Positions 1-64,000 of a stretch of 64,000 nucleotides of DNA are shown in pieces (within the stretch, counting starts at the first letter, position 1; each line of letters opens with the position of its first letter). The position numbers were made by a program, and so were the translations under genes. The stretch lies in the NCBI RefSeq assembly GCF_014644295.1, contig NZ_BMKK01000013.1:1-64000 (forward strand). Direction: 5' to 3'. Under the pieces are notes generated by a model. It ran no database searches. It worked only from the letters and a program-made list of their open reading frames with translations, and had not been told where the DNA came from. This stretch comes from Emticicia aquatilis. Lineage in GTDB: Bacteria > Bacteroidota > Bacteroidia > Cytophagales > Spirosomataceae.

Positions 1-28
1 TCATCAGAAATGATGAGACTTTTTTTGT
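1..28 (+). terminator. Rho-independent terminator, cut by the window start
   Basis: The six-base arm TCATCA (1-6) pairs with TGATGA (11-16) around a GAAA loop, and GAC plus a run of seven T follows. The GAC after the stem suggests that the left arm continues upstream of the window. It would end a plus-strand gene lying just outside. Confidence 0.6.
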
Positions 29-138
29 TATTAGCCTATACCAACCAAATTAACAAACAAAAGCGTTGGGCCTCAAACTCAGGTGAGTAGAATAAACTAC
101 GAGCATTTTATTTAGTTTTATCCACATAGATTATAAAA

Positions 139-172
139 CATAAACCCCACAGACCAATCCGCAGGGTTTATG
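139..172 (-). terminator. Hairpin downstream of the Gre-like gene
   Basis: A perfect nine-base inverted repeat, CATAAACCC at 139-147 with GGGTTTATG at 164-172, lies 23 bases past the stop codon of the minus-strand Gre-like gene. The T run on the minus strand is weak, so this is a probable rather than certain terminator. Confidence 0.45.
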
Positions 173-194
173 AAAGTAAATAAGAGGTCTACTA

Positions 195-638
195 TTAACT
201 AATCGATAGTATTTTGTAAATTTTTCCTCTAAACTCAAAAGTTTCTCCTACTGATTTACCTAAAATAATCTGTCCGATTGGTGCTTCTTGTGAAATCACC
301 ATAAATTTTATTCCGTTTAACTCAACTATCCCTGCACCGATTGATACAAAGAAATAGCCCATCGTAGTTTCTATTAATGCTCCAAAAGTCACTTTTGTAA
401 AAAGAGTCTCGATGTCAATTTTATCCAAAGAAAGGCGTTCTTGACGTGCCTGTCCGTACATTCTGCCGTTCATTTCTCGGTCGAGTTGCCCCATTGCTCG
501 GGCTGTTTCGTATTTATCTCCTGCCGAACTTTTTCCTTCTTCATTTGCGGAGTTTTTTGCCGCTTCCATTGCTTCAAAAGAAGTTTGCATACGGCTTTCT
601 ATCAATTTCTTTACTTTTTCTAATAATTGTTGTTTCAT
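195..638 (-). CDS. GreA/GreB-like C-terminal domain protein
   Basis: A 147-residue protein with an amphipathic, charged N-terminal half (residues 1-75, probably helical coiled coil) and a C-terminal beta-rich half ending in GETFEFRGKIYKI, which resembles the FKBP-like C-terminal domain of the GreA/GreB transcript cleavage factors. Typical GreA carries two conserved acidic residues at the coiled-coil tip; I cannot place them with certainty here, so RNA polymerase binding is inferred from the fold only. The start codon lies four bases beyond the stop of the upstream moeB-like gene, so the two are almost surely co-transcribed. Bacteroidota often carry such short Gre relatives besides a full GreA; catalytic activity is unproven. 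Confidence 0.65.
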   Translation of the reverse strand: MKQQLLEKVKKLIESRMQTSFEAMEAAKNSANEEGKSSAGDKYETARAMGQLDREMNGRMYGQARQERLSLDKIDIETLFTKVTFGALIETTMGYFFVSIGAGIVELNGIKFMVISQEAPIGQIILGKSVGETFEFRGKIYKILSIS

Positions 639-641
639 GTA

Positions 642-1748
642 TTAATTAATTCTCTTTTCAGCGGTGATATTTTGTAGAAAAGAAGGGTTATCATTTAAGA
701 TTTTATTCATTCCTCCAGTTAGATTTAAAAGATTGTCGTAGCCATATTGTTCTTGAAGAATTTTTATAGCTTTCTGACTTCGAATACCACTTTGGCAATG
801 CACAACTACCGTTTTATCTCGACTGATTTTTGGTAAATGCTTTTCAAATTCTGACAAAGGCATTAATTCTCCGCCAATGTTTCGGGCTTCGTATTCGTGC
901 TTTTCTCTTACATCAATTAGTTGGTAATCGCCTAATGAGTTTAATCTTTCAAACGTTATATCATTCGCTGATTTTAGTCCACAAAAAGCTTCATAATTAA
1001 TTAGTTGAGTAATTTTTGATGTTTCGGGCATCTTGGGAATTTTAATAATTCTGCTTTGCATCGAAAGCGTATCCAATACTAATAATTTTCCTGAAAGTGG
1101 TTCGCCTACATTTGTAATAACTTTGATAGCTTCAAGTGCTTGCATTGAACCAATAATTCCAGGCAAAACGCCCAAAACACCAGCTTCAGCACAGTTTGGT
1201 GCTTGCTCAGGTGGTGGTGGAGTTGGGAATAAATCTCGATAAGTAGCTGAGTTTTTATGATTAAAAACTGCAACTTGCCCCTCAAAACGATGAATTGCAC
1301 CATAAACGAATGGTTTATCAAGTATCACGCAGGCGTCATTTACCAAATACCGAGTCGGGAAATTATCGGTTCCATCAATCACAATGTCATAATCTTTGAT
1401 GATTTCTAAGGCATTGCTGGCACTTAATTGAGTTGGATATTGATTAAATTTGACTAAAGGATTTAATGCTGATAATCGGTTAATGCTTTCACTAATTTTC
1501 TCATGTCCAACTGCTGAAGAACTATATAAAATTTGCCTTTGGAGATTGCTAATATCAATTTTGTCGTTTTCAACGACACCAATCGTACCTACACCAGCCG
1601 CTGTTAAGTATAACAAAATAGGGCTACCGAGTCCGCCACAACCAATTACCAAAACCTTTGATTGTTTTAGTTTTTCTTGTCCAGCTAAGCCAAATTCTGG
1701 CATCAGCATTTGTCGATTATATCTTTGAAATTCTTCGGGTGTGAGCAT
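642..1748 (-). CDS. moeB: MoeB/ThiF-family adenylyltransferase with rhodanese domain
   Basis: A 368-residue E1-like enzyme. Residues 1-250 form the ThiF/MoeB adenylation domain, with the nucleotide loop GCGGLGS at 36-42 and the active-site cysteine in NCAEAG (Cys186). Residues about 265-360 form a rhodanese domain with the CQSGIR loop (catalytic Cys318). The family adenylates the C-terminal glycine of MoaD or ThiS; the rhodanese part delivers sulfur, as in eukaryotic Uba4/MOCS3. The two CxxC zinc motifs of E. coli MoeB are absent. A MoaD-type partner lies at the far end of the window, and three molybdopterin-dependent or molybdate-related genes lie between. It leads an operon with the Gre-like gene. 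Assignment to MoaD rather than ThiS is inference. Confidence 0.85.
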   Translation of the reverse strand: MLTPEEFQRYNRQMLMPEFGLAGQEKLKQSKVLVIGCGGLGSPILLYLTAAGVGTIGVVENDKIDISNLQRQILYSSSAVGHEKISESINRLSALNPLVKFNQYPTQLSASNALEIIKDYDIVIDGTDNFPTRYLVNDACVILDKPFVYGAIHRFEGQVAVFNHKNSATYRDLFPTPPPPEQAPNCAEAGVLGVLPGIIGSMQALEAIKVITNVGEPLSGKLLVLDTLSMQSRIIKIPKMPETSKITQLINYEAFCGLKSANDITFERLNSLGDYQLIDVREKHEYEARNIGGELMPLSEFEKHLPKISRDKTVVVHCQSGIRSQKAIKILQEQYGYDNLLNLTGGMNKILNDNPSFLQNITAEKRIN

Positions 1749-1944
1749 ATTACAAAGGGAGCAATAAAGAAGCTATTTCTTAAAATATGTTAAATAATTA
1801 CGATTACAACAAGCTAACGAATCATTTCTCTCGTAAATGTGTAATTATTACATAGTTTTTTAATAGAAATACTAATTTTTAGACTAAAAGTACGTTTATT
1901 TGTTATTTATAAAAAAGTTAATTCAAAATAAGTATATCTGAGAA

Positions 1945-2697
1945 ATGAAAAAAACATTTATTGCTTTCGCTACTTTTATTCTAATAACACAATTTTCGTT
2001 TGCACAAAACACAAAAGCACCAGCTGCCAAGCCTAAAACACCAGCTGCAAAACCAGCTACGACTACAAAAACTGTAGTTGTTGCTCCGTCATCAGCGGAA
2101 GGTATGAAAAACGGTGTTGATTCGATTAGCTACGCTATCGGTATGAATATTGCTGGTAATTTAAAACAACAAAATCTGAAAGTTAATTCAGCGATGATGG
2201 CAAAAGCCATTGACCAAATATTGAATGGACAATCGACTTGGATGGACCCCAATGCTGCAAATGCCTATATTCAGGGGTATTTTCAGAACGAATCAATGAA
2301 AAAAGGGGCAGCTAATAAGGCTGTTGGAGATAAATTTTTGGCTGAAAATAAAACCAAAGCTGGTGTTGTTACTTTGCCAAGTGGCCTGCAATACTCAATC
2401 ATGAAAGAGGGTAACGGTGCAAAACCTGCTTCTTCTGATAAAGTAAAAGTACATTATCACGGTACGTTGATTGATGGAAGTGTTTTTGATAGCTCAGTGG
2501 AGCGTGGACAACCTGCCGAATTTGGTGTAACGCAGGTGATTCAAGGTTGGGTAGAAGCTCTTCAATTAATGCCAGTTGGTTCGAAATGGAAATTATTTAT
2601 TCCTTCAAACTTGGCGTATGGCCCACAAGGCCCACCAAGCATCGGCCCGAATCAAGTTTTGATTTTCGAGGTTGAATTGCTTGATATTGTGAAGTAA
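1945..2697 (+). CDS. FKBP-type peptidyl-prolyl isomerase, exported
   Basis: A 250-residue protein with a signal peptide (residues 1-20, ending FAQN) followed by an Ala/Pro/Lys-rich linker with two copies of a KAPAAKP-type unit (about 22-45). Residues about 55-125 match the FKBP N-terminal dimerisation domain (SYAIGMNIA, then a MakA/FkpA-like helical part) and residues 145-250 are the FKBP_C domain, with the conserved segments VHYHGTLIDGSVFDSS, VIQGWVEAL and LAYGPQG. It should catalyse cis-trans prolyl isomerisation and act as a folding chaperone in the periplasm. The following gene, a C-terminal processing protease, begins 68 bases downstream, so the pair may form a periplasmic protein quality-control operon. 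Confidence 0.92.
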   Translation: MKKTFIAFATFILITQFSFAQNTKAPAAKPKTPAAKPATTTKTVVVAPSSAEGMKNGVDSISYAIGMNIAGNLKQQNLKVNSAMMAKAIDQILNGQSTWMDPNAANAYIQGYFQNESMKKGAANKAVGDKFLAENKTKAGVVTLPSGLQYSIMKEGNGAKPASSDKVKVHYHGTLIDGSVFDSSVERGQPAEFGVTQVIQGWVEALQLMPVGSKWKLFIPSNLAYGPQGPPSIGPNQVLIFEVELLDIVK

Positions 2698-2765
2698 CAA
2701 TATCGCTCTAAAATATGACATTTTTTAAATATACACTCCCCTTCAGGGGACAGGGGTTACAAATT

Positions 2766-4832
2766 ATGAAAAGAATCATCGTTCTACTAACCTTAACTGG
2801 TCTTTTTGGTTGTTTTGAAAACAAAGCCCAAAACTCGTCGTCGCCAACGTATGGCTATAACGATTTGAAACCTACTCGTACGCAAGAGCAGGTTGAGCAG
2901 TTTGCTACCCAGTTTTTGAGTTATCACCACTACCAAAAGTTTAAGCTCGATGATGATTTTTCGGCAAAAGTTTGGGATAATTTTTTGAAAGATGTAGATG
3001 GTGGACATTCATATTTTCTTGAAAGCGACATCAAATCTTTTGAAAAATATCGTAATGGTATTGATGAAGATTTATTGGAAGGAGATTTGACCGCTCCATT
3101 TGAAGTTTTCAATCTTTATCGCAAACGCTACAAAGAACGTCACGATTTTATTATGGCTTTGCTTGATAAGCCATTTGATTTTACGACCGACGAAAGCTAC
3201 GAAACTGACCGTGAAAAAAGCAATTGGGCAAAATCAACGGCTGAGTTGGATGATGTTTGGCGTAAGATTGTAAAAAGTCAGGTACTTGACCTGAAATTAA
3301 GTGGAAGCAAAGATTCTGCAACAATAGCAACCCTGAAAGACCGCTATAAGCGTTGGGAAACTCGTATTGCTAAATGGAGAGCCGATGACGTATTCCAGTC
3401 GTTTATGAATGCTTTTTCTGAAACTATCGACCCTCATACAAACTATATGATTCCGAGTACAGCTGCTCAGTTTAATATCGAAATGAGCCAGTCGGTAGAA
3501 GGAATTGGTGCTTCGTTGAGAAACGAAGGTGATTATGTAATGATTGCCGAAATTATCCCTGGAGGCCCGTTATTTAAAAGTGGACAAGCAACCAAAAATG
3601 ACAGAATTGTGGCTGTAGCTCAAGGCGAAAACGGAACATGGCAAGATATTGTTGGCTGGCTAACAGATGATGCTGTAAAGCTAATTAGAGGCACAAAAGG
3701 AACAGTTGTTCGTGTAAGACTCCTACCGGGCGATGCACCTGCGGGTTCACCAACAAAAGAGCTACGTTTAGTTCGTGAAAAAGTAAAACTCGAAGAAGCA
3801 GTTGCCAAAGGTGAAGTTGTACCGATGAAAAAAGATGGTAAAGACTATAAACTGGGTGTAATTGATATTCCGATGTTCTATCGTGATTTTGAAGATGCTC
3901 GCCGTGGCGGTGATTTTCAGAGTACAACAAAAGATGTTAAGCGTTTCTTGAATGACTTTAAAGCTAAAGGTGTAGACGGTGTAGTGATTGACCTTCGTAA
4001 TAACGGTGGTGGCTCGCTGACTGAAGCCATTAATCTTACTGGTCTATTCATCACAAAAGGCCCAGTTGTTCAACGCCGTGATAATAACGGTAGTGTTGAT
4101 GTAGAGAGTGACACCGACCCTGAATTGGTTTATAATGGCCCATTAGTTATTCTTCAAAATCGTTTTAGTGCTTCGGCTTCGGAGATTTTTGCGGGAGCTA
4201 TTCAAGATTATAAGCGTGGAGTAATTGTTGGCGAACAATCTTTCGGAAAAGGAACAGTGCAACAATTAGTTGATTTAGACCAGTTTTTGCTCGCACCTCG
4301 TACTGCGTCTACCGATAAAAAACCAGCGGTAGGTTTCGACCAAAAAGAAAGATACGGACAATTGAAATTGACAACTGAGAAGTTTTATCGCATCACAGGA
4401 AATAGCACTCAACGCAAAGGAGTTTCGGCTGATATTTTATTGCCAACACCTTTCGACCCAGAGGAAATGGGAGAAAGTTCTCAACCAAGTGCATTGCCGT
4501 ATGACCAAGTAAAAACTTCTGATTACGAGAAAACAACTGTTATCAACGAGAAAATATTGGCCAAATTGCAAGAAAAATACCAAGCTCGTTTGAAATCAGA
4601 CCAAGAATTGAAGCAATTAACCGATGATTTGGCCGAGTATCGTAAGATAAAAGATATTACTGTTATTTCGCTGAATGAAGCTAAACGCAAGCAAGAGCGT
4701 GATGAAAACGAAAAACGCAGAAAAGCTGTAAATAAATTAAGCTCAGGCGAAAAAGATGAAAAAGAAAAAGATATTATCTTGTCCGAAAGTGAGCGTATTC
4801 TCTGTGATTTAATTTCATCATCACAGAAATAA
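2766..4832 (+). CDS. prc: Carboxy-terminal processing peptidase Prc/Tsp (S41A)
   Basis: A 688-residue S41 peptidase. I use the ATG at 2766 because it starts directly with a lipoprotein-type signal (MKRIIVLLTLTGLFGC); the longer frame adds an unrelated 17 residues. It contains an N-terminal Tsp region, a PDZ domain (around GASLRNEGDYVMIAEIIPGGP), the S41 core with FSASASE and SFGKGTVQQ holding the Ser/Lys dyad (Ser470 and Lys495 from the ATG), and a charged C-terminal DUF3340 region. The family cleaves non-polar C-termini of periplasmic proteins. It is preceded by an FKBP chaperone and closed by a strong terminator. Confidence in the family is very high. Confidence 0.93.
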   Translation: MKRIIVLLTLTGLFGCFENKAQNSSSPTYGYNDLKPTRTQEQVEQFATQFLSYHHYQKFKLDDDFSAKVWDNFLKDVDGGHSYFLESDIKSFEKYRNGIDEDLLEGDLTAPFEVFNLYRKRYKERHDFIMALLDKPFDFTTDESYETDREKSNWAKSTAELDDVWRKIVKSQVLDLKLSGSKDSATIATLKDRYKRWETRIAKWRADDVFQSFMNAFSETIDPHTNYMIPSTAAQFNIEMSQSVEGIGASLRNEGDYVMIAEIIPGGPLFKSGQATKNDRIVAVAQGENGTWQDIVGWLTDDAVKLIRGTKGTVVRVRLLPGDAPAGSPTKELRLVREKVKLEEAVAKGEVVPMKKDGKDYKLGVIDIPMFYRDFEDARRGGDFQSTTKDVKRFLNDFKAKGVDGVVIDLRNNGGGSLTEAINLTGLFITKGPVVQRRDNNGSVDVESDTDPELVYNGPLVILQNRFSASASEIFAGAIQDYKRGVIVGEQSFGKGTVQQLVDLDQFLLAPRTASTDKKPAVGFDQKERYGQLKLTTEKFYRITGNSTQRKGVSADILLPTPFDPEEMGESSQPSALPYDQVKTSDYEKTTVINEKILAKLQEKYQARLKSDQELKQLTDDLAEYRKIKDITVISLNEAKRKQERDENEKRRKAVNKLSSGEKDEKEKDIILSESERILCDLISSSQK

Positions 4833-4851
4833 TAATCAACTATTTTTTCTA

Positions 4852-4898
4852 AAGAAACCCCCAGATGAGCCAATCAACTGGGGGTTTCTTATTTTTTT
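4852..4898 (+). terminator. Strong Rho-independent terminator after prc
   Basis: A perfect 13-base stem (AAGAAACCCCCAG at 4852-4864 with CTGGGGGTTTCTT at 4878-4890) is followed by ATTTTTTT. It lies 19 bases after the prc stop codon. Confidence 0.9.
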
Positions 4899-4907
4899 AA
4901 GGTTAAA

Positions 4908-4939
4908 TTGTTATCTTTTATTGGTATTTCATAACTTTG
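4908..4939 (+). promoter_or_regulatory. Bacteroidota-type promoter for the GH13-like gene
   Basis: TTG at 4908-4910 lies 21 bases before TAACTTTG at 4932-4939, matching the Bacteroidota -33/-7 pattern (TTG, 19-21 bases, TAnnTTTG). The ATG at 4963 follows 23 bases later. Confidence 0.55.
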
Positions 4940-4962
4940 TATATAACCTATGATGAAATTCG

Positions 4963-6972
4963 ATGACAACTGATACTTATACACAAACGTCGATGTTTGA
5001 TTTGTGGCGTCAGAATCATTATTTATACAAAGATAAATATACTTCGCACCAGACGTCGTACATCGAGAATCTGTTGCCCGAAATTGCCGTTCAGCTAAAT
5101 GTTTATGATATTATAGACATTCTTCAACGTCGATTTGGCAATGATATTATCCAAAGGGCATTAGACCCCAGTCGTGGTATCGAAAGCCCCGTAAGCTATC
5201 ACCAAGATAGCCAATGGCTGAAGAAGTCGAATATGGTGGGCATCAATGTCCGTACCATCAACAACTTTTTCAATGTCGTCAAATACGCACTAACGATTCC
5301 AAAATCACAAGATTCGATACATTTATTGCCTATTTGGGAGCCAGGAGTAGTTGGCAGCCTCTATGGCATGACAACTTTCAATATAAACCCTGAGTTTTAC
5401 AGTCAAGAATTGGCTACTGCTATCCCGTCGCTTGATTCGGTCGAGAAACAACTCAAATTTGTGGTGAATATCTTGCATGCAATGGGCAAGAGCGTAGGCA
5501 TGGACGTGATTCCACACACCGACCGTTTTTCGGAAATGGTCATTGCATATCCTCGCTTTTTTGAGTGGGTACGCAGGGTTGGAGGAAGAATTACGAGCAA
5601 TTCAGAAACAATTTATAGAGAGGTCGAAGAAATTATTTGGCATTATTTAGTACGTAATGGCACAGCCAACGGAACACCGATTTCTTACTCAAAAAACACG
5701 CTGTTTTCGCCCGAAATTCCAATTTTGAGCGATGAACAACGATTGGAAATAATATTCGGTTATAAAAACGATTTTCAAGGCCGTCTTCGCCGCCGCATTG
5801 AGTTAATGCACGAACTAATTTACCAAGGCTACGAAACCCTTCCGATGACAATGGCACCGCCGTACCGTGGGCTACACATCAATCCCGAAGAATTTGTGAT
5901 TGATGAAAACGGAAACCGTTGGTACACTTATGAATTTGATGAGCCACAGGCAATGTCGAGGGTTTTTGGCCCTTTGGCACGCTATAAGTTTTTTCACTCA
6001 AAAGATGATAACGCTAATTGGATATTAGATTTTGAGAACCCAAATAAATATGCGTGGGAGTATTTCTGTCAAAAAGTGTATGAATGTCAGAAAACCTATA
6101 ATTTAGATTTTATGCGGGGCGATATGGCTCATGTTCAACCCCGACCAGATGGCGTACCAGCCAGACCCGATGAATATTATGACCCACTGATGGCCGTAAA
6201 GCATTATGTGCAGAAACAAGGCGTCAAGCATTTTGCATTTTTTGCTGAAACTTTTTTAGTTGACCCTGATTTTATGGGATATGGCGATGAAAATGACCAC
6301 TTGGAGGCCATTGATGCCGATTCTACACTCGGAGATTTACAGTCTTCGGTGGTAGGTTCTCCCGAGTTTATGCAGAAATTTGTGAAGTACAATCAATTGC
6401 TTCGCACTCGTAAATTCGCACCAAATTTTACGGTTATGACAGCTGATAAAGATGACCCTCGTTTTGATGAGTTTTATCGAACTGCCAATTATCTGCGTTT
6501 GTTTGTTTCGTTGTTTTTGACTGATATGCCAAGCTATGTAGGTTTGGGCTTTGAAACACGCAATATGCACCTTGAAAGAGGCAAAAATGAAGAATATACG
6601 AAACTATACGTTTTTGCAATTCGAGATGATAATGACCGAGATAAAGTAACTCACGGGCCATTTATTTGGGGTAAAAATCACTATCAGTTTCATTTGTTTC
6701 AGCAAATGCACCAACTGGCTGAAAATATTTGGGAGGAAATCAAAGGCCGTTCGGTGAAATGGCTTTTAGAACCAACCGAAGAGCAAAAATTGATGATTTG
6801 GACACTGCAAGATAATCCGAAGTACGTTTTTGTGGTAAACTTCGACCCATATAATGGTATTGACGAAAATCTTTTGCGAGAAAAGACCTTCAATCATCCA
6901 CTCAACCAAATCTTTACGACTGGGCATTATAGCCAGCAGCATGAGTGCAGGGTTTATCGTTTGAACGATTGA
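4963..6972 (+). CDS. GH13-like (alpha-amylase superfamily) protein
   Basis: A 669-residue protein without signal peptide. The middle part looks like a TIM barrel of the alpha-amylase clan: LLPIWEPG then GSLYGMTTF, followed by HAMGKSVGMDVIPHTDR (region I-like, D and H around residues 180-187), DFMRGDM (region II-like, Asp387 as candidate nucleophile) and HFAFFAETF (region III-like, Glu429 as candidate acid). The expected region IV (NHD-type) is not evident; the corresponding segment reads LFLTDMPSYVGLGFETRN. Residues 560-669 may form a beta-sandwich. The cytoplasmic location suggests work on an internal glucan or sugar phosphate. It has its own promoter and terminators on both sides. The substrate is unknown, and the loss of region IV makes true amylase activity uncertain. 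Confidence 0.6.
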   Translation: MTTDTYTQTSMFDLWRQNHYLYKDKYTSHQTSYIENLLPEIAVQLNVYDIIDILQRRFGNDIIQRALDPSRGIESPVSYHQDSQWLKKSNMVGINVRTINNFFNVVKYALTIPKSQDSIHLLPIWEPGVVGSLYGMTTFNINPEFYSQELATAIPSLDSVEKQLKFVVNILHAMGKSVGMDVIPHTDRFSEMVIAYPRFFEWVRRVGGRITSNSETIYREVEEIIWHYLVRNGTANGTPISYSKNTLFSPEIPILSDEQRLEIIFGYKNDFQGRLRRRIELMHELIYQGYETLPMTMAPPYRGLHINPEEFVIDENGNRWYTYEFDEPQAMSRVFGPLARYKFFHSKDDNANWILDFENPNKYAWEYFCQKVYECQKTYNLDFMRGDMAHVQPRPDGVPARPDEYYDPLMAVKHYVQKQGVKHFAFFAETFLVDPDFMGYGDENDHLEAIDADSTLGDLQSSVVGSPEFMQKFVKYNQLLRTRKFAPNFTVMTADKDDPRFDEFYRTANYLRLFVSLFLTDMPSYVGLGFETRNMHLERGKNEEYTKLYVFAIRDDNDRDKVTHGPFIWGKNHYQFHLFQQMHQLAENIWEEIKGRSVKWLLEPTEEQKLMIWTLQDNPKYVFVVNFDPYNGIDENLLREKTFNHPLNQIFTTGHYSQQHECRVYRLND

Positions 6973-6994
6973 TAGAATATTAATAAATCACACA

Positions 6995-7029
6995 AAAGTC
7001 TCATACCTACTCGATAGGTATGAGACTTT
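6995..7029. terminator. Palindromic bidirectional terminator, left copy
   Basis: AAAGTCTCATACCTA (6995-7009) and TAGGTATGAGACTTT (7015-7029) form a perfect 15-base stem with a five-base CTCGA loop. It lies 22 bases after the stop codon of the GH13-like gene. The A and T at the stem ends suit termination in either direction. Confidence 0.6.
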
Positions 7030-7092
7030 AATTATACTACGACCATGGATTTCGGAAAACTCAAAGATATTTCAGATGTAGATTTTACACTT
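6995..7092. repeat. 98-bp direct repeat, left copy
   Basis: Bases 6995-7092 match 7727-7824 at 97 of 98 positions; the only difference is T7011 versus C7743. The unit holds a 15-base perfect hairpin, the short leader and the first 16 codons of the DUF72 gene. The left copy ends exactly where the sequence departs into the DUF6934-like cassette. Confidence 0.95.
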
Positions 7093-7113
7093 TTGTTAAG
7101 CATTCATCATTAA
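7045..7113 (+). pseudogene. Truncated 5' remnant of the DUF72 gene
   Basis: The ATG at 7045 starts a copy of the first 16 codons of the DUF72 gene (MDFGKLKDISDVDFTL). At 7093 the sequence changes to unrelated DNA and a stop follows after six more codons (7111-7113), giving a 22-residue peptide. The complete gene begins again at 7777. This is the scar of an insertion or tandem duplication and is unlikely to have a function of its own, although it would be translated just before the DUF6934-like gene. Confidence 0.85.
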
Positions 7114-7120
7114 AAAGTAT

Positions 7121-7564
7121 ATGGAAGAAAAGTATTACGATTTTGAACGCCCTATTTCAGAAATTCGTTATAACTTTAAAAGCATTAGTCAAGAAAAAGA
7201 GGTTTCTAAGCGAGTAATTTTTACTACTTCAGATTATCAAAACTTTTATAACTTAGCTTTAGTTGATGTTTTTGATGATGGTAGCATCTCTGATATTTCT
7301 GAAACTCGAAATAAAGATATGATAATGGTTTTAGCGACAGTTATCAAAATTATTGAAGAGTTTTTGGATAAATATCCAGATGTATTTCTAATATTTCAGG
7401 GTAGTGATAAAAGACGGCAACGTCTATATCGACTAATTATCAGTCGGGAAATGCCTAATATTGAAAAAAAGTTTATAGTTTTAGGTGGATTTGAAAACTC
7501 ACAGCCTGAACACTTTCGACTTAATCAAGAATATGATTATTTCATTATTTCAAAAATAAGATGA
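7121..7564 (+). CDS. DUF6934-like protein of an inserted cassette
   Basis: A 147-residue soluble protein with no signal peptide or membrane segment. From memory it matches the DUF6934 family of Bacteroidota: YNLALVD near residue 45, then a negatively charged turn, MVLATVIKIIEEFLDKYP (helix, about 71-89), FQGSDKRRQRLYRLII (about 94-108) and a C-terminal F-x-L-NQEYDYFIISK strand. The basic RRQRLYR segment is well conserved in this family and could be a nucleic-acid or nucleotide contact. The family function is unknown. Its stop codon overlaps the start of a 47-residue ORF (ATGA). Both genes sit between 98-bp direct repeats, which implies recent arrival. A toxin-antitoxin-type pair is possible but not shown. 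Confidence 0.75.
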   Translation: MEEKYYDFERPISEIRYNFKSISQEKEVSKRVIFTTSDYQNFYNLALVDVFDDGSISDISETRNKDMIMVLATVIKIIEEFLDKYPDVFLIFQGSDKRRQRLYRLIISREMPNIEKKFIVLGGFENSQPEHFRLNQEYDYFIISKIR

Positions 7565-7704
7565 AAAACAAGCCAATATCTGCAACACAAAAGACTGGTT
7601 ATCAAGTAGTTGATGATAAGCTACGAGCGGCTAATTCATATTTAAAAACAATAGATATGGATAAATTGCATGAAACTGTGCGACAAGGTAAAAAAGAAAA
7701 ATAA
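7561..7704 (+). CDS. Small 47-residue partner of the DUF6934-like gene
   Basis: This ORF starts at the ATG that overlaps the stop of the preceding gene (ATGA at 7561-7564), a classic sign of coupled translation. The product is basic at both ends and carries a central helix-prone stretch (DDKLRAANSYLKTIDMDKLHETV). No cysteine or signal peptide is present. I recognise no family. Its position as the second gene of a two-gene cassette suggests a partner, perhaps an antidote or regulator, of the DUF6934-like protein; that is inference only. It ends 22 bases before the right-hand 98-bp repeat. Confidence 0.6.
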   Translation: MKNKPISATQKTGYQVVDDKLRAANSYLKTIDMDKLHETVRQGKKEK

Positions 7705-7726
7705 CTTCTTGAATTAATTTTATTCT

Positions 7727-7824
7727 AAAGTCTCATACCTACCCGATAGGTATGAGACTTTAATTATACTACGACCATGGATTTCGGAAAACTCAAAGAT
7801 ATTTCAGATGTAGATTTTACACTT
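7727..7824. repeat. 98-bp direct repeat, right copy
   Basis: This is the right-hand copy of the repeat at 6995-7092 and is continuous with the intact DUF72 gene. Its hairpin (7727-7761) has the same 15-base stem, with loop CCCGA instead of CTCGA. Confidence 0.95.
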
Positions 7825-8688
7825 CCGCCAGATAATCCATTAACTGCACAAACCCTTGCGGCAGTATCTCCGAAAGTTTCTCAGCCCGATTTATATTTTG
7901 GTCCACCGATTTGGGCGAATAAAAGCTGGGCGGGAAAGATTTACCCATCAAATGCCAAGGATAAAGATTTTTTACATTACTATACTCGCCAGTTTAACAC
8001 CATTGAACTGAATGTAACGCATTACCAAATTCCGACCGAAGAAACGATTATCCGTTGGAAAGAATCGGCCGCTGATGGTTTTAAGTTTTGCCCGAAATTT
8101 CCGCAAGTAATTAGCCATGACCGTCAACTGATTGGCTGTGAGTTTCTTACCGAACAATTCTGCACGGCGGTTTTGGGCTTGGAAGAGCATTTGGGAATGA
8201 CTTTCTTGCAGCTTTCACCGATGTTCGACCCACGAAGGCTGAAAAGTTTAGAAAATTACTTAAAATCTTTACCGCCAAATTTTCCTGTTTCGGTTGAGTT
8301 TCGTCATTCTGATTGGTTTAAAGATGCCAAAGTTTGGGCAAATACCTGTGCAATGCTCACCGAAATGAAAGTTGGAACGGTGATTTCAGATGTTTCTGGC
8401 CGACGAGATGTACTTCATGCCACACTTACGACGCCAAAACTTACGCTTCGGTTTGTAGGCAACGAGCTTCACCCGACAGATTACACTCGTATCAATGCGT
8501 GGTGTGAACGTATAAAAACTTGGCTTGATATGGGTTTAGAAAGTGCTTATATTTTTGTGCATTGTGGCGATAATGAATTTGCTCCCGAACTCACAAAATA
8601 TTGGATAAATAAGATTAATGCGAAAACAGGCCTAAATCTGCAAGAACCTAAAATAATTCCACAGGTTGTGCAGGGTAGTTTGTTCTGA
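7777..8688 (+). CDS. DUF72 domain protein (YecE-like)
   Basis: A 303-residue protein of the DUF72/YecE family, a TIM-barrel fold of unknown activity that some authors relate to cofactor or nucleotide chemistry. Visible family segments are LYFGPPIWANKSWAGKIYP near residue 47, HYYTRQFNTIELNVTHYQIPT, WKESAADGFKFCPKFPQVISHDRQL, FLQLSPMFDPRRL and FPVSVEFRHSDWF. The first 16 codons are duplicated upstream at 7045, so the gene was cut by, or restored after, an insertion event and is now complete. The leader between hairpin and ATG is only 15 bases in both copies, so its promoter may lie within or upstream of the hairpin. Confidence 0.88.
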   Translation: MDFGKLKDISDVDFTLPPDNPLTAQTLAAVSPKVSQPDLYFGPPIWANKSWAGKIYPSNAKDKDFLHYYTRQFNTIELNVTHYQIPTEETIIRWKESAADGFKFCPKFPQVISHDRQLIGCEFLTEQFCTAVLGLEEHLGMTFLQLSPMFDPRRLKSLENYLKSLPPNFPVSVEFRHSDWFKDAKVWANTCAMLTEMKVGTVISDVSGRRDVLHATLTTPKLTLRFVGNELHPTDYTRINAWCERIKTWLDMGLESAYIFVHCGDNEFAPELTKYWINKINAKTGLNLQEPKIIPQVVQGSLF

Positions 8689-8794
8689 AAAAAATGTTGC
8701 ATTATATTGTTCAAGTCCATAAATTGCACGAAAATCCGAAAATGTATCCACTTAACAACAAAGATTTTTTTTCCTGACAAATTTAGCGAACAAA

Positions 8795-8826
8795 ATAAGC
8801 CCGACGTTTCGTTGGGTTTTATTTTT
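8795..8826 (+). terminator. Terminator after the DUF72 gene
   Basis: AAGCCCGACG pairs with CGTTGGGTTT (two G-T pairs) around a TTT loop, and TTATTTTTT follows. Confidence 0.65.
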
Positions 8827-8885
8827 TAAATAAAACGCCTCATTTTTTATAAACATCAAGAAACAAAAAACACTTAATTGAAGCT

Positions 8886-9467
8886 ATGCAAGCGATATTA
8901 GTTTACTGTGGAGCAAATCCTGGAACAAAACCTATTTATAAAGAAACTGCCGAGAAACTGGGCAAAGTTTTAGCTGAAAATAATATCCGTCTTATCTACG
9001 GCGGAGGAAGCGTTGGATTGATGGGAATTGTGGCCGACTCGGTTTTGGCAAATAACGGACAAGTTACGGGTATTATTCCGCACTTTTTAGACCGTATGGA
9101 AGTTGGACATAAAAGCCTACCCGAAATGCACAAGGTAGAAACCATGCACGAACGTAAGGCTTTGATGGAAAAGCTCTGTGATGGCATTATTACATTGCCT
9201 GGAGGTTATGGTAGCATGGACGAACTTTTCGAGATTTTGTCATGGTCTCAGTTGGGACTTCACCAAAAGCCAGTGGGTTTGCTTAATGTCAATGGTTTTT
9301 ATGACCACCTCTTAAAGCAATTAGATGTAATGGTTGAAGAAGGTTTCTTGAAAGCCGAAAATCGTGCATTGGTAATTGTGGCCGATAATATTGAAGAATT
9401 AATGGAGAAAATGTCGAGTTTTAAAGCATCTTACCACGAAAAATGGTTGAATAGAGAGCAGATTTGA
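8886..9467 (+). CDS. LOG-family protein (TIGR00730), nucleotide phosphoribohydrolase
   Basis: A 193-residue Rossmann-fold protein of the LOG/TIGR00730 family. Known members cleave the N-glycosidic bond of cytokinin or purine nucleoside 5'-monophosphates to give the base and ribose 5-phosphate. The N-terminal VYCGANPG and RLIYGGGSVGLMG segments bind the phosphate, and the signature PGGYGSMDE is at residues 105-113 (the usual form is PGGxGTxxE, so Thr is Ser here), with the catalytic arginine and glutamate region MHERKALM just before it. Length is typical of the family. It lies directly before murF but with a separate putative promoter in between. Confidence 0.88.
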   Translation: MQAILVYCGANPGTKPIYKETAEKLGKVLAENNIRLIYGGGSVGLMGIVADSVLANNGQVTGIIPHFLDRMEVGHKSLPEMHKVETMHERKALMEKLCDGIITLPGGYGSMDELFEILSWSQLGLHQKPVGLLNVNGFYDHLLKQLDVMVEEGFLKAENRALVIVADNIEELMEKMSSFKASYHEKWLNREQI

Positions 9468-9496
9468 GAAGGTAAATTGCTTTTAGTTTATCTTTG
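9463..9496 (+). promoter_or_regulatory. Putative murF promoter
   Basis: TTTG at 9463-9466 is followed after 22 bases by TATCTTTG at 9489-9496, fitting TAnnTTTG. The murF ATG is at 9528. Confidence 0.45.
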
Positions 9497-9527
9497 TAAA
9501 AAACTTCGACACTTATTATAGAAAACC

Positions 9528-10808
9528 ATGTCTATTGCCGAATTATATCAAAAATTTAAAGTCAGCAACGGAATTTCGACCGATACCCGAAAAATCAACG
9601 AAGGAGTAATGTTTTTTGCTCTGAAAGGCGATAAATTCAATGCTAACTCGTTTGCTCATGAAGCACTCAGCAAAGGTGCAAAATACGTAGTGATTGACGA
9701 GGCCGAATATGCTACCGACGAACGTTGCATTTTGGTTGGTGATGTGCTTTATACGCTTCAGAAATTGGCTAATTACCACCGTCAACAGCTCAGTATTCCG
9801 TTTGTGGGCATGACTGGCTCGAATGGAAAAACCACTTCTAAAGAGTTAGTTGCGGCAGTTTTATCAAAGAAATTCAAGACTTATTATACAAAAGGAAATC
9901 TCAATAATCATATTGGTGTGCCGCTTACATTGCTTGGAATTGACGAAAGCTACGAAATTGCGGTAATCGAAATGGGAGCAAATCACCAAGGCGAAATCAG
10001 AGATTTATCTAATATTTGTGAACCGACGCACGGCTTCATCACGAATGTTGGAAAGGCTCACTTAGAAGGTTTTGGAGGTGTTGAAGGGGTGAAAAAAGGC
10101 AAAGGAGAATTGTATGATTTTTTAGCAAAATCAGGCGGAACAGTTTTCGTAAGTGCCAAAAGTACGGCATTGCTCGAAATGGCCGCTCAGCGGAAATTCA
10201 AAGAGAGAATCGACTATTTAGCTGATGATGAGGTTGTTATGTTGCAAGATTCACCAGTGGTTAGATTCTCCGCAAATGGCTCTCAATACGAAACGCATTT
10301 GCCAGGCTCATATAATTTTGAAAATATTGCCGCAGCTTTGGCCATTGGAAAATACTTTGGTGTGTCACCTGAATTGGCAAATGAGGCTGTTTCTGAATAC
10401 AATCCTGATAATAATCGCTCTCAGATTGTAGAAAAAGGTACAAATAGCATTTTGCTCGATGCCTACAATGCTAATCCATCGTCAATGTCGGCTTCAATTC
10501 AGAATTTTATCAATCTGAAAACCGATAAAAAGAAAGTCGTGATTTTGGGAGATATGTTTGAATTAGGCGAAGAAGGACCCGCCGAACACCGTCTGATTGG
10601 CGAATTAGTAGCCAAAGGAAACTTTGATTTGGTAGTTTTATTCGGCGAATTAATGACAAATGCCCTCGAGTTTTTACCGAATGCTTTCTATTTTTCTGAT
10701 AAGTTTTCGTTACATAACTGGCTGATTGATAAACAATTAAAAGATTCTTATGTATTGATAAAAGGTTCGAGAGGAGTTAGTTTGGAGACTGTTGTGCAGT
10801 TTTTGTAG
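9528..10808 (+). CDS. murF: UDP-N-acetylmuramoyl-tripeptide--D-alanyl-D-alanine ligase
   Basis: A 426-residue Mur ligase that adds D-Ala-D-Ala to UDP-MurNAc-tripeptide in the cytoplasm, the last soluble step of the peptidoglycan precursor pathway. The N-terminal substrate domain holds STDTRKINEGVMFFALKGDKFNA. The ATP loop TGSNGKTTS is at residues 96-104. The central domain has YTKGNLNNHIGVPLTLL, IEMGANHQGEI and TNVGKAHLEGFGG, and the C-terminal domain has DAYNANPSSM and LGDMFELG, which is the MurF pattern. Length is normal for Bacteroidota. A hairpin follows the stop codon, shared with the convergent methyltransferase gene. Confidence 0.96.
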   Translation: MSIAELYQKFKVSNGISTDTRKINEGVMFFALKGDKFNANSFAHEALSKGAKYVVIDEAEYATDERCILVGDVLYTLQKLANYHRQQLSIPFVGMTGSNGKTTSKELVAAVLSKKFKTYYTKGNLNNHIGVPLTLLGIDESYEIAVIEMGANHQGEIRDLSNICEPTHGFITNVGKAHLEGFGGVEGVKKGKGELYDFLAKSGGTVFVSAKSTALLEMAAQRKFKERIDYLADDEVVMLQDSPVVRFSANGSQYETHLPGSYNFENIAAALAIGKYFGVSPELANEAVSEYNPDNNRSQIVEKGTNSILLDAYNANPSSMSASIQNFINLKTDKKKVVILGDMFELGEEGPAEHRLIGELVAKGNFDLVVLFGELMTNALEFLPNAFYFSDKFSLHNWLIDKQLKDSYVLIKGSRGVSLETVVQFL

Positions 10809-10825
10809 CAATCAAAATATATTGA

Positions 10826-10860
10826 GAGGGGATATTTTAACAGAATATCCTCCTTTTTTA
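10826..10860. terminator. Terminator between murF and the methyltransferase gene
   Basis: GAGGGGATATT (10826-10836) pairs with AATATCCTCC (10844-10853), followed by six T. It stands between two convergent genes and may serve both. Confidence 0.75.
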
Positions 10861-10864
10861 TGTC

Positions 10865-11650
10865 TTATGATTTTTTCTGAAAAGTGACGCACAAGTGCTT
10901 ATGCAAAAGCAAAGTTTGATTTGTATTAAGAGAATGTTGCTCTGCCAAAACTTCTTTTTCTATCGAATTTGACGTTTTTCGAGAAAGGCGTTTAAGCGTG
11001 CGAAACGAACGAAGATGAAAAAAAATGCCCAAAAATAGATACGAAATCAAAGAACTTATGCTTAGTTGGTTGGCATGAACCTTCTGTAATTTTAAGCCTG
11101 CTAAACCTGCCAGTGTTCGTAGCCTTTGGGCGGTGCAAAGATATACTCGACCATTATAAATATGGCTATCATCGTAGCCAATTACACTTGCTTCGTTCGA
11201 CGAAAACATATCGCTTCGCTCTGCTTCTACCCACAAATTTCCGAGGCGACCGTTAAGGCTGCTGTTATTGGGCTTTGTTACGATTAAAATACCGTTGGGC
11301 TTGAGTATTCTTGAAAGTTCTTGTAGTAGCGAAGTCTGATTAGGAATATGTTCGATTGTTTCCATCAAAAGAACATAATCAGCTGAATTAGCTTCGATGG
11401 GTAGTTTTTGGTTTAAATCAATGGGCTGGCAAGTTAGTGAATCGCTTTTGAAAATATCGGGATACATATCAAAAGCCTTTACGACGGCACCAGCATTGTG
11501 CCACAAATTAGCAACATAGCCCGAACCAGCCGAAACATCAATCACAGTTTTTCCTTTTACCTCGTTTTCTTCAACAAAACGATGAATAAACTCCAAAGCA
11601 GCTCCTTTTGAGTGTGGTACTTGTTTGATTTGTGATTTATATTTCGACAT
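10865..11650 (-). CDS. Class I SAM-dependent methyltransferase
   Basis: A 261-residue protein with the methyltransferase core: motif I VIDVSAGSGYVA (residues about 38-49), motif II region VKAFDMYPD, a LLMETIEHIPN segment (motif IV, with the common EHI/EHL pattern) and LKPNGILIVTKPN (motif post-V). After the core, residues 160-261 hold a hydrophobic stretch (SISSLISYLFLGIFFHL) that could attach to the membrane. The target is unknown. It lies in a run with a GT2 glycosyltransferase and a DegT-type aminotransferase on the same strand, so a role in a surface glycan is likely but inferred. Confidence 0.82.
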   Translation of the reverse strand: MSKYKSQIKQVPHSKGAALEFIHRFVEENEVKGKTVIDVSAGSGYVANLWHNAGAVVKAFDMYPDIFKSDSLTCQPIDLNQKLPIEANSADYVLLMETIEHIPNQTSLLQELSRILKPNGILIVTKPNNSSLNGRLGNLWVEAERSDMFSSNEASVIGYDDSHIYNGRVYLCTAQRLRTLAGLAGLKLQKVHANQLSISSLISYLFLGIFFHLRSFRTLKRLSRKTSNSIEKEVLAEQHSLNTNQTLLLHKHLCVTFQKKS

Positions 11651-11767
11651 TAGAGGGCGTTGTTGTTATAGTTTCATATTGTTGCAAATTGTTAGTTTTT
11701 GTTTTAATAAGAGGTTTTCAATGCCTTTCTCAACAATCTGCAACAAAACAAACCCTTTAAACAAATT

Positions 11768-12673
11768 TTAAGATATATCAATCGGACGACTTTTAAACTT
11801 AACCTTCCATCTATCAATTTGTTTTTTTAAGCGAAGTGTAAAGTTTTCTTCGGGGTCGGGTAGTTTACCCAAAAACTTTGTTCCGATTTTTAGATAATTT
11901 TTGAAAAACGTATTGCTACTCATACCCCACTTCAAAATAAACTCTGTACGGCCGTCATTGCGTTTTACTCGTCCTGTACTTCGGCTGGCAAAATGATAAA
12001 CCCTGCTTTTTCCCAAACCTTTGTAATATCTTACACCATAGTGCCAGAGTTTTATCATAAAATCGGGGTCGCTGTACATCCCTGGGAAAAACTCAACGCT
12101 TAACCCACCAACCGCCCGATAAACAAACGTTGGTAAAACCATCGGATACCATTGGCTACCATTCCAGTCTTCTTTTGGGTAAGTGGCATATTCTGCTAAA
12201 AATTTCTCTTCATCAAATTCCGAAGGGTGCGTGCCATAGTTTTTATCAGCTATCACACAGGCATTTCCTTTATCGAAACCCTCAATCATTGTTCCGCTGA
12301 TGCACCATTTATCATCTGTTTGTTTGGCTACTTCTTCAAACAAGTAGAAGTCCCAATCGGGGCATAAGTACATGTCATCATCAATGAAAACTAAGTATTC
12401 GGCAGTAGCCAAATGCGAAGCGGCATTGAAACCATAGCAAACACCCGAATTTTGCGAGCTTTTTGTATAGCTAATATCACCTTGAGCAATTACCCAATCT
12501 TCTGAGCCATCGTTCCCTTCATTTACGTGAACAATAATTTGGTGCTTGTATCGACTATTTTTCTTGATACTATTGACCACACATTTCAAATAGTCAATAT
12601 TATTCCACGATGGAATGAGTATAGAAAAAATAGGAGAGTAGTCTAAGGCTACTTTTTTATGAATAAAATCCAC
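11768..12673 (-). CDS. Family 2 glycosyltransferase
   Basis: A 301-residue GT-A fold enzyme. The N-terminal FSILIPSWNNIDYLKCVVNSI and the later YLVFIDDDMYLCPDWDF (metal-binding DDD, around residues 100) are typical of GT2. The C-terminal part (GMYSDPDFMIKLWHYGVRYYKGLGKSRVYH) holds the acceptor side with the ED/DPD-like base. The reading frame begins with GTG at 12673, since no ATG is well placed upstream of the conserved region. It should transfer a sugar from a nucleotide-sugar donor to a glycan or lipid acceptor. It sits between the methyltransferase and aminotransferase genes. Donor and acceptor cannot be told. Confidence 0.88.
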   Translation of the reverse strand: MDFIHKKVALDYSPIFSILIPSWNNIDYLKCVVNSIKKNSRYKHQIIVHVNEGNDGSEDWVIAQGDISYTKSSQNSGVCYGFNAASHLATAEYLVFIDDDMYLCPDWDFYLFEEVAKQTDDKWCISGTMIEGFDKGNACVIADKNYGTHPSEFDEEKFLAEYATYPKEDWNGSQWYPMVLPTFVYRAVGGLSVEFFPGMYSDPDFMIKLWHYGVRYYKGLGKSRVYHFASRSTGRVKRNDGRTEFILKWGMSSNTFFKNYLKIGTKFLGKLPDPEENFTLRLKKQIDRWKVKFKSRPIDIS

Positions 12674-12736
12674 TTACAATAATTGATAATTGATAATGAA
12701 AAATGGAGAAGTATTAGGTGATAAAGATTGGGAAAA

Positions 12737-12775
12737 GTAGAATTGATGATTAGTATTCATAATTATCAATTCTAC
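12737..12775. repeat. Intergenic inverted repeat
   Basis: GTAGAATTGAT (12737-12747) and ATCAATTCTAC (12765-12775) form a perfect 11-base stem. The neighbouring bases 12680-12700 repeat the motif AATTGATAAT. It lies between the aminotransferase and glycosyltransferase genes and has no clear T tract. Confidence 0.6.
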
Positions 12776-12792
12776 ATTCTCAATTAAAGATA

Positions 12793-13941
12793 TCACCATC
12801 CTTTGCGTAAGACATAAGCAATGTATGCCACATCTTCTTCGGTTACTTTGGCGTGAAGTGGTAATACTAAATAACGTTCTTCGATGGCATCCATCTTAGG
12901 GAATTGTCCCGGTGTACGGCCACCAAAAATGCTATATTTATCGTTTCTGTAATGTACTTGACCTGATTCGATGCCGTGTTCACGAAGGTGTTTCATCAAA
13001 TTTTCACGGTCGTCAACTTCGGCAGTTAATAGCCATGCTGCGTGTTCACGGTCGGTGTATTCGCTTCCGATTACTCTGATTCCTCTAATATCTTTCAATA
13101 AATCGCAATAGAGACGATAGAGTTTCTGACGATGAGCCAAATGGTCGTCAAACTCATCGATTGCTGCAAGGCCGATACTGGCAGCAATATCGGTCATTTG
13201 GTATTTATAACCAACTTCAGTAATATCGTTTTCCCAAATGCCTTTTTGTTTGCTGCTACGGTCAATGCCGAACCAACGTAAACGTTTGGCTTTTTCTACC
13301 AAAGATTTATCTTTTACGACCAACATTCCGCCATCACCAGTGGTAATGTGCTTGATTGCTTGAAACGAAAACATCGTAAAATCGCTTTGGCTACCGATAT
13401 ACTCGCCTTTGTATTTTGCACCAACGGCATGAGCTGCATCTTCAATGATAGCAATATTGTGTTTACGGCCAAGTTCCCAAAGTTCGTCCATGTCACATGG
13501 CAAACCGCCATAATGCACACAAACAATCGCTTTGGTTTTTGGTGTAATGAGTTGGGCTACGTGCTTCACATCAATATTGAGGTTGGCGTCAATATCGGCA
13601 AAAACAATTTTTACTCCCATATACAAAAATGGGATGTTGGTAGCTGTACAAGTAAATACTGGGGCAATCACCTCATCGCCTTCTTTGAGGCCAGCCAGTA
13701 AATACGACAAATGTAGGGCGTCAGTTCCTGAGCCAACCGCAAGACTTTTGCAAGGAGCGGTAAATTTCTGCTCAAAACGTTGTTCAAATTCATCAACTCT
13801 CGGACCTTGACCAATCCAACGAGTATTCAGAACTTCGCTTACGTTTAAAGCAGCTTTGGCTGGAATATTTGGGTGAAACAGAACGATACCGTCACTTGTA
13901 TCCATGACAGGAAACTCGTTCATGGGCTTTTCAGCAGTCAT
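12793..13941 (-). CDS. DegT/DnrJ/EryC1/StrS-family aminotransferase
   Basis: A 382-residue PLP enzyme of the sugar-aminotransferase family. I use the ATG at 13941; the longer frame would start with TTG. Visible features: AVGSGTDALHLSY (phosphate binding, about residues 65-77), IIEDAAHAVGAKYKG (the Asp that contacts PLP), FSFQAIKHITTGDGGML (the Lys that forms the internal aldimine, in QAIKH) and YRNDKYSIFGG near the C-terminus. The family makes amino sugars from nucleotide keto-sugars. It is the first gene of a three-gene minus-strand run with GT2 and methyltransferase genes, so modified surface polysaccharide synthesis is the likely setting. Confidence 0.92.
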   Translation of the reverse strand: MTAEKPMNEFPVMDTSDGIVLFHPNIPAKAALNVSEVLNTRWIGQGPRVDEFEQRFEQKFTAPCKSLAVGSGTDALHLSYLLAGLKEGDEVIAPVFTCTATNIPFLYMGVKIVFADIDANLNIDVKHVAQLITPKTKAIVCVHYGGLPCDMDELWELGRKHNIAIIEDAAHAVGAKYKGEYIGSQSDFTMFSFQAIKHITTGDGGMLVVKDKSLVEKAKRLRWFGIDRSSKQKGIWENDITEVGYKYQMTDIAASIGLAAIDEFDDHLAHRQKLYRLYCDLLKDIRGIRVIGSEYTDREHAAWLLTAEVDDRENLMKHLREHGIESGQVHYRNDKYSIFGGRTPGQFPKMDAIEERYLVLPLHAKVTEEDVAYIAYVLRKGW

Positions 13942-14364
13942 AAACAATAGTTAAGTTTTAGGTTAGATTGACCAGGTTTTTCTGGAAAATTTATTTTTCA
14001 CGTTTAAATATACCAAGATAGTTTTAATGCTATACATGGACGTGAACAAAATTAATATTATAAATTTTAATATTCTACAAAAAAAGGATTTTTATCATAA
14101 ATTTTAATCTTTTAATCTATACATTTGGTGGGTTAGTATGCTGTTTTATGAGTAGCGAAATGCTAAATTATAGTATTAATGACTCAAATTAAAAGAGTGA
14201 AAAAGGCTATTTTCGAAGAAAAATTGTCTAAATAATAGACTTTTGTAATCAAGATTCTGGTTTGTGAAATAAGGTTGGAAGCACCTCAGAAATATTAGAT
14301 TTGGTGTGGTTGAGGCACATAAATATTTCAACAAAATCCTATTTATTGTCCGTACCTTTGTGTC
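13942..14364. other. Gene-free stretch between divergent genes
   Basis: About 420 bases, very AT-rich, between the minus-strand aminotransferase and the plus-strand helicase. It must hold two divergent promoters. The only recognisable element is TACCTTTG at 14353-14360, four bases before the helicase ATG. No coding potential or strong hairpin was seen. Confidence 0.5.
14353..14360 (+). promoter_or_regulatory. Possible -7 element next to the helicase start
   Basis: TACCTTTG fits the Bacteroidota -7 consensus TAnnTTTG and ends four bases before the ATG. No good TTG is found at the expected upstream distance, so the call is weak. If used, the mRNA would be nearly leaderless. Confidence 0.3.
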
Positions 14365-15693
14365 ATGGATATTCATCAACAACATTCGCAAATATTGGCC
14401 AATCTTGGCATTGAGAAACTAAATCCGATGCAAGTTTCGGCACAAAAAGCCATCACCGCTCGCAATAGCGATACGCTTTTATTGGCACCAACGGGTTCGG
14501 GTAAAACGTTGGGTTTTTTATTGCCTGTTTTGCAGTTACTCAAAGCTGACCAAGCTAAAGTACAATGCTTGATACTGGCACCTTCTCGTGAATTGGCTTT
14601 GCAGATTGAGCAAGTTTGGAGGAAAATGTCAACGGGTTTTAAAGTAAATGTTTGTTATGGCGGTCATCCAATGGCTACCGAAATACAGAATCTATCAACC
14701 CCGCCCGCTTTATTAATAGGCACTCCTGGCCGAATTGCCGACCATATTACTCGTAACACTTTCGCACTTGATGGCATCACGACTTTGGTGCTGGATGAAT
14801 TCGATAAATCCTTGGATTTGGGGTTTCATGACCAAATGTCTTTTATTATCGAAAATTTACCGAATCTTAATAAAAGAGTATTGGTCTCGGCTACGGCGGG
14901 TATTGAAATTCCAGAGTTTACGGGTTTGACCGAACCAAAGGTTTTAGATTTTTTACCTGAGAAAAATACCGAAAATGAACAACTGACGATGAAGTTGGTG
15001 ATTTCGGACGAAAAAGATAAACTTGATACGGTTTTTGATTTGGTTTGCTCACTTAATTCAGAAGCTGCTTTAATTTTTTGTAATCATCGAGATGCCGCCG
15101 AGCGAACAAGCGAATTTTTGAACCAAAAAGGAATTGTTGCTACATTTTATCACGGTGGAATGGAGCAAGACGCCCGTGAACGTGCTTTGATTAGATTCAG
15201 AAACGGCAGTGTAAATTATTTGGTCACGACCGACTTGGCGGCTCGTGGGCTGGATATTCCCGAAATGAAACACGTGATTCATTATCATTTGCCACTTCAA
15301 GCACACGAATTTGTGCATCGTAATGGTCGTACGGCACGTATGCACGCTTCGGGAACTTCGTATCTGATTTTTAGTATAGATGAAGAACGCCCAGCTTATG
15401 TTGACAAAAACTTGGAGGAATTAGTGCTTTCAAAACGTTATCCATTGCCGCAGCTTCCTGAATATCAAACACTTTACATTAGTGGAGGAAAGAAAAATAA
15501 ACTCAATAAAATTGATATTGTAGGCTTCCTATCACAAAAAGGCCAACTCGAAAAAGGTGATTTAGGGCTTATCGAAGTGAAAGATTTTACATCGTTTGCA
15601 GCGGTGAAACGCACAAAAGTAAAGGCACTCCTACAACTTATCAGAGAAGAAAAGATGAAAGGTAAGAAATATAAAATTGAGATTGCGAGGTAG
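14365..15693 (+). CDS. DEAD-box RNA helicase, DbpA-like
   Basis: A 442-residue helicase with two RecA domains and a C-terminal RNA-binding domain. Motif Q region NLGIEKLNPMQ, motif I APTGSGKT (residues 41-48), motif Ib PGR, motif II DEFD (144-147) instead of DEAD, motif III SAT (175-177), motif V TDLAARGLD and motif VI HRNGRTAR (318-325, usual form HRxGRxGR). Residues about 375-442 match the DbpA-type domain that binds 23S rRNA hairpin 92, with the characteristic KIDIVGFLSQKG and IGLIEVKDF-like segments. By family it should remodel large-subunit rRNA during ribosome assembly. The DEFD and HRNGRTAR variants are changes at core positions but keep the Asp-Glu pair. Confidence 0.9.
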   Translation: MDIHQQHSQILANLGIEKLNPMQVSAQKAITARNSDTLLLAPTGSGKTLGFLLPVLQLLKADQAKVQCLILAPSRELALQIEQVWRKMSTGFKVNVCYGGHPMATEIQNLSTPPALLIGTPGRIADHITRNTFALDGITTLVLDEFDKSLDLGFHDQMSFIIENLPNLNKRVLVSATAGIEIPEFTGLTEPKVLDFLPEKNTENEQLTMKLVISDEKDKLDTVFDLVCSLNSEAALIFCNHRDAAERTSEFLNQKGIVATFYHGGMEQDARERALIRFRNGSVNYLVTTDLAARGLDIPEMKHVIHYHLPLQAHEFVHRNGRTARMHASGTSYLIFSIDEERPAYVDKNLEELVLSKRYPLPQLPEYQTLYISGGKKNKLNKIDIVGFLSQKGQLEKGDLGLIEVKDFTSFAAVKRTKVKALLQLIREEKMKGKKYKIEIAR

Positions 15694-15756
15694 GTTTTTA
15701 GTAGTCGACAGTCAACGGTAGTGTCGGTAATTACTCAGTTTGTATTTTTTTGAAAG

Positions 15757-15795
15757 CAAAAGCGGCCAAAACTTAGACTTTTGACCGCTTTTTGT
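15757..15795. terminator. Terminator between the helicase and the secreted repeat protein
   Basis: AGCGGCCAAAA and TTTTGACCGCT pair with one mismatch, with A-rich and T-rich flanks on the two sides (CTTTTTG after the right arm). The genes on both sides converge here. Copies of a GTCGACAGTCAAC / GACTGTTGACTA motif flank it at 15701-15716 and 15836-15850. Confidence 0.65.
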
Positions 15796-15847
15796 ATTTT
15801 GGATAAGTTATCCACGTTTCTGTGGACTACTGACTATGGACTGTTGA

Positions 15848-17005
15848 CTAATTTCTTCTGCCTCTGCCTTCGCTACGGCCGCCGCCATCGTTTGAAGGTC
15901 TTTCGCTGCGTTCGGTACGGCCAGCTTCTGAGCTACGTTCGCCACGACCACGATTGCTTTCTGATGTATTTGGCATACTACGTTCGTTACGGCTCGACTC
16001 TGCTCCACTGCCACGACCGTAATTATCCGAACGACTTTCGCCTGTATTTGGGCGGTTGTTTCTCGAATCGTTACCGTTATCACGTGGGCTGCGTTCAGTA
16101 GGAGTTACTGGAGAGTTTTCGCTTCCACCTCTCGAACCACGCTCATTGTTGTTCCAATCTGGGCGACCGCTGTCACGTGGGCTGCGTTCAGTAGGAGTTA
16201 CTGGAGAGTTTTCGCTTCCACTTCTTGAACCACGCTCATTGTTGTTCCAATCTGGGCGACTGCTACGGCCGTTGTCGTTGCTTCTTGAGCCTCGCTCGTT
16301 GTTATTCCAGTCGGGGCGGGAATTACGATTATTGTCATAGCCATCTCTCGATGAGCGACCGTTGTTACTCCAATCTCTTGATGTACGGTTGTCGTAGCGA
16401 CCGCCTTCATAACTACGAGAATTATTATTGCTGCGATAACGGCTACGCTCGCTGTAATATTCACGGCCAACACGATTTCGGTCGTTTCTGTACCAACCAT
16501 TATAGTTCGGGCGAGGCGTATATCCTAAACGAATGTTACCAAATCCACGGCGGTCGAAACGGTAGAAATCAAAACCACCTTGATAGTACCAACGAGGATA
16601 TCCACGAAGGTCGTTCCAAGCCATATCAAATCCGTAGAATCTGCGGTCGAAATCATATAGTTCGATGCCAACTTGACGGTTGAGATATGCCACATCGTCC
16701 CAGATTTCTTGCTGCTCCCAACGATTGAAAATTCCATCTGATAAGTAAGCATATTCTTTACGCTCCACGTCCTCTAAACGACGATACAGACGATTGGCTT
16801 CATTACGAGTGATGAGTCCATTTTGAATACCATTGCTGATACGCACTCTGATGTCCCAGTGCCAGTCAAATTCATCATCGTAGTAGTATCGGTCATCATC
16901 ATAGCCGTAACCATTACCATAGTTATCATAAACACCACCATATTGTGCATTTGCCGAAAGAATAGTAGCGAATACCATCATTGCGGCTATCATGAAATTT
17001 CTCAT
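15848..17005 (-). CDS. Secreted low-complexity repeat protein (Arg/Asn/Ser/Gly-rich)
   Basis: A 385-residue protein with a signal peptide (MRNFMIAAMMVFATILSANA). Residues 21-165 are Tyr/Asp/Arg-rich and include a segment with ITRNEANRLYRRLEDVERKEYAYLSDG, which looks like a small helical domain. Residues 170-385 are low complexity with units of the type RPDWNNNERGSRS, two of them as full 31-residue tandem copies, and a Gly/Arg tail (GGGRSEGRGRRN). No enzyme motif is present. A structural or surface-matrix role, or binding to nucleic acid or polysaccharide through the Arg-rich tail, is possible. The repeats are nearly identical in DNA and should be prone to length changes. Confidence 0.75.
   Translation of the reverse strand: MRNFMIAAMMVFATILSANAQYGGVYDNYGNGYGYDDDRYYYDDEFDWHWDIRVRISNGIQNGLITRNEANRLYRRLEDVERKEYAYLSDGIFNRWEQQEIWDDVAYLNRQVGIELYDFDRRFYGFDMAWNDLRGYPRWYYQGGFDFYRFDRRGFGNIRLGYTPRPNYNGWYRNDRNRVGREYYSERSRYRSNNNSRSYEGGRYDNRTSRDWSNNGRSSRDGYDNNRNSRPDWNNNERGSRSNDNGRSSRPDWNNNERGSRSGSENSPVTPTERSPRDSGRPDWNNNERGSRGGSENSPVTPTERSPRDNGNDSRNNRPNTGESRSDNYGRGSGAESSRNERSMPNTSESNRGRGERSSEAGRTERSERPSNDGGGRSEGRGRRN
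16080..16265. repeat. 93-bp tandem repeat inside the secreted protein gene
   Basis: Two near-identical 93-base units start at TCACGTGGG at 16080 and 16173 and encode 31 residues each (RPDWNNNERGSR plus a SENSPVTPTERSPRD segment). Shorter relatives of the first half continue to about 16380. Confidence 0.85.
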
Positions 17006-17273
17006 CGTCTTATATAATTAATTGTTAATTTATACTTTAGATGCAGAAAGGTATCAAAAGGTTTGCTACTGATTTGTTAATTGATTGTTAATGGGTTTTG
17101 TCTCATTGTAAATAGTTGATTATAAGTTTATTAAATAAATTTATTAATGATTTTTTTGTAGTATTGTAGGACTGGTTTTTAACCTATCACCAGTGCAAAA
17201 TCTATTTTTAAACATAGGCTATCTAACAGACTAAAAACCTGCCTTACTTTTCAATCTTATTTACAATTTTGTG

Positions 17274-17281
17274 TATGTTTG
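17274..17281 (+). promoter_or_regulatory. Possible -7 element for the acylase gene
   Basis: TATGTTTG fits TAnnTTTG and lies 39 bases before the ATG at 17321. A -33 TTG at the right distance was not found, so this is tentative. Confidence 0.3.
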
Positions 17282-17320
17282 TTAAACCATTTTTCATCAC
17301 TCAAACGCATAAGCCTTTTT

Positions 17321-19516
17321 ATGAAATCTTTCTGTTTATTTTTTTTACTGTCATTTTCAATATTCGCCCAAAAAACTGTTTCGAGTAAATTTTCGACTGC
17401 CGAAATTGCTCGTTTTCAGCAGCAAGCTAAGCGAGTAAATATCATTCGAGACAATTGGGGGATTCCACATATTTATGGAAAATCAGATGCTGATGCGGTT
17501 TTTGGTTTGCTTTACGCTCAATGTGAAGACGATTTCAAGCGAGTAGAAATGAATTATATCGAAAAACTGGGCAGAATGTCAGAAATTAAAGGCGAAGCAA
17601 GCCTCTACGATGATTTACAAATAAAACTCTTAATTGACACGACCGACGCCATTGCTGACTACAATAAAGCCGAGCCGTGGATGAAAAAACTACTCAATGC
17701 CTACGCCGATGGTATCAATTTCTACTTATACACGCACCCCAACACAAAACCTGCTATGCTGACTCGCTTCAAGCCGTGGTATCCACTTTTGTGGACTGAT
17801 GGAAGTATCGGAGCAATCAGCACAGCAGATATTACAACGGCCGAATTGAAGAATTTTTATTCGGGCGATAAAGTTACTTACACTGCCGAACCCAAAGACC
17901 CCGAAAACCAAACTGGCTCGAACGGCTTTGCTTTTTCGCCTAAAATTACGGCTTCGGGAAATGCCATTTTGTATATAAATCCGCACGTAACGTTTTATTT
18001 CAGACCCGAAGTACAAGTAACCAGCGAAGAAGGTCTGAATGCTTACGGTGCAGTAACTTGGGGGCAAATGTTTGTTTATCAGGGGTTTAACGATTATTGT
18101 GGTTGGATGCATACTTCGTGCAATGTCGATGTGGCCGATGTTTATGCTGAAAAAATTACTAAAAAAGGAGATAAGTATTTCTATGAATACGATAAGCAAT
18201 TAAAGCCAGTTACCGAGAAAAAAATAAGTATCAGTTACAAAGATGGCGATGGACTGAAAACCAAGATTTTTACGACTTATGCTACGCATCACGGCCCAAT
18301 TATGGCGAAACGTAACGACCAATGGATTAGCCTAAAATCATATAATCGCTCAATGACAAGTCTGATTCAGAGTTGGAAACGAACAAAAGCCAAGGGTTTT
18401 GAAGACTACAAAAAAACTATGGATTTGCGAGCGAATACTTCAAACAGCACCGTTTTTGCCGATAACAAAGGAAATATTGCTTATTGGCACGGAAATTTTG
18501 TGCCTGTACGTGACCGCAAACTCAATTGGGCAAAGGTAATCGACGGAAGTACTTCGGCCACCGAATGGAAAGGCTTGCATACGGTTGATGAAACCGTTCA
18601 TGTCTATAATCCAGTGAATGGTTGGTTGCAAAACTGTAATTCTACACCCTTTTCGGCAGCGGGGGCGATGAGTCCGAAGAAAGCAGATTTTCCGCCATAC
18701 ATGGCACCCGATGGAGAGAATTTTAGAGGTGTAAATGCCGTGAAGGTTTTGGATAAAGAAAAAAGCTACACGATTGATAAAGTGATTGCGGCAGGCTATG
18801 ACACAAATTTGGCAGCTTTTGAGGTCTTGATTCCGTCGTTGATTAATGTTTTCGAGAAAAGCGTAAAACCTACTGATTCGCTTTATGCTGTTTTGAGTGA
18901 GCCAATTGCCGAGTTGAAAAAATGGAATTATCATTCATCAGAAACCTCAGTAGCTACCACTTTGGCAATTGAATGGGCGGGGAAATTGAGTACAACACTA
19001 CAAAAATTATACATTGATGAAGGTGAAGACGACCAAGTAGCCAATGTGAAAAGATTTGCGGCATCGGCCACACCTGAGCAGGTTTTACCGCCATTATTGA
19101 CTGTGGTGAATGATTTAAAGAAGAAATTTGGCAAATGGCAAATGCCGTGGGGCGAAATCAATCGTTATCAAAGAATTTCGTCAGATATTCAGCAAAAATA
19201 CGATGATGCACAGCCGAGCGTGCCAGTGGGTTTTGCTTCTGCATTGTGGGGAATGTTGCCTTCGTACAATAGCCGTTATTATCCATCTACTCAAAAACGC
19301 TACGGTGTAAGTGGCAATAGCTTTATTTGTGCCGTTGAATTTGGACCAAAAATCAAAGCAAAATCATTGTTGGCAGGTGGCGAAAGTGGCGACTCAAGCT
19401 CAAAACATTTCAACGACCAACTTGAAATGTACACTAAAGGCAAATTTAAAGATGTACTTTTTTACAAAGAAGATGTACTGAAAAATGCCGAGCGTACGTA
19501 TCATCCTGGTGAGTAA
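17321..19516 (+). CDS. Penicillin acylase-family (AHL acylase-like) hydrolase
   Basis: A 731-residue N-terminal nucleophile hydrolase. The ATG at 17321 begins a clean signal peptide (MKSFCLFFLLSFSIFAQ); the longer frame starts with TTG and overlaps a putative promoter. The precursor has an alpha chain (INIIRDNWGIPHIYGKSDADAVFGLLYAQCEDDF region), and the self-cleavage site lies before the nucleophile Ser200 in TGSNGFAFSP. The beta chain holds YINPHVTFYF and the Asn/Arg contacts. Family members hydrolyse amide bonds of beta-lactams, cyclic lipopeptides or acyl-homoserine lactones in the periplasm. The substrate cannot be fixed from sequence; AHL quenching is one option. A small conserved gene follows after 45 bases. 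Confidence 0.88.
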   Translation: MKSFCLFFLLSFSIFAQKTVSSKFSTAEIARFQQQAKRVNIIRDNWGIPHIYGKSDADAVFGLLYAQCEDDFKRVEMNYIEKLGRMSEIKGEASLYDDLQIKLLIDTTDAIADYNKAEPWMKKLLNAYADGINFYLYTHPNTKPAMLTRFKPWYPLLWTDGSIGAISTADITTAELKNFYSGDKVTYTAEPKDPENQTGSNGFAFSPKITASGNAILYINPHVTFYFRPEVQVTSEEGLNAYGAVTWGQMFVYQGFNDYCGWMHTSCNVDVADVYAEKITKKGDKYFYEYDKQLKPVTEKKISISYKDGDGLKTKIFTTYATHHGPIMAKRNDQWISLKSYNRSMTSLIQSWKRTKAKGFEDYKKTMDLRANTSNSTVFADNKGNIAYWHGNFVPVRDRKLNWAKVIDGSTSATEWKGLHTVDETVHVYNPVNGWLQNCNSTPFSAAGAMSPKKADFPPYMAPDGENFRGVNAVKVLDKEKSYTIDKVIAAGYDTNLAAFEVLIPSLINVFEKSVKPTDSLYAVLSEPIAELKKWNYHSSETSVATTLAIEWAGKLSTTLQKLYIDEGEDDQVANVKRFAASATPEQVLPPLLTVVNDLKKKFGKWQMPWGEINRYQRISSDIQQKYDDAQPSVPVGFASALWGMLPSYNSRYYPSTQKRYGVSGNSFICAVEFGPKIKAKSLLAGGESGDSSSKHFNDQLEMYTKGKFKDVLFYKEDVLKNAERTYHPGE

Positions 19517-19561
19517 AGTAAATAACGCATTTCTAAGTCTAACCTATAATTACTCAAGAAA

Positions 19562-19969
19562 ATGAAAAATCAAATCGGAACAAAAGAAAACCCAATGGCA
19601 TTACAAACGCCACCTCAAACTTCATCATATACGATGCACGTAGCCGAAAAAGATGGTAAAGAAATTTTGGTTTGTACGGTTGGCTCAACGGTTTTGCATT
19701 ATGATATTCGTTGTATTAATGATTTGCACGAAATGCTCAAGCAACACGGCGATTGGATGGAACTTGGCTCGGCTGACGAACAAAAACCAGCCAAAGAAGG
19801 CACCGTAGAAGCATGGGGACGCTCAGAGTCTAATCCTGTTGGTGGTTGGTATGGTTTGAAAAAAGGTTTTCGTGGGCGTTTTGGTATGTATGTACCGCCT
19901 TTAATGGAAGCTCTTGGTTTGGTAGAATTAGAGCATAATCCTAAAAATAATCGGATGAGAGCGAAGTAA
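19562..19969 (+). CDS. Conserved small cytoplasmic protein (DUF6855-like)
   Basis: A 135-residue soluble protein without signal peptide. From memory it resembles the DUF6855 family of uncharacterised Bacteroidota proteins: an N-terminal GTKENPMALQTPP, then a beta-rich EILVCTVGSTVLHYDIRCINDLH segment, a conserved HGDWMELGSADEQKPAKEG and a WYGLKKGFRGRFGMYVPPLMEALGL C-terminal half that looks like a small winged or alpha-beta fold with basic patches. No catalytic motif is obvious. It lies 45 bases after the acylase gene and before a terminator-like hairpin, so the two may be co-transcribed. The function is unknown. Confidence 0.6.
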   Translation: MKNQIGTKENPMALQTPPQTSSYTMHVAEKDGKEILVCTVGSTVLHYDIRCINDLHEMLKQHGDWMELGSADEQKPAKEGTVEAWGRSESNPVGGWYGLKKGFRGRFGMYVPPLMEALGLVELEHNPKNNRMRAK

Positions 19970-19980
19970 GTGTTTTTCCT

Positions 19981-20012
19981 TCCCAAGAGTTTCTTGCACG
20001 AAACTCTTGGGA
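19981..20012. terminator. Perfect hairpin after the DUF6855-like gene
   Basis: TCCCAAGAGTTTC (19981-19993) pairs perfectly with GAAACTCTTGGGA (20000-20012), with a six-base loop. There is no long T tract, so it is a weak terminator or a REP-like palindrome. Confidence 0.5.
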
Positions 20013-20209
20013 ATTCTATTCAAAGTATATTCACGCAAAAGCCTCTTTTTCCCCTTTTCTTGTACGTTTCTTCTTTCAAAGCAAATATGTAAGTGTTTTA
20101 TAATAAGTTATTTAAGTATTTGTTGGCTTTTTTTCTACATCGAGATTAAATCCTTTTAATCTTTTGTGTCGTATATAAAAAACGTAAACAAAACTTAAAC
20201 TTAAAAAAC

Positions 20210-21721
20210 ATGAGTCCAAAGAAAATTAAGATGCTTTTGGGAGCATCAGTTATCGCTTTTGGTATGGTGGTATCATCATGTGACAAAGATACTGTTAGTG
20301 TAGTTAAACCTGATGTAACATTCTTCGCTCTTGCCGATGGTAAACAACTGTTAAAAATAAACGCCATGAATTCAGAAATGGCAACAGCTACAACACCAAT
20401 TACTGGTTTAATGGCTAATGATGCTCTTACGGCTATCGATTTCCGCCCAGCTACGGGTGAATTGTACGGTGTAAGTATGATGAATCGTTTATATGTAATT
20501 AATCAAGAAACAGGTGCGACAAGAGTAGTCGGAACGGCGGCACTTAGCCCAGCAATCAGTGGTTCGGCGGTTGCTTTAGATTTTAATCCAACAGTTGACC
20601 GAATCAGATTAGTAACCAATACTGGTCAAAACCTACGTTTACACCCAGAAACTGGTGCAGTTGCCGCTACTGACGGAGTAATTAACGGTGGAATGAGTCC
20701 AAGTATTGAGTCGGTAGCATATACAAACAACATGGCTGGTGCTTCGACAACAGTTTTATATGATATTGATTCTAAATCTGATAAACTTTACAAGCAAGAC
20801 CCACCAAACAATGGAACTTTGGTAGAAGTGGGTGCTTTAGGCATTGATATTACAGCTTCAGCAGGTTTTGATATTAATCCAGCGGGTGATGTAGCTCTTA
20901 CTGCTGTACAAGTGGGGGGTAAATGGGAACTTCATCAAGTAGATTTAATGACAGGAAAATTGACAAAATTGGGTAATCTTCCATCAGGAAATATCAATGG
21001 TTTGGCAATTCCAACATCGCCAGTGGCTTTTGCGGTTGATGAAAGTAATAATTTATTGGCATTCAATTTTATGAGTGTTGGTACACCCGTAAGCAAACCA
21101 ATTACTGGCTTGCAAACAGGCGAGACTATCGTGGGAATTGATTTTCGTCCAGTGAATGGCCAGCTTTATGCTTTGGGTAGTACAAGCCGTTTATATGTGT
21201 TGAATACTTCTTCGGGAGCAGCTACTGCCGTTGGGACTTCTCCTTTCACAACTCTTTTGTCTGGAACAGCATTTGGCTTTGATTTTAACCCAACCGTTGA
21301 CCGTATTCGTTGCGTAAGTAATTTAGGTCTTAATCTTCGTTTACACCCAGAAACTGGCGGAATTGCAGCGGTTGATTTAATGTTAAATCCAGGTACACCA
21401 AGCATTACGGCATCGGCTTATACCAATAATTTTGCAGGAGCAACAACAACAGTTTTGTATAATATTGATAGTGCTACTGATAAACTTTACAAGCAAGACC
21501 CACCAAATAATGGTACTTTAGTAGAGGTTGGTACTTTAGGAATAAACGTAGAAAATGCCAGCGGATTTGATATTGGCAGTAGAAGCGGAATGGCTTATGC
21601 TGCGTTGAAAGTTGGCTCAAATTCTGCTATATACACAATCAATCTGATGACGGGAGCAGCAACAAAAGTAGCCGATTTACCAACTTCGGTTCGTGCGTTT
21701 TCTATCGGAACAGGGTTTTAA
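20210..21721 (+). CDS. Lipoprotein with two DUF4394 domains
   Basis: A 503-residue protein with a lipoprotein-like N-terminus (hydrophobic stretch ending VVSSCDKD, Cys at about residue 24). It consists of two homologous DUF4394 units, residues about 40-265 and 275-503. Each has TGLxxxxxxxxIDFRPxxGxLY, LYVxNxxxGA, FDFNPTVDRIR, NLRLHPETG and LYKQDPPNNGTLVEVG. The fold is expected to be a beta-propeller with YVTN-like blades. The family has no known enzyme activity; most members are cell-surface or periplasmic. The last unit has a changed ending with no further T9SS tail. It is followed by a terminator shared with the TolC gene. Confidence 0.85.
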   Translation: MSPKKIKMLLGASVIAFGMVVSSCDKDTVSVVKPDVTFFALADGKQLLKINAMNSEMATATTPITGLMANDALTAIDFRPATGELYGVSMMNRLYVINQETGATRVVGTAALSPAISGSAVALDFNPTVDRIRLVTNTGQNLRLHPETGAVAATDGVINGGMSPSIESVAYTNNMAGASTTVLYDIDSKSDKLYKQDPPNNGTLVEVGALGIDITASAGFDINPAGDVALTAVQVGGKWELHQVDLMTGKLTKLGNLPSGNINGLAIPTSPVAFAVDESNNLLAFNFMSVGTPVSKPITGLQTGETIVGIDFRPVNGQLYALGSTSRLYVLNTSSGAATAVGTSPFTTLLSGTAFGFDFNPTVDRIRCVSNLGLNLRLHPETGGIAAVDLMLNPGTPSITASAYTNNFAGATTTVLYNIDSATDKLYKQDPPNNGTLVEVGTLGINVENASGFDIGSRSGMAYAALKVGSNSAIYTINLMTGAATKVADLPTSVRAFSIGTGF

Positions 21722-21758
21722 ATGATAGATTGTTGAAGAAATAAAATTCAAAAAATAT

Positions 21759-21795
21759 AAGGGCGATAACTTAGTGTATCGCCCTTTATTTGTTT
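21759..21795. terminator. Bidirectional terminator between DUF4394 and tolC-like genes
   Basis: AAGGGCGATA (21759-21768) pairs with TATCGCCCTT (21777-21786), followed by TATTTGTTTT. Left flank AAAAAATAT supports reading from the other strand too. Confidence 0.75.
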
Positions 21796-21807
21796 TATAA
21801 CTCATCT

Positions 21808-23232
21808 TTAAAATTGTACAGCACCCGAATATTGCAAGGTAGCAATCGCTTTTTCGTATTTTGATTTGAGGCTTTCGAGCTTAGTTCTCATATCAATCAA
21901 TTTTGTCTCTCTCGAATTAATCAAGAACAAAGTACTTTCTCCGATTAAAAATTTTTGCCTTTCAGCTTCGAGTAACTTCTCTTGATTGGCATTGGCTACA
22001 AGCTGAAACTCAATTTGTTTAGCTAAGTTGATTACTTCATTATAGGCACTTTCAACCGCAATTCTTAGTTCTCTTCCAATAATATCTTTCTCGAACGTCG
22101 TCTGTAATTGCTTAATTCTGACCGATTGTAATTTACCTCGCTCTTTTCTGAGCAAAATAGGCATTTCAAAATTCACCCCGAATTTATGATTATTGAGCAA
22201 AAAGCCACTCGCAACCGAACCTTCTTTCTGATAGCTTGCCGGCACACGTAAAAGATTGAAGTTGACATCAAATTTAGGTTTGAGCATTTCAATTCTGAAT
22301 TTTTCTTCTATTTGAAGTTGTTTTTGTTTTAGAATTATTTTTGCAATTTCGGGATGGTTTTGTTCTAAGTTTCTCAAAATGTCATCAACCTTTTGGCGTT
22401 CGATGGCCATTGGATTAATTGTTTGTGGAATAAAATTCGCATCTAATTCAAGTGGTTTTTCGTCTTTATTCCAAAGATAATTAGAGATAGCCAAAGCTCC
22501 ATTCTGAAACTCAAGTTTCGATTGTTCGAGAATAACTTGTCTATCTTGTACCGTAATGGCTGCTTCCACACTATCAATGGCTGCAATTTCGCCTATTCTG
22601 GCTCGTTCGCTTAGTAGCTTAAAACGGTCTTCGGCCATTTGATATGATTCTTGATTAAGTTTGAGTTTCTGATAACTCAAATACCACTCCCAGTAATCTT
22701 TAGCGGCCGAGAAAATAAACTTGTTTATGATTTTTTGTCGTTCGGCTTGGGCAATATTATTGAGAAGTCTCGCTTGAAGTAGCGTATTTCGGCGAGCATC
22801 AATCAATAGACCTTGCCCAAGCGGAACACTCACACCACTAAAAATCAAACTTGCTGACTCTTCTGGAATAAGGCGTGTTCCTGTATTTTGTTCGTATCCT
22901 CCTTTTATCTCAATCCCGCTGTAAATCGGCACTTTTAAGGTACTCTCAAAACGGTTGTAATAATCTTTACCGTCGAGGGCTTTTCTGTCGAATGTTGTGG
23001 CGAGTTTTGGGTCAAACTGTCCACGAGCTTGCATCATTTCGGCTTTGGCATCATCAAGATACAAGTTGGCTTGTTTTATTACTGGGTGATTTTTGAGAAT
23101 AATTTCTTGAAAATCCTGAAAACTAAAGACCTCTGTTTTTTGTGAAAATGACTGATGTACGGCCAAGTTCAAGACAAAAACCAGCAAAATGACTGTTTTC
23201 GAAGAAATATATCGCTTTATTGGTTTTATCAT
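21808..23232 (-). CDS. TolC-family outer-membrane efflux protein
   Basis: A 474-residue protein with a signal peptide (to about residue 30, SFSQ) and the TolC/OEP helix-turn-strand repeat pattern: LDDAKAEMMQARGQFDPKL near residue 60, long helical regions with heptads around 170-245 and 370-470, and a two-fold internal structure. It should form the outer-membrane duct of a type I secretion or efflux system. HlyD-like and ABC genes lie directly upstream on the same strand, and a hairpin separates TolC from HlyD, which may set lower expression. It ends close to a bidirectional terminator. Confidence 0.88.
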   Translation of the reverse strand: MIKPIKRYISSKTVILLVFVLNLAVHQSFSQKTEVFSFQDFQEIILKNHPVIKQANLYLDDAKAEMMQARGQFDPKLATTFDRKALDGKDYYNRFESTLKVPIYSGIEIKGGYEQNTGTRLIPEESASLIFSGVSVPLGQGLLIDARRNTLLQARLLNNIAQAERQKIINKFIFSAAKDYWEWYLSYQKLKLNQESYQMAEDRFKLLSERARIGEIAAIDSVEAAITVQDRQVILEQSKLEFQNGALAISNYLWNKDEKPLELDANFIPQTINPMAIERQKVDDILRNLEQNHPEIAKIILKQKQLQIEEKFRIEMLKPKFDVNFNLLRVPASYQKEGSVASGFLLNNHKFGVNFEMPILLRKERGKLQSVRIKQLQTTFEKDIIGRELRIAVESAYNEVINLAKQIEFQLVANANQEKLLEAERQKFLIGESTLFLINSRETKLIDMRTKLESLKSKYEKAIATLQYSGAVQF

Positions 23233-23286
23233 TTCGTAATTAATTACTGGTTATTGGGGAATTGGTTAATTAGTGTTCCCCGAAAA

Positions 23287-23309
23287 AGCGGCGTATCGCA
23301 TACGCCGCT
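23287..23309. terminator. Hairpin between the HlyD-like and TolC-like genes
   Basis: AGCGGCGTAT (23287-23296) pairs perfectly with ATACGCCGCT (23300-23309) around CGC. On the minus strand the left flank reads CTTTTTCGG, so it may work as a partial terminator after the HlyD-like gene. Confidence 0.6.
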
Positions 23310-23314
23310 ACAAA

Positions 23315-24679
23315 TTATTTTTTAGCAGCGGTTTCTTTGCCTGTTTTTTCTCCTTCTTCGGGAGCTTCTTTTAAGCTCGGTGGGAAGGCATTTAGCTGAC
23401 GCCAGATTTCGTACCAAACAGGCACATCATCGAGCATAATCCATCCATATACACCCGAGCCAACCCTGAGTTGTTTTGGCCAATTGCCACTGTCGGGAGT
23501 TACAAGTAAGCGATATTGTCCATTTTTGCTATCAATCATATCAATTACTCGAACTTTTCCGGCAAAAGTACCCACCGAAACCGACGGCCAACCCGAAAAC
23601 TGAATTGCTGGCCAGCCTTCAAATTCCAAACGAGCAATGCGACCTTGCTGAATTAGCGGAACGTCCATAGCATTGACGTATAGTTCAACTGCCAAATTTG
23701 GATTGACTGGTTGAAGTGTACAAATAGACTCTGTTTCTTTCAACGTTTCGCCAATACCTGCTTTTAACGCTTTTACTACGTATCCATCTTGTGGAGCTCT
23801 GACCACGTACATATTTCGACGAATATCAACGCTGGCTTGTTTGTTTACAATTTTTGAAATTTCTGATTGCCCATCAGAGATTGAGGCTAAAGCTGAACTT
23901 CTATCTGAACGTGCCTTTGCGATTTTTTCGGCATATTCGGCATTGATAGAGTTGAGTTCGATTTGGCTATTGATAAGTTCTTGTTTCGAAATCGCTAATT
24001 TGTTTTGTACCGAAATGAGTTTGTTCTGCGTTTCCTGCAATTTCAAACGTCTTGATTCGATTTCATTGAGCGATACAATACCTTGTTTTTCTTGTGTCAG
24101 ACCACGTTGAAGTCGGTCTTGGGCAATCTTTACTTGTAATTGTTCGGCTTGAATATCGGCACTGTCGGCATTTACTTTAGCTCGGTTTTGTTTTACTTTA
24201 TTGCGAGCTTTTTCGAGGCTCAATTCCCAGTTTTTCGATAAAGCATCCACTTGTTTTTGCAAAGCGTCGGCTTTTGCTTCGTAGCTGTCGAGTGCTTCTT
24301 TTTTGGCTTGAAGCTGCTCGTCAAGTCGGATTGGGAGTTGAGGGTCAAAATACTCGTCTTTCAATTCAGAAAGTATCACGAGTGTGTCGCCCTTCTTTAC
24401 CAGTTGACCTTCGGCTACATTCCATTTTTCAATTCTTCCTGCAATTACGTTCTGAATACTCTGTGGCCGCTCCGATGGACTAAGTGCAGTAACAGTACCT
24501 TTTCCGTTGATATTTTGCTGCCACGGTAAAAATAACGTAATAATGAAAATGATAAAAAAGCCCAATAGCCAACGCTTCAGAACGTGAGTGCTTTTGGGGG
24601 TACTGACTAATTCTTGTATGTAGGCATTGCTCGATTCTTTCACCGATTCGGGCACTACATTATTTGATAAGTTTAGCAT
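23315..24679 (-). CDS. HlyD-family membrane fusion protein
   Basis: A 454-residue periplasmic adaptor with one N-terminal membrane segment (about residues 37-58, LLGFFIIFIITLFLPW), a biotinyl-lipoyl-like half (RIEKWNVAEGQLVKKGDTLVIL), a long coiled-coil hairpin of about 170 residues (130-300) and a return half YVVRAPQDGYVVKALKAGIGE with beta-barrel domain behind it. It should couple an inner-membrane ABC protein to TolC. The C-terminal tail is Lys/Glu-rich (KEAPEEGEKTGKETAAKK). Gene order ABC, HlyD, TolC with a gap of 40 bases after the ABC gene indicates one operon. Confidence 0.9.
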   Translation of the reverse strand: MLNLSNNVVPESVKESSNAYIQELVSTPKSTHVLKRWLLGFFIIFIITLFLPWQQNINGKGTVTALSPSERPQSIQNVIAGRIEKWNVAEGQLVKKGDTLVILSELKDEYFDPQLPIRLDEQLQAKKEALDSYEAKADALQKQVDALSKNWELSLEKARNKVKQNRAKVNADSADIQAEQLQVKIAQDRLQRGLTQEKQGIVSLNEIESRRLKLQETQNKLISVQNKLAISKQELINSQIELNSINAEYAEKIAKARSDRSSALASISDGQSEISKIVNKQASVDIRRNMYVVRAPQDGYVVKALKAGIGETLKETESICTLQPVNPNLAVELYVNAMDVPLIQQGRIARLEFEGWPAIQFSGWPSVSVGTFAGKVRVIDMIDSKNGQYRLLVTPDSGNWPKQLRVGSGVYGWIMLDDVPVWYEIWRQLNAFPPSLKEAPEEGEKTGKETAAKK

Positions 24680-24719
24680 ATTTCTTTGGCTTGATTAAAA
24701 TTACTGTTGAGAAATTCTC

Positions 24720-26849
24720 TTAATGCAAATAATTTTGAAAAGCTGGATTTGTTTTTAAATCTTGATATTTTCCTTCTTGAACGATTTGACCTTTATCCAT
24801 CAAAATAACTCTGTCGCATCGTTCCATGATATTTTCTTTTTTGGTTTCAATCAATACCGTTGTTGATTTTTCGGATGAGAAAATGAAAGCGATAATTGCT
24901 TCTAATTCTGCTTGACTGAAAGAATCAAAACAGTTGGAAAGTATCAGAAGGCGTGGTTGTAAGAGCAAACAACGGGCTAAAATAAGCTTGGTTTTGAAGG
25001 TATCAGAAAACTGTCGACCGCCCGATAGAATTTGTGTTTGAAGACCGTCTTTTAGTTTACCGATGCTTTCGGTTAGTTGTAGGCCATCAAGTACAGTTTG
25101 TATTTTGGTTCCAGTTAGTTCAGTACGATTGAGCGAGATGTTTTCCAAAATTGTTCCATCAAAAATCGCATCAATGGTTTGATTTTTCTTCACGTACTTA
25201 AAGAAATGTTCCTGCTGAATATCTCGCATCGAAATGCCATCGTAGGTAATAAGCCCTTGATAATTTCCGAGAATTCCAGCTAAAACTTTCAAGAAAGTCT
25301 CTTTACCCGAACCATTCATTCCTGAGATTGCGATTTTTTCGGAAGGATTTACCTTTAGGTTAATACCACTGAGGGTATAATCAGAACTATCTGCAAACTT
25401 ATACTTTAGGTTTTTGAGTTCAAGGCCAATTCCTTGTGTAGAATTATCTAAATGTCTCAATACTCCCTTATGGTTTTCGAGTGGAAGGTCAGAAATTTGA
25501 CCAAGTTTATCGACGGCTGTTAGTAGGTCGAAAACTGAGTCAAATGATAAAATGATTTTTTCGACAGAGCTCACTACTAAAACCACGACGATTTCGGACG
25601 CTACAAATTGACCAATCGTGATTTGTAGATTTACGACTAAATATGTCCCTAAAATCAATAAACCACCCACAACCAATACCTTGAAAAACACCGCATTGTA
25701 AAGCAATATAAGTAAGTAGCTAAAATATTTTTTGCGGTATTTAAGATAATTTCCTGCCAAATGCTCCATTTTTTGTAACGGGAAATTTCTCCCGCCCGCT
25801 ACTTTAAATACCGATACCATTCGAGCCATGTCTTGCAGCCAGTAAGCTATTTTGAATTTATATTTCGACTTTATGATATTGGCATCGAGAAGCCTTTTAC
25901 CATAAACTCTGATAACGATAAAAATTAGCAAGACAGTAATGAGTGCAAAACCGATAAACAAAGGGTGATAGGCCGAAAGCAATAAAAGCCCAAAAATAAT
26001 CTGGATAACGGCGGCCGTTACATCAATCAAAATCTTTGGTAGCGTTTTTTGTACGGTGATTATATCAAAGAAGCGATTCATCAATTCGGGAGGATAATAG
26101 CTTCTTAATGCCTCAGTTTTGATGTTTGTGATACGATAGGTGTATTCGAAGGCCGATTTCACGAATAAACGCTCTTGTAGGTACTCAACGATGGTTAGCT
26201 GCATGACTTGCATCACGCCCGAAAGAATCAGAGCAACAATAACCAAACCTATCAACATATAAATCGAACTGAAATAAACGCCACCTTGTACGAATCCGAT
26301 GATTGCCTGAATGCCCAATGGCAAAGCTAAACTGATTGTACCTATCAGAATGGCATAAACATAGATTGATAGAATATCTCTTCGCTCAATGCGGAGCATA
26401 TTAATGAGGCGTTTGAGAGGCGATAGTTTAACTATCTCAATATTGGCTTCATCAGAGATGGACTCGACTGGAAAAAACGTAAAAAGCTGGACTTTCTCGA
26501 AAGAAGTATCCAGCTTTTCTAAGGTGCTATTGATGGGGACTAAACCTTCGCCACCGATTTTAAATGCTTTTTTCTCTTTGTTTTTTTTGCTCGGAACAAA
26601 GAAGTAGGCTTCACCACTACCATCAAAAAAAAGAAATGGTGTAGTGGTTTTCTTCTCAAACTCTTTGATTTGGTTAACATCAACTGAGTTTTCAATGAGA
26701 AGTACTCCTTTTTTTTCTATACTACTGCGAAGTTCACTAATAAAATCTTCTTTCGATGTGAGAGTAGGGTTGCTCAAACCCACATAGTTACTAAACTCAA
26801 AGTACAGGGCTAATTTCTCTAAAATACTTCTTAATGATATTTCATTCAT
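24720..26849 (-). CDS. ABC transporter-like protein with degenerate ATPase domain
   Basis: A 709-residue fusion in type I secretion style. Residues 1-150 form a variable N-terminal domain with no C39 protease motif, residues about 155-440 hold six membrane helices of an exporter-type ABC domain, and residues 470-709 the nucleotide-binding domain. The ATPase motifs are damaged: Walker A is GMNGSGKET, with Lys516 kept but Ser/Thr replaced by Glu517; the signature is LSGGR (608-612); Walker B reads LLILSN with Ser638 and Asn639 where Asp and Glu are expected; the H-loop His is Lys670. HlyD and TolC genes follow. It could be an export channel driven otherwise, a half-transporter needing a partner, or a non-hydrolysing regulator. 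Confidence 0.8.
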   Translation of the reverse strand: MNEISLRSILEKLALYFEFSNYVGLSNPTLTSKEDFISELRSSIEKKGVLLIENSVDVNQIKEFEKKTTTPFLFFDGSGEAYFFVPSKKNKEKKAFKIGGEGLVPINSTLEKLDTSFEKVQLFTFFPVESISDEANIEIVKLSPLKRLINMLRIERRDILSIYVYAILIGTISLALPLGIQAIIGFVQGGVYFSSIYMLIGLVIVALILSGVMQVMQLTIVEYLQERLFVKSAFEYTYRITNIKTEALRSYYPPELMNRFFDIITVQKTLPKILIDVTAAVIQIIFGLLLLSAYHPLFIGFALITVLLIFIVIRVYGKRLLDANIIKSKYKFKIAYWLQDMARMVSVFKVAGGRNFPLQKMEHLAGNYLKYRKKYFSYLLILLYNAVFFKVLVVGGLLILGTYLVVNLQITIGQFVASEIVVVLVVSSVEKIILSFDSVFDLLTAVDKLGQISDLPLENHKGVLRHLDNSTQGIGLELKNLKYKFADSSDYTLSGINLKVNPSEKIAISGMNGSGKETFLKVLAGILGNYQGLITYDGISMRDIQQEHFFKYVKKNQTIDAIFDGTILENISLNRTELTGTKIQTVLDGLQLTESIGKLKDGLQTQILSGGRQFSDTFKTKLILARCLLLQPRLLILSNCFDSFSQAELEAIIAFIFSSEKSTTVLIETKKENIMERCDRVILMDKGQIVQEGKYQDLKTNPAFQNYLH

Positions 26850-27077
26850 ACGACTACGATTTTCTTAATTTAGAAAGAAATTAACTGGAAGTGTAAAATT
26901 TTAAACGTATATATTGATAATATTGTTCAGAAAATATCTCCTTGCCACGGGCGGTTATTATCATTTAAAATGCCCATTTCCTTCATTTTTCCTGCAAAAT
27001 TTGCCATTTTGAGCTTTTAATCCTAATTAGAATCTCATTAGAAGTACGAATAAGTAGGCTAAAATAAGCAAAAATAC

Positions 27078-28199
27078 TCAGGTTTTTTGACCTTTAAGGC
27101 CGAATAAAACCCTCATAAAAAAGAAAGGTTTGATAAGAAAATGGTAAATCAAAAACGAAACCCCAAATGTACCAATGACCAAGATGATGAATTTTGTAAT
27201 TACGCCTATCGCTAAATCAGCGATGTAAAAACCAATCGTAACTGTAATGGTTTGGTGTAAAATATAGAAAGGATATACAGCTTGGTTGGCGTATTCGACA
27301 AAACTATTATGGTAATTTAGGTAATATTTTGCAAAGCCGCAAATGGCCAAAATCATAAACCAAACATGGGTCATCTTCAAGAAGCCATTAAGAACTAAAA
27401 TTACTAAACCATCTTCGGGAATTGCTCCAAAAATAGCATCGTAAGTTTTGCTGGAAATAATTATACAAAGTGAAACCGACAAAAATAGTTTACGTTTCTG
27501 CTCAATAATATCCCACACGAAAGTCTGGTAGGCTATTATATATCCGTAAATAAAAAACAATAACGAAACCGTGAAATTATACCAGTCGGCCGTCAGATTA
27601 TGCGTCGTTGGCCAATCTTGGCGAAGAAAAATATAGGTCAATGCAAGTGGCAGAATCAATAAGATTAACTTGATAAACGCAGTGTTTTCTGGATTTAAGA
27701 TTTGTATGTTTTGTTTCCGAATCCAAACAAAGAGAGGAGCCGCCAAAAGAGAAAACACCCACAAATAAGCCACAAACCAAAGGTGATGCCAGCTGAAACT
27801 TCCTTCGGGGTATGGCACAAATTTAAACACACTTGGGTAAAAGTCTGCGTATGAACCCGCAAAAGCGTGAGTTTGAAGGCGTTCGAAATAGATTTGCGGT
27901 GGCACGATTACGAACATTCCGAAAATCAAAGGCAATAATAATCTTTTGGTGCGTTCGCCAATAAATTGCAGACCAGTACGAGATTTCATGGCAAAGCTTA
28001 CTCCCACGCCCGAAATGAAAAATAATAACGAAAGTCGCCACGGACTGAAGAACTCCATCCAGACCGTAAAACCATTGGCAATGACGTTATTTTTTACGTG
28101 CCAGTCCCAGCTTACAAAAAACATTCCGCTGTGATAGAAAATTAAGATTCCAAAAGCAATCACCCGAATCCAATCAATGTAATGTTGTCGATTTTTCAT
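27078..28199 (-). CDS. Acyltransferase-3 family membrane protein
   Basis: A 373-residue polytopic protein with about ten membrane helices. It begins with RQHYIDWIRVIAFGILIFYHSG, the family start with the conserved His (YHSG) as putative catalytic residue, and has R-rich loops (GERTKRLLLPLIFGMFVIVPPQ) and WHLWFVAYLW near residue 125. The Acyl_transf_3 family O-acylates sugars, lipids or peptides at the membrane using acyl-CoA. The next gene upstream on the same strand is a membrane-spanning AraC-type regulator, with a gap of about 100 bases; whether they belong together is unclear. The acceptor is unknown. Confidence 0.88.
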   Translation of the reverse strand: MKNRQHYIDWIRVIAFGILIFYHSGMFFVSWDWHVKNNVIANGFTVWMEFFSPWRLSLLFFISGVGVSFAMKSRTGLQFIGERTKRLLLPLIFGMFVIVPPQIYFERLQTHAFAGSYADFYPSVFKFVPYPEGSFSWHHLWFVAYLWVFSLLAAPLFVWIRKQNIQILNPENTAFIKLILLILPLALTYIFLRQDWPTTHNLTADWYNFTVSLLFFIYGYIIAYQTFVWDIIEQKRKLFLSVSLCIIISSKTYDAIFGAIPEDGLVILVLNGFLKMTHVWFMILAICGFAKYYLNYHNSFVEYANQAVYPFYILHQTITVTIGFYIADLAIGVITKFIILVIGTFGVSFLIYHFLIKPFFFMRVLFGLKGQKT

Positions 28200-28296
28200 A
28201 AATTATGTTTTTTTCGACAAAGGTCTGCTCAAATGATGGGTTTAGAAGTAGTTTCTTATCGTTGAGGTGTTCGTTCTGATAAACTCGAACGTCCAT

Positions 28297-29439
28297 TTAG
28301 CTTGATTTAAACTCCGAGGGGGTCTTGCCTGTAATTTTCTTGAAAGCCGTGTTAAAAGCAGATTTTGAATTATAACCCACCATTTCGGCTATTTCTTCAA
28401 TTTTCAGATGAGCATTTGCTGAGTTTTTGAGTAAAACCTTCGCTTCTTCGATGCGATATTGAGCCGCAAAGTCAAAGAATGATTGCCCGAGTGATTCGTT
28501 GAGGATTTGTGAAAGATGATGCTGCGAAACACCCAAGTTTTTGGCAAGTGAAGGTAGCGAAAACCCAGAATCCAGAAAAGGTTTTTGGGTTTTCATTAAT
28601 GTTTGGAGTTTTTCGAGCGTATTTTCTTGAATTTCATCAGTCAACGAAGATTTTTCGTATTTCTTTGTGGGTTTTTGCTGAAAAAATGCCGATTGCTTGG
28701 TCAGCGTAAAACTCAAAGCATAAATAATTAGTGTGAGGTAAGTCGCAATGAAATGGTCGCCTAAATCATTATCATAAATTAGTTTGGCAACAACAAAAAC
28801 GACGATTGCCAAAACCGAATAAAGTTGTCCTCTTCGGCACCAAACAAAATTCGGATTCTGATTCGACCAAAAATCTGTTTTTTCTGCTTTAGCTTTATTG
28901 CTCAACGCCCAGAATCCCGCAACGGTATAAATAAACATTTGCAGGAGCATCAGTTCATTTATATGGTCTCGGATTTTGTAAATAATACTCGGAAAGCTAT
29001 AATTACAAGGTAGTTCTGACAAGACTCCGTCGTGATAGGCACTGATATACGCATTGTATTTTTCGGAGAATTCCTGTGTGTAGAAAGTAACCGAAAGATA
29101 AATGAGGTAAATCAAAAAAGGTGCAAAATGCCACAAATCAGAACGTCTGAAGGGACGACTCAGAAAACCTCGGTGATACAGATAAATAAGTGGAGCAAAA
29201 AGAAGATTGGTGGGTTCGGCAAAATCAATGAGCCAAATAACCCTAAACATATAGTTGGTGTAGCATAATAAAATTTCTGCAAGAGCTGCCGCAAAACTTA
29301 TGAGCAATACACCTAAATATCGGTTAGCTAAAGTATTTTTATTTGAAAGAAAAAAGTAAGCTAAATACAGTGCCTGAACAATACCAAGGAATATCCAAAG
29401 GGCATAAATATCAATCTTTAGAGGGAGCGTTTGGGCCAT
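28297..29439 (-). CDS. Membrane-anchored AraC-type transcription regulator
   Basis: A 380-residue protein. I take the ATG at 29439, because the longer frame begins with TTG. Residues 1-240 hold about seven membrane helices (WIFLGIVQALYLAYFF, LLISFAAALAEILLC, and so on), residues 240-280 form a linker, and the C-terminal 100 residues are an AraC helix-turn-helix pair with FSLPSLAKNLGVSQHHLSQIL and IEEIAEMVGYNSKSAFNTAFKKITGKTPSEF. This 7TM-HTH design is common in Bacteroidota, and the sensor half probably detects a signal in the membrane. It lies upstream of the acyltransferase gene, which is a possible target. Confidence 0.9.
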   Translation of the reverse strand: MAQTLPLKIDIYALWIFLGIVQALYLAYFFLSNKNTLANRYLGVLLISFAAALAEILLCYTNYMFRVIWLIDFAEPTNLLFAPLIYLYHRGFLSRPFRRSDLWHFAPFLIYLIYLSVTFYTQEFSEKYNAYISAYHDGVLSELPCNYSFPSIIYKIRDHINELMLLQMFIYTVAGFWALSNKAKAEKTDFWSNQNPNFVWCRRGQLYSVLAIVVFVVAKLIYDNDLGDHFIATYLTLIIYALSFTLTKQSAFFQQKPTKKYEKSSLTDEIQENTLEKLQTLMKTQKPFLDSGFSLPSLAKNLGVSQHHLSQILNESLGQSFFDFAAQYRIEEAKVLLKNSANAHLKIEEIAEMVGYNSKSAFNTAFKKITGKTPSEFKSS

Positions 29440-29562
29440 TTCTTTGATTTGTTTGCCCAAATTTATAATATATTTCCGAAAGCGAGAAGATTAATTCATG
29501 GCTACGAAGTATTGAGAAGCAAATCTAAAACCCAAAATTGAAATTGCCTATGAATTCTTATT

Positions 29563-30906
29563 TTACGGTATTTGTTTGATTATCAATTTTTTAGCAAAAT
29601 CTAAAATAGTGTCATCACCCGTCAGAAAATCCGCATAAGTCTGTTTGACCTCAAAAGTGGGTTTTAAATGAAGCTCGGTAGTGGTGTTATAATTGATTTT
29701 GAGCAGTGGTAAACTTACCGTAAATTGTGTATTAGGTAATGTAAAAGATGTAAATTCACCAGCCGAGGAGCCATCGGCTGCTCCACCGCAAGTTGTTCCA
29801 ATCAAAGCAACGTTTTCTTGATTTTTGAGATGTGCCGCTAAATAAACCGCCGTCGAAAAAGTGCCTTCGTTGGTTAAAACATAAATATTGCCTCGAAAGA
29901 GATATTCGTTGACAGGCTCATAAAACTGACTGGCCGCAAGCCCCTTCTTCTTAGCTTTTATATTAGAACTACTACTGATTTGGTATCTTTGATAGGGCTT
30001 TTTGAGCAAATATTTGAGCATTTCATCGGCATAATCGAGGCCGCCACCTGCATTATTTCTTACATCAATTATGAGGTTTTTAGATTGTTTCTCGGCGATT
30101 TTCTTGAAAATTCCTTGAATTTCGTTACGAAAATTGCCGTTTTCAAACTCGTTTCCATCAAAACTTCTAATCCGTAATACCGATGCTTTAGCGGTGTTTT
30201 CGCTCAAATAGATATTTTTATAAAAATCGGTATTTTTAATGGGGTTTCGCTCGGCTTCCATTTCTCGAAGATACGCCAAAGGTTGAGTCTTAACGGTCAG
30301 ATTTTTAACCCCTTTGCCAAGCCTAACTTTGAGGTTTAGTTCATCTTGCTCATCAAAAAACAAGTAAAGTAATCTTCTGAAATTACGTTGGAGATAATAA
30401 GCCTCTACATTGGCATTTGAACCATCGCCATTCTGAAAAGTATATTTTGAAAGGTTTTTGATTAGTTTGGGTATCGGAATATCTTCAATTTCCAGAATCT
30501 CAGAGCCTTTAGTCAGTAAATTATTTTCCGATAAATTTCTGGATACATAAACTTTGTCATCGAAAATAACCACCTCCATTGGCAAGAATTTCGGGTTAAC
30601 ATTATTGGGTTTAATCAGACGCTCATCAACAAAAATAGAAGTATGCCCGCACTGAATAGCTCTTGTGAGATTCAGATAGTGTACGAATGTTTGCTTGATA
30701 GTAAGCGACCGCTCAACTTTGTATAATGAGTCATAAATCTGCTGAAAACGACTTTGCTCAATAAACTTATAAGGATTCGGATGGATTTCTTCGATACGTT
30801 CTTTCAAAAACGCCAAATCAGCTCGTAACTCAATAGGGGAGAAGGTTTGCCCAAAACTCTTGATGCTGCTAAGTAAAAATAAAAAAGCGATAAGAGTTTT
30901 GGGCAT
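29563..30906 (-). CDS. S41-family peptidase-like secreted protein
   Basis: A 447-residue protein with a signal peptide (MPKTLIAFLFLLSSIKSFGQ). The S41 core has NLIIDVRNNAGGGLDYADEML (about residues 280-300), the candidate catalytic serine in NEGTFSTAVYLAAHL and GTTCGGAADGSSAGEF. A PDZ domain is less clear than in Prc but the segment SEILEIEDIPIPKLI fits its substrate loop. The usual lysine position of the S41A group is not evident, which suggests the S41B/C38-like type using a Ser-His-Glu set or an inactive member. It is monocistronic. The substrate is unknown. Confidence 0.82.
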   Translation of the reverse strand: MPKTLIAFLFLLSSIKSFGQTFSPIELRADLAFLKERIEEIHPNPYKFIEQSRFQQIYDSLYKVERSLTIKQTFVHYLNLTRAIQCGHTSIFVDERLIKPNNVNPKFLPMEVVIFDDKVYVSRNLSENNLLTKGSEILEIEDIPIPKLIKNLSKYTFQNGDGSNANVEAYYLQRNFRRLLYLFFDEQDELNLKVRLGKGVKNLTVKTQPLAYLREMEAERNPIKNTDFYKNIYLSENTAKASVLRIRSFDGNEFENGNFRNEIQGIFKKIAEKQSKNLIIDVRNNAGGGLDYADEMLKYLLKKPYQRYQISSSSNIKAKKKGLAASQFYEPVNEYLFRGNIYVLTNEGTFSTAVYLAAHLKNQENVALIGTTCGGAADGSSAGEFTSFTLPNTQFTVSLPLLKINYNTTTELHLKPTFEVKQTYADFLTGDDTILDFAKKLIIKQIP

Positions 30907-30960
30907 TGGTCTATACTGAAAATGATTTTCTAAAATTAAATATTTAACACCAAAGTTTTA

Positions 30961-31947
30961 CTAAAGAGTTTTGATAACTTCTTTATCGAAGCTTTTAATA
31001 TCAAAAACGAGCGAAAATTGTGCTGTCTTATTATAGACCACTCCTTCACCAATACGATAAGCAAAGTCAAGGCCAACTTGTTTCATGATTCGTCCGCCTA
31101 AACCGAAAGTAAGGTAATTCGCAAATGCGTCATTGCCATTCCAATACCCTACTCTTGCATAAACGGTATTATCAAAAGAATATTCTGTTCCTATCGAATA
31201 AGCAAGCGGTGCACCGTAAAAGAATTGATTTACTTCAAACCCAAACATGATTTTATTCTTGTTTTTTTGGAAAGTTGGTGTTACCCCAAGCCTAAAATTA
31301 GCAGGAAGATTAAAATCTTGCTGTCCGTAGTTTATTTTACTGCCAATATTTGCTAACGCAATACCATAATTTAGCTTAAAATTGTCTTTTTTGCCAGCCA
31401 TTCCAAACAAACCTACGTCACCAGCCATACCTTGTCCTGTGTGGAAAGATGAGTTTCCTATTACATTGTTTCCAATGATTTGCGAGTTAATATACTTTAA
31501 ACCAACCCCTAAAGAAACGTTATCAATGATTTTTTTAGCGTAATTAATACCAACAGCTTGGTCTAATGATGTAAATGTTCCATTAGACTGTCCATTAGGT
31601 GTTGAGAAATTGACTCTGCCATTGTCAAACCTTCTGTAATATATACCAATAGCATCTTGTCTGGACTTGGTTTTGTAGTAGCCAGATATGTTTGTTATGT
31701 GCATATCATTTGTAAGCTGTTTTAGCCAAGCAAATCGAGTAATATTTCCTCCAAAAGTTCTATCAGTAAAGGCCAGTTTGGCGGGATTATTGAAGTTTGC
31801 ACTTGCATCAGCCGATGTGGCTACCCCAATGTTGCCCATACCTGAATGACGAGCGTCGGGTGGAATTCGTAGAAATGGGAAAGCAATTTGGGCGTAAAGG
31901 TTGGTGGATAAAGCAATAGAAAAGGCAGTAGTAACAAGTCGTTTCAT
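30961..31947 (-). CDS. PorV/PorQ-family outer-membrane protein
   Basis: A 328-residue protein with a signal peptide (MKRLVTTAFSIALSTNLYAQ) and the typical start IPPDARHSGMGNIGVATSADASANFNNPAKLAF of the PorV/PorQ beta-barrel family. The rest alternates short beta strands and turns, as in FadL-like barrels of the type IX secretion system. In this phylum PorV shuttles T9SS cargo to the attachment complex. The length (328 residues) is near PorQ and shorter than most PorV. It fits with the T9SS-type CTD protein at 59472. The neighbouring gene is an S41 peptidase. No other por genes occur in the window. Confidence 0.75.
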   Translation of the reverse strand: MKRLVTTAFSIALSTNLYAQIAFPFLRIPPDARHSGMGNIGVATSADASANFNNPAKLAFTDRTFGGNITRFAWLKQLTNDMHITNISGYYKTKSRQDAIGIYYRRFDNGRVNFSTPNGQSNGTFTSLDQAVGINYAKKIIDNVSLGVGLKYINSQIIGNNVIGNSSFHTGQGMAGDVGLFGMAGKKDNFKLNYGIALANIGSKINYGQQDFNLPANFRLGVTPTFQKNKNKIMFGFEVNQFFYGAPLAYSIGTEYSFDNTVYARVGYWNGNDAFANYLTFGLGGRIMKQVGLDFAYRIGEGVVYNKTAQFSLVFDIKSFDKEVIKTL

Positions 31948-32049
31948 AGTTGTGATTGTTTATAAATTGCGGAATTAACTTTCTAAAAAAACGCCTAATT
32001 AAAAAGCCATATTTGAAAATGAGCATTTTAAATTTTTTCTACAATAAAA

Positions 32050-32077
32050 AAGAGTCGAATGAAAACATCCGACTCTT
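32050..32077 (-). terminator. Terminator after the sulfite oxidase-like gene
   Basis: AAGAGTCGAATG pairs with CATCCGACTCTT around AAAA with one mismatch. Read on the minus strand, the stem is followed by TTTTTATTG. It lies 21 bases past the stop at 32099. Confidence 0.75.
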
Positions 32078-32098
32078 CTCAAAAACTATCAATTCTTC

Positions 32099-32791
32099 TC
32101 AACTATATCTATCATTTCGCCAAGGATAGGCCGTATTAGAATACCCTCTTTCTTCCCAAAAACCTAATTTGTTTTTCGGTAAAAATTCAATTCTCTTAAT
32201 CCATTTTGAACCTTTCCATGCGTATAACTGAGGTGTAATCATACGAGCAGGGCCACCATGTTCTTTAGCCAGAGGTTCGTTGTAAACCGTGTGGGCAATC
32301 AAAACATCGGGTTTTAGTGCCTCTTCGAGCGATACATTGGTTGTGTAAGTATCGTAGCCATAGCACATGATGTGCGTAGCGGTTTCTTTAGGCTGAACAA
32401 GTGCCGCTAAATCAACCAAACGAACGCCTTTCCAAACCATATCCATCTTCGACCAAGTAGTTACACAATGAAAATCGCTGGTGTCTTCTACTTGTGGTAA
32501 TGCCATGAAATCTTCCCAAGTTAACACAACTGGATTTTCAACTTCTCCGTTGATTGTCAAACGCCAACGGTCAAGACTAATATCGGGGTGATAACCCAAA
32601 TCAAGCACGGGCCATTTTACAGTGGTAGTTTGTCCAACAGGAAGTTGTGGCATTCCGTGTCGGTTGATTGGCCCTTTTCCCATCGGCTTTTCATCAGCCA
32701 TTGATGGGGTTGTTTTCATTTTATCTTCAAACCGAGCTTTGAGTTTCATACGAGCCTCAATAATTCGGTCAAGTTTGTTTTGTTCTTCCAT
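32099..32791 (-). CDS. Sulfite oxidase-like molybdopterin enzyme (YedY-like)
   Basis: A 230-residue protein with the oxidoreductase molybdopterin-binding domain but no dimerisation domain. The conserved cysteine that binds molybdenum lies in DFHCVTTWSKMD (near residue 110), and family segments VLTWEDFMALPQVE, HGGPARMITPQLYAWKGSKWIKRIEF and KLGFWEERGY are clear. There is no signal peptide or Tat motif, so unlike MsrP/YedY it should be cytoplasmic. Its natural electron acceptor and substrate are unknown. Together with the longer sulfite dehydrogenase at 57834 it implies that molybdopterin biosynthesis is functional. Confidence 0.88.
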   Translation of the reverse strand: MEEQNKLDRIIEARMKLKARFEDKMKTTPSMADEKPMGKGPINRHGMPQLPVGQTTTVKWPVLDLGYHPDISLDRWRLTINGEVENPVVLTWEDFMALPQVEDTSDFHCVTTWSKMDMVWKGVRLVDLAALVQPKETATHIMCYGYDTYTTNVSLEEALKPDVLIAHTVYNEPLAKEHGGPARMITPQLYAWKGSKWIKRIEFLPKNKLGFWEERGYSNTAYPWRNDRYS

Positions 32792-32916
32792 TTTTTAATT
32801 TTGAAGCGGTTCGCCGCCCGTTCGGAATGATAGAATGAGCGAATAAACTCATTGAATATTAAACAACAAAACCTTGTACATAGTTTAGCCAAGATTCTAT
32901 CATTCAAAATTAGAAT

Positions 32917-34548
32917 TTACTCTTCTCCTAAAAACGGATATTTGTAATCAGTTGGCGAAACGAATGTTTCTTTGATTGTGCGTGGCTGCACCCAACGATA
33001 AAGATTCAAAATCGAACCTGCTTTATCATTTGTTCCCGATGCTCTCGCACCACCAAATGGCTGTTGACCAACCACTGCACCCGTTGGTTTATCGTTGATA
33101 TAAAAATTACCTGCTGAGTTAACCAGTTTTTTCATCGCCAAATCAATCGCATATCTATCTTGCGAGAAAACCGCCCCTGTGAGAGCGTAAGGCGAAGTGG
33201 CATCAACTAATTCGAGGGTTTTCTCGAAATCCTGTGGCTCATAAACGTAGATTGTTAGTACAGGCCCGAAGATTTCTTCGCACATCGTTGTATAATTTGG
33301 GTCAGAAGTCAATAAAACCGTTGGTTCAATAAAATATCCTTTCGATTTATCGTAATTTCCGCCTGCAATTACCGTGATTTTATCACTTTTCTTAGCATTA
33401 TCAATGTAGCCAGCAATTTTATCGAAAGCACGTTCGTCAATAACGGCATTCACAAAATTTGAGAAATCTTCTGTACCGCCGATTTTGATTTCTTTCAAAT
33501 CAGCAATAAGTTGCTCTTTTACGGCTGGCCAAATATTCGATGGAATATAAGCACGAGAAGCCGCCGAACATTTTTGTCCTTGATACTCGAATGCTCCACG
33601 AACTAAACCAGTTGTTAAAGCCTTCACATCAGCTGACTCGTGAGCCACTACGAAGTCTTTTCCACCTGTTTCGCCCACAATACGTGGATAAGTCTTAAAT
33701 TTCGAGATATTTTCACCGATTGTCTGCCAAATCGTTTGGAAAACTTTCGTGCTACCTGTAAAGTGGATACCTGCAAAATCTGGGTGTTTGAAAATAATAT
33801 CGCCAGCTACGGGGCCATCAACGTAAATTAGGTTGATAACACCGTCAGGTAAGCCTGCTTCACGCAAAACTTCCATGATTACGTTGGCCGAATATATTTG
33901 TGGATATGCTGGTTTCCAAACAGTTACGTTACCCATCATGGCTACGCACGCAGGAAGATTACCCGCAATGGCCGTAAAATTGAATGGGGTAAGAGCAAAA
34001 ACGAATCCTTCAAGTGGACGATATTCTACACGATTCCATAAGCCACGCACTGATTCTGGTTGACCAGCGTAGATTTGCTGCATGAAATGAGCATTGAAAC
34101 GCAAAAAGTCGATAAACTCACAAGCTGAATCGATTTCGGCTTGGTAAGCGTTTTTCGACTGCCCGAGCATCGTAGCGGCATTGATTTTTGCACGATAAGG
34201 GCCAGCCAAAAGGTCGGCAGCTTTCAAGAAAATACTTGCACGGTGTTCCCACGAAAGATTTGCCCAATTTTCACGAGCAGCCAAAGCCGCATCAATGGCT
34301 TTGTGTACGTGTGAGGCATCGCCTTCGCTGGCATAACCCAAGATGTGTTGGTGGTCGTGCGGAGGCGAAAGTTTGATTTTATTATCGGTATGTATAAGTT
34401 CAGAGCCAATGTACATCGGAACTTCGATGACTTTTGAGCGAGCTTCGGCAATTGCTTTTTTGAGGGCGATTTTTTCGGGCGACCCCGGGCCATAATTTAA
34501 AACTGGCTCATTGATAGGCGAAGGAACTTTAAAAAAGGCGTTGTTCAT
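32917..34548 (-). CDS. pruA: L-glutamate gamma-semialdehyde dehydrogenase
   Basis: A 543-residue aldehyde dehydrogenase that oxidises glutamate gamma-semialdehyde (from proline via P5C) to glutamate with NAD+. Key segments are GPVAGDIIFKHPDFAGIHFTGSTKVFQ, VGETGGKDFVVAHESADVKAL (catalytic Glu region) and YQGQKCSAASRAYI (catalytic Cys). The near-terminal PFGGARASGTNDKAGS is typical of P5C dehydrogenase of the RocA/PutA2 group. Length agrees with the bacterial monofunctional enzyme (about 540). An AraC-type regulator lies directly upstream on the same strand, with a separating stretch of about 100 bases. Confidence in function is high. Confidence 0.94.
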   Translation of the reverse strand: MNNAFFKVPSPINEPVLNYGPGSPEKIALKKAIAEARSKVIEVPMYIGSELIHTDNKIKLSPPHDHQHILGYASEGDASHVHKAIDAALAARENWANLSWEHRASIFLKAADLLAGPYRAKINAATMLGQSKNAYQAEIDSACEFIDFLRFNAHFMQQIYAGQPESVRGLWNRVEYRPLEGFVFALTPFNFTAIAGNLPACVAMMGNVTVWKPAYPQIYSANVIMEVLREAGLPDGVINLIYVDGPVAGDIIFKHPDFAGIHFTGSTKVFQTIWQTIGENISKFKTYPRIVGETGGKDFVVAHESADVKALTTGLVRGAFEYQGQKCSAASRAYIPSNIWPAVKEQLIADLKEIKIGGTEDFSNFVNAVIDERAFDKIAGYIDNAKKSDKITVIAGGNYDKSKGYFIEPTVLLTSDPNYTTMCEEIFGPVLTIYVYEPQDFEKTLELVDATSPYALTGAVFSQDRYAIDLAMKKLVNSAGNFYINDKPTGAVVGQQPFGGARASGTNDKAGSILNLYRWVQPRTIKETFVSPTDYKYPFLGEE

Positions 34549-34650
34549 TGTTGATGAAGTTTTTGTTGATTTTCGAGGGCGAAATTAATGAAAAGATTTC
34601 AATAGAAATTTGATTCTTTACTTTTTGTTATTCTTTAGAGCGGTAGTCGC

Positions 34651-35496
34651 CTACTGGTTAGAGTTGGCTTTATACTCCCTCGGACTCACGCCTTTTAATT
34701 GTTTAAATGTTTTATTGAAGTGCGAGATATTATTAAAACCCACTTCAAAACAAATATCAGCAATAGGTTTGTTTTCAAACAACAAACGGCAAGCTTGATT
34801 GATTCGATATTCGTTTACGAAGTCAGTATAGGTTATGTGCGAAATTTTCTTGAAATATCGACAAAAAGATGGAACGGTCAGATTTGCTAAATCGGCAACG
34901 GCTTGAATATCAATGCTTTTTTGGTAGTTCTGCTCCACGTATTCATAAACTCTGTTGATGCGGTCTTCATCTTTATGATTAAAATCAAAACGTTTTTCGG
35001 CGGCATTTAGTACCGAAAATTCGTTAGTTGTAGCAAGTGTATGAAAGATATTCAGCAACTCAACAAGCCTTTCAAAGTGTGAAAGCGTAAGCATTTTTTG
35101 AAGTTTAGCAGCTACAATCTTTCTGGCTTTTCCTTGAAAAGAAAGTCCTTGCTTTGCTCGCTCGAAAAGTTCTCTAATGTGCTGCAATTCAGGTTTTTGC
35201 ATAAACTCTTCGCCCAAAAAATCTTTGCGGAGTTGCACCACAATTTCTTCGTGTTCGCCAATTACTCCGTAACCAAAACCTGTATGTGGTAGGTCGGGGC
35301 CAATAAAAACCAATTCGCCTTCTTCGTAGTTTTTTAGGTGTTCGCCAATGTGGAGTTTTCCAGAACCTTTTCTTACAAAAACAATTTCGTATTCGGGATG
35401 ATAATGCCAAAAATAGCGGTCATTTTCTGACTTCCAATGAATCAGACGAAATGAGCTACCAGTATCGGGTGAGATTTTTTCGTACTCAACTTTCAT
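34651..35496 (-). CDS. AraC-type regulator with N-terminal cupin
   Basis: A 281-residue regulator. The N-terminal half is a cupin-like sensor with the conserved FWHYHPEYEIVFVRKGSGKLHIGE and FIGPDLPHTGFGYG. The C-terminal 100 residues are the AraC DNA-binding pair, with DIQAVADLANLTVPSFCRYFKKISHITYTDFVNEYR and IADICFEVGFNNISHFNKTFKQLKGVSPREYK. Such proteins bind a sugar or related ligand in the cupin and activate nearby genes. It is a clear paralogue of the regulator at 54320, sharing the WHYHPEYEIV and HFLEDFLGE-type segments. The next gene downstream is pruA; control of it is possible but unproven. Confidence 0.9.
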   Translation of the reverse strand: MKVEYEKISPDTGSSFRLIHWKSENDRYFWHYHPEYEIVFVRKGSGKLHIGEHLKNYEEGELVFIGPDLPHTGFGYGVIGEHEEIVVQLRKDFLGEEFMQKPELQHIRELFERAKQGLSFQGKARKIVAAKLQKMLTLSHFERLVELLNIFHTLATTNEFSVLNAAEKRFDFNHKDEDRINRVYEYVEQNYQKSIDIQAVADLANLTVPSFCRYFKKISHITYTDFVNEYRINQACRLLFENKPIADICFEVGFNNISHFNKTFKQLKGVSPREYKANSNQ

Positions 35497-35694
35497 GCTT
35501 TATTATCATTATACGTTCAACAAATGTATAAATAATGTTAATAAAGCACAAGTATTAGATAATGATGGAGTAGTTTATTTGGAAGATTTCTATCAATTTT
35601 GCATCAGAAAAGAATTGATTACCTTTCTGAGACATTCAGAAATACTTTTACCTATGACGAGTTTTTGAGCGAAGCCATTGGCCTCGCTCATTTT

Positions 35695-36270
35695 TTATGC
35701 TTTTTTCAGAAATTCAATCATTTTTGCTACGGCTAAGCCTCGATGGCTGATTGGATTTTTCTCTTCCATTGTCATTTCGGCAAAAGTGCGGTCATAGCCT
35801 TCGGGCATGAAAATTGGGTCGTAGCCAAATCCTTTTTCTCCGTGCTTTTCGTGTGTAATTTTTCCCCGAATAATACCCTCGAAAAAGTTAGGTTTACCAT
35901 CAATAAGCAATGTAATTACACTTCTAAATTGTGCCGCACGGTTTTCAACTCCTTTGAGGGTTTCGAGTAGTTTATCAATATTTTTTGCGTGATTGCCATG
36001 TTCGCCTGCGTAACGTGCCGAGAAAACCCCAGGTTCTCCATTGAGTGCATCGACTTCTAAGCCAGAGTCATCGGCAATGCAGTCGATTTGAAAACGCTCC
36101 CAAACATACATGGCTTTTTGTAGAGAATTACCGTCGAAAGTATCGGCTGTTTCGGGAATATCATCAAAACAACCAATTTCGTTGAGGGTTTGTAACTGAA
36201 ATTTATCGCCCAGAAGTGCTTGTAATTCTTCTACTTTATGGGCATTATTTGTGGCGAGACAGAGTTTCAT
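35695..36270 (-). CDS. rdgB: XTP/dITP diphosphatase (RdgB/HAM1)
   Basis: A 191-residue house-cleaning pyrophosphatase that hydrolyses dITP and XTP to monophosphates and so keeps inosine and xanthine out of DNA and RNA. I start at the ATG at 36270, directly before the conserved KLCLATNNAHKVEEL; the longer frame adds an unrelated 21 residues. Further motifs are CIADDSGLEVDALNGEPGVFSARYAGEHG (metal and substrate binding), KHGEKGFGYDPIFMPEGYDRTFAEM and NPISHRGLAVAKM. The gene stands 120 bases after prfA on the same strand, with a Bacteroidota-type repeat in the gap. Confidence 0.95.
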   Translation of the reverse strand: MKLCLATNNAHKVEELQALLGDKFQLQTLNEIGCFDDIPETADTFDGNSLQKAMYVWERFQIDCIADDSGLEVDALNGEPGVFSARYAGEHGNHAKNIDKLLETLKGVENRAAQFRSVITLLIDGKPNFFEGIIRGKITHEKHGEKGFGYDPIFMPEGYDRTFAEMTMEEKNPISHRGLAVAKMIEFLKKA

Positions 36271-36290
36271 TTTGGGAGATTTGTGGAGTT

Positions 36291-36345
36291 TTGAACATTT
36301 TTTTACCACGGAGGTTCGCTGAGTAAAAATCACAGAGTTACACGA
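36291..36345. repeat. Common intergenic repeat (ACCACGGAGGTTCGCTGAG type)
   Basis: The gap between rdgB and prfA holds ACCACGGAGGTTCGCTGAG followed by CACAGAGTTACACGAAG, a phrase I know from many Bacteroidota intergenic regions, where it is half of a longer palindromic unit. The rest of the unit is not recognised here. Confidence 0.4.
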
Positions 36346-36390
36346 AGTTATTTTTCAATCGTGCAACTCTATCATAAATATAACGCAAAT

Positions 36391-37470
36391 TTACGCCACA
36401 GCCATTGCTCCTTCTTTCATTTTTTCGGCATTATCAGCCATGCGTAATTGCTCAATAAATCCACCGATTTCGCCTTCCATTACAGTTGGTAGATTATAGA
36501 CTGTATAGCCAATACGGTGGTCGGTTACACGGCTTTGGGCGTAATTGTATGTTCTGATTTTGTCCGAACGGTCGCCATTTCCTACCAAACCTTTACGTTC
36601 GGCCGAAATTGCTTCATTGTGCTTGGCCATTTCCATTTCGTAAAGTCTCGAACGCAAAACCGAAAGAGCTTTTTCACGGTTTTTGATTTGCGAACGCTCA
36701 TCTTGACAAGAAACCGTTACGCCCGTTGGAATATGCACCATACGAACTGCGGAATAAGTGGTATTTACTGACTGCCCACCCGCACCCGACGAACAGAAAG
36801 TATCAATTCTAACGTCGTTCATGTTAATCGTTAAGTCAACTTCATCAGCTTCGGGAAGAGCTGCTACCGTAGCGGCTGATGTATGCACGCGGCCTTGAGA
36901 TTCGGTAGCAGGTACACGCTGCACACGATGCACGCCCGACTCATATTTGAGCTTTCCGTAAACGTCATCTCCCTCTACCTGCACCACAATTTCTTTATAG
37001 CCACCCGCAGTTCCTTCGTTGTGGTCAAGAAGTGTCATTCTCCAACCTTGTTTTTCGATGAAACGTTGGTACATTCTGAATAAATCGCCCGCAAAAATTG
37101 AGGCTTCGTCGCCACCTGTTCCTGCTCTAATTTCGAGGATTACGTTTTTGCTATCGTTCGGGTCTTTCGGAATGAGCATTTCTTTTAGAATTGCTTCTAA
37201 TTCATCTCGTTTTGGCAAAAGCTCATCTAATTCTTCTTTTGCCAAATCACGCATGTCTTCGTCTTTTTCATTGGCAATAATATCTTTTGCACCTTCGATA
37301 TTTGAAAGTACATTTTTATAAACCTTTAGTTGGTTGACGATTTTCTCCAAATCTTTGTATTCTTTACTCAAACGAGTAAACTTCGTCATATCAGACACGA
37401 TTTCGGGCATCGTCATCTGCTGCGAAACTTCTTCGTAGCGTTCTCTTATGGCTTCTAATTGCTCTAACAT
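36391..37470 (-). CDS. prfA: Peptide chain release factor 1
   Basis: A 359-residue class I release factor that ends translation at UAA and UAG. The anticodon-mimic tripeptide PAT is in RVPATESQGRVHTS, which separates it from RF2 (SPF). The GGQ catalytic loop is in CSSGAGGQSVNTTYSAVRMVH near residue 235. N-terminal coiled coil, length and C-terminal end are normal. It lies in a minus-strand series with rdgB but with a separating gap. Nothing is unusual. Confidence 0.97.
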   Translation of the reverse strand: MLEQLEAIRERYEEVSQQMTMPEIVSDMTKFTRLSKEYKDLEKIVNQLKVYKNVLSNIEGAKDIIANEKDEDMRDLAKEELDELLPKRDELEAILKEMLIPKDPNDSKNVILEIRAGTGGDEASIFAGDLFRMYQRFIEKQGWRMTLLDHNEGTAGGYKEIVVQVEGDDVYGKLKYESGVHRVQRVPATESQGRVHTSAATVAALPEADEVDLTINMNDVRIDTFCSSGAGGQSVNTTYSAVRMVHIPTGVTVSCQDERSQIKNREKALSVLRSRLYEMEMAKHNEAISAERKGLVGNGDRSDKIRTYNYAQSRVTDHRIGYTVYNLPTVMEGEIGGFIEQLRMADNAEKMKEGAMAVA

Positions 37471-37536
37471 ATAAGTAGTTATTTGTTACTTGTTATTTGA
37501 AACTGGTGTTTTGTGAATTTTTTCTGTCTGTAAGAA

Positions 37537-37556
37537 GAGCGTCCAATTTGGACGTT
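37537..37556. repeat. Small palindrome upstream of prfA
   Basis: AGCGTCCAATTTGGACGTT is an 8-base inverted repeat without a T tract. It lies between prfA and the DUF2911 gene. Confidence 0.4.
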
Positions 37557-37569
37557 CCTACAAAAATAA

Positions 37570-37616
37570 AAACGTGGCACATCTCATTATCGTTCATAAC
37601 AAGATGTGCCACGTTT
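37570..37616 (-). terminator. Terminator after the DUF2911 gene
   Basis: AAACGTGGCACATCT (37570-37584) pairs perfectly with AGATGTGCCACGTTT (37602-37616); on the minus strand it is followed by TTTATTTTTG. It starts 12 bases after the stop codon. Confidence 0.8.
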
Positions 37617-37627
37617 AGGTATTCTCT

Positions 37628-38479
37628 CTAATATCCTTTTTTACACTGAGCCAAAACCGCTTGGTTTAACTTGATGTAAGCATCATCGCCTGCTTTTTTA
37701 GCCAATTCCATTGATTTTTCAGCATTCGGAATTGCTACTGCACAATTATTTTGTTTGGCGGCAATGCGTGCCACGAGTTGGTATGTCCAATATTCTTTTT
37801 CTTTTTCAACAACCTTATTGGCCCATGTCAGTGCTTGGTCGAGTTTTACACCTTTTTGGTAATAAAAATCGGCAGCCGAGAAGTAGGTGTCAGTTGTGGC
37901 ATCGGGTTTTGCGGTTTTTTCGGCAATTTCGGCCATTATTTTCTCATCAACACCTCTTTGTTCGATTTTGAATCGCACTTCAGTACTTTCCCATTTGATT
38001 GAAAGCTCGGTACTGGTTGGTGTAAATTCCACAAAATCAATCGTCATTTTCTCTGTAAATTCTTGTGGTTGAATTGGCTGAACGTTGAAGCGAATCACAT
38101 CTTTATTGATGTCGTAGCCATACGAACCCCATTGTTTATCATCACGGTTGAAGATAATTGTCCATTCGCTTTTGCCAGGAATTGTATAAAGTCCATAACT
38201 TCCTGCTTTCATTACAGCACCATGAACATATACTTCATCATCAAATTTGATAGAGGTGATTTTATTCGCACCCGTACGCCATACTTTTCCGTATGGCACT
38301 AAATCACCAAATATTTTACGACCTTTTACCGATGGTCGGCTATAATCAATCGTAATTTTTGTAAGGCCAAGCGTTTGCGAAAGTGTCGTTGACGGACTCG
38401 CCGCTGGCGTATTTATCTGAGCAAAACTTGTTGATGATGCTAAAATTATAAACAGCAAATTTTTAAGAAAACGGTTCAT
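37628..38479 (-). CDS. DUF2911 domain protein, exported
   Basis: A 283-residue protein with a signal peptide (MNRFLKNLLFIILASSTSFAQ). Residues about 30-165 are the DUF2911 domain: PSTTLSQTLGLTKITIDYSRPSVKGRKIFGDLVPYGKVWRTGANK, the phrase common to the family, then the VHGAVMKAGSYGLYTIPGKSEWTIIFNRD segment. The C-terminal 100 residues contain TPR-like helices (ALTWANKVVEKEKEYWTYQLVARIAAKQNN). Function is unknown; Bacteroidota carry many copies. It is divergent from the acyl-CoA ligase gene, with a long palindrome in the space between. Confidence 0.88.
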   Translation of the reverse strand: MNRFLKNLLFIILASSTSFAQINTPAASPSTTLSQTLGLTKITIDYSRPSVKGRKIFGDLVPYGKVWRTGANKITSIKFDDEVYVHGAVMKAGSYGLYTIPGKSEWTIIFNRDDKQWGSYGYDINKDVIRFNVQPIQPQEFTEKMTIDFVEFTPTSTELSIKWESTEVRFKIEQRGVDEKIMAEIAEKTAKPDATTDTYFSAADFYYQKGVKLDQALTWANKVVEKEKEYWTYQLVARIAAKQNNCAVAIPNAEKSMELAKKAGDDAYIKLNQAVLAQCKKGY

Positions 38480-38599
38480 TTCTTTGAGGGTTAGTAATTT
38501 GGTGCAAAGTTACGCTATATCTTTTGTTGTTTGTGCGTTTTGAATGATTTTTTACGATTTAGGCTTGCTAAATGCCGTATTCATCACCTCTACGAGAGA

Positions 38600-38641
38600 T
38601 ATTTCCATAGCGAAGGGGCTGCAACCCCTTCGCTATGGAAA
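38600..38641. repeat. REP-like perfect palindrome in a divergent intergenic region
   Basis: ATTTCCATAGCGAAGGGG (38600-38617) pairs perfectly over 18 bases with CCCCTTCGCTATGGAAAT (38624-38641), with loop CTGCAA. It lies between two divergently transcribed genes and no T tract follows, so it is a REP-like element rather than a terminator. Confidence 0.85.
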
Positions 38642-38763
38642 TGATGTTACGATAAACAAATTCTTGTTTTTTGTTAAAATTTAACGTCAAATAAAACAAT
38701 TTTTTCTTTTCAAAGTACTATAATAAATCTATCTTGCAAAGACCAAATAACCTGTTAGAAACC

Positions 38764-40302
38764 ATGTTTAACTTATCAACTGTCTTAGAACATCACGCTC
38801 GAAACTCCGCCAATAAAGAGGCTTTAATATTTGCTGATAAACGAATTACGTTTGCTCAGCTCGATGCCGCTGCCAATCAGATTGCCAATGGTTTGGCTTT
38901 GCTCGGCATTGGCTACGGCGATAAAGTGGCTCTGACTTGTCCGAACTTGCCCTATTTTCCGATGATTTATTTCGGAATCTTGAAAACTGGTGCATCGGTT
39001 GTGCCATTGAGTGTATTGCTGAAACGCCACGAAATTGCCTATCATTTGCAAGATTCTGATGCAAAAGCTTATTTTTGCTTTGTAGGCACGCCCGAAATGC
39101 CAATGGGTCAGGAAGGACACGCTGGTTTTGAAATGACCAATTCGTGTGAGCATTTTTTTATGATTACACCCACGTTTACTGATGTTTCGCCGATTGAAGG
39201 AACAAAGACAATGGGAATGTTGATGGCAGGAAAATCGCCTGCTTTTCAGAGTTATTTTACTTCACCCGACGATACTGCGGTAATTATTTATACTTCTGGT
39301 ACCACTGGCCGACCAAAAGGTGCCGAACTTACGCACTCAAATATTTTCTTGAACGCTAATCTGAGCAAAGATTTGCAGGATTTGAACTACAATGATAAAA
39401 CAATGCTGGTTTTGCCACTTTTCCACATTTTTGGGCAAGTGGTGTGCATGATTGCCAGTATTTATCGAGGCTCAACGGCCGTGCTTGTGCCAAGATTTGA
39501 TGCCGAAATGGTGCTTTCGTTGATTCAGAGTGAAAAAATTACGCACTTTGCGGGCGTGCCGACGATGTATTGGGGACTTTTGAGTTATCCAGAAGCCAAT
39601 AAATTTGATTCGAGTTCGCTGCGGGTTTGCTTGTCGGGTGGAGCGGCTTTGCCTGTGCAGGTGCTGAAAGACTTTGAAGCAAAATATAATGTTGCAATTT
39701 TGGAAGGCTACGGAATGTCGGAAGGTTCGCCAGTGGTTACATTTAATCACCCAGACCGTGTGCGTAAGCCAGGGTCGGTCGGAACACCCGTTTGGGGAGT
39801 GGAAGTTTGTATAAAAGATGAAAACGGCAACGAACTCGGAGCAAACGAAAAAGGCGAATTGTGCTACCGTGGACACAACGTAACGAAAGGGTATTACAAA
39901 CGCCCCGATGCTACGGCCGAAAGTATCAAAAACGGTTGGTTACACTCAGGCGATATTGCCATCAGAGACGACGACGGTTATTATTTTATCGTTGACCGCA
40001 CCAAAGACATGATTATTCGTGGTGGTTTTAATGTTTATCCACGAGAAGTCGAAGAAGTAATGATGCAACATTCAGCTATTTCGATGGTGGCAGTAATTGG
40101 CATACCAAGCGACGAATATGGTGAAGAAATAAAAGCTTGTGTGGTACTAAAACCCGATGCTCAAATAACGGAACAAGAATTAATTGTTTGGACAAAAGAA
40201 CGTATTGCATCCTATAAATATCCTCGTGTGGTAGAGTTTAAGAGTAGCTTACCGATGGGAGCTTCTGGGAAGATTTTGAAGCGAGAATTGAGAGGGAAGT
40301 AA
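38764..40302 (+). CDS. Long-chain fatty-acid--CoA ligase (AMP-binding)
   Basis: A 512-residue member of the ANL adenylating superfamily. The ATG at 38764 follows a RBS-like region; the longer frame starts with TTG. It forms an acyl-adenylate and then the CoA thioester. The phosphate loop IYTSGTTGRPKGAE is near residue 175, followed by LEGYGMSEGSPVVTFN, GWLHSGDIAIRDDDGYYFIVDRTKDMIIRGGFNVYPREVEEV and a C-terminal MGASGKILKRELR with the catalytic lysine. The pattern is that of FadD-like ligases; substrate range cannot be told. It stands alone and is closed by a perfect hairpin. Confidence 0.93.
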   Translation: MFNLSTVLEHHARNSANKEALIFADKRITFAQLDAAANQIANGLALLGIGYGDKVALTCPNLPYFPMIYFGILKTGASVVPLSVLLKRHEIAYHLQDSDAKAYFCFVGTPEMPMGQEGHAGFEMTNSCEHFFMITPTFTDVSPIEGTKTMGMLMAGKSPAFQSYFTSPDDTAVIIYTSGTTGRPKGAELTHSNIFLNANLSKDLQDLNYNDKTMLVLPLFHIFGQVVCMIASIYRGSTAVLVPRFDAEMVLSLIQSEKITHFAGVPTMYWGLLSYPEANKFDSSSLRVCLSGGAALPVQVLKDFEAKYNVAILEGYGMSEGSPVVTFNHPDRVRKPGSVGTPVWGVEVCIKDENGNELGANEKGELCYRGHNVTKGYYKRPDATAESIKNGWLHSGDIAIRDDDGYYFIVDRTKDMIIRGGFNVYPREVEEVMMQHSAISMVAVIGIPSDEYGEEIKACVVLKPDAQITEQELIVWTKERIASYKYPRVVEFKSSLPMGASGKILKRELRGK

Positions 40303-40316
40303 TAGTTGAATTTTAT

Positions 40317-40363
40317 ACGGAAGTCTTCGCTTTAAGGGGAACGCCCAGTTCGAAGACTTCCGT
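40317..40363. terminator. Hairpin between the acyl-CoA ligase and hypothetical genes
   Basis: ACGGAAGTCTTCG (40317-40329) pairs perfectly with CGAAGACTTCCGT (40351-40363). The two flanking genes converge here, so it may end either transcript. No strong T tract is present. Confidence 0.6.
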
Positions 40364-40367
40364 CAGT

Positions 40368-41279
40368 TTAATCCTTAGAATAACGCAAAATTACTTCATC
40401 GCCAAAACGTGAAACGGAGGCAATCAAATACTTTTTATTTTCGATGATAAGAAAATCAGGGTGATTACTATTATTATTTTTAGAGTTAAATTCTTCGTTT
40501 TCCTTGCGAAATAAAAGCCTTAGAAAAGATTTATTTTTGTAGGTCAAATAGGGCAATATATTATACATAGACAAATAATATTTCTTGCTATTAAGTATAA
40601 ATTCTCCTTCTAAATGCTCAGATAGCTCTATCGAAAGATGTAATTCTTGCTCTGTTTTGTTAGGATAGCCTACACCAGTATTATATGGAACAGGTTTGAT
40701 TAAAATATTTCTCGAATACCGAGTAGTGTCATAAAAGCCTTCGACTTTTATCTCAACGGCCGTTACTTCTTCGTCCAAAAATTTATTGACCTCTTTACTG
40801 CTAAAGAAACCAGCTTGGTCTGGCTTAAAACTTTCAGGTATAAAATCGAAAGCAAATATGTGGTCGTTATTGAAATTATAATCTCCGTTTTGGTCAATTA
40901 TTACAACCTTTTTACCATCAGAATATGTTCCTACCAAGCAATAAACTATACTCTTGGAGCGGCCTTTATAAACTTTAGAAGAATCAAAGTCAAAAATTTT
41001 AGTTCTTGCTGTAAAATCAACTTCTGTCATTAAGTTATTTTTTAAATCTTGATAAGCCGAATGTTCAGGAAAGACAGAGAAACGCTTGATGATAAAACTT
41101 TTGAGGTTTTCAACAATCATAAATTTTGAAATATCTTTTTCTAAAGAAAGAACAGGACGAGAACGAATAGATTTAACATGACCTGCTTTTAATGTCATTT
41201 TTACTACAATGGTATCTTGTGAAAAAGCAAGATGAGCAACGAAGGTAAAAATTAGTAAAAGTTTAGATTGTGTGTTCAT
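40368..41279 (-). CDS. Secreted hypothetical protein
   Basis: A 303-residue protein starting with a signal peptide from the ATG at 41279 (MNTQSKLLLIFTFVAHLAFS). It is rich in Lys, Asn and hydrophobic residues and shows no motif that I recognise. A segment VVIIDQNGDYNFNNDHIFAFDF (about residues 120-145) resembles a calcium-binding-like DxNxD loop of some secreted proteins. Length and composition suggest a beta-rich extracytoplasmic protein. It is closed off by a hairpin on one side and by the 660-base repeat region on the other, so it appears to be a single-gene unit. No function is proposed. Confidence 0.55.
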   Translation of the reverse strand: MNTQSKLLLIFTFVAHLAFSQDTIVVKMTLKAGHVKSIRSRPVLSLEKDISKFMIVENLKSFIIKRFSVFPEHSAYQDLKNNLMTEVDFTARTKIFDFDSSKVYKGRSKSIVYCLVGTYSDGKKVVIIDQNGDYNFNNDHIFAFDFIPESFKPDQAGFFSSKEVNKFLDEEVTAVEIKVEGFYDTTRYSRNILIKPVPYNTGVGYPNKTEQELHLSIELSEHLEGEFILNSKKYYLSMYNILPYLTYKNKSFLRLLFRKENEEFNSKNNNSNHPDFLIIENKKYLIASVSRFGDEVILRYSKD

Positions 41280-41370
41280 GGAGGTTGAAGAATAAAGTTT
41301 AAACAAATTTAACCTTTTTTCTGAAAACCCATAATCTGAATTAAGTAAAACAGCTTAGAGAATGGCAATG
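41280..41370. other. Upstream region of the hypothetical gene
   Basis: This is the leader side of the minus-strand hypothetical gene; I see no strong promoter element here. The repeat pair begins at 41371. Confidence 0.4.
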
Positions 41371-41614
41371 AAATCATTTTATTTTTAAGCCTGAAAGGTT
41401 TTAAGCTCATTAACTAAGGGCATCGCCCTTAGAAAAGTGATGTACAAAAATGCAGAAAGCCCTGAAAGGGCGAAATAATTTTGGTAATATTTCGGCTTGT
41501 ATTGCCCTTTCTGGGCTTGGGTTTTAGTAGAGCAGATTTTCTAAATAGAGCGATGCTCTATCTTAATGTGTCAAGCCCTTTCAGGGCAATACTATTGTAT
41601 TTGTTTGACTTGCT
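41371..41614. repeat. Palindrome-rich 244-bp intergenic repeat, copy 1
   Basis: Contains four short palindromes: TAAGGGCATCGCCCTTA, GCCCTGAAAGGGC, its inverse GCCCTTTCTGGGC, and AGAGCGATGCTCT with AAGCCCTTTCAGGGC near the end. The copy is followed after 13 bases by copy 2 in the same orientation. Confidence 0.9.
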
Positions 41615-41627
41615 GCAAAAGCGTATT

Positions 41628-41871
41628 AAAATCATTCTATTTTAAGCCTGAAAGGTTTTAAGCTCATTAACTAAGGGCATCGCCCTTAGAAAAGTAATGT
41701 ACAAAAACGCCTAAAGCACTGAAAGGGCGAAATATTTTTGGTAATATTCGGCTTGTATTGCCCTTTCAGGGCTTGGGTTTTTAGTAGGGCAGATTTTCTA
41801 AATAGAGCGATGCTCTATCTTAATGTGTCAAGCCCTTTCAGGGCAATACTATTGTGTTCGTTTAACCTGCT
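41628..41871. repeat. Palindrome-rich 244-bp intergenic repeat, copy 2
   Basis: Almost the same 244 bases as copy 1 with scattered substitutions and a few single-base indels. The arrangement of the palindromes is kept. It carries no ORF, so it is a REP/MITE-like element rather than a coding sequence. Confidence 0.9.
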
Positions 41872-41880
41872 TAGAAAATA

Positions 41881-41907
41881 AAAAAGGAGCATTTTATGCT
41901 CCTTTTC
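41881..41907 (-). terminator. Terminator of the Gfo/Idh operon
   Basis: AAAAGGAGCAT and ATGCTCCTTTT form a perfect 11-base stem around TTT. On the minus strand it follows the stop of the Gfo/Idh gene at 41941 and ends in a T run (TTTTATTTT). Confidence 0.8.
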
Positions 41908-41940
41908 TTGTAAAAATATCTAATGCGGTCGGATAAAATT

Positions 41941-43311
41941 TTAATACTTAAACGGTTTTCCACCAGCCAAAACTTCTTGATTTTTTGCATCGAATGTTAC
42001 TTTCAAGCCGGTACGGTAAGCTGCATTTGACATGATTGTAGCGATTGAGTGCGAATAACCCGCTTCTATTGGAGCGTGAGGCGTTTTGCGGCTACGTACA
42101 CATTCCATCCAGTTTTTGATGTGGTTGAATGTCAACGGGTCGCCACCAGTATTTGCACCTGACTCAACTTTTTGTCCTTCAAGTTTAATTTTTGGCAATA
42201 AGTTAGCCTTCAAGCCCATTGCTGATGCTTCACGCTCACGTAAGCCACCAGTATCTGAAATCTCGTTAGTGTCAAGATTAATCATACCACCATTTGAGTA
42301 GTATAATTCTTTTGTATCACCCGCAGCGTTTGAGAAACGACTTGTGAATTGTACTTGGAAGCCAGTAGAAGGGTCGTTTATTGGGCCGTAATCGAATACT
42401 ACTGTTAACGTATCGGCGTTTGTACGGCCATCTTTCCATTGATAAATTCCACCGTTGGCAACTACACTACGTGGGTGTGGCAAGCCCGAGAACCAGTGAA
42501 CTGTATCAATTTGGTGGCTCATCCATTGCCCAGGGATACCCGAAGAATAAGGCCAGAATAAACGATATTCTAAATATTTACGTGGGTCGAACGGAACCAT
42601 CGGACGATTCATCAAATAGCGTTTCCAATCAACATCCGATTCTTTCAAGTCTTTTACCAATTCTGGTCTTCTCCAACGACCTGGTTGGTTTACGTTCCAC
42701 ATTAATTCAACCATTACGATTGGGCCAAACTTACCAGATTTGATGAAATCTTCTGCCGCAAAGTAGTTTTCTCCACTACGGCGTTGTGAACCAATCTGTA
42801 CGATTTTACCTGACTCTTTTACTGCTTTCAATACCGCACGGTTATCTTCCATTGTTTCGGCCAGTGGTTTTTCGGTGTAAGTATCGCAACCTGCTTTTAC
42901 CGCCTCGATTGTGTGCAAAGCGTGTTGAAAATCGGCAGTTGAGATAAATACGGCATCAACCATTTTAGAGTTGTAAAGTTCTTCGTTGTTACGGAAAACC
43001 TTCACATCACTACCTAATTGCTTATCAAGATAAGCTTTTCCTTCTTCACGACGGCGATTCCACAAGTCAGAAAGTGCTACCATTTCAAAGTTCATGCCTT
43101 TTGAAAGCTCTTTGAATGGCCCTACGTGTGAGGCACGGTGGCGGTCAGAGAAACCTACGCAACCTACACGAACACGGTCATTGGCACCGATGATTTTGCC
43201 ATAACTTTTGGCCGAAAAACTGCCTGTTGGTTTTGCAAAAGCAGAGCCTCCAACGGCTACCCCCGCACTTGCAATAACCGACTTGATAATAAAATCTCTA
43301 CGAGTTGTCAT
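41941..43311 (-). CDS. Tat-exported Gfo/Idh/MocA-family oxidoreductase
   Basis: A 456-residue NAD(P)-dependent oxidoreductase with a twin-arginine signal peptide (TTRRDFIIKS, then ASAGVAVGGSAFA). The Rossmann part includes RVGCVGFSDRHRASHV (nucleotide-binding glycines in a variant form), DAVFISTADFQHALHTIEAVKAGCDTYTEKPLAETMEDNR (the EKP motif, with catalytic Lys) and the C-terminal Gfo/Idh beta-domain. Tat export points to a folded cofactor. Such enzymes oxidise a sugar hydroxyl to a 3-keto sugar or exchange cofactors. It is the last gene of a DUF1080-GH3-oxidoreductase run on the minus strand, so sugar oxidation as part of glycoside cleavage is likely. Confidence 0.9.
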   Translation of the reverse strand: MTTRRDFIIKSVIASAGVAVGGSAFAKPTGSFSAKSYGKIIGANDRVRVGCVGFSDRHRASHVGPFKELSKGMNFEMVALSDLWNRRREEGKAYLDKQLGSDVKVFRNNEELYNSKMVDAVFISTADFQHALHTIEAVKAGCDTYTEKPLAETMEDNRAVLKAVKESGKIVQIGSQRRSGENYFAAEDFIKSGKFGPIVMVELMWNVNQPGRWRRPELVKDLKESDVDWKRYLMNRPMVPFDPRKYLEYRLFWPYSSGIPGQWMSHQIDTVHWFSGLPHPRSVVANGGIYQWKDGRTNADTLTVVFDYGPINDPSTGFQVQFTSRFSNAAGDTKELYYSNGGMINLDTNEISDTGGLREREASAMGLKANLLPKIKLEGQKVESGANTGGDPLTFNHIKNWMECVRSRKTPHAPIEAGYSHSIATIMSNAAYRTGLKVTFDAKNQEVLAGGKPFKY

Positions 43312-43396
43312 AGTTTTATACTGATTGAATATTTGCTAATTGTATTGTTGTAAATCTAATAAAAATTTTAAATTTTCAGTGGTTTTTTCTACCAAA

Positions 43397-45427
43397 TCAC
43401 TTATAACTCAGTCCAGCACCGAATTTGAATAGAGCATAATTTGGCTCCAAATAACCAGGTACATCTGATTTATTTTCTTGTACTGCTTTTTCTGAGACTG
43501 GTATCGAAAAAGGCATCTTTCCTGTTGGGTTGAATGCTCCACTTACAATATCCAAAAGTGCATCTTGTGTTGTTCCAAAAGTTGCTAAAATTGACTTGGC
43601 TTTGCCCTTATCAATCTCGCCAATTACCCAAGGATTTGTAAAGTTGATTGCCAAAATGGTTGGTTTTGCATTCAAAATTTCGTTCACATGGGCTACGTCA
43701 ACTTTGTTTTTCGAAAGACTTAGTTCGATAGGTTGCCCGCCCGAGCTAAACAAACCACCAGCACTCGGAATTAGCCATAAAAGCACCACATCGGCTTCTT
43801 CTTTGGTCGAAACAAATTCGATGTTTGGGTTTTGGATAGTTGGCTTATTTACATTGATTGCCGAAGTTTGAGCTTGTCCTCTTCCGCTACTTTCTTTGTA
43901 AGTTTCAAAATACACTTTTGTGCGGCTACCATCGGCTTTCTTTGAAATCGGCAATAGTTTTTCGTCATTTCTGAGCAAAACAATTGATTTTCTGAGAGCC
44001 AAATCTGCTTTTTTCTGAAACTCAGCATTTCCAACTGTTTTTACCGCATTTTCTACATCAACATAAGGATTTTCAAATAAACCCAAATCAAATTTTTCTT
44101 TCAATAATTTGGCAATAGATTCATTGATTCTGTCTTCTGTTACCATTCCTTTCTTGACAGTTTCGAGTAGAAGAGCAGGGTCAGCTCCGCCCGAGAAAAT
44201 ATCTACACCAGCATCGAGAGCTTTTTTATAGCGTTCGGTAATCGTAAGATTTTCAACTCCCCACGGCATCATGTCAATCGGGCCAGTATCAGAGTTGATA
44301 ATACCTTTGAAACCGAGTTTTTTGCGTAATAAGTCTTGAATAATGGCTTTATTATAAGAAAAACCTACGGCTTCCATACTTTTATCCTTTGGAGCTGAAT
44401 AATATGGCATGATAGAAGAAGTTCCTGCATCAATGGCCGCTTTGAAAGGTTTTACGTGATAATCAAACATTCCGCCTGGGTAATGAGCATACTTTCCCCA
44501 ATCGAAGTGCGAATCTTGTCCGCCCTCCTGTGGGCCTCCACCTGGGAAATGTTTGGTAGTCATTGCTACCGAGTTTTTATTGAGTTTTGTGCCTTGAAAG
44601 CCCAAAACTATCTCACGAATCATGTTGGAAGCTAAATCGGCATCTTCACCAAAGGTTCCTTCCGTACGTTGCCAACGTGGTTCGGTCGATAAGTCAGCCA
44701 TGTACATATAGCCTTTTCTGAGTCCAACCGAAGCCCATTCTTTGGCGGCAATTTCGGCAAACTCACGAGTCAATTTCAAATCTCGCATGGCAGCCATGCC
44801 TAATTCTCCTGGCCATTTTGAGAAAACTGTTGTACCTACGCTCAAACCGACTGAGGCATCAACCGTTACATGGTTTCGTGGATTTGAGGCAACAATCGCT
44901 GGAATTCCCAAACGTGAGGTTTCGCACAATGCCTGCAAATTATTCGACCAATCGGCCATTGTTTTGGCACTTGTATTTGCTCGCAAAATAAAATGACGCA
45001 GATGAAAGTTCATCACACCTTTGGTTGTTCCTGCCGACGACATCATCGGTACAGCCAAAGGCTTGCGAGTGAACATATTGTTGGGCTGAATCAAATCTTC
45101 TTCATTAAACCCACTCGAAATTTCGGTTCTTGGGGCATTTGCCTGAAAGACATTATCGCCCGCCATACGAGTAGTGCTGATAATCATGAAGCCGATTTTT
45201 TCTTCAAGGGTCATCTGCGAAATCAAATCCTTGATGCGGGCTTCTTGCGGTAAACGCCAATCTTCGTATTTATCAAGTTTACCGTTTTTATTGAGGTCTT
45301 TAAATTCTAAACCGTTGACTTTCAGTGTTTTCACCGAACGATACCCCAATGTGGGTTGTACGGGCTTTTGGGCATAACCGACCGTTGCACAAAACAGAGC
45401 AACTCCAATAAAATGTATTTTTTTCAT
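43397..45427 (-). CDS. Glycoside hydrolase family 3 enzyme
   Basis: A 676-residue exported enzyme with signal peptide (MKKIHFIGVALFCATVGYAQ). The N-terminal barrel shows MTLEEKIGFMIIS, VAMTTKHFPGGGPQEGGQDSHFDWG and the nucleophile region GFKGIINSDTGPIDMMPWG (Asp in NSDTG). The second domain, from about residue 480, has the usual RKSIVLLRNDEKLLPI pattern and ends in GAGLSYK. GH3 enzymes remove terminal beta-linked glucose, xylose or GlcNAc. The next genes are a DUF1080 protein upstream and a Gfo/Idh oxidoreductase downstream, on the same strand with short gaps, so it is part of a glycan-use operon. Confidence 0.92.
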   Translation of the reverse strand: MKKIHFIGVALFCATVGYAQKPVQPTLGYRSVKTLKVNGLEFKDLNKNGKLDKYEDWRLPQEARIKDLISQMTLEEKIGFMIISTTRMAGDNVFQANAPRTEISSGFNEEDLIQPNNMFTRKPLAVPMMSSAGTTKGVMNFHLRHFILRANTSAKTMADWSNNLQALCETSRLGIPAIVASNPRNHVTVDASVGLSVGTTVFSKWPGELGMAAMRDLKLTREFAEIAAKEWASVGLRKGYMYMADLSTEPRWQRTEGTFGEDADLASNMIREIVLGFQGTKLNKNSVAMTTKHFPGGGPQEGGQDSHFDWGKYAHYPGGMFDYHVKPFKAAIDAGTSSIMPYYSAPKDKSMEAVGFSYNKAIIQDLLRKKLGFKGIINSDTGPIDMMPWGVENLTITERYKKALDAGVDIFSGGADPALLLETVKKGMVTEDRINESIAKLLKEKFDLGLFENPYVDVENAVKTVGNAEFQKKADLALRKSIVLLRNDEKLLPISKKADGSRTKVYFETYKESSGRGQAQTSAINVNKPTIQNPNIEFVSTKEEADVVLLWLIPSAGGLFSSGGQPIELSLSKNKVDVAHVNEILNAKPTILAINFTNPWVIGEIDKGKAKSILATFGTTQDALLDIVSGAFNPTGKMPFSIPVSEKAVQENKSDVPGYLEPNYALFKFGAGLSYK

Positions 45428-45459
45428 GATAGGTTAAATAGATGGCGTTGAAAAATGAT

Positions 45460-46833
45460 TTATTTCAATTCACGGATTTTGATATTTCTGAATGAAACAT
45501 TATTGCCGTGGTCTTGAAGCAAAATATTGCCTTTATCACCTGCACCAAAGCCGTTATAATCTTTGTATTTTGAACGAGCGACTAAGGCATTGAAAATATT
45601 GCTTTTACGCTCATACTCAACCACTTTGAAGCCATTTAGCCAGTGCTGAACGATATTATTTGGATAAACAATTACACGGCCTTGATTCCAATCACCAATT
45701 TTCTTGATGAAACGTCTGTCCATTTTCAAATCTTTGTCGATTTTGTAAGAAGGAATCAAATCGTATAAACTCGCCAACGTACGATTTCCAACTGCTCCCA
45801 TTTTTGCATCGGGGTGCTTTTCGTCGTCAAGCACTTGGAATTCAAGTCCGATACCTGATTTTCCGTTAGAATCAAATGCTTCGTTTACGAAATATTTCAC
45901 CCCTGAGTTAGCACCTTCGGTGAGTTTAAATTCAAAAACTAACTCAAATGCACCAAATTGTTCATTCGTAACAATATCGTTACCAGTTTCTGAGCCATCT
46001 GATGGACTAACATTGATTGTGCCGTCAACTACTGCCCAGTGTTGTTTTGGCATTTCTGTTCCGTGAACGGCTCTCCAACCAGTGAAATCTTTACCATTGA
46101 AAAGCATTTTGAAACCTTGTGCTTTTTCTTGTTCTGAAAGATTATTCAAAAGTAAATTTACAACTGGGCAATTATCAAGCGGACTTGGTTTGAGGTTTTC
46201 GGTTTGAATTTTGATGTTTTTCCAACGAATTTTCATGCCTTCTTTCATTGGTCCGTAGATTGAGTGTACTTGCAAACCAATAAAACCTTGGGCAGTCATA
46301 TCGTCAATTACATGGGCAGTCGGCACACCATTGATGAAAGTGCGAAGTGTATTTCCAATGGCTTCGATGCGGTATTTATTCCACTGACCAACTGGCTTGA
46401 AAGCTTTTTTACCTTCGGGATTGTTATTTGGAATATACAACCAATCGCGACGGCCTTCATCATAAATAGCACCCGACCAAGCTCTTGGTGAAGGGTCAAC
46501 TTCCATTTGATAGCCATGCACACGACCTTCTTTATAGTCAGGTTTTGAAAGGCTGCGGAACTGTACGCCACCGTTCATTTCGTCATCAAGTTTGAGGTCG
46601 AGTTCGAGGATAAAATCGCCGTAGTCTTTTTCGGTGCAGAGGAATGAGTTTGGAGTGTCTTTTACGGTTGTACCAACTATTTCACCATTTTCTACTGTAT
46701 ATGTAGCTTTGCCTCCACGTTGTGTCCAGCCTTTTAAATCTTTACCATTAAATAGGTTTGTCCACTTTTGGGCAGAAGCATTAAAAAATGCACCAAAAGC
46801 TAATAAAACAACAAGTGTTTTCTTCATTTTCAT
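45460..46833 (-). CDS. Two-domain DUF1080 protein (3-keto-glycoside hydrolase-like)
   Basis: A 457-residue exported protein; I use the ATG at 46833, which starts MKMKKTLVVLLAFGAFFNASAQ. It has two DUF1080 (3-keto-disaccharide hydrolase) domains. Domain one spans residues about 20-205 (WTNLFNGKDLKGWTQRGGKATYTVENGEIVG), domain two 240-457 (FKMLFNGKDFTGWRAVHG, NGKSGIGLEFQVLDDEKHPDAKMGAVGNRTLASLYDL). DUF1080 members adopt a concanavalin-like fold, and some cleave glycosides whose sugar has been oxidised at C3. The gene starts a minus-strand run with a GH3 enzyme and a Gfo/Idh oxidoreductase, the set expected for that chemistry. It is divergent from the OYE gene. Confidence 0.88.
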   Translation of the reverse strand: MKMKKTLVVLLAFGAFFNASAQKWTNLFNGKDLKGWTQRGGKATYTVENGEIVGTTVKDTPNSFLCTEKDYGDFILELDLKLDDEMNGGVQFRSLSKPDYKEGRVHGYQMEVDPSPRAWSGAIYDEGRRDWLYIPNNNPEGKKAFKPVGQWNKYRIEAIGNTLRTFINGVPTAHVIDDMTAQGFIGLQVHSIYGPMKEGMKIRWKNIKIQTENLKPSPLDNCPVVNLLLNNLSEQEKAQGFKMLFNGKDFTGWRAVHGTEMPKQHWAVVDGTINVSPSDGSETGNDIVTNEQFGAFELVFEFKLTEGANSGVKYFVNEAFDSNGKSGIGLEFQVLDDEKHPDAKMGAVGNRTLASLYDLIPSYKIDKDLKMDRRFIKKIGDWNQGRVIVYPNNIVQHWLNGFKVVEYERKSNIFNALVARSKYKDYNGFGAGDKGNILLQDHGNNVSFRNIKIRELK

Positions 46834-47064
46834 TGTAAATAAATTGATTGAATAATGAATCAAAATTAGTGATTAAACGAATACCAATCTAATATCTATT
46901 TAACCAAAAATATTAAGATTTTGATATTTAATTGACCTAATTTCAGTATTTATAGTCAATATTTAAGTATTTGTTCTGACCGTAAACCAACAAAAGAAAC
47001 TAATCGGCCGAAAAAACGATTTTCTATGTATTAGTTTTCACTTCATTCAATAAAGATATAACTC

Positions 47065-48135
47065 ATGGAAGAAATAACTCTTTTTTCTCCGCTCCAAATA
47101 AAGGGTGTTACCCTTAAAAATAGAATCGTGATGTCGCCGATGTGCCAATATTCGGCTACCGATGGTTTTTTGGATGATTGGCATTTTGTGCATTTAGGTA
47201 GCCGAGCCGTTGGTGGTGCTGGATTGATAATTACAGAAGCAATGGCGGTTTCGCCCGAAGGAAGGATTTCGGCAGGAGATTTGGGCTTGTGGAAAGACGA
47301 ACACATTGCCCCAATTCGCCGAATTACAGATTTTATTCACAAACAAGGCTCAGTTGCGGGTGTGCAACTCGCTCATGCAGGCTATAAAGCAAGTTCGGCA
47401 GCACCGTGGGAAGGTGGAAAATATGTTTCGACAGAAGAAGGTGGCTGGCAACCAGTTTCGCCGAGTGCTACTTTATTGACCGACCAAAAAACTTACTCAA
47501 AAGAGCTAACAAAGGCTGATATTGAACAAATCGTTGAAGATTTTAAACAAGCAGCCAAGCGTGCTATTGAGGCAGGTTTTAAGGTTATAGAAATTCATGC
47601 GGCACATGGTTATTTGTTGAATGAGTTTCTTTCGCCAGTAGCCAACAGACGAGCTGATGAGTTTGGAGGAAGTTTTGAAAACCGTTCGAGGGCATTGATG
47701 CTGGTGATTGATGCTGTGAAAGAAGTCGTTCCGACTGAAACACCGTTATTGGTCAGAATTTCGGCCACCGATTGGCGTGCCGATGGTTGGAAAATTGAAG
47801 ATTCTGTTCGACTTTCAGCTATTTTGAAAGAAAAAGGAATTGATTTGATTGATTGTTCGACGGGTGGATTTGTCGCTCCGAAAGAAATTCCGATTGCTCC
47901 AAATTATCAAGTACCTTTCGCCGAAGAAATAAAAGCCAAAATTGGCATAAAGACAGGAGCAGTCGGACTAATCACTTCGGCCGAGCAAGCCAATGAAATT
48001 ATAAGTTCGGGGAAAGCAGATTTGGTATTTTTGGCTAGAGAATTACTGCGTAATCCATATTTTCCGCAAAGTGCAGCTCATGAACTGGGTTTTGATATTG
48101 AGTTGCCGAGCCAATATTTGAGAGGGAAGAAATAA
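47065..48135 (+). CDS. NADH:flavin oxidoreductase (OYE family, YqjM-like)
   Basis: A 356-residue FMN-dependent ene-reductase of the old yellow enzyme family. It has LFSPLQIKGVTLKNRIVMSPMCQYSATDGF near the N-terminus (with the Cys typical of the thermophilic/YqjM subgroup), GVQLAHAGYKAS, EIHAAHGYLLNEFLSPVANRRADEFGGSFENRSR (substrate His and FMN contacts) and a GLITSAEQANEI close. The enzyme reduces alkenes of unsaturated carbonyl compounds. It is divergent from the DUF1080 gene and convergent with an isomerase gene. A relation to the surrounding sugar locus is not obvious. Confidence 0.92.
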   Translation: MEEITLFSPLQIKGVTLKNRIVMSPMCQYSATDGFLDDWHFVHLGSRAVGGAGLIITEAMAVSPEGRISAGDLGLWKDEHIAPIRRITDFIHKQGSVAGVQLAHAGYKASSAAPWEGGKYVSTEEGGWQPVSPSATLLTDQKTYSKELTKADIEQIVEDFKQAAKRAIEAGFKVIEIHAAHGYLLNEFLSPVANRRADEFGGSFENRSRALMLVIDAVKEVVPTETPLLVRISATDWRADGWKIEDSVRLSAILKEKGIDLIDCSTGGFVAPKEIPIAPNYQVPFAEEIKAKIGIKTGAVGLITSAEQANEIISSGKADLVFLARELLRNPYFPQSAAHELGFDIELPSQYLRGKK

Positions 48136-48165
48136 AGGCGAACAGAATGTTCGCCCCACATAGGT

Positions 48166-49050
48166 TTAGAAGTTTACTTTAATAGACTCCAGGTATTTTT
48201 TGCTGGTTTGGCCGCATTCGAGAGCAGTGCGGCCTTTTACTGGCACCGAGTCAAGCTCAATGATATTCCAGCCTTTGAATTTAATCTTTTCTAAATTCTC
48301 AAAAATTGCAGGAAAATCTACTCTTCCTTGTCCCAACTCTACAAACTGATAACCAGACTTTGAGTCGGTTACTTTCGTATCTTTTATATGCGTTGCGTAC
48401 AAAATGTCTTTGTATTTTAGCACCGCATCGGCTGCATTTCCTCCGCCTTGCGTGTAGTGAGCCACATCCAACAATGCCAAAATATATTTATGATTCATCT
48501 CGTTGAAGATAATATCTACTTCTTCGGGGGTTTCGCCGAGTTGATTCATGTGATTGTGATAAGCTGGCTGAATGCCCGTTTCGCCTTTTACAACCTTTGC
48601 TACTTCACTCATGTTTTTGGCGTATCTTTTTAATTCTTCTGTAGTTGGAAGGCGGTCTTTCGGACGAGAATTATTGGTTATTTGCAAAGAATTGCCACCC
48701 AAAGCTTTGATGAATTTTGCGTGATTAAGGTGCGTTTCGATATCTTTTGAAATATCATCTTGAATACTCACATTTCCACTCGAAAACATCGCCAACGTTA
48801 GTTTGTTTTTAACGAGTGTATCTTTCAATTCTTGTGGTTTATCCTTGAATGGAGCATAAGTATTAGCTCTTAGTTGGATTCCTTTGAAACCCAGAGCGGC
48901 AATATCGCCGATGGCTACTAAATCATTTCCATTCCAAGTAATAGCCGAGTAAGCTATTTTGTATTTGCTTTTTGCGGCAAAAGCATCAATAGATAGCATT
49001 GAAGAAGCTGTCAGTAACGATGCTTGTGTAAGAAAATCTCTTCTGTTCAT
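48166..49050 (-). CDS. Sugar phosphate isomerase/epimerase-like TIM barrel, Tat-exported
   Basis: A 294-residue protein with a twin-arginine signal (MNRRDFLTQASLLTASSMLSIDAFA). The rest is an AP-endonuclease-2/xylose-isomerase-like TIM barrel: GFKGIQLRANTYAP, LTLAMFSSGNVS, QPAYHNHMNQLGETPEEVD (metal-binding His-Asn-His), LALLDVAHYTQGG, YATHIKDTKV and a late VELGQGRVDFPAIFENL. These proteins isomerise or epimerise sugars, some acting on 3-keto sugars. It follows the susCD genes past a terminator and precedes the DUF1080/GH3/Gfo-Idh region, so it belongs to the same carbohydrate locus. The substrate is inferred only. Confidence 0.85.
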   Translation of the reverse strand: MNRRDFLTQASLLTASSMLSIDAFAAKSKYKIAYSAITWNGNDLVAIGDIAALGFKGIQLRANTYAPFKDKPQELKDTLVKNKLTLAMFSSGNVSIQDDISKDIETHLNHAKFIKALGGNSLQITNNSRPKDRLPTTEELKRYAKNMSEVAKVVKGETGIQPAYHNHMNQLGETPEEVDIIFNEMNHKYILALLDVAHYTQGGGNAADAVLKYKDILYATHIKDTKVTDSKSGYQFVELGQGRVDFPAIFENLEKIKFKGWNIIELDSVPVKGRTALECGQTSKKYLESIKVNF

Positions 49051-49152
49051 AGTTTTAAATAGATGGATAAAGGCGAATGATTTTTTAGAGGGTTGAATTT
49101 ACAAAAAATGTGGACTAAAAACTTAAAAAATAAAACAGAAACTCTCAGAAAA

Positions 49153-49186
49153 AAAGAGGACTCCTCGAAGTGGAGGAGTCTCTCTG
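49153..49186 (-). terminator. Terminator after susD
   Basis: GAGGACTCCTC (49156-49166) pairs with GAGGAGTCTCTC after a GAAGTG loop. On the minus strand it is followed by CTTTTTTTCTG. It lies about 30 bases after the susD stop codon at 49217. Confidence 0.8.
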
Positions 49187-49216
49187 GATACTATGATGAA
49201 ACAAATCTACTAAATA

Positions 49217-50899
49217 TTAATATCCTGGGTTTTGTGCAAAAACACCAGCATTTGAACGGTCGATTTGAGTTTGAGGAATCGGACGAACATAGTGTTTGTC
49301 GGCTATGTTTGTTGCTGCCTGAGGGTTATATTTTTTTACTCGGTCAACCAATAAGCCCCAACGTTTCAAGTCCAACCAACGAGTTTGCTCACCTGCCAAT
49401 TCTCTTGCACGCTCTTCGATTAAAAAGTCCATTGTCATTTCTTTGTCAGTAATCAACATAGCATCTTTTTTTCCAGGCCATCCAGCTCTTTGACGAACCA
49501 TGTTGATAGCTTTTGTAGCTTCTGATACGTTCCCAGCTTTTAATTGAGCTTCTGCCAACATCAAGTAAACATCAGCCAAACGGAAAACGAAATAATCACG
49601 GCTACCAGGTTCCCAAGTTAAGTCTGGGCGTTTTGTATCGAAGAATTTAGTCAATGTCGGGAACAAAGCTTCACTATAAGCACTTGGAACTAATACTTGG
49701 TATTTTTTCTTAGCACGCTCTTCTTTCGACATTTCGTAACCTGGGATAAAGATAGCTGTATCACCTGCTGCGAATGAGATTTTAGACTTAGAGTTATCAA
49801 ACGATGCGTTTAGGTTAGTACCTGGGTTATTGCTCAACCATGTATCACGGAATGTTTTCTTGTAACGAGAGTCATTTGTACGGTCTTTGAAACAAACATC
49901 TAACAAATAAGCAGTTGGACGTAAACGCTTAAACGGACGACCATAAAATATATCACGCTTCATACCTGGTTGTACGTCATATTGCATACCGAAGAAAAGG
50001 TGTAGGTTATTTCCTCCATTTGCTGCTGCAACAGTATTAGTAAGGTTAGTCAATAGGTCAGAAGTATATTGAACTGCAAACACAACTTCACTATTCACTT
50101 GGTTGTTTTCGTCAAAAACACTTGCAAAATCATCTAATAACTTATAGCCGTAAGCCGTAGTTACAGTTTTACACAATTCGGCTGCTTTCGTGAAATCATC
50201 GGCAGCTTTTGCTGATGAATATCCTTTAGCCAAATATACCTTTGCTAAAAGAGTTTCGGCAGCAGGTTTTGTAGCACGACCATAATCAGACGATTGAGCT
50301 TTTGCTTCCAATGCAGGAATAGCCTCGTTCAAATCTTTGATGATAGCAGCATACATTTCTGCATCAGATGCTCTTTTTGTTTCTTTAGTTGGAGCAAGTG
50401 TCTCAGTCAATCTTAAATCAACACCACCAAATTGTTGGTGCAAGATATAATAATAGTGAGCTCTCAAGAATTTTGCCTCAGCAACTCTTAGTTTTTTGAT
50501 TGCTTCAGTAACTGTCGCTGCTGGAGCTCTATCAATTACGGCATTACAAGTATTGATACCACGGTAAAGTTCGTCCCAAGTATTTCCTAAATAATCAACA
50601 GTTGGTTGTAGTTGAGTATCGTAGAAATGGAATCCTTTATAACCACCATCGGCACCAGTAGCATAAATGTCAGTACCGTATTCGGTCATTGTTAGACCCT
50701 GCTGCGTTCCATAATAGTATCTAAGAGAAGAATACGCAGATTTTACGGCATCTTCAAATCCCTTAGGTGTATTGATGTAGTCGTTACCGATTCCTGATAC
50801 TACGGTTTCATCCAAAATATCTTTACATGATTGGCTCGTAAATAGTAAAGCCACAACACCAAAGATTTTGATTGGTTTTAATATATTATTTAATTTCAT
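49217..50899 (-). CDS. susD: SusD/RagB-family surface glycan-binding lipoprotein
   Basis: A 560-residue lipoprotein, with the lipobox in LLFTSQSCKDIL (Cys at about residue 26). It shows the SusD helical TPR-like core (segments VAEAKFLRAHYYYILHQQFGGVDL and KPAAETLLAKVYLAKGYSS) and the conserved C-terminal part FLIEERARELAGEQTRWLDLKRW. It binds a saccharide at the cell surface and delivers it to the SusC channel next to it. The gene follows susC with a 39-base gap. Substrate range is unknown; the neighbouring DUF1080, GH3 and isomerase genes hint at a beta-glycoside. Confidence 0.94.
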   Translation of the reverse strand: MKLNNILKPIKIFGVVALLFTSQSCKDILDETVVSGIGNDYINTPKGFEDAVKSAYSSLRYYYGTQQGLTMTEYGTDIYATGADGGYKGFHFYDTQLQPTVDYLGNTWDELYRGINTCNAVIDRAPAATVTEAIKKLRVAEAKFLRAHYYYILHQQFGGVDLRLTETLAPTKETKRASDAEMYAAIIKDLNEAIPALEAKAQSSDYGRATKPAAETLLAKVYLAKGYSSAKAADDFTKAAELCKTVTTAYGYKLLDDFASVFDENNQVNSEVVFAVQYTSDLLTNLTNTVAAANGGNNLHLFFGMQYDVQPGMKRDIFYGRPFKRLRPTAYLLDVCFKDRTNDSRYKKTFRDTWLSNNPGTNLNASFDNSKSKISFAAGDTAIFIPGYEMSKEERAKKKYQVLVPSAYSEALFPTLTKFFDTKRPDLTWEPGSRDYFVFRLADVYLMLAEAQLKAGNVSEATKAINMVRQRAGWPGKKDAMLITDKEMTMDFLIEERARELAGEQTRWLDLKRWGLLVDRVKKYNPQAATNIADKHYVRPIPQTQIDRSNAGVFAQNPGY

Positions 50900-50938
50900 T
50901 TTTTTAATGTTTTAAAATCCCTTGTTTAAATCTTTCAA

Positions 50939-53900
50939 TTAGAATCTAATGTTCAAACCAACTGTTGTAACCGATGTTGCTGGTGTAACACCCGCTCCAA
51001 CGTTTGTTGTACCATTACCTGCTGAAGTAATAGTTGCTTCTGGGTCGATACCATTGTATTTGCTACGGTATTCAGACCAGATTTTTGGTTGTTGAATACT
51101 TGAGAACAAACGTAAAGATTCCATTCCGAGTTTTTTCGCAACACTTTGAGGGAAAGTATAACCGAAGTTAATGTTTCTTAATTTGACGAAAGTACCATCA
51201 AAATAAATCAAAGTAGTATTATACTGAGGGAATTCTTGTGTGCTAAACGGACGAGGGAACTCATTAGTTGGATTGTTTGGAGTCCAATAGTCAACTTTGA
51301 TTTGTTGGTAACGACCAGCCAATGCGTTGTTGTTTTGGTGGAAACCACTCACAATCATATTTCCGAAACGACCAAATAAGAATGCCGATAAGTCAAATCC
51401 TTTGTAAGAAAATCTTGTTGTGAAACCAGCACTAAAGTTAGGAATATCTGAACCTAATAAAACTCTGTCAGCAGCTGTAATTGCACCGTCACCGTTAGTA
51501 TCTTGTACTTTAACTTGTCCAACACCTGCTCCAAGTGGGTTTGCTTTGTCACCAGGATAGAATTTAGCTGCTTCTTCTTTCTCATTCAACTGCCAGATAC
51601 CTACTTTTTTGTAATCATAGTATGAGTTCAATGGTTGACCAATGAACCAGCGGTTTCCTAAGTCATCAACTTTTCCATTGTAAAGAGAAACGATTTCTTC
51701 TTTATTTTTAGTGAAAGTGAAGTCAGTAGTCCATTTGAAACCACCAGCTGTGTTCACGTTTACAGTTGTGAAACCTAACTCGATACCTTTATTACGAGTT
51801 TGACCTACGTTACGAGTTACAGCACTAAAGCCGATTGAACCTGGTAATTGGTCAGACAATAATAAGTCAGTAGTGTTAGTTTCATACAATTCTAATGAAC
51901 CTTGGATTTTTCCTCTCAAGAAACTGAAGTCTAAACCGATGTTGGCAGTTGCCGAAGTTTCCCATTTCAAATCAGGATTTCCGATAGTGTTCGGACGGTA
52001 ACCGTAAGCTGCTGTATTTCCCCAAGCGTAAACCGTTCTGCTCAACAAACCTTGTGTTTGGTAAGGTGCAACCCCTTGGTTACCCACTTTACCCCAACCT
52101 GCTCTCAATTTCAATAAATCTAACCATGGAATTTGCTTCATGAATGCTTCGTTGCTGATATTCCAACCTAAAGCGATACCTGGGAAATTACCATATTTAG
52201 TGTTCTCACCGAAACGGCTTGAACCATCACGACGCATAGTAGCAGTCAATAAATATTTATCATTGAAGTCGTAGTTGATACGAGCCATATATGAGTTGAT
52301 AGTCCATTCACTTAAAAAACTACCTACAGCTAACACTGCACTTGCATTACCTAAGTTATAGAACTGTTGCGTTTCAGCAGGAATACCTTGTACATCAGTT
52401 GAATATCTTTCAAAATTATCTCTTTGGATAGATTGTAATAACGTTACACCAAGGTTATGCTTTTGAGCGAATGTTTTGTTATAAGTTACAACGTTTTCAA
52501 GTGTCCAGTTGAAACCAAAGTTATTGCTGGCAGATGCTGTAGGGTCTCCATATTTACGAGCATTTGTGGCAGCTCCAATGAAGCGACCTGACCTTGAAAG
52601 CGTAAAGTCTGGACCAAAGTTGATACGATATTTTAAACCTTCAATGATTTTAAACTCCGTGTAAAGACTATTGAAAATTCTGTATTTTTTAGTATTATCT
52701 ACTTGGGCACCTGGAACAATCTCAGCCAATGGGTTTGTCAATAAGGCATCATTGGTTTGTGAAAAAATGATATTGCCATTATCATCGTAAGGGCGACCTA
52801 ATGGGTTTTGATTGATTGTAAATTGATATGGGTTCAAGTTTTCACCATTTCTGATACTATACATTGTATATGAAGAAAGACCAACTTTCAACCAGCTATT
52901 GATGTTATGGTCGATGTTTGCTCTTAACGACATACGAGTATAATCTAAGCCATCAGAGATACCTTTATCTTGGAAGAATCCACCTGATATATAAAACTGT
53001 GTTTTATCGTTTCCACCTTGTACACCCAATGAGTGATTTTGCATAATACCATTGTGCAAAATCAAGTCTTGGTAGTTTGTGTTTCTACCAGCCGCAAGAC
53101 CAGCTGCTACGGCAGGGTCACCACCGAGTACCGCTACTTTAGCATCGGCAGCTGCATCAGCTACACCAGTTGGAACTGGGTTACCGTTTGCGTCTTTGTA
53201 GTTATTTGTAGCACGATATGCTTCACGTACGTACTCTGCAAATTCTGCACCATTGAACAATTGAATTTTATCAAGCGGTTTCGAAACACCACCGTAAGTA
53301 TCAAATGTTACAACAGTTTTACCTTTTACTGCCCCTCTTTTAGTTGTTACAAGCACAACACCGTTTGCACCTCTCGCACCATAAATGGCCGTTGCAGTTG
53401 CATCTTTCAAAACCTCAATTGATTGAATATCGCTTGGGTTCATATCTTCATAACCCGCTGACAATGGAATACCATCTACTACATAGAGAGGGTCGTTACC
53501 AGCATTGAATGAACGACGGCCACGAATCAAGATTTTTGGTGTTGAACCTGGTTTTGAACCTGACTGCGAAACATCAACCCCTGCTGTTCTACCTTGAAGA
53601 GCTTGGCCAAGGTTAGTGATAGGCATCTCAGTAATTTGCTTTGCAGATACTTGAGAGATAGCACCAGTTGTTTGGCTTTTCTTTTGCGAACCATAACCAA
53701 CAACGATAACTTCGCTCAACGCAGCAGCATCTTCTTCTAATGCGACATTAATGTTGTTTTGGCTTCCCACTTTCACTTCCTGTGCTTTGTAACCAATGTA
53801 GCTAAATACTAATGTAGCATTGTTAGCTGCTTGTACCGAAAACTTTCCTGCAGCATCAGAGATTGCTCCTTGTGCTGTGCCTTTTACTGTTACGCTCACA

Positions 53901-54025
53901 CCTGGTAGTGGGTTACCACCAGCATCGGAAACCTTGCCTGATACTGCTCGGCCTTGGGCGTCGGCGAATTGCCAGCTAATGAGAATAGCCAAGCTGAGCA
54001 TCATCTTAAGTAGTAATTGTTTCAT
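50939..54025 (-). CDS. susC: SusC/RagA-family TonB-dependent receptor
   Basis: A 1028-residue outer-membrane transporter. The ATG at 54025 is used; the longer frame begins with TTG two codons earlier. After the signal peptide lies a CarboxypepD_reg-like domain (GRAVSGKVSDAGGNPLPGVSVTVKG), then the plug with a SusC-type VVVGYGSQKKSQTTGAIS and the beta-barrel up to NIRF at the end, a typical C-terminal aromatic. With SusD it forms a pedal-bin transporter for oligosaccharides, driven by TonB. An AraC-type regulator is divergent upstream. The intergenic region between the two (about 290 bases) should hold its promoter; CAAAATTA at 54110-54117 could be a reverse TAnnTTTG -7 element. Confidence 0.95.
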   Translation of the reverse strand: MKQLLLKMMLSLAILISWQFADAQGRAVSGKVSDAGGNPLPGVSVTVKGTAQGAISDAAGKFSVQAANNATLVFSYIGYKAQEVKVGSQNNINVALEEDAAALSEVIVVGYGSQKKSQTTGAISQVSAKQITEMPITNLGQALQGRTAGVDVSQSGSKPGSTPKILIRGRRSFNAGNDPLYVVDGIPLSAGYEDMNPSDIQSIEVLKDATATAIYGARGANGVVLVTTKRGAVKGKTVVTFDTYGGVSKPLDKIQLFNGAEFAEYVREAYRATNNYKDANGNPVPTGVADAAADAKVAVLGGDPAVAAGLAAGRNTNYQDLILHNGIMQNHSLGVQGGNDKTQFYISGGFFQDKGISDGLDYTRMSLRANIDHNINSWLKVGLSSYTMYSIRNGENLNPYQFTINQNPLGRPYDDNGNIIFSQTNDALLTNPLAEIVPGAQVDNTKKYRIFNSLYTEFKIIEGLKYRINFGPDFTLSRSGRFIGAATNARKYGDPTASASNNFGFNWTLENVVTYNKTFAQKHNLGVTLLQSIQRDNFERYSTDVQGIPAETQQFYNLGNASAVLAVGSFLSEWTINSYMARINYDFNDKYLLTATMRRDGSSRFGENTKYGNFPGIALGWNISNEAFMKQIPWLDLLKLRAGWGKVGNQGVAPYQTQGLLSRTVYAWGNTAAYGYRPNTIGNPDLKWETSATANIGLDFSFLRGKIQGSLELYETNTTDLLLSDQLPGSIGFSAVTRNVGQTRNKGIELGFTTVNVNTAGGFKWTTDFTFTKNKEEIVSLYNGKVDDLGNRWFIGQPLNSYYDYKKVGIWQLNEKEEAAKFYPGDKANPLGAGVGQVKVQDTNGDGAITAADRVLLGSDIPNFSAGFTTRFSYKGFDLSAFLFGRFGNMIVSGFHQNNNALAGRYQQIKVDYWTPNNPTNEFPRPFSTQEFPQYNTTLIYFDGTFVKLRNINFGYTFPQSVAKKLGMESLRLFSSIQQPKIWSEYRSKYNGIDPEATITSAGNGTTNVGAGVTPATSVTTVGLNIRF

Positions 54026-54109
54026 ACTCAATTAATAAAGGATTAGTTAATAAATAAAGGTGAAAAATAGACGAACTAAAAATAAGTAAATTTTTAATTA
54101 GAATAATTA

Positions 54110-54117
54110 CAAAATTA
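54110..54117 (-). promoter_or_regulatory. Possible susC -7 element
   Basis: Read on the minus strand this is TAATTTTG, fitting TAnnTTTG, 85 bases before the susC start. No clear -33 TTG was found at the expected distance. Confidence 0.25.
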
Positions 54118-54319
54118 CATTTATTATAAAATTACTACCACTAAAATTTGACCCATTTCTAATATTTTTTTGACAAATAAGCCTTTCAATAATGTACTTT
54201 GTGTCATTTATGTCGTAAATTAGCTGTCATAATCTATTATTTAGTCGCACAAATAGAATGTTTCTAATAAATTTTATAAAAGAAATTAGTTAAAACACCT
54301 ATAAAGGTCGGACCTAAAC

Positions 54320-55198
54320 ATGATTCTTGAAAAAATGAAACCTCAGTTACTCAAAATATCAAATCCTGCTGATTCTTCATTCAATCTGTTTGTGCAAGAA
54401 ACGCCTTACTTCTCTACACCGTGGCATTATCATCCAGAGTATGAAATAGTGCTAGTTTTAGAAAGTACAGGCAAGCGTTTTGTGGGAAGTAGCATTACAG
54501 ATTTTAAGGCTGGCGACCTTTGCATGATTGGTTCGTATTTACCTCACTACTACCGCAACGACGAAGATTTTTATAACAAAGATTCGAAACTCAAGGCTCG
54601 TTCGTTGGTTATTCACTTTTTGGAAGATTTTTTAGGGGAGAAATTTCTTCAGTTACCCGAAAGTCAGGCAATAAAAGCTTTACTCGAACGCTCGAAAAGA
54701 GGCCTAAGCTTTGGTGAAAAAACGGTTGCGAAAGTAACGCCCAAATTCAAGAACTTACCAAATTTGGTAGGCATGGAACGGTTGTTGGAGATGATTTCGA
54801 TTCTAACGATTTTGTGCGAAAGTGAAGATAAACAAGACCTAACAACCAACCCGATTTCGCTCCGAAATGAAGTTGACTCGGCTCGCATGAATAAAGTTTT
54901 TGAGTATGTGATGCTCAAATACCAAGAGGAAATTCAGTTGAAAGACGTTGCCGATTTGGCAAATATGAGTGAATCGGCTTTTAGTAGATATTTTAAAAAA
55001 CGTACTCGCCGAACTTTTACGCAGTTTTTGGCCGAAATACGCATCGAACACGCTTGTAAGCTATTGATGGTCGATAAAATGAGCGTAGCCGAAATTTCGT
55101 TTGAAAGTGGATTCAATAATCTTTCAAACTTTAATCGTCAATTTAAAGCTATCAAGAAAATCACGCCTTTGGCATATCGAACTAAGTTTCTTGAATAG
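54320..55198 (+). CDS. AraC-type regulator with N-terminal cupin, next to susCD
   Basis: A 292-residue regulator with the same design as the one at 34651: cupin-like sensor with PWHYHPEYEIVLVLESTGKRF, then a linker, then the AraC DNA-binding pair with EIQLKDVADLANMSESAFSRYFKKRTRRTFTQFL and VAEISFESGFNNLSNFNRQFKAIKKITPLAYR. It is divergent from susC, with a 290-base gap, the usual setting for the specific activator of a polysaccharide-use locus. AGGTCGGACCT just upstream of the ATG (54306-54316) is an 11-base palindrome that might be an operator. The stop codon overlaps the left arm of a 31-base inverted repeat. Confidence 0.9.
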   Translation: MILEKMKPQLLKISNPADSSFNLFVQETPYFSTPWHYHPEYEIVLVLESTGKRFVGSSITDFKAGDLCMIGSYLPHYYRNDEDFYNKDSKLKARSLVIHFLEDFLGEKFLQLPESQAIKALLERSKRGLSFGEKTVAKVTPKFKNLPNLVGMERLLEMISILTILCESEDKQDLTTNPISLRNEVDSARMNKVFEYVMLKYQEEIQLKDVADLANMSESAFSRYFKKRTRRTFTQFLAEIRIEHACKLLMVDKMSVAEISFESGFNNLSNFNRQFKAIKKITPLAYRTKFLE

Positions 55199-55278
55199 TC
55201 CACTGACCATAGTCGATAGTCCACAGAAGTTTTTAAAAATATAATTACTGTCGTCTATCGACTATCGTCCGTGGACTA
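55196..55278. repeat. 31-bp inverted repeat at the araC-like stop codon
   Basis: The left arm (55196-55226) starts at TAGTCCACTGACC and the right arm (55248-55278) is its inverse with four mismatches of 31. The araC-like stop codon is the first base triplet of the left arm. Similar phrases (TGGACT, GTTGACTA) occur at 15701-15716 and 15822-15850. Confidence 0.85.
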
Positions 55279-55282
55279 AAAC

Positions 55283-55495
55283 TCAATGTTTCGGGCAATC
55301 GCATTGGCTTTTGCCTTTGAATATTCCCCACATAAAGCCTTTTTTCTTTCTGTAAGAACCATTCTTTTTTCTGCGACCTCCACCGTTTACTTCTTTTGTC
55401 TCGCTGATGCTATTTATTTTATAATCAGCTGCTTGCGAAAAATCGGGCGTTAAAGCCATGATTCCCAAAAGTGATAATATTGCTACTTTTTTCAT
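55283..55495 (-). CDS. Small exported basic peptide
   Basis: A 70-residue product with a good signal peptide (MKKVAILSLLGIMALTPDFSQA). The mature part is only about 48 residues and very basic, with GGGRRKKNGSYRKKKGF and a closing CDCPKH, where two cysteines lie one residue apart. It resembles small secreted K/R-rich peptides of Cytophagales, for which no function is known to me. The stop codon lies next to the 31-bp inverted repeat. The Cys-x-Cys plus His end could bind a metal. Antimicrobial or surface-adhesion roles are conceivable but without evidence. Confidence 0.6.
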   Translation of the reverse strand: MKKVAILSLLGIMALTPDFSQAADYKINSISETKEVNGGGRRKKNGSYRKKKGFMWGIFKGKSQCDCPKH

Positions 55496-55536
55496 TTCCT
55501 AAGGTTTTATTATTCAACGAATTTTTTGCTCAAAAA

Positions 55537-55830
55537 TTACACCACCGTCAAGCTTTCGACCGAAAAGGCCAACGGTTTTTCGGCAAAAAGCACTTTAGTT
55601 TTTGCCCAAGTGGTTTTGAAAAGCTCAGAATCTCGATAATTATTCAAATCTGTTTCTGATTCCCAATGGCTGTGAGTCATGTAAATATTGGGCTGATTAA
55701 TGTCTCGCATCAGTTCGAGATGACAACAGCCCTGCATGGCTCTAATTTTATGTTTAGAACTGTTAAATATTTCTTCAAACTCACTGACTTTATCGGCCTG
55801 AAAAGTCATTCTGACGAACCGTATGAGCAT
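55537..55830 (-). CDS. Antibiotic biosynthesis monooxygenase (ABM) domain protein
   Basis: A 97-residue protein of the dimeric ferredoxin-like ABM/quinol monooxygenase family: FVRMTFQADKVSEFEEIF, MQGCCHLELMRDINQPN and THSHWESETDLNNYRDSELF are the family phrases. Members can oxidise quinols or act as haem-degrading enzymes; many are of unknown function. The gene is divergent from the LysR-type regulator, with only about 115 bases between them, so it may be one of its targets. No metal or cofactor site can be read from the sequence. Confidence 0.85.
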   Translation of the reverse strand: MLIRFVRMTFQADKVSEFEEIFNSSKHKIRAMQGCCHLELMRDINQPNIYMTHSHWESETDLNNYRDSELFKTTWAKTKVLFAEKPLAFSVESLTVV

Positions 55831-55946
55831 ATACTTTTTTGATTTTCAACAAAAATACATATTTTTTTCTACCGACCTCGCCATCAAATTTACGAATGCT
55901 TAAAGTATTACGAAAAGTTATACTATTTTTGAGAAAAAAACTTTCG

Positions 55947-56837
55947 ATGGATGATTTTAGATTAAAAGTTTTCTACTCAGTCAGCAAAAATCAGAGCTTT
56001 ACCAAAGCTGCTGCTGAGCTATTTATTACACAACCTGCAGTAACAAAACACATCAAACTTTTGGAAGAATCGCTGGGTGTTAGACTCTTTGAGCGTAAGG
56101 GGAATTTTATCGTTTTGACTACGGCGGGTGAAGTCCTTTTTCGATATGCAACTGAGATTTTTAGGCTTTATCAAGAAGCCATTTTTGAACTCGGAACGCT
56201 CAAAAAACAATATCAAGGTAGCCTTCGCTTGGGAGCAAGTACCACCATCGGGCAGTATCTAATTTCTCCAATTTTAGCATCTTTTCACGAAAAATTTCCC
56301 CAAATCGAACTAACATTACTGAACGGAAATTCGGAGTTTATCGAAAATGCAGTTTTATCAAAAAACATAGATTTAGGAATCGTAGAAGGCAAAAAACACC
56401 ATAATAGTTTGAAATATACTGAATTTATGGACGATGAACTGGTGGCGGTAGTTCATACAAAAAGCAAGTTTGCCAAGCAAGCGAGCATCAGTTTAGACGA
56501 TTTGCCCAATATCCCGCTGGTGCTACGTGAGCGAGGCTCAGGCACGCTTGAAGTGATAGAAAGTGCATTGAAAGAAAAAGGCTTGAAATTATCGAGCCTT
56601 TCTATAGTGATGCACCTCGGCAGCACCGAAAGTATCAAGTCATTTTTGGAGCATTCGCAGGCCATGTCGTTCATGTCGATTCGGGCGATTCAGAAAGAAC
56701 TCAAACGTGAAGAGTTTCGTGTCATAAGCATCCAAGATTTTGAAATTTTGCGTACTTTTTCGTTTGTCAATCTGCACGGTCAGCAAGATAACCTTTCTTC
56801 GATATTTATGCAGTTCGCCAATCGTCATTATAACTAA
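55947..56837 (+). CDS. LysR-type transcription regulator
   Basis: A 296-residue regulator. I use the ATG at 55947 because the winged helix begins there (MDDFRLKVFYSVSKNQSFTKAAAELFITQPAVTKHIKLLEESLGVRLFERKGN); the longer frame adds 36 unrelated residues. The C-terminal part is the PBP-like effector domain (LRLGASTTIGQYLISPIL onwards). CysB/CbbR-like members sense sulfur compounds or metabolites. It lies just before yeiH and the sulfite oxidation genes on the same strand, which is the arrangement expected for the regulator of that unit. Confidence 0.92.
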   Translation: MDDFRLKVFYSVSKNQSFTKAAAELFITQPAVTKHIKLLEESLGVRLFERKGNFIVLTTAGEVLFRYATEIFRLYQEAIFELGTLKKQYQGSLRLGASTTIGQYLISPILASFHEKFPQIELTLLNGNSEFIENAVLSKNIDLGIVEGKKHHNSLKYTEFMDDELVAVVHTKSKFAKQASISLDDLPNIPLVLRERGSGTLEVIESALKEKGLKLSSLSIVMHLGSTESIKSFLEHSQAMSFMSIRAIQKELKREEFRVISIQDFEILRTFSFVNLHGQQDNLSSIFMQFANRHYN

Positions 56838-56863
56838 AAGTAATTGATTATAAAAAAATACGA

Positions 56864-56896
56864 TTTGTTTGTGCTGTACTTTGGGTTCTACCTTTG
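56864..56896 (+). promoter_or_regulatory. Bacteroidota promoter in front of yeiH, near-leaderless
   Basis: TTTGTTTG (56864-56871) lies 17-21 bases before TACCTTTG (56889-56896), a close match to the TTTG-N19-TAnnTTTG consensus. The yeiH ATG is at 56901, only four bases after the -7 element, so the transcript probably starts at or almost at the ATG. Confidence 0.65.
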
Positions 56897-56900
56897 ACCC

Positions 56901-57827
56901 ATGAAAAAACAAACAATCATACTCGGAGTCTTGGCAATTATCTGTTGTTTTCCTGTCATCAACTCAACTTGGGCTTTGCTTTTGGGTTTAGTTTTTGCAT
57001 TGACGGTCGGAAATCCAGACAAAGATAAAACCAATATTTGGGGCGGATACTTACTCAAAGCCTCGGTAATAGGTTTAGGATTTGGTATTAATATTCAAGT
57101 TTTGGCCAAAGAAGGTCAAGAAAATATCGGAACAACCGCACTTTTTGTACTTGGCGTACTTTCAATGGGCTTTCTGATTGGCAAATTTTTGAAACTCGAC
57201 AAAACCATTGTGCTGCTCATTTCGGCTGGTACGGCCATTTGTGGGGGCAGTGCCATTGCAGCCGTAGGTTCGGTTATTAAAGCCGATGCTGATAAACTTT
57301 CGGTTTCAACTGGCGTAGTATTTTTGCTCAATGCCATTGCTTTGTTTGCATTTCCTGCCATTGGGCATTGGTTGGGGCTTTCGCAAGTGCAGTTTGGCAC
57401 TTGGGCGGCCATTGCTATTCACGATACGAGTTCGGTTGTTGGGGCTGCAACCAAATATGGCGATGTAGCTCTTGGCATTGCTTCTATCACAAAAATGCTT
57501 CGCATCATCTGGATTATTCCAGTTTCGTTGATTTTGGTGCTGGGTTTTAGCAAAAATCGGGAGTCTTTAAAGATACCTTCATTTATTATCGGCTTTATAT
57601 TGGCTTCGTGCCTTTTTAGCTTTTTTCCTGCCTACAAAAGCCTCTATGTATCACTTTATGGAATTTCAAAACAGTTAATGGTTGTTAGTTTACTACTGAT
57701 TGGCTCGGGAATTTCGGTCGAAAATCTAAAAAAAATTGGCGGTAAAGTAGTTTTTCAGGCCGTTGGGCTTTGGCTTATCGTTTGTCTATTATCTTTGTAT
57801 TATGTGATTCATCATTTTCAATCTTAA
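56901..57827 (+). CDS. YeiH-family transporter (UPF0324)
   Basis: A 308-residue membrane protein with about nine or ten helices. It has the family phrases GLVFALTVGNP, LLKASVIGLGFGINIQ, LLISAGTAICGGSAIAAVGSVIKA and VQFGTWAAIAIHDTSSVVGAATKYG. YeiH proteins are conserved in sulfur-related gene groups and are proposed to export sulfate. This agrees with the following sulfite dehydrogenase pair, since sulfite oxidation produces sulfate. The gene starts at 56901 near a strong promoter and ends seven bases before the sulfite dehydrogenase gene. The transport role is inferred. Confidence 0.88.
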   Translation: MKKQTIILGVLAIICCFPVINSTWALLLGLVFALTVGNPDKDKTNIWGGYLLKASVIGLGFGINIQVLAKEGQENIGTTALFVLGVLSMGFLIGKFLKLDKTIVLLISAGTAICGGSAIAAVGSVIKADADKLSVSTGVVFLLNAIALFAFPAIGHWLGLSQVQFGTWAAIAIHDTSSVVGAATKYGDVALGIASITKMLRIIWIIPVSLILVLGFSKNRESLKIPSFIIGFILASCLFSFFPAYKSLYVSLYGISKQLMVVSLLLIGSGISVENLKKIGGKVVFQAVGLWLIVCLLSLYYVIHHFQS

Positions 57828-57833
57828 TCCATC

Positions 57834-59060
57834 ATGGAATCAACCAATAACCGACGTTCATTTATTCAAAAAAGTATTCTAAGTATCGCAACGGTGCTTG
57901 GTAGCGATGTTGTTTTTGCTAAACACTTACCCAAAGAAGTAGAAATTTTAGGAGAAAAAGCCTTTATAGACCTTCCCGAAGGAAAAAATAAAGATTTAAT
58001 GCTACTCAACGACCGTCCGTGGAATGTCGAAACTCCACCACATTTGCTTGACGATGAGGTTACGCCAGCCGATAAAATGTTTGTTCGTAATAATGGCAAT
58101 TTGCCAGAAAATATTGATGCCTCAAAATGGGAACTGGTGATTGATGGAGAATCAGCCAAAGCTCGTAAAGTATTCACATTGAATGATTTAAAGACAAAAT
58201 TTAAAACCTACACCTACCAACTTACGCTCGAATGTGCTGGAAATGGTCGTTATGGTTTTAGTCCACAAACATCGGGAAATCAATGGCAAGATGGAGCTGT
58301 AAGTTGTGCCGAATGGACAGGTGTAAGACTGCGTGATGTACTTGAAAGTGTTGGAATAAATGCTGATGCGGTTTATATTGGTTATTACGGAAAAGATATT
58401 CATTTGAGTGGTGATGCCACAAAATCGCCAATTTCGAGAGGTGTGCCAATGAAAAAAGCCCTCGAAGACGAAACGCTTTTGGCTTGGGCAATGAATGGAA
58501 AAGATATTCCTGTGATGCACGGTTTTCCGCTTCGATTAGTCGTTGGCGGTTGGCCAGCATCAGTTTCGGGCAAGTGGTTAAATAGAATTTCTATCCGAAA
58601 TAAAGTACACGATGGTGAAAAAATGAGCGGCCATAGTTATCGAGTACCGTCTTATCCGATTGAAGCGGGTGGAAAAATTGCTGATGCAGATTTGAAAATT
58701 ATTGAGTCAATGCCAGTAAAATCGGTGATTACATACCCAAAATCGGGAGCAATGCTCGAAGAAGGCCGTACGCTCGATTTACGTGGACACGCTTGGGCGG
58801 GAGATTTGGAAGTAAAAAACATGGAAATTTCGATTGATTTTGGTGCAACTTGGCAAAAATGCGAGTTACGTAAACCTAAAAATCGTTTGGCTTGGCAGAG
58901 ATGGTCAACCAAAGTAAATTTCCCGAAGAAAGGTTATTATGAAATTTGGGCAAAAGCAACTGATGCGAACGGAATTGGGCAACCAATGATTATTCCTGCG
59001 TGGAATCCAGGTGGGTATTTGAATAATTCTTGTCACCGAATTGCCGTAAAAATTGGTTAA
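57834..59060 (+). CDS. Tat-exported sulfite dehydrogenase, molybdopterin subunit (SorA-like)
   Basis: A 408-residue enzyme with a twin-arginine signal (NNRRSFIQKSILSIATVLG). It has the molybdopterin domain (TLECAGNGRYGFSPQ, with the Cys that binds Mo; GVPMKKALEDETLLAWAMNGKDIPVMHGFPLRLVVGGWPASVSGKW) and a Mo-co dimerisation domain (DLEVKNMEISIDFGATWQ). Sulfite oxidases of this type convert sulfite to sulfate and pass electrons to cytochrome c. The next gene, four bases later, codes for a mono-haem cytochrome, so the pair matches periplasmic SorAB. It may detoxify sulfite from organosulfonate or cysteine use. Confidence 0.93.
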   Translation: MESTNNRRSFIQKSILSIATVLGSDVVFAKHLPKEVEILGEKAFIDLPEGKNKDLMLLNDRPWNVETPPHLLDDEVTPADKMFVRNNGNLPENIDASKWELVIDGESAKARKVFTLNDLKTKFKTYTYQLTLECAGNGRYGFSPQTSGNQWQDGAVSCAEWTGVRLRDVLESVGINADAVYIGYYGKDIHLSGDATKSPISRGVPMKKALEDETLLAWAMNGKDIPVMHGFPLRLVVGGWPASVSGKWLNRISIRNKVHDGEKMSGHSYRVPSYPIEAGGKIADADLKIIESMPVKSVITYPKSGAMLEEGRTLDLRGHAWAGDLEVKNMEISIDFGATWQKCELRKPKNRLAWQRWSTKVNFPKKGYYEIWAKATDANGIGQPMIIPAWNPGGYLNNSCHRIAVKIG

Positions 59061-59064
59061 AACT

Positions 59065-59469
59065 ATGAAAAACATACATAAAATATCCTTACTCGTTTTC
59101 AGTGCCGCAATCATGATAAGTGCGGGCTTAAAGCAGGAAAACCTAAGTAATCGAAAGGCTTTCGCAGTAATGCCTGCGGATTCTTCTGTAAAAATTGACA
59201 AAGCAACAGGCCTAATTGTAGATAAAGGGCTTGATATGGTAACTGCCCATTGCACAGGATGCCATTCGAGTAAACTGATTACGCAGTTTCACACCGACCG
59301 TGCGGGTTGGCTCGAAAAAATTAGATGGATGCAACAAAAGCAAAAACTTTGGGCATTGGGCGATGCCGAACCAGTTATTCTTGATTATTTGGCAAAAAAC
59401 TATCCAGCTTCAGAAACCGTCAATCGCAGAGCTGCTTTGAAGGGTGTAGAATGGTATAAGTTGAAGTAG
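59065..59469 (+). CDS. Mono-haem cytochrome c (SorB-like subunit)
   Basis: A 134-residue exported protein. I start at the ATG at 59065, four bases after the sulfite dehydrogenase stop codon; the longer frame begins with TTG. A hydrophobic N-terminus (HKISLLVFSAAIMISAG) could act as a signal or membrane anchor. CTGCH is the haem-binding motif (in MVTAHCTGCHSSKL), and the methionine in IRWMQQKQ is a possible axial ligand. It should accept electrons from the sulfite dehydrogenase and hand them to the respiratory chain. Gene spacing and partner make this the SorB of the pair. Confidence 0.88.
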   Translation: MKNIHKISLLVFSAAIMISAGLKQENLSNRKAFAVMPADSSVKIDKATGLIVDKGLDMVTAHCTGCHSSKLITQFHTDRAGWLEKIRWMQQKQKLWALGDAEPVILDYLAKNYPASETVNRRAALKGVEWYKLK

Positions 59470-59471
59470 GC

Positions 59472-61472
59472 TTAGTATATAACCTCAATTCTACCTACTC
59501 GTTTGGTTGTTTCTCCTTTGTGGTCACTGGCGATAATTTCGTAGAAATATTGCCCTATCGGGACGGTGCTTCCTTCGTAAGTGCCGTCCCAACCTGTTTT
59601 ATAATCTTCGGTTTCAAACATTACGTTTCCTGCACGATTATACACCCGCATCTTGAAATTTTTCACAAAAAGGGCTTTTATTTCAAAAATATCGTTGATG
59701 CCATCGCTGTTTGGCGTAAAAGTATCGGGCATAAACATCAGTAGTTTTTGAGCATAAAGTACCTCGTTTGAATAGCTCACTAAATTATTGGTTGAAAGTG
59801 CTTTTACTCTAAACTTTACAATCGGGTTCGTTGGGTCGATGGTAGCTGGGTCTGGTTCAAATTTTAGATTTTTATCAACTTTCGTACTTGTCAGAATTGT
59901 ACCATTATCATCTAACTTTTCTACATAATAAGCATTTAATCCGAGCGGAAACTTCTGATATTCAGTCCATTTGATGCCTACACCTTCTAATGTCAAATAA
60001 GACGGGCAAAAAGCCGATGAAGTATCCGACATAATTCCGCAGCCGTTTTCGTAGGCTACTTTATAACATTCTCGCTGAGTATTGGGACTTGATTTATCAT
60101 CCACAACTCTATTTCCATTGCCTCCTGCATTGAAAGATTCGAGTTTATTATTTTTCCAACGATAAAACGTATAAGTTTTTACCTTCTGCGTAGTCGGAAT
60201 CGTGGCAGTAATAGCCACCTTTTCTTTTTCGACCGAAACCAAAATATTTGTAATGACGGGTGGTTTAGTGCTATCGACACCAATAACCGAAATGGTTCTT
60301 GACAGGGTTTGGACTGTCCCAGCAGTTGCAACTACCTGATAGCTATAAGTCGTACCACAAACCGTTGGGCGGTCAGTAAGGGTATCGGTTGTTGCTTTAG
60401 TAATTGTCTTAAAATTTGTGGTAGTATTTTTGGCAATTCGATACGAAATGAATTTGGGATAGGTGAGCGTCTTCCATTTCAAGAAATTCCTTTTGTCGAG
60501 GGCTTTTATTTGTAAAGGAATCGTACAACTCGAATCAGAAAACGTTGTTCGTGGGCAAGCATCTGTAATACCAACTTTATAACAATATTGTTCTTTGTCA
60601 GCATCTTTGACAGCAATTTTTACTGTATTGAGGGCAGGAGTTGAAGAAGTAATGTTTTTTACAATTCTAAAATTATCAGCACCCCATTTCTGATAAAAAT
60701 CAAAAGAATAATTGCCTCCGATATACCTAACCTGAATCGTATCATTGTCTTGCACGGTCAAACTAAAAAGCGTTGGCGAAACACTTCGACCATTGGGGGT
60801 AACGCCTTGAGTGCTTATGCCATCGCACAAAACTCCTGCTTTTTTACCTGTTACTGTAATCGTTCGAGCGGTATTATTGGTATAAGTGTGTTTTTTTGCT
60901 GTAAGAGGAATCTGTGCTTTAGTGACAGTTTCAATGGCAGAATTATCTCCCCAATTGATTGTATATGAGTCGAAATCATTACTCGGGTCGGTTGGAATAT
61001 TGATTTGTGCCTGAGCCGCTGCACAACTACTGACCGTAAACTTTGGATTGATAGTAGGAGCAACTACCTCGATTGGTTGACAAACATAGGCGTTTACCGT
61101 GCGAGTGGTTGTATTATAACTTACTTGAATCAGAATATATTGGCCAGGGGTTGCAGGAGTTGTGAAAGTACGGTTAGTAGCCAAAATGTAATTGGCAGTT
61201 GGTGCGGGAAAAGCCGTACGAGTAGTATTGAAATAGTAATAAATACCTGTACGTCCGCTTTTATCGGTTACAGTAAACGTACTATTCGTACAAACAGTTA
61301 TTTTATTAGTTGCTACACCATCGACCGTATATTTTGTACCTTTAAAATCTAACTCAAACTTACCTTTATTGGTTGTTGTAGGCAGATTTTGTGTTGGACA
61401 TTGAGCTTCCAATCCATCCAATTTCAAGAAAAATAAAAATATCCAAAAAAGACTCGTAAAGGTACTCTTCAT
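59472..61472 (-). CDS. Secreted protein with T9SS type B (gliding) C-terminal domain
   Basis: A 666-residue surface protein with signal peptide (to about residue 24). The body contains PKD/fibronectin-like beta-sandwich repeats (GNYSFDFYQKWGADNFRIVKN, DSYTINWGDNSAIETV with a PKD WGDN phrase). The last 90 residues match the gliding-motility-associated C-terminal domain: FTPNSDGINDIFEIKA, VYNRAGNVMFETEDYKTGWDGTYEGSTVPIGQYFYEI and a short closing KRVGRIEVIY. That domain signals type IX secretion. The protein is probably an adhesin or surface-matrix protein. It is convergent with the cytochrome gene and has no obvious partner. Confidence 0.9.
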   Translation of the reverse strand: MKSTFTSLFWIFLFFLKLDGLEAQCPTQNLPTTTNKGKFELDFKGTKYTVDGVATNKITVCTNSTFTVTDKSGRTGIYYYFNTTRTAFPAPTANYILATNRTFTTPATPGQYILIQVSYNTTTRTVNAYVCQPIEVVAPTINPKFTVSSCAAAQAQINIPTDPSNDFDSYTINWGDNSAIETVTKAQIPLTAKKHTYTNNTARTITVTGKKAGVLCDGISTQGVTPNGRSVSPTLFSLTVQDNDTIQVRYIGGNYSFDFYQKWGADNFRIVKNITSSTPALNTVKIAVKDADKEQYCYKVGITDACPRTTFSDSSCTIPLQIKALDKRNFLKWKTLTYPKFISYRIAKNTTTNFKTITKATTDTLTDRPTVCGTTYSYQVVATAGTVQTLSRTISVIGVDSTKPPVITNILVSVEKEKVAITATIPTTQKVKTYTFYRWKNNKLESFNAGGNGNRVVDDKSSPNTQRECYKVAYENGCGIMSDTSSAFCPSYLTLEGVGIKWTEYQKFPLGLNAYYVEKLDDNGTILTSTKVDKNLKFEPDPATIDPTNPIVKFRVKALSTNNLVSYSNEVLYAQKLLMFMPDTFTPNSDGINDIFEIKALFVKNFKMRVYNRAGNVMFETEDYKTGWDGTYEGSTVPIGQYFYEIIASDHKGETTKRVGRIEVIY

Positions 61473-61598
61473 AGAATTGACAGGTTATCTTGATAGAAAA
61501 AGATTGCAAACATAGCAAAAAAACTGAATGTAAAGTTTTAGACGAAAAAAAACTGTAATTCGTTGCAAGACAATACTTTACGTTCCTAAAAATTTAAA

Positions 61599-63074
61599 TC
61601 AGTTATTTATTACTTTTCCTTTACTAAGGCTCAGGCGTTTATCGACACACGCAGGAATTTCTTCTTCGTAGTGCGTTACATAAATAAGCGTTTTGTTGAG
61701 TTCAAGCACCAATTCGTTGACCAAATCTCTGAAATAAATCATGTGTTCGTAATCGAGCCCTTGGCATGGTTCGTCGAGCAGCAGTAATGGTGGATTTTTC
61801 ACTAAAGCTCTTGCCAAAAATACTTGTCGCTGCTCACCTGTGGATAGTTGATAAATTTTTCGCTCAGACAGATGACTGATATTCAAAAGTTTAAGATAAC
61901 TATCAGTTATGGCTCGTTCTTCATCGGTTAGTTTCTTGAAAAGCCCCGCCGAATCGAACAATCCCGAAGCTACTGCCTTCCAAACTTCGGTTTGGCGAGT
62001 AAAATACAAGTGCAATTCGGGAGAAACAAAGCCGATTCGGTGCTTAATATCCCAAATACTTTCGCCACTACCACGCTTACAGTCGAACAAATCATAATCA
62101 TTCTGATACCCTTGCGGATTATCGCCCGTAATCAAACTCAAAATTGTACTCTTTCCCGAGCCGTTTGGCCCCATTAATGCCCATTTTTCGCCACGTTTTA
62201 CTTGCCAACTCACGCCATCAACTACATTTACACCTTTGTAAGTCACGGTAACGTTTCGCATGTTCAAGGCATATTTGAAATCATTTTTAGCTGGAATTTT
62301 CTTAACCAAGGCCAAAATCTCAGCATCTATCTTTATACCAGAATTGTGAATAACTTGTTGAAAATCAGAAATTTGTGTAGAAATCTTCTTTATTTTTCCA
62401 TTTTGAAGTTCAATAACATTTGTGATGCACGAAGGGATTTCTTTGGGAGTCGTAACGATGATTATTTGAATACCAGAAACAGCCACTTGGTTAAGTACTT
62501 GGTGCAAAGTTGCTCGACTTTCGATGTCGAGTCCGACAAACGGATTATCGAGCAAAAGAACTTTTGGTTTACGCAATAGCGAAAGCGTTATGAGCGTGCG
62601 GCGAGTTTCACCGTTTGATAAGGTTACGATTTTACGTTCGAGTAAATGGGTGATTTTAAGCAAATTAGCAGCTTCAATCAACTCATTTTCGGTATAAGGT
62701 AAAGGCGGTAAATCAACCGATTTTTCATCGACCGTACCGATAGGTTTGATTTGATTTTGCAGGATTTCTCGCACCGTTGGCGAAATCTCAGCATCTTGCG
62801 AATTGAAACGTTGTTGATAATATTGAGTAGCTGCCTGCACGATTCTGTTAAAACTATAATCTTTGGCTACGAAAGCAATTTCGTCATAATTGGGCTTTGA
62901 GATTCGGCCTTTTGTTGGAAAAATCTTTCCTGCGATGGCTTCTAGAAAAGTGCTTTTTCCTGAGCCATTTCCACCGATAATCGCCCAGTTTTCGCCATTT
63001 TGGGCTTGCCAATTAATAGTTGACAAAACCGTACGGTCGCCTTTTTGGATATTTACTTCGTCGAATGTTATCAT
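61599..63074 (-). CDS. modF: ModF-like protein with two ABC ATPase domains
   Basis: A 491-residue soluble protein with two nucleotide-binding domains and no membrane segment, the ModF plan and length. Domain 1 has Walker A GGNGSGKST (34-42), LSNGETRRTL and VLLLDNPFVGLD, where the catalytic Glu is Asn. Domain 2 has GPNGSGKST (near residue 300), LSTGEQRQVFLARAL and a normal LLLLDEPCQGLD. In E. coli ModF is encoded with the molybdate genes. Here it is divergent from moaD, consistent with molybdenum cofactor use by the enzymes in the window. An alternative is a general two-domain ATPase; substrate not certain. Confidence 0.75.
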   Translation of the reverse strand: MITFDEVNIQKGDRTVLSTINWQAQNGENWAIIGGNGSGKSTFLEAIAGKIFPTKGRISKPNYDEIAFVAKDYSFNRIVQAATQYYQQRFNSQDAEISPTVREILQNQIKPIGTVDEKSVDLPPLPYTENELIEAANLLKITHLLERKIVTLSNGETRRTLITLSLLRKPKVLLLDNPFVGLDIESRATLHQVLNQVAVSGIQIIIVTTPKEIPSCITNVIELQNGKIKKISTQISDFQQVIHNSGIKIDAEILALVKKIPAKNDFKYALNMRNVTVTYKGVNVVDGVSWQVKRGEKWALMGPNGSGKSTILSLITGDNPQGYQNDYDLFDCKRGSGESIWDIKHRIGFVSPELHLYFTRQTEVWKAVASGLFDSAGLFKKLTDEERAITDSYLKLLNISHLSERKIYQLSTGEQRQVFLARALVKNPPLLLLDEPCQGLDYEHMIYFRDLVNELVLELNKTLIYVTHYEEEIPACVDKRLSLSKGKVINN

Positions 63075-63232
63075 TAAATCAATAATCTTTTTTTACTCTT
63101 ATTTAGTTTTAAGTGCAAGATAGGTTATTTTTAATTTCACAGGAAAAAATTTAAGAATGCCCACAGAAATATTGTACCGATAAACCTATTTTGTGAAATA
63201 GTGGTTATTAAGTTTACCTGCAAATAAAAAAT

Positions 63233-63475
63233 ATGAAAATAAAAATCTTATGTTTTGGCATCACTCGTGACATCATCGGGCAGTTTGAATATGCAACTTC
63301 GCTCGAAGATGCTGCTACCGTTGCCGACTTAAAACAGCATCTTTCAGCAAATTTTCCTACTTTTGCAAGCCTAAAGTCGTTGCGAGTGGCTATCAACTCT
63401 GAATATGCCGAAGATACGGCCACTTTGAAAGAAAACGACGAAATTGTATTGATTCCGCCAGTAAGTGGTGGGTGA
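63233..63475 (+). CDS. moaD: MoaD-type molybdopterin synthase small subunit
   Basis: An 80-residue beta-grasp protein ending in SGG, the C-terminal Gly-Gly that is adenylated by MoeB and then thiocarboxylated. It has KIKILCFGITRDIIG at the start, the VADLKQHL helix and NDEIVLIPPVSGG. The size and ending fit MoaD rather than ThiS (which is near 65 residues). In molybdopterin synthase it donates sulfur to precursor Z. It stands near modF-like and acyltransferase genes. MoaE and the other biosynthesis genes were not found in the window. Confidence 0.85.
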   Translation: MKIKILCFGITRDIIGQFEYATSLEDAATVADLKQHLSANFPTFASLKSLRVAINSEYAEDTATLKENDEIVLIPPVSGG

Positions 63476-63536
63476 AATTTGTGAAACTAAATACCAGTTT
63501 CGCATTAAATTATTAAACAAAGAATAAATTTTAAGA

Positions 63537-64000
63537 ATGGAAAATCCAGTTTTGATTTTTGGTGCGGGTAATCTCGGAAAAATAGCCTTAGATATTTTTA
63601 ATAGAAATAATGTGGTAGTGTATGGTTTTTTAGATGACGATAAAAAACTACACAATACCGAAATCGGTGATGTAATGGTTTTGGGCGAAACCGACGATGA
63701 TGGTTTTTTGAAGCTAATCGGACAAAAAACCGAAGCGTTTGTCGCTCTCGAAAACACAAAAGAGCGTAAAAAACTCGTAGAAATGCTCATCAGTCGCCGA
63801 AAAACGATGCCTGTCAATGCAGTGCATAATACGGCGGTAGTTTCGGCCGATGCCTTTATTGGCCACGGAAATTTGGTTGCTGCTCGTGCAATCGTCAATC
63901 CTTACGCAACTGTTGGCAATCATTGTATCATCAATGCTTCGGCAGTAGTTGACATCAACGCAAGTGTAGGCGATTACGTACAAATTGGTGCAGGTGCCAT
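63537..64000 (+). CDS. NeuD-type acetyltransferase, incomplete at the window end
   Basis: The frame from ATG 63537 runs past the end of the window, giving the first 154 residues. It starts with VLIFGAGNLGKIALDIFN, a Rossmann-like nucleotide-binding end, and then shows hexapeptide repeat turns (AVVSADAFIGHGNLVAARAIVNPYATVGNHCIINASAVVDINASVGDYVQIGAGA), the left-handed beta-helix of the acyltransferase family. This is the NeuD/sugar O-acyltransferase arrangement. It would add an acetyl group to a sugar amine or hydroxyl. Partial, so the acceptor side is unseen. Confidence 0.85.
   Translation, partial: MENPVLIFGAGNLGKIALDIFNRNNVVVYGFLDDDKKLHNTEIGDVMVLGETDDDGFLKLIGQKTEAFVALENTKERKKLVEMLISRRKTMPVNAVHNTAVVSADAFIGHGNLVAARAIVNPYATVGNHCIINASAVVDINASVGDYVQIGAGA

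Follow-up and report, generated by a model that had tools for sequence, protein, structure and literature searches.

How does a pair of small genes come to stand between two almost identical copies of the start of a neighbouring gene, while that gene itself stays whole? The question is raised by a locus of Emticicia aquatilis that lies in the window (that is, the whole 64-kb stretch of DNA analysed here), where a gene of the DUF6934 family and a small partner ORF interrupt the boundary between a DUF72 gene and the gene upstream of it.

Structure of the locus

The preliminary description of this DNA reported two 98-bp direct repeats, matching at 97 of 98 positions, that enclose 634 bp with a DUF6934-like gene and a 47-residue ORF, and both self-comparison and a match to the profile PF22028 bear this out. 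The features of the locus are as follows.

4963..6972, + strand: gene of 669 codons upstream of the cassette, without a Pfam match; the empty site is bounded on its left by the end of this gene
6995..7092, + strand: R1, left copy of the 98-bp target duplication (self-comparison)
6995..7029, + strand: terminator-like hairpin in R1; the closest relatives have hairpin-like stretches in this position (seen by eye)
7045..7113, + strand: truncated copy of the DUF72 gene start (read from the sequence)
7093..7726, + strand: inserted DNA, 634 bp, 28.9% G+C
7121..7564, + strand: DUF6934 gene (PF22028), 147 codons (profile match)
7561..7704, + strand: small partner ORF, 47 codons; its start overlaps the DUF6934 stop (ATGA)
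7727..7824, + strand: R2, right copy of the target duplication (self-comparison)
7726..7762, + strand: terminator-like hairpin in R2
7777..8688, + strand: intact DUF72 gene (PF01904), start duplicated (profile match)

The two copies of the repeat (termed ‘D1’) are offset by 732 nucleotides, and their sole mismatch, a T/C difference, falls in the loop of the perfect hairpin (15-16 bp arms, 5-nt loop) that opens each copy. A scan by exact seeds, with spacings up to 4 kb, identified D1 as the longest direct repeat of the window, and a 98-bp repeat at 99% identity is beyond chance. The insert is also the most AT-rich stretch of its size: the window as a whole has a G+C content of 38.8%, and no 634-bp segment, taken at 50-bp steps across it, has a G+C content as low as that of the insert.

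The duplicated sequence takes in the terminator-like hairpin together with 16 codons from the start of the DUF72 gene. In the left copy these codons run on into six codons of the insert and a stop, which lies 7 bp ahead of the DUF6934 start codon; in the right copy they continue into an intact DUF72 gene of 303 codons, in agreement with the earlier statement that the gene remains whole. The DUF6934 gene (its match to PF22028, at 2.1e-41, covers positions 2-144 of the 145 in the model) and the 47-codon ORF are the only cargo, with no restriction-modification gene among them, and inspection of the window junctions by eye revealed no microhomology.

Direct repeats flanking an insert might call to mind an ordinary transposon, or a site-specific island with unusual ends. 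Such an element is nonetheless a most improbable source of this structure, as the preliminary description had also judged when it found no simple transposon footprint. Besides the DUF6934 gene, the 634 bp hold no ORF of sizeable length, let alone of transposase or integrase size; the insert has no terminal inverted repeats of its own, the sole inverted pair at its borders being the repeat's palindromic hairpin, which is native to the site; the duplication is 98 bp, rather than short as in insertion sequences; and, across the loci described below, the targets differ from one to the next.

The same site in related genomes

The DUF72 protein was searched in 58 genomes (one per species, and including the window's own), and gave a match in 42 of them. 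Ten loci from the same genus could be compared with the window, and in nine of these (L006-L014, the tenth being L020) the end of the upstream gene adjoins the DUF72 gene. The insert has no match at any of the ten, nor any nucleotide match among 31 other loci that were compared, 29 of which are from relatives. In the four closest relatives (L006-L009) the D1 region is present as a single copy, 80-88% identical to R1, and the sequence to the left of R1 matches that of relatives. Because the site is empty in relatives, it follows that the window genome gained 732 bp, corresponding to the insert plus one 98-bp copy of native sequence. The event is an insertion with duplication of 98 bp of native target, which left the DUF72 gene intact, and the arrival of the cassette at this site, as first proposed, is thereby upheld. 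Among the relatives searched, neither a general presence of the pair nor an ancestral tandem gene duplication, the two findings named beforehand as contrary to that proposal, was encountered.

Since R1 and R2 are 99% alike and the copies in relatives are only 80-88% identical to R1, the duplication either took place in the window species or was acquired from a strain very close to it. To judge from these sequences, the closeness of R1 and R2 fits duplication in place or arrival from another strain of the same species.

Bracketing repeats at other DUF6934 loci

If the window's structure reflects a recurring process, then similar repeats might be expected around DUF6934 genes elsewhere, as the preliminary description had suggested in proposing a search for DUF6934 pairs with target-gene duplications. 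A gapped test was used, in which the stretch before each gene was compared with the stretch after it, with a cut-off score of at least 30 and an expectation derived from mismatched flanks. By this test, 14 of 136 DUF6934 stretches from the Spirosomataceae are bracketed (0.6 expected), as are 13 of 31 from Spirosoma (0.6 expected; partly the same loci as in the Spirosomataceae set) and 29 of 70 from other Bacteroidota (0.2 expected; 80 were fetched and 70 counted, eight duplicate-named loci and some with short flanks being left out). When the sets were pooled, with duplicates removed and wider windows, 49 of 218 stretches proved to be bracketed against 1.6 expected, and 169 were without such a repeat. 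The pool comprises 220 stretches in 211 loci, of which 218 in 209 loci had testable flanks; broken and tandem genes are counted more than once, the 49 positives are 49 different loci, and many of the loci represent one site in several species, so that they are not independent events.

Ordinary ORFs of the same loci served as a control, and were positive in three of 134 cases with the wider windows (L284, L074 and L280) and in two of 134 with the narrower ones (L284 and L074); the L074 positive lies in an array of attC-like sites. An ungapped version of the control gave four positives in 224 (L093, L073 and L074 twice), two of them within the L074 array.

Twenty-nine of the 49 repeats occur in exactly two copies in their locus, with alignments of 58-334 columns (median 137); the other 20 have at least three copies, and include array-type repeats and tandem units. 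The two-copy repeats overlap the start or end of a flanking ORF in 18 of 29 cases, where flanking ORFs were called mechanically (at least 90 codons) and some are not genes. The targets vary between bracketed loci. The 131-bp repeat of L082 (93% identity) doubles the end of the upstream gene; in L073 (160 bp ungapped, 85%) and in L182 it is the start of a divergent gene that is doubled, and in the Chryseobacterium loci L280 and L276 a gene start. In three Spirosoma loci (L192, L160 and the array-like L206) the doubled sequence is the end of a single conserved gene, which we take to be that of ribonucleotide reductase. A Capnocytophaga locus (L279), array-like by the copy rule, has an anatomy like that of the window, with the next gene's start doubled.

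Repeats that so often overlap gene ends, and whose copies range from 60 to 99% in identity across the bracketed loci, are also what might be left by recombination that was homologous on one side and illegitimate on the other, with DNA from a cassette-bearing strain; the repeat would then consist of one donor copy and one recipient copy, and different donors would give different identities. A donor carrying the cassette at the same site, however, would be homologous on both sides, and a clean exchange would be expected. Moreover, in the window as in L082, each repeat copy resembles its partner more than it does the copies in the relatives compared. We regard this origin as improbable.

Gains within a lineage

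A comparison between two loci captures what appears to be the product of a cassette gain. L133 consists of the end of an upstream gene (presumably aminopeptidase-like) followed by one cassette; L082 has these and, in addition, a repeated gene end and another cassette, whose DUF6934 gene is different.

The preliminary description had offered, as another origin of the repeats, a tandem duplication followed by replacement, that is, duplication of a gene end together with its cassette, one cassette then being lost or changed. L173 does look like the outcome of such a duplication, with two related DUF6934 copies and the same intervening repeat, and L073, where another small ORF follows the second copy of the repeat, points in the same direction. 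In a nucleotide self-comparison of L082, however, only the 131-bp repeat matches itself and the cassettes do not, and at the window there is neither a second cassette nor any remnant of one, the sequence left of R1 matching that of the relatives. For the window, tandem duplication is thus disfavoured, and we give it very little weight.

Four loci of the Dyadobacter group (L083, L086, L101 and L155) represent one site at which the number of different DUF6934 genes ranges from one to three between species: L083 has three (one of them partial), as compared to one each in L101 and L086, and about 200 bp of its flank is doubled at about 69% identity. This site is apparently a spot at which cassettes are gained and lost.

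Relationship to integrons

The suggestion that the cassette arrived in an ‘integron-like’ manner fared differently at the window than elsewhere. Within the 64 kb no site of the family's attC-like class (described below) was found, and no classical attC lies within about 400 bp of the DUF6934 gene. A strict scan for classical attC in 212 loci produced one upstream and one downstream match, both in L074, as compared to two in a reverse-complement control. The integron integrase model TIGR02249 has matches in all 222 genomes of the family, none of them above the curated cut-off, and many of the matches listed break between model positions of about 180 and 237. Finally, 35 of the 49 bracketed loci were viewed side by side, by eye, and no common junction core or motif emerged; a few loci fit G^TT, the core motif for integron insertion, and most of the 35 do not. 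With no site in the window, no classical attC near the gene and no junction core, the window insertion is by these tests no integron cassette.

The hint was not an empty one, since DUF6934 genes occur in attC-like arrays of other genomes and an array of this kind is present in the window's own. On another contig of that genome (C19, locus L367), a 390-codon tyrosine recombinase (7855-9024) is followed by a series of sites (10258-19170); the array, on contigs C19 and C10, has small uncharacterised genes separated by foldable attC-like sites of the form TCCAAC ... TGTAAAGG ... CCATCA ... GTTGGA. The motif occurs 22 times in this genome, with a single orientation throughout; 53 of the 222 family genomes have one match or more, whereas the reversed control pattern matched once (some lone matches may be due to chance). 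Such sites are present in nine of 15 recombinase neighbourhoods that were fetched. The related recombinase of Spirosoma is longer at its N terminus by about 115 residues and scores below the integron-integrase cut-off, and no relevant paper was among those that a literature search on integrons in Spirosoma listed. The integron-like system of the window's genome may represent an unnamed class of integron.

A DUF6934 pair can itself be an integron-type cassette. In a Spirosoma genome (G014), at least eight attC-like sites stand next to a 390-codon tyrosine recombinase (L333, 7359-15880), and the pair is one cassette of this array (11215-11834). Two further loci, L283 and L320, have in common a DUF6934 unit of about 755 bp (82% identity) between unrelated flanks; the left edge of the unit is GTTA in both, and CAAC or TAAC is found near its right end. 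More generally, GTTAGC is about four times as dense just upstream of DUF6934 genes as in control stretches, and GCTAAC about ten times as dense downstream of them. Integron cassettes, including the toxin-antitoxin cassettes of super-integrons, resemble DUF6934 pairs in being compact gene pairs, and in some genomes DUF6934 pairs share their setting in attC-like arrays; the window differs from them in having neither attachment site nor core, and in the duplication of its native target.

These observations bear upon the possibility that a dedicated recombinase, for example an integron-like tyrosine recombinase, inserts the cassette at non-standard sites, and that abnormal resolution of a one-strand intermediate leaves the duplication. 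The array in the window's own genome, the pair beside a recombinase in G014, the unit shared by L283 and L320 with its constant GTTA edge, and the enriched hexamers on either side of the gene would all be in keeping with such an enzyme. The lack of a common core in the 35 loci viewed, the absence of the array-class site from the window and the restriction of strict classical attC matches to L074 speak against it, and the GTTAAGC near the left end of the insert is a single 7-mer that was noticed post hoc. On balance we consider the involvement of a dedicated recombinase doubtful.

The gene pair and its possible route of entry

The AlphaFold model of the window's DUF6934 protein is of high mean confidence (pLDDT 91.9). 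A Foldseek search gave nothing at an E value of 0.001 or below, and the weaker rows are mostly GNAT acetyltransferases, together with unrelated proteins, RNase E and ornithine decarboxylase among them. The PADLOC and NCBIfam profiles produced no meaningful match, and one DUF6934 query (from another genome) had no match in phage records. DUF6934 is present in 112 of the 222 Spirosomataceae genomes, with up to 16 copies in each. Under a permissive rule, some of whose picks look spurious, 116 of 121 DUF6934 genes have a small ORF behind them. The second DUF6934 copy of the window's genome (on contig C3, with one stop) has no bracketing repeat.

Several of these properties are those of type II toxin-antitoxin pairs, in which two small genes overlap, as they do in the window through ATGA, and which likewise are found in multiple copies, with a patchy distribution, in arrays and on plasmids. 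The DUF6934 pair appears to differ in belonging to no known toxin or antitoxin family, and such a role for it is putative.

DUF6934 pairs are also found on two plasmids of Riemerella anatipestifer (L249 and L250), among annotated resistance genes. The two have 852 bp in common at 99% identity around the pair, the L249 gene matching in two pieces, and the test for a bracketing repeat gives 65 for L249 and 27 for L250. A plasmid of Myroides albus has a DUF6934 match as well.

Our preferred reading, to which we assign a probability of roughly 60%, is that the pair is an addictive, toxin-antitoxin-like cassette that was captured illegitimately with a long target duplication, where both the addiction and the capture step are inferred. 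The capture would involve a piece of DNA caught between overlapping chromosome ends, which might be produced by overlapping breaks on sister chromosomes, or else by copying through template switching. Flanks that are nearly identical should permit precise loss of the insert by recombination; an addictive pair would punish such loss, and insertions of this kind would survive. A broader and quite tentative picture is that of a cassette route in the Bacteroidota, so far unrecognised, that drops selfish pairs into gene boundaries, doubles about 100-200 bp and restores the start or end of the gene, and for which integron-like recombinases of these same bacteria might provide the cassettes and perhaps carry out the first joining of strands.

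Known parallels and toxin-antitoxin pairs

For restriction-modification genes, ‘insertion with long target duplication’ was reportedly described by Nobusato in 2000 and Furuta in 2010, and we know of no mechanism that has been established for it. According to passages of four papers (PMC1643837, PMC3874152, PMC3031569, PMC4978471), the target duplications of these genes are long and variable, and were seen by comparing related genomes. The characterization of the window's insert as a possibly ‘undescribed’ module was, to that extent, too strong. The two situations resemble each other in that a small gene unit apparently moves without a known mobile element, that the insert of one genome corresponds to an empty site in its relatives, and that the doubled target is about 100 bp and variable in length (98 bp in the window, 58-334 columns in the two-copy loci). 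They differ in cargo, which in the window is not restriction-modification, and in hosts, which here are Bacteroidota; in addition, the DUF6934 structure occurs at many sites for one gene family, and one cassette can stack upon another. Among the titles and opening parts of abstracts that literature searches listed, no report of a target-duplication structure for toxin-antitoxin pairs was found.

Such structures occur around toxin-antitoxin pairs. In five Spirosoma loci (L219, L220, L222, L225 and L226) a conserved gene is followed by a parDE-type pair, and behind the pair there is a copy of the final 25-61 bp of that gene. These parE positives (scores 24-57) are one orthologous locus in several Spirosoma species; the best 30 parE loci were fetched and 27 used, three at contig ends with false scores being dropped. 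For hicA, 27 of the best 30 loci were likewise used (three short ones were dropped), and six scored at least 30; of four that were inspected, only L352 brackets its pair properly; its repeat of 157 columns, 125 of them identical, encloses hicAB and covers the end of the gene upstream. In view of L352 and of the parDE-type locus, the scar is not limited to DUF6934, yet it is rarer at hicA and parE loci.

That a pair other than restriction-modification is bracketed at dozens of loci raises the possibility that small selfish cargo of any kind, and not restriction enzymes in particular, is what leaves this scar. An insert can spare both of its neighbours, since a duplication of such length has room for a gene end, and the presence of the same scar at many loci suggests a recurring, poorly understood route of entry for small selfish genes. 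With repeat copies ranging from 99% to about 60% identity, these bracketed loci of a non-restriction pair offer a graded natural set for the study of junctions, repeat length and loss.

Elsewhere in the window, local direct repeats are present between predicted genes at 41383-41438 and 41532-41598 (offset 257), and inside a predicted protein gene at 16080-16167 (offset 93).
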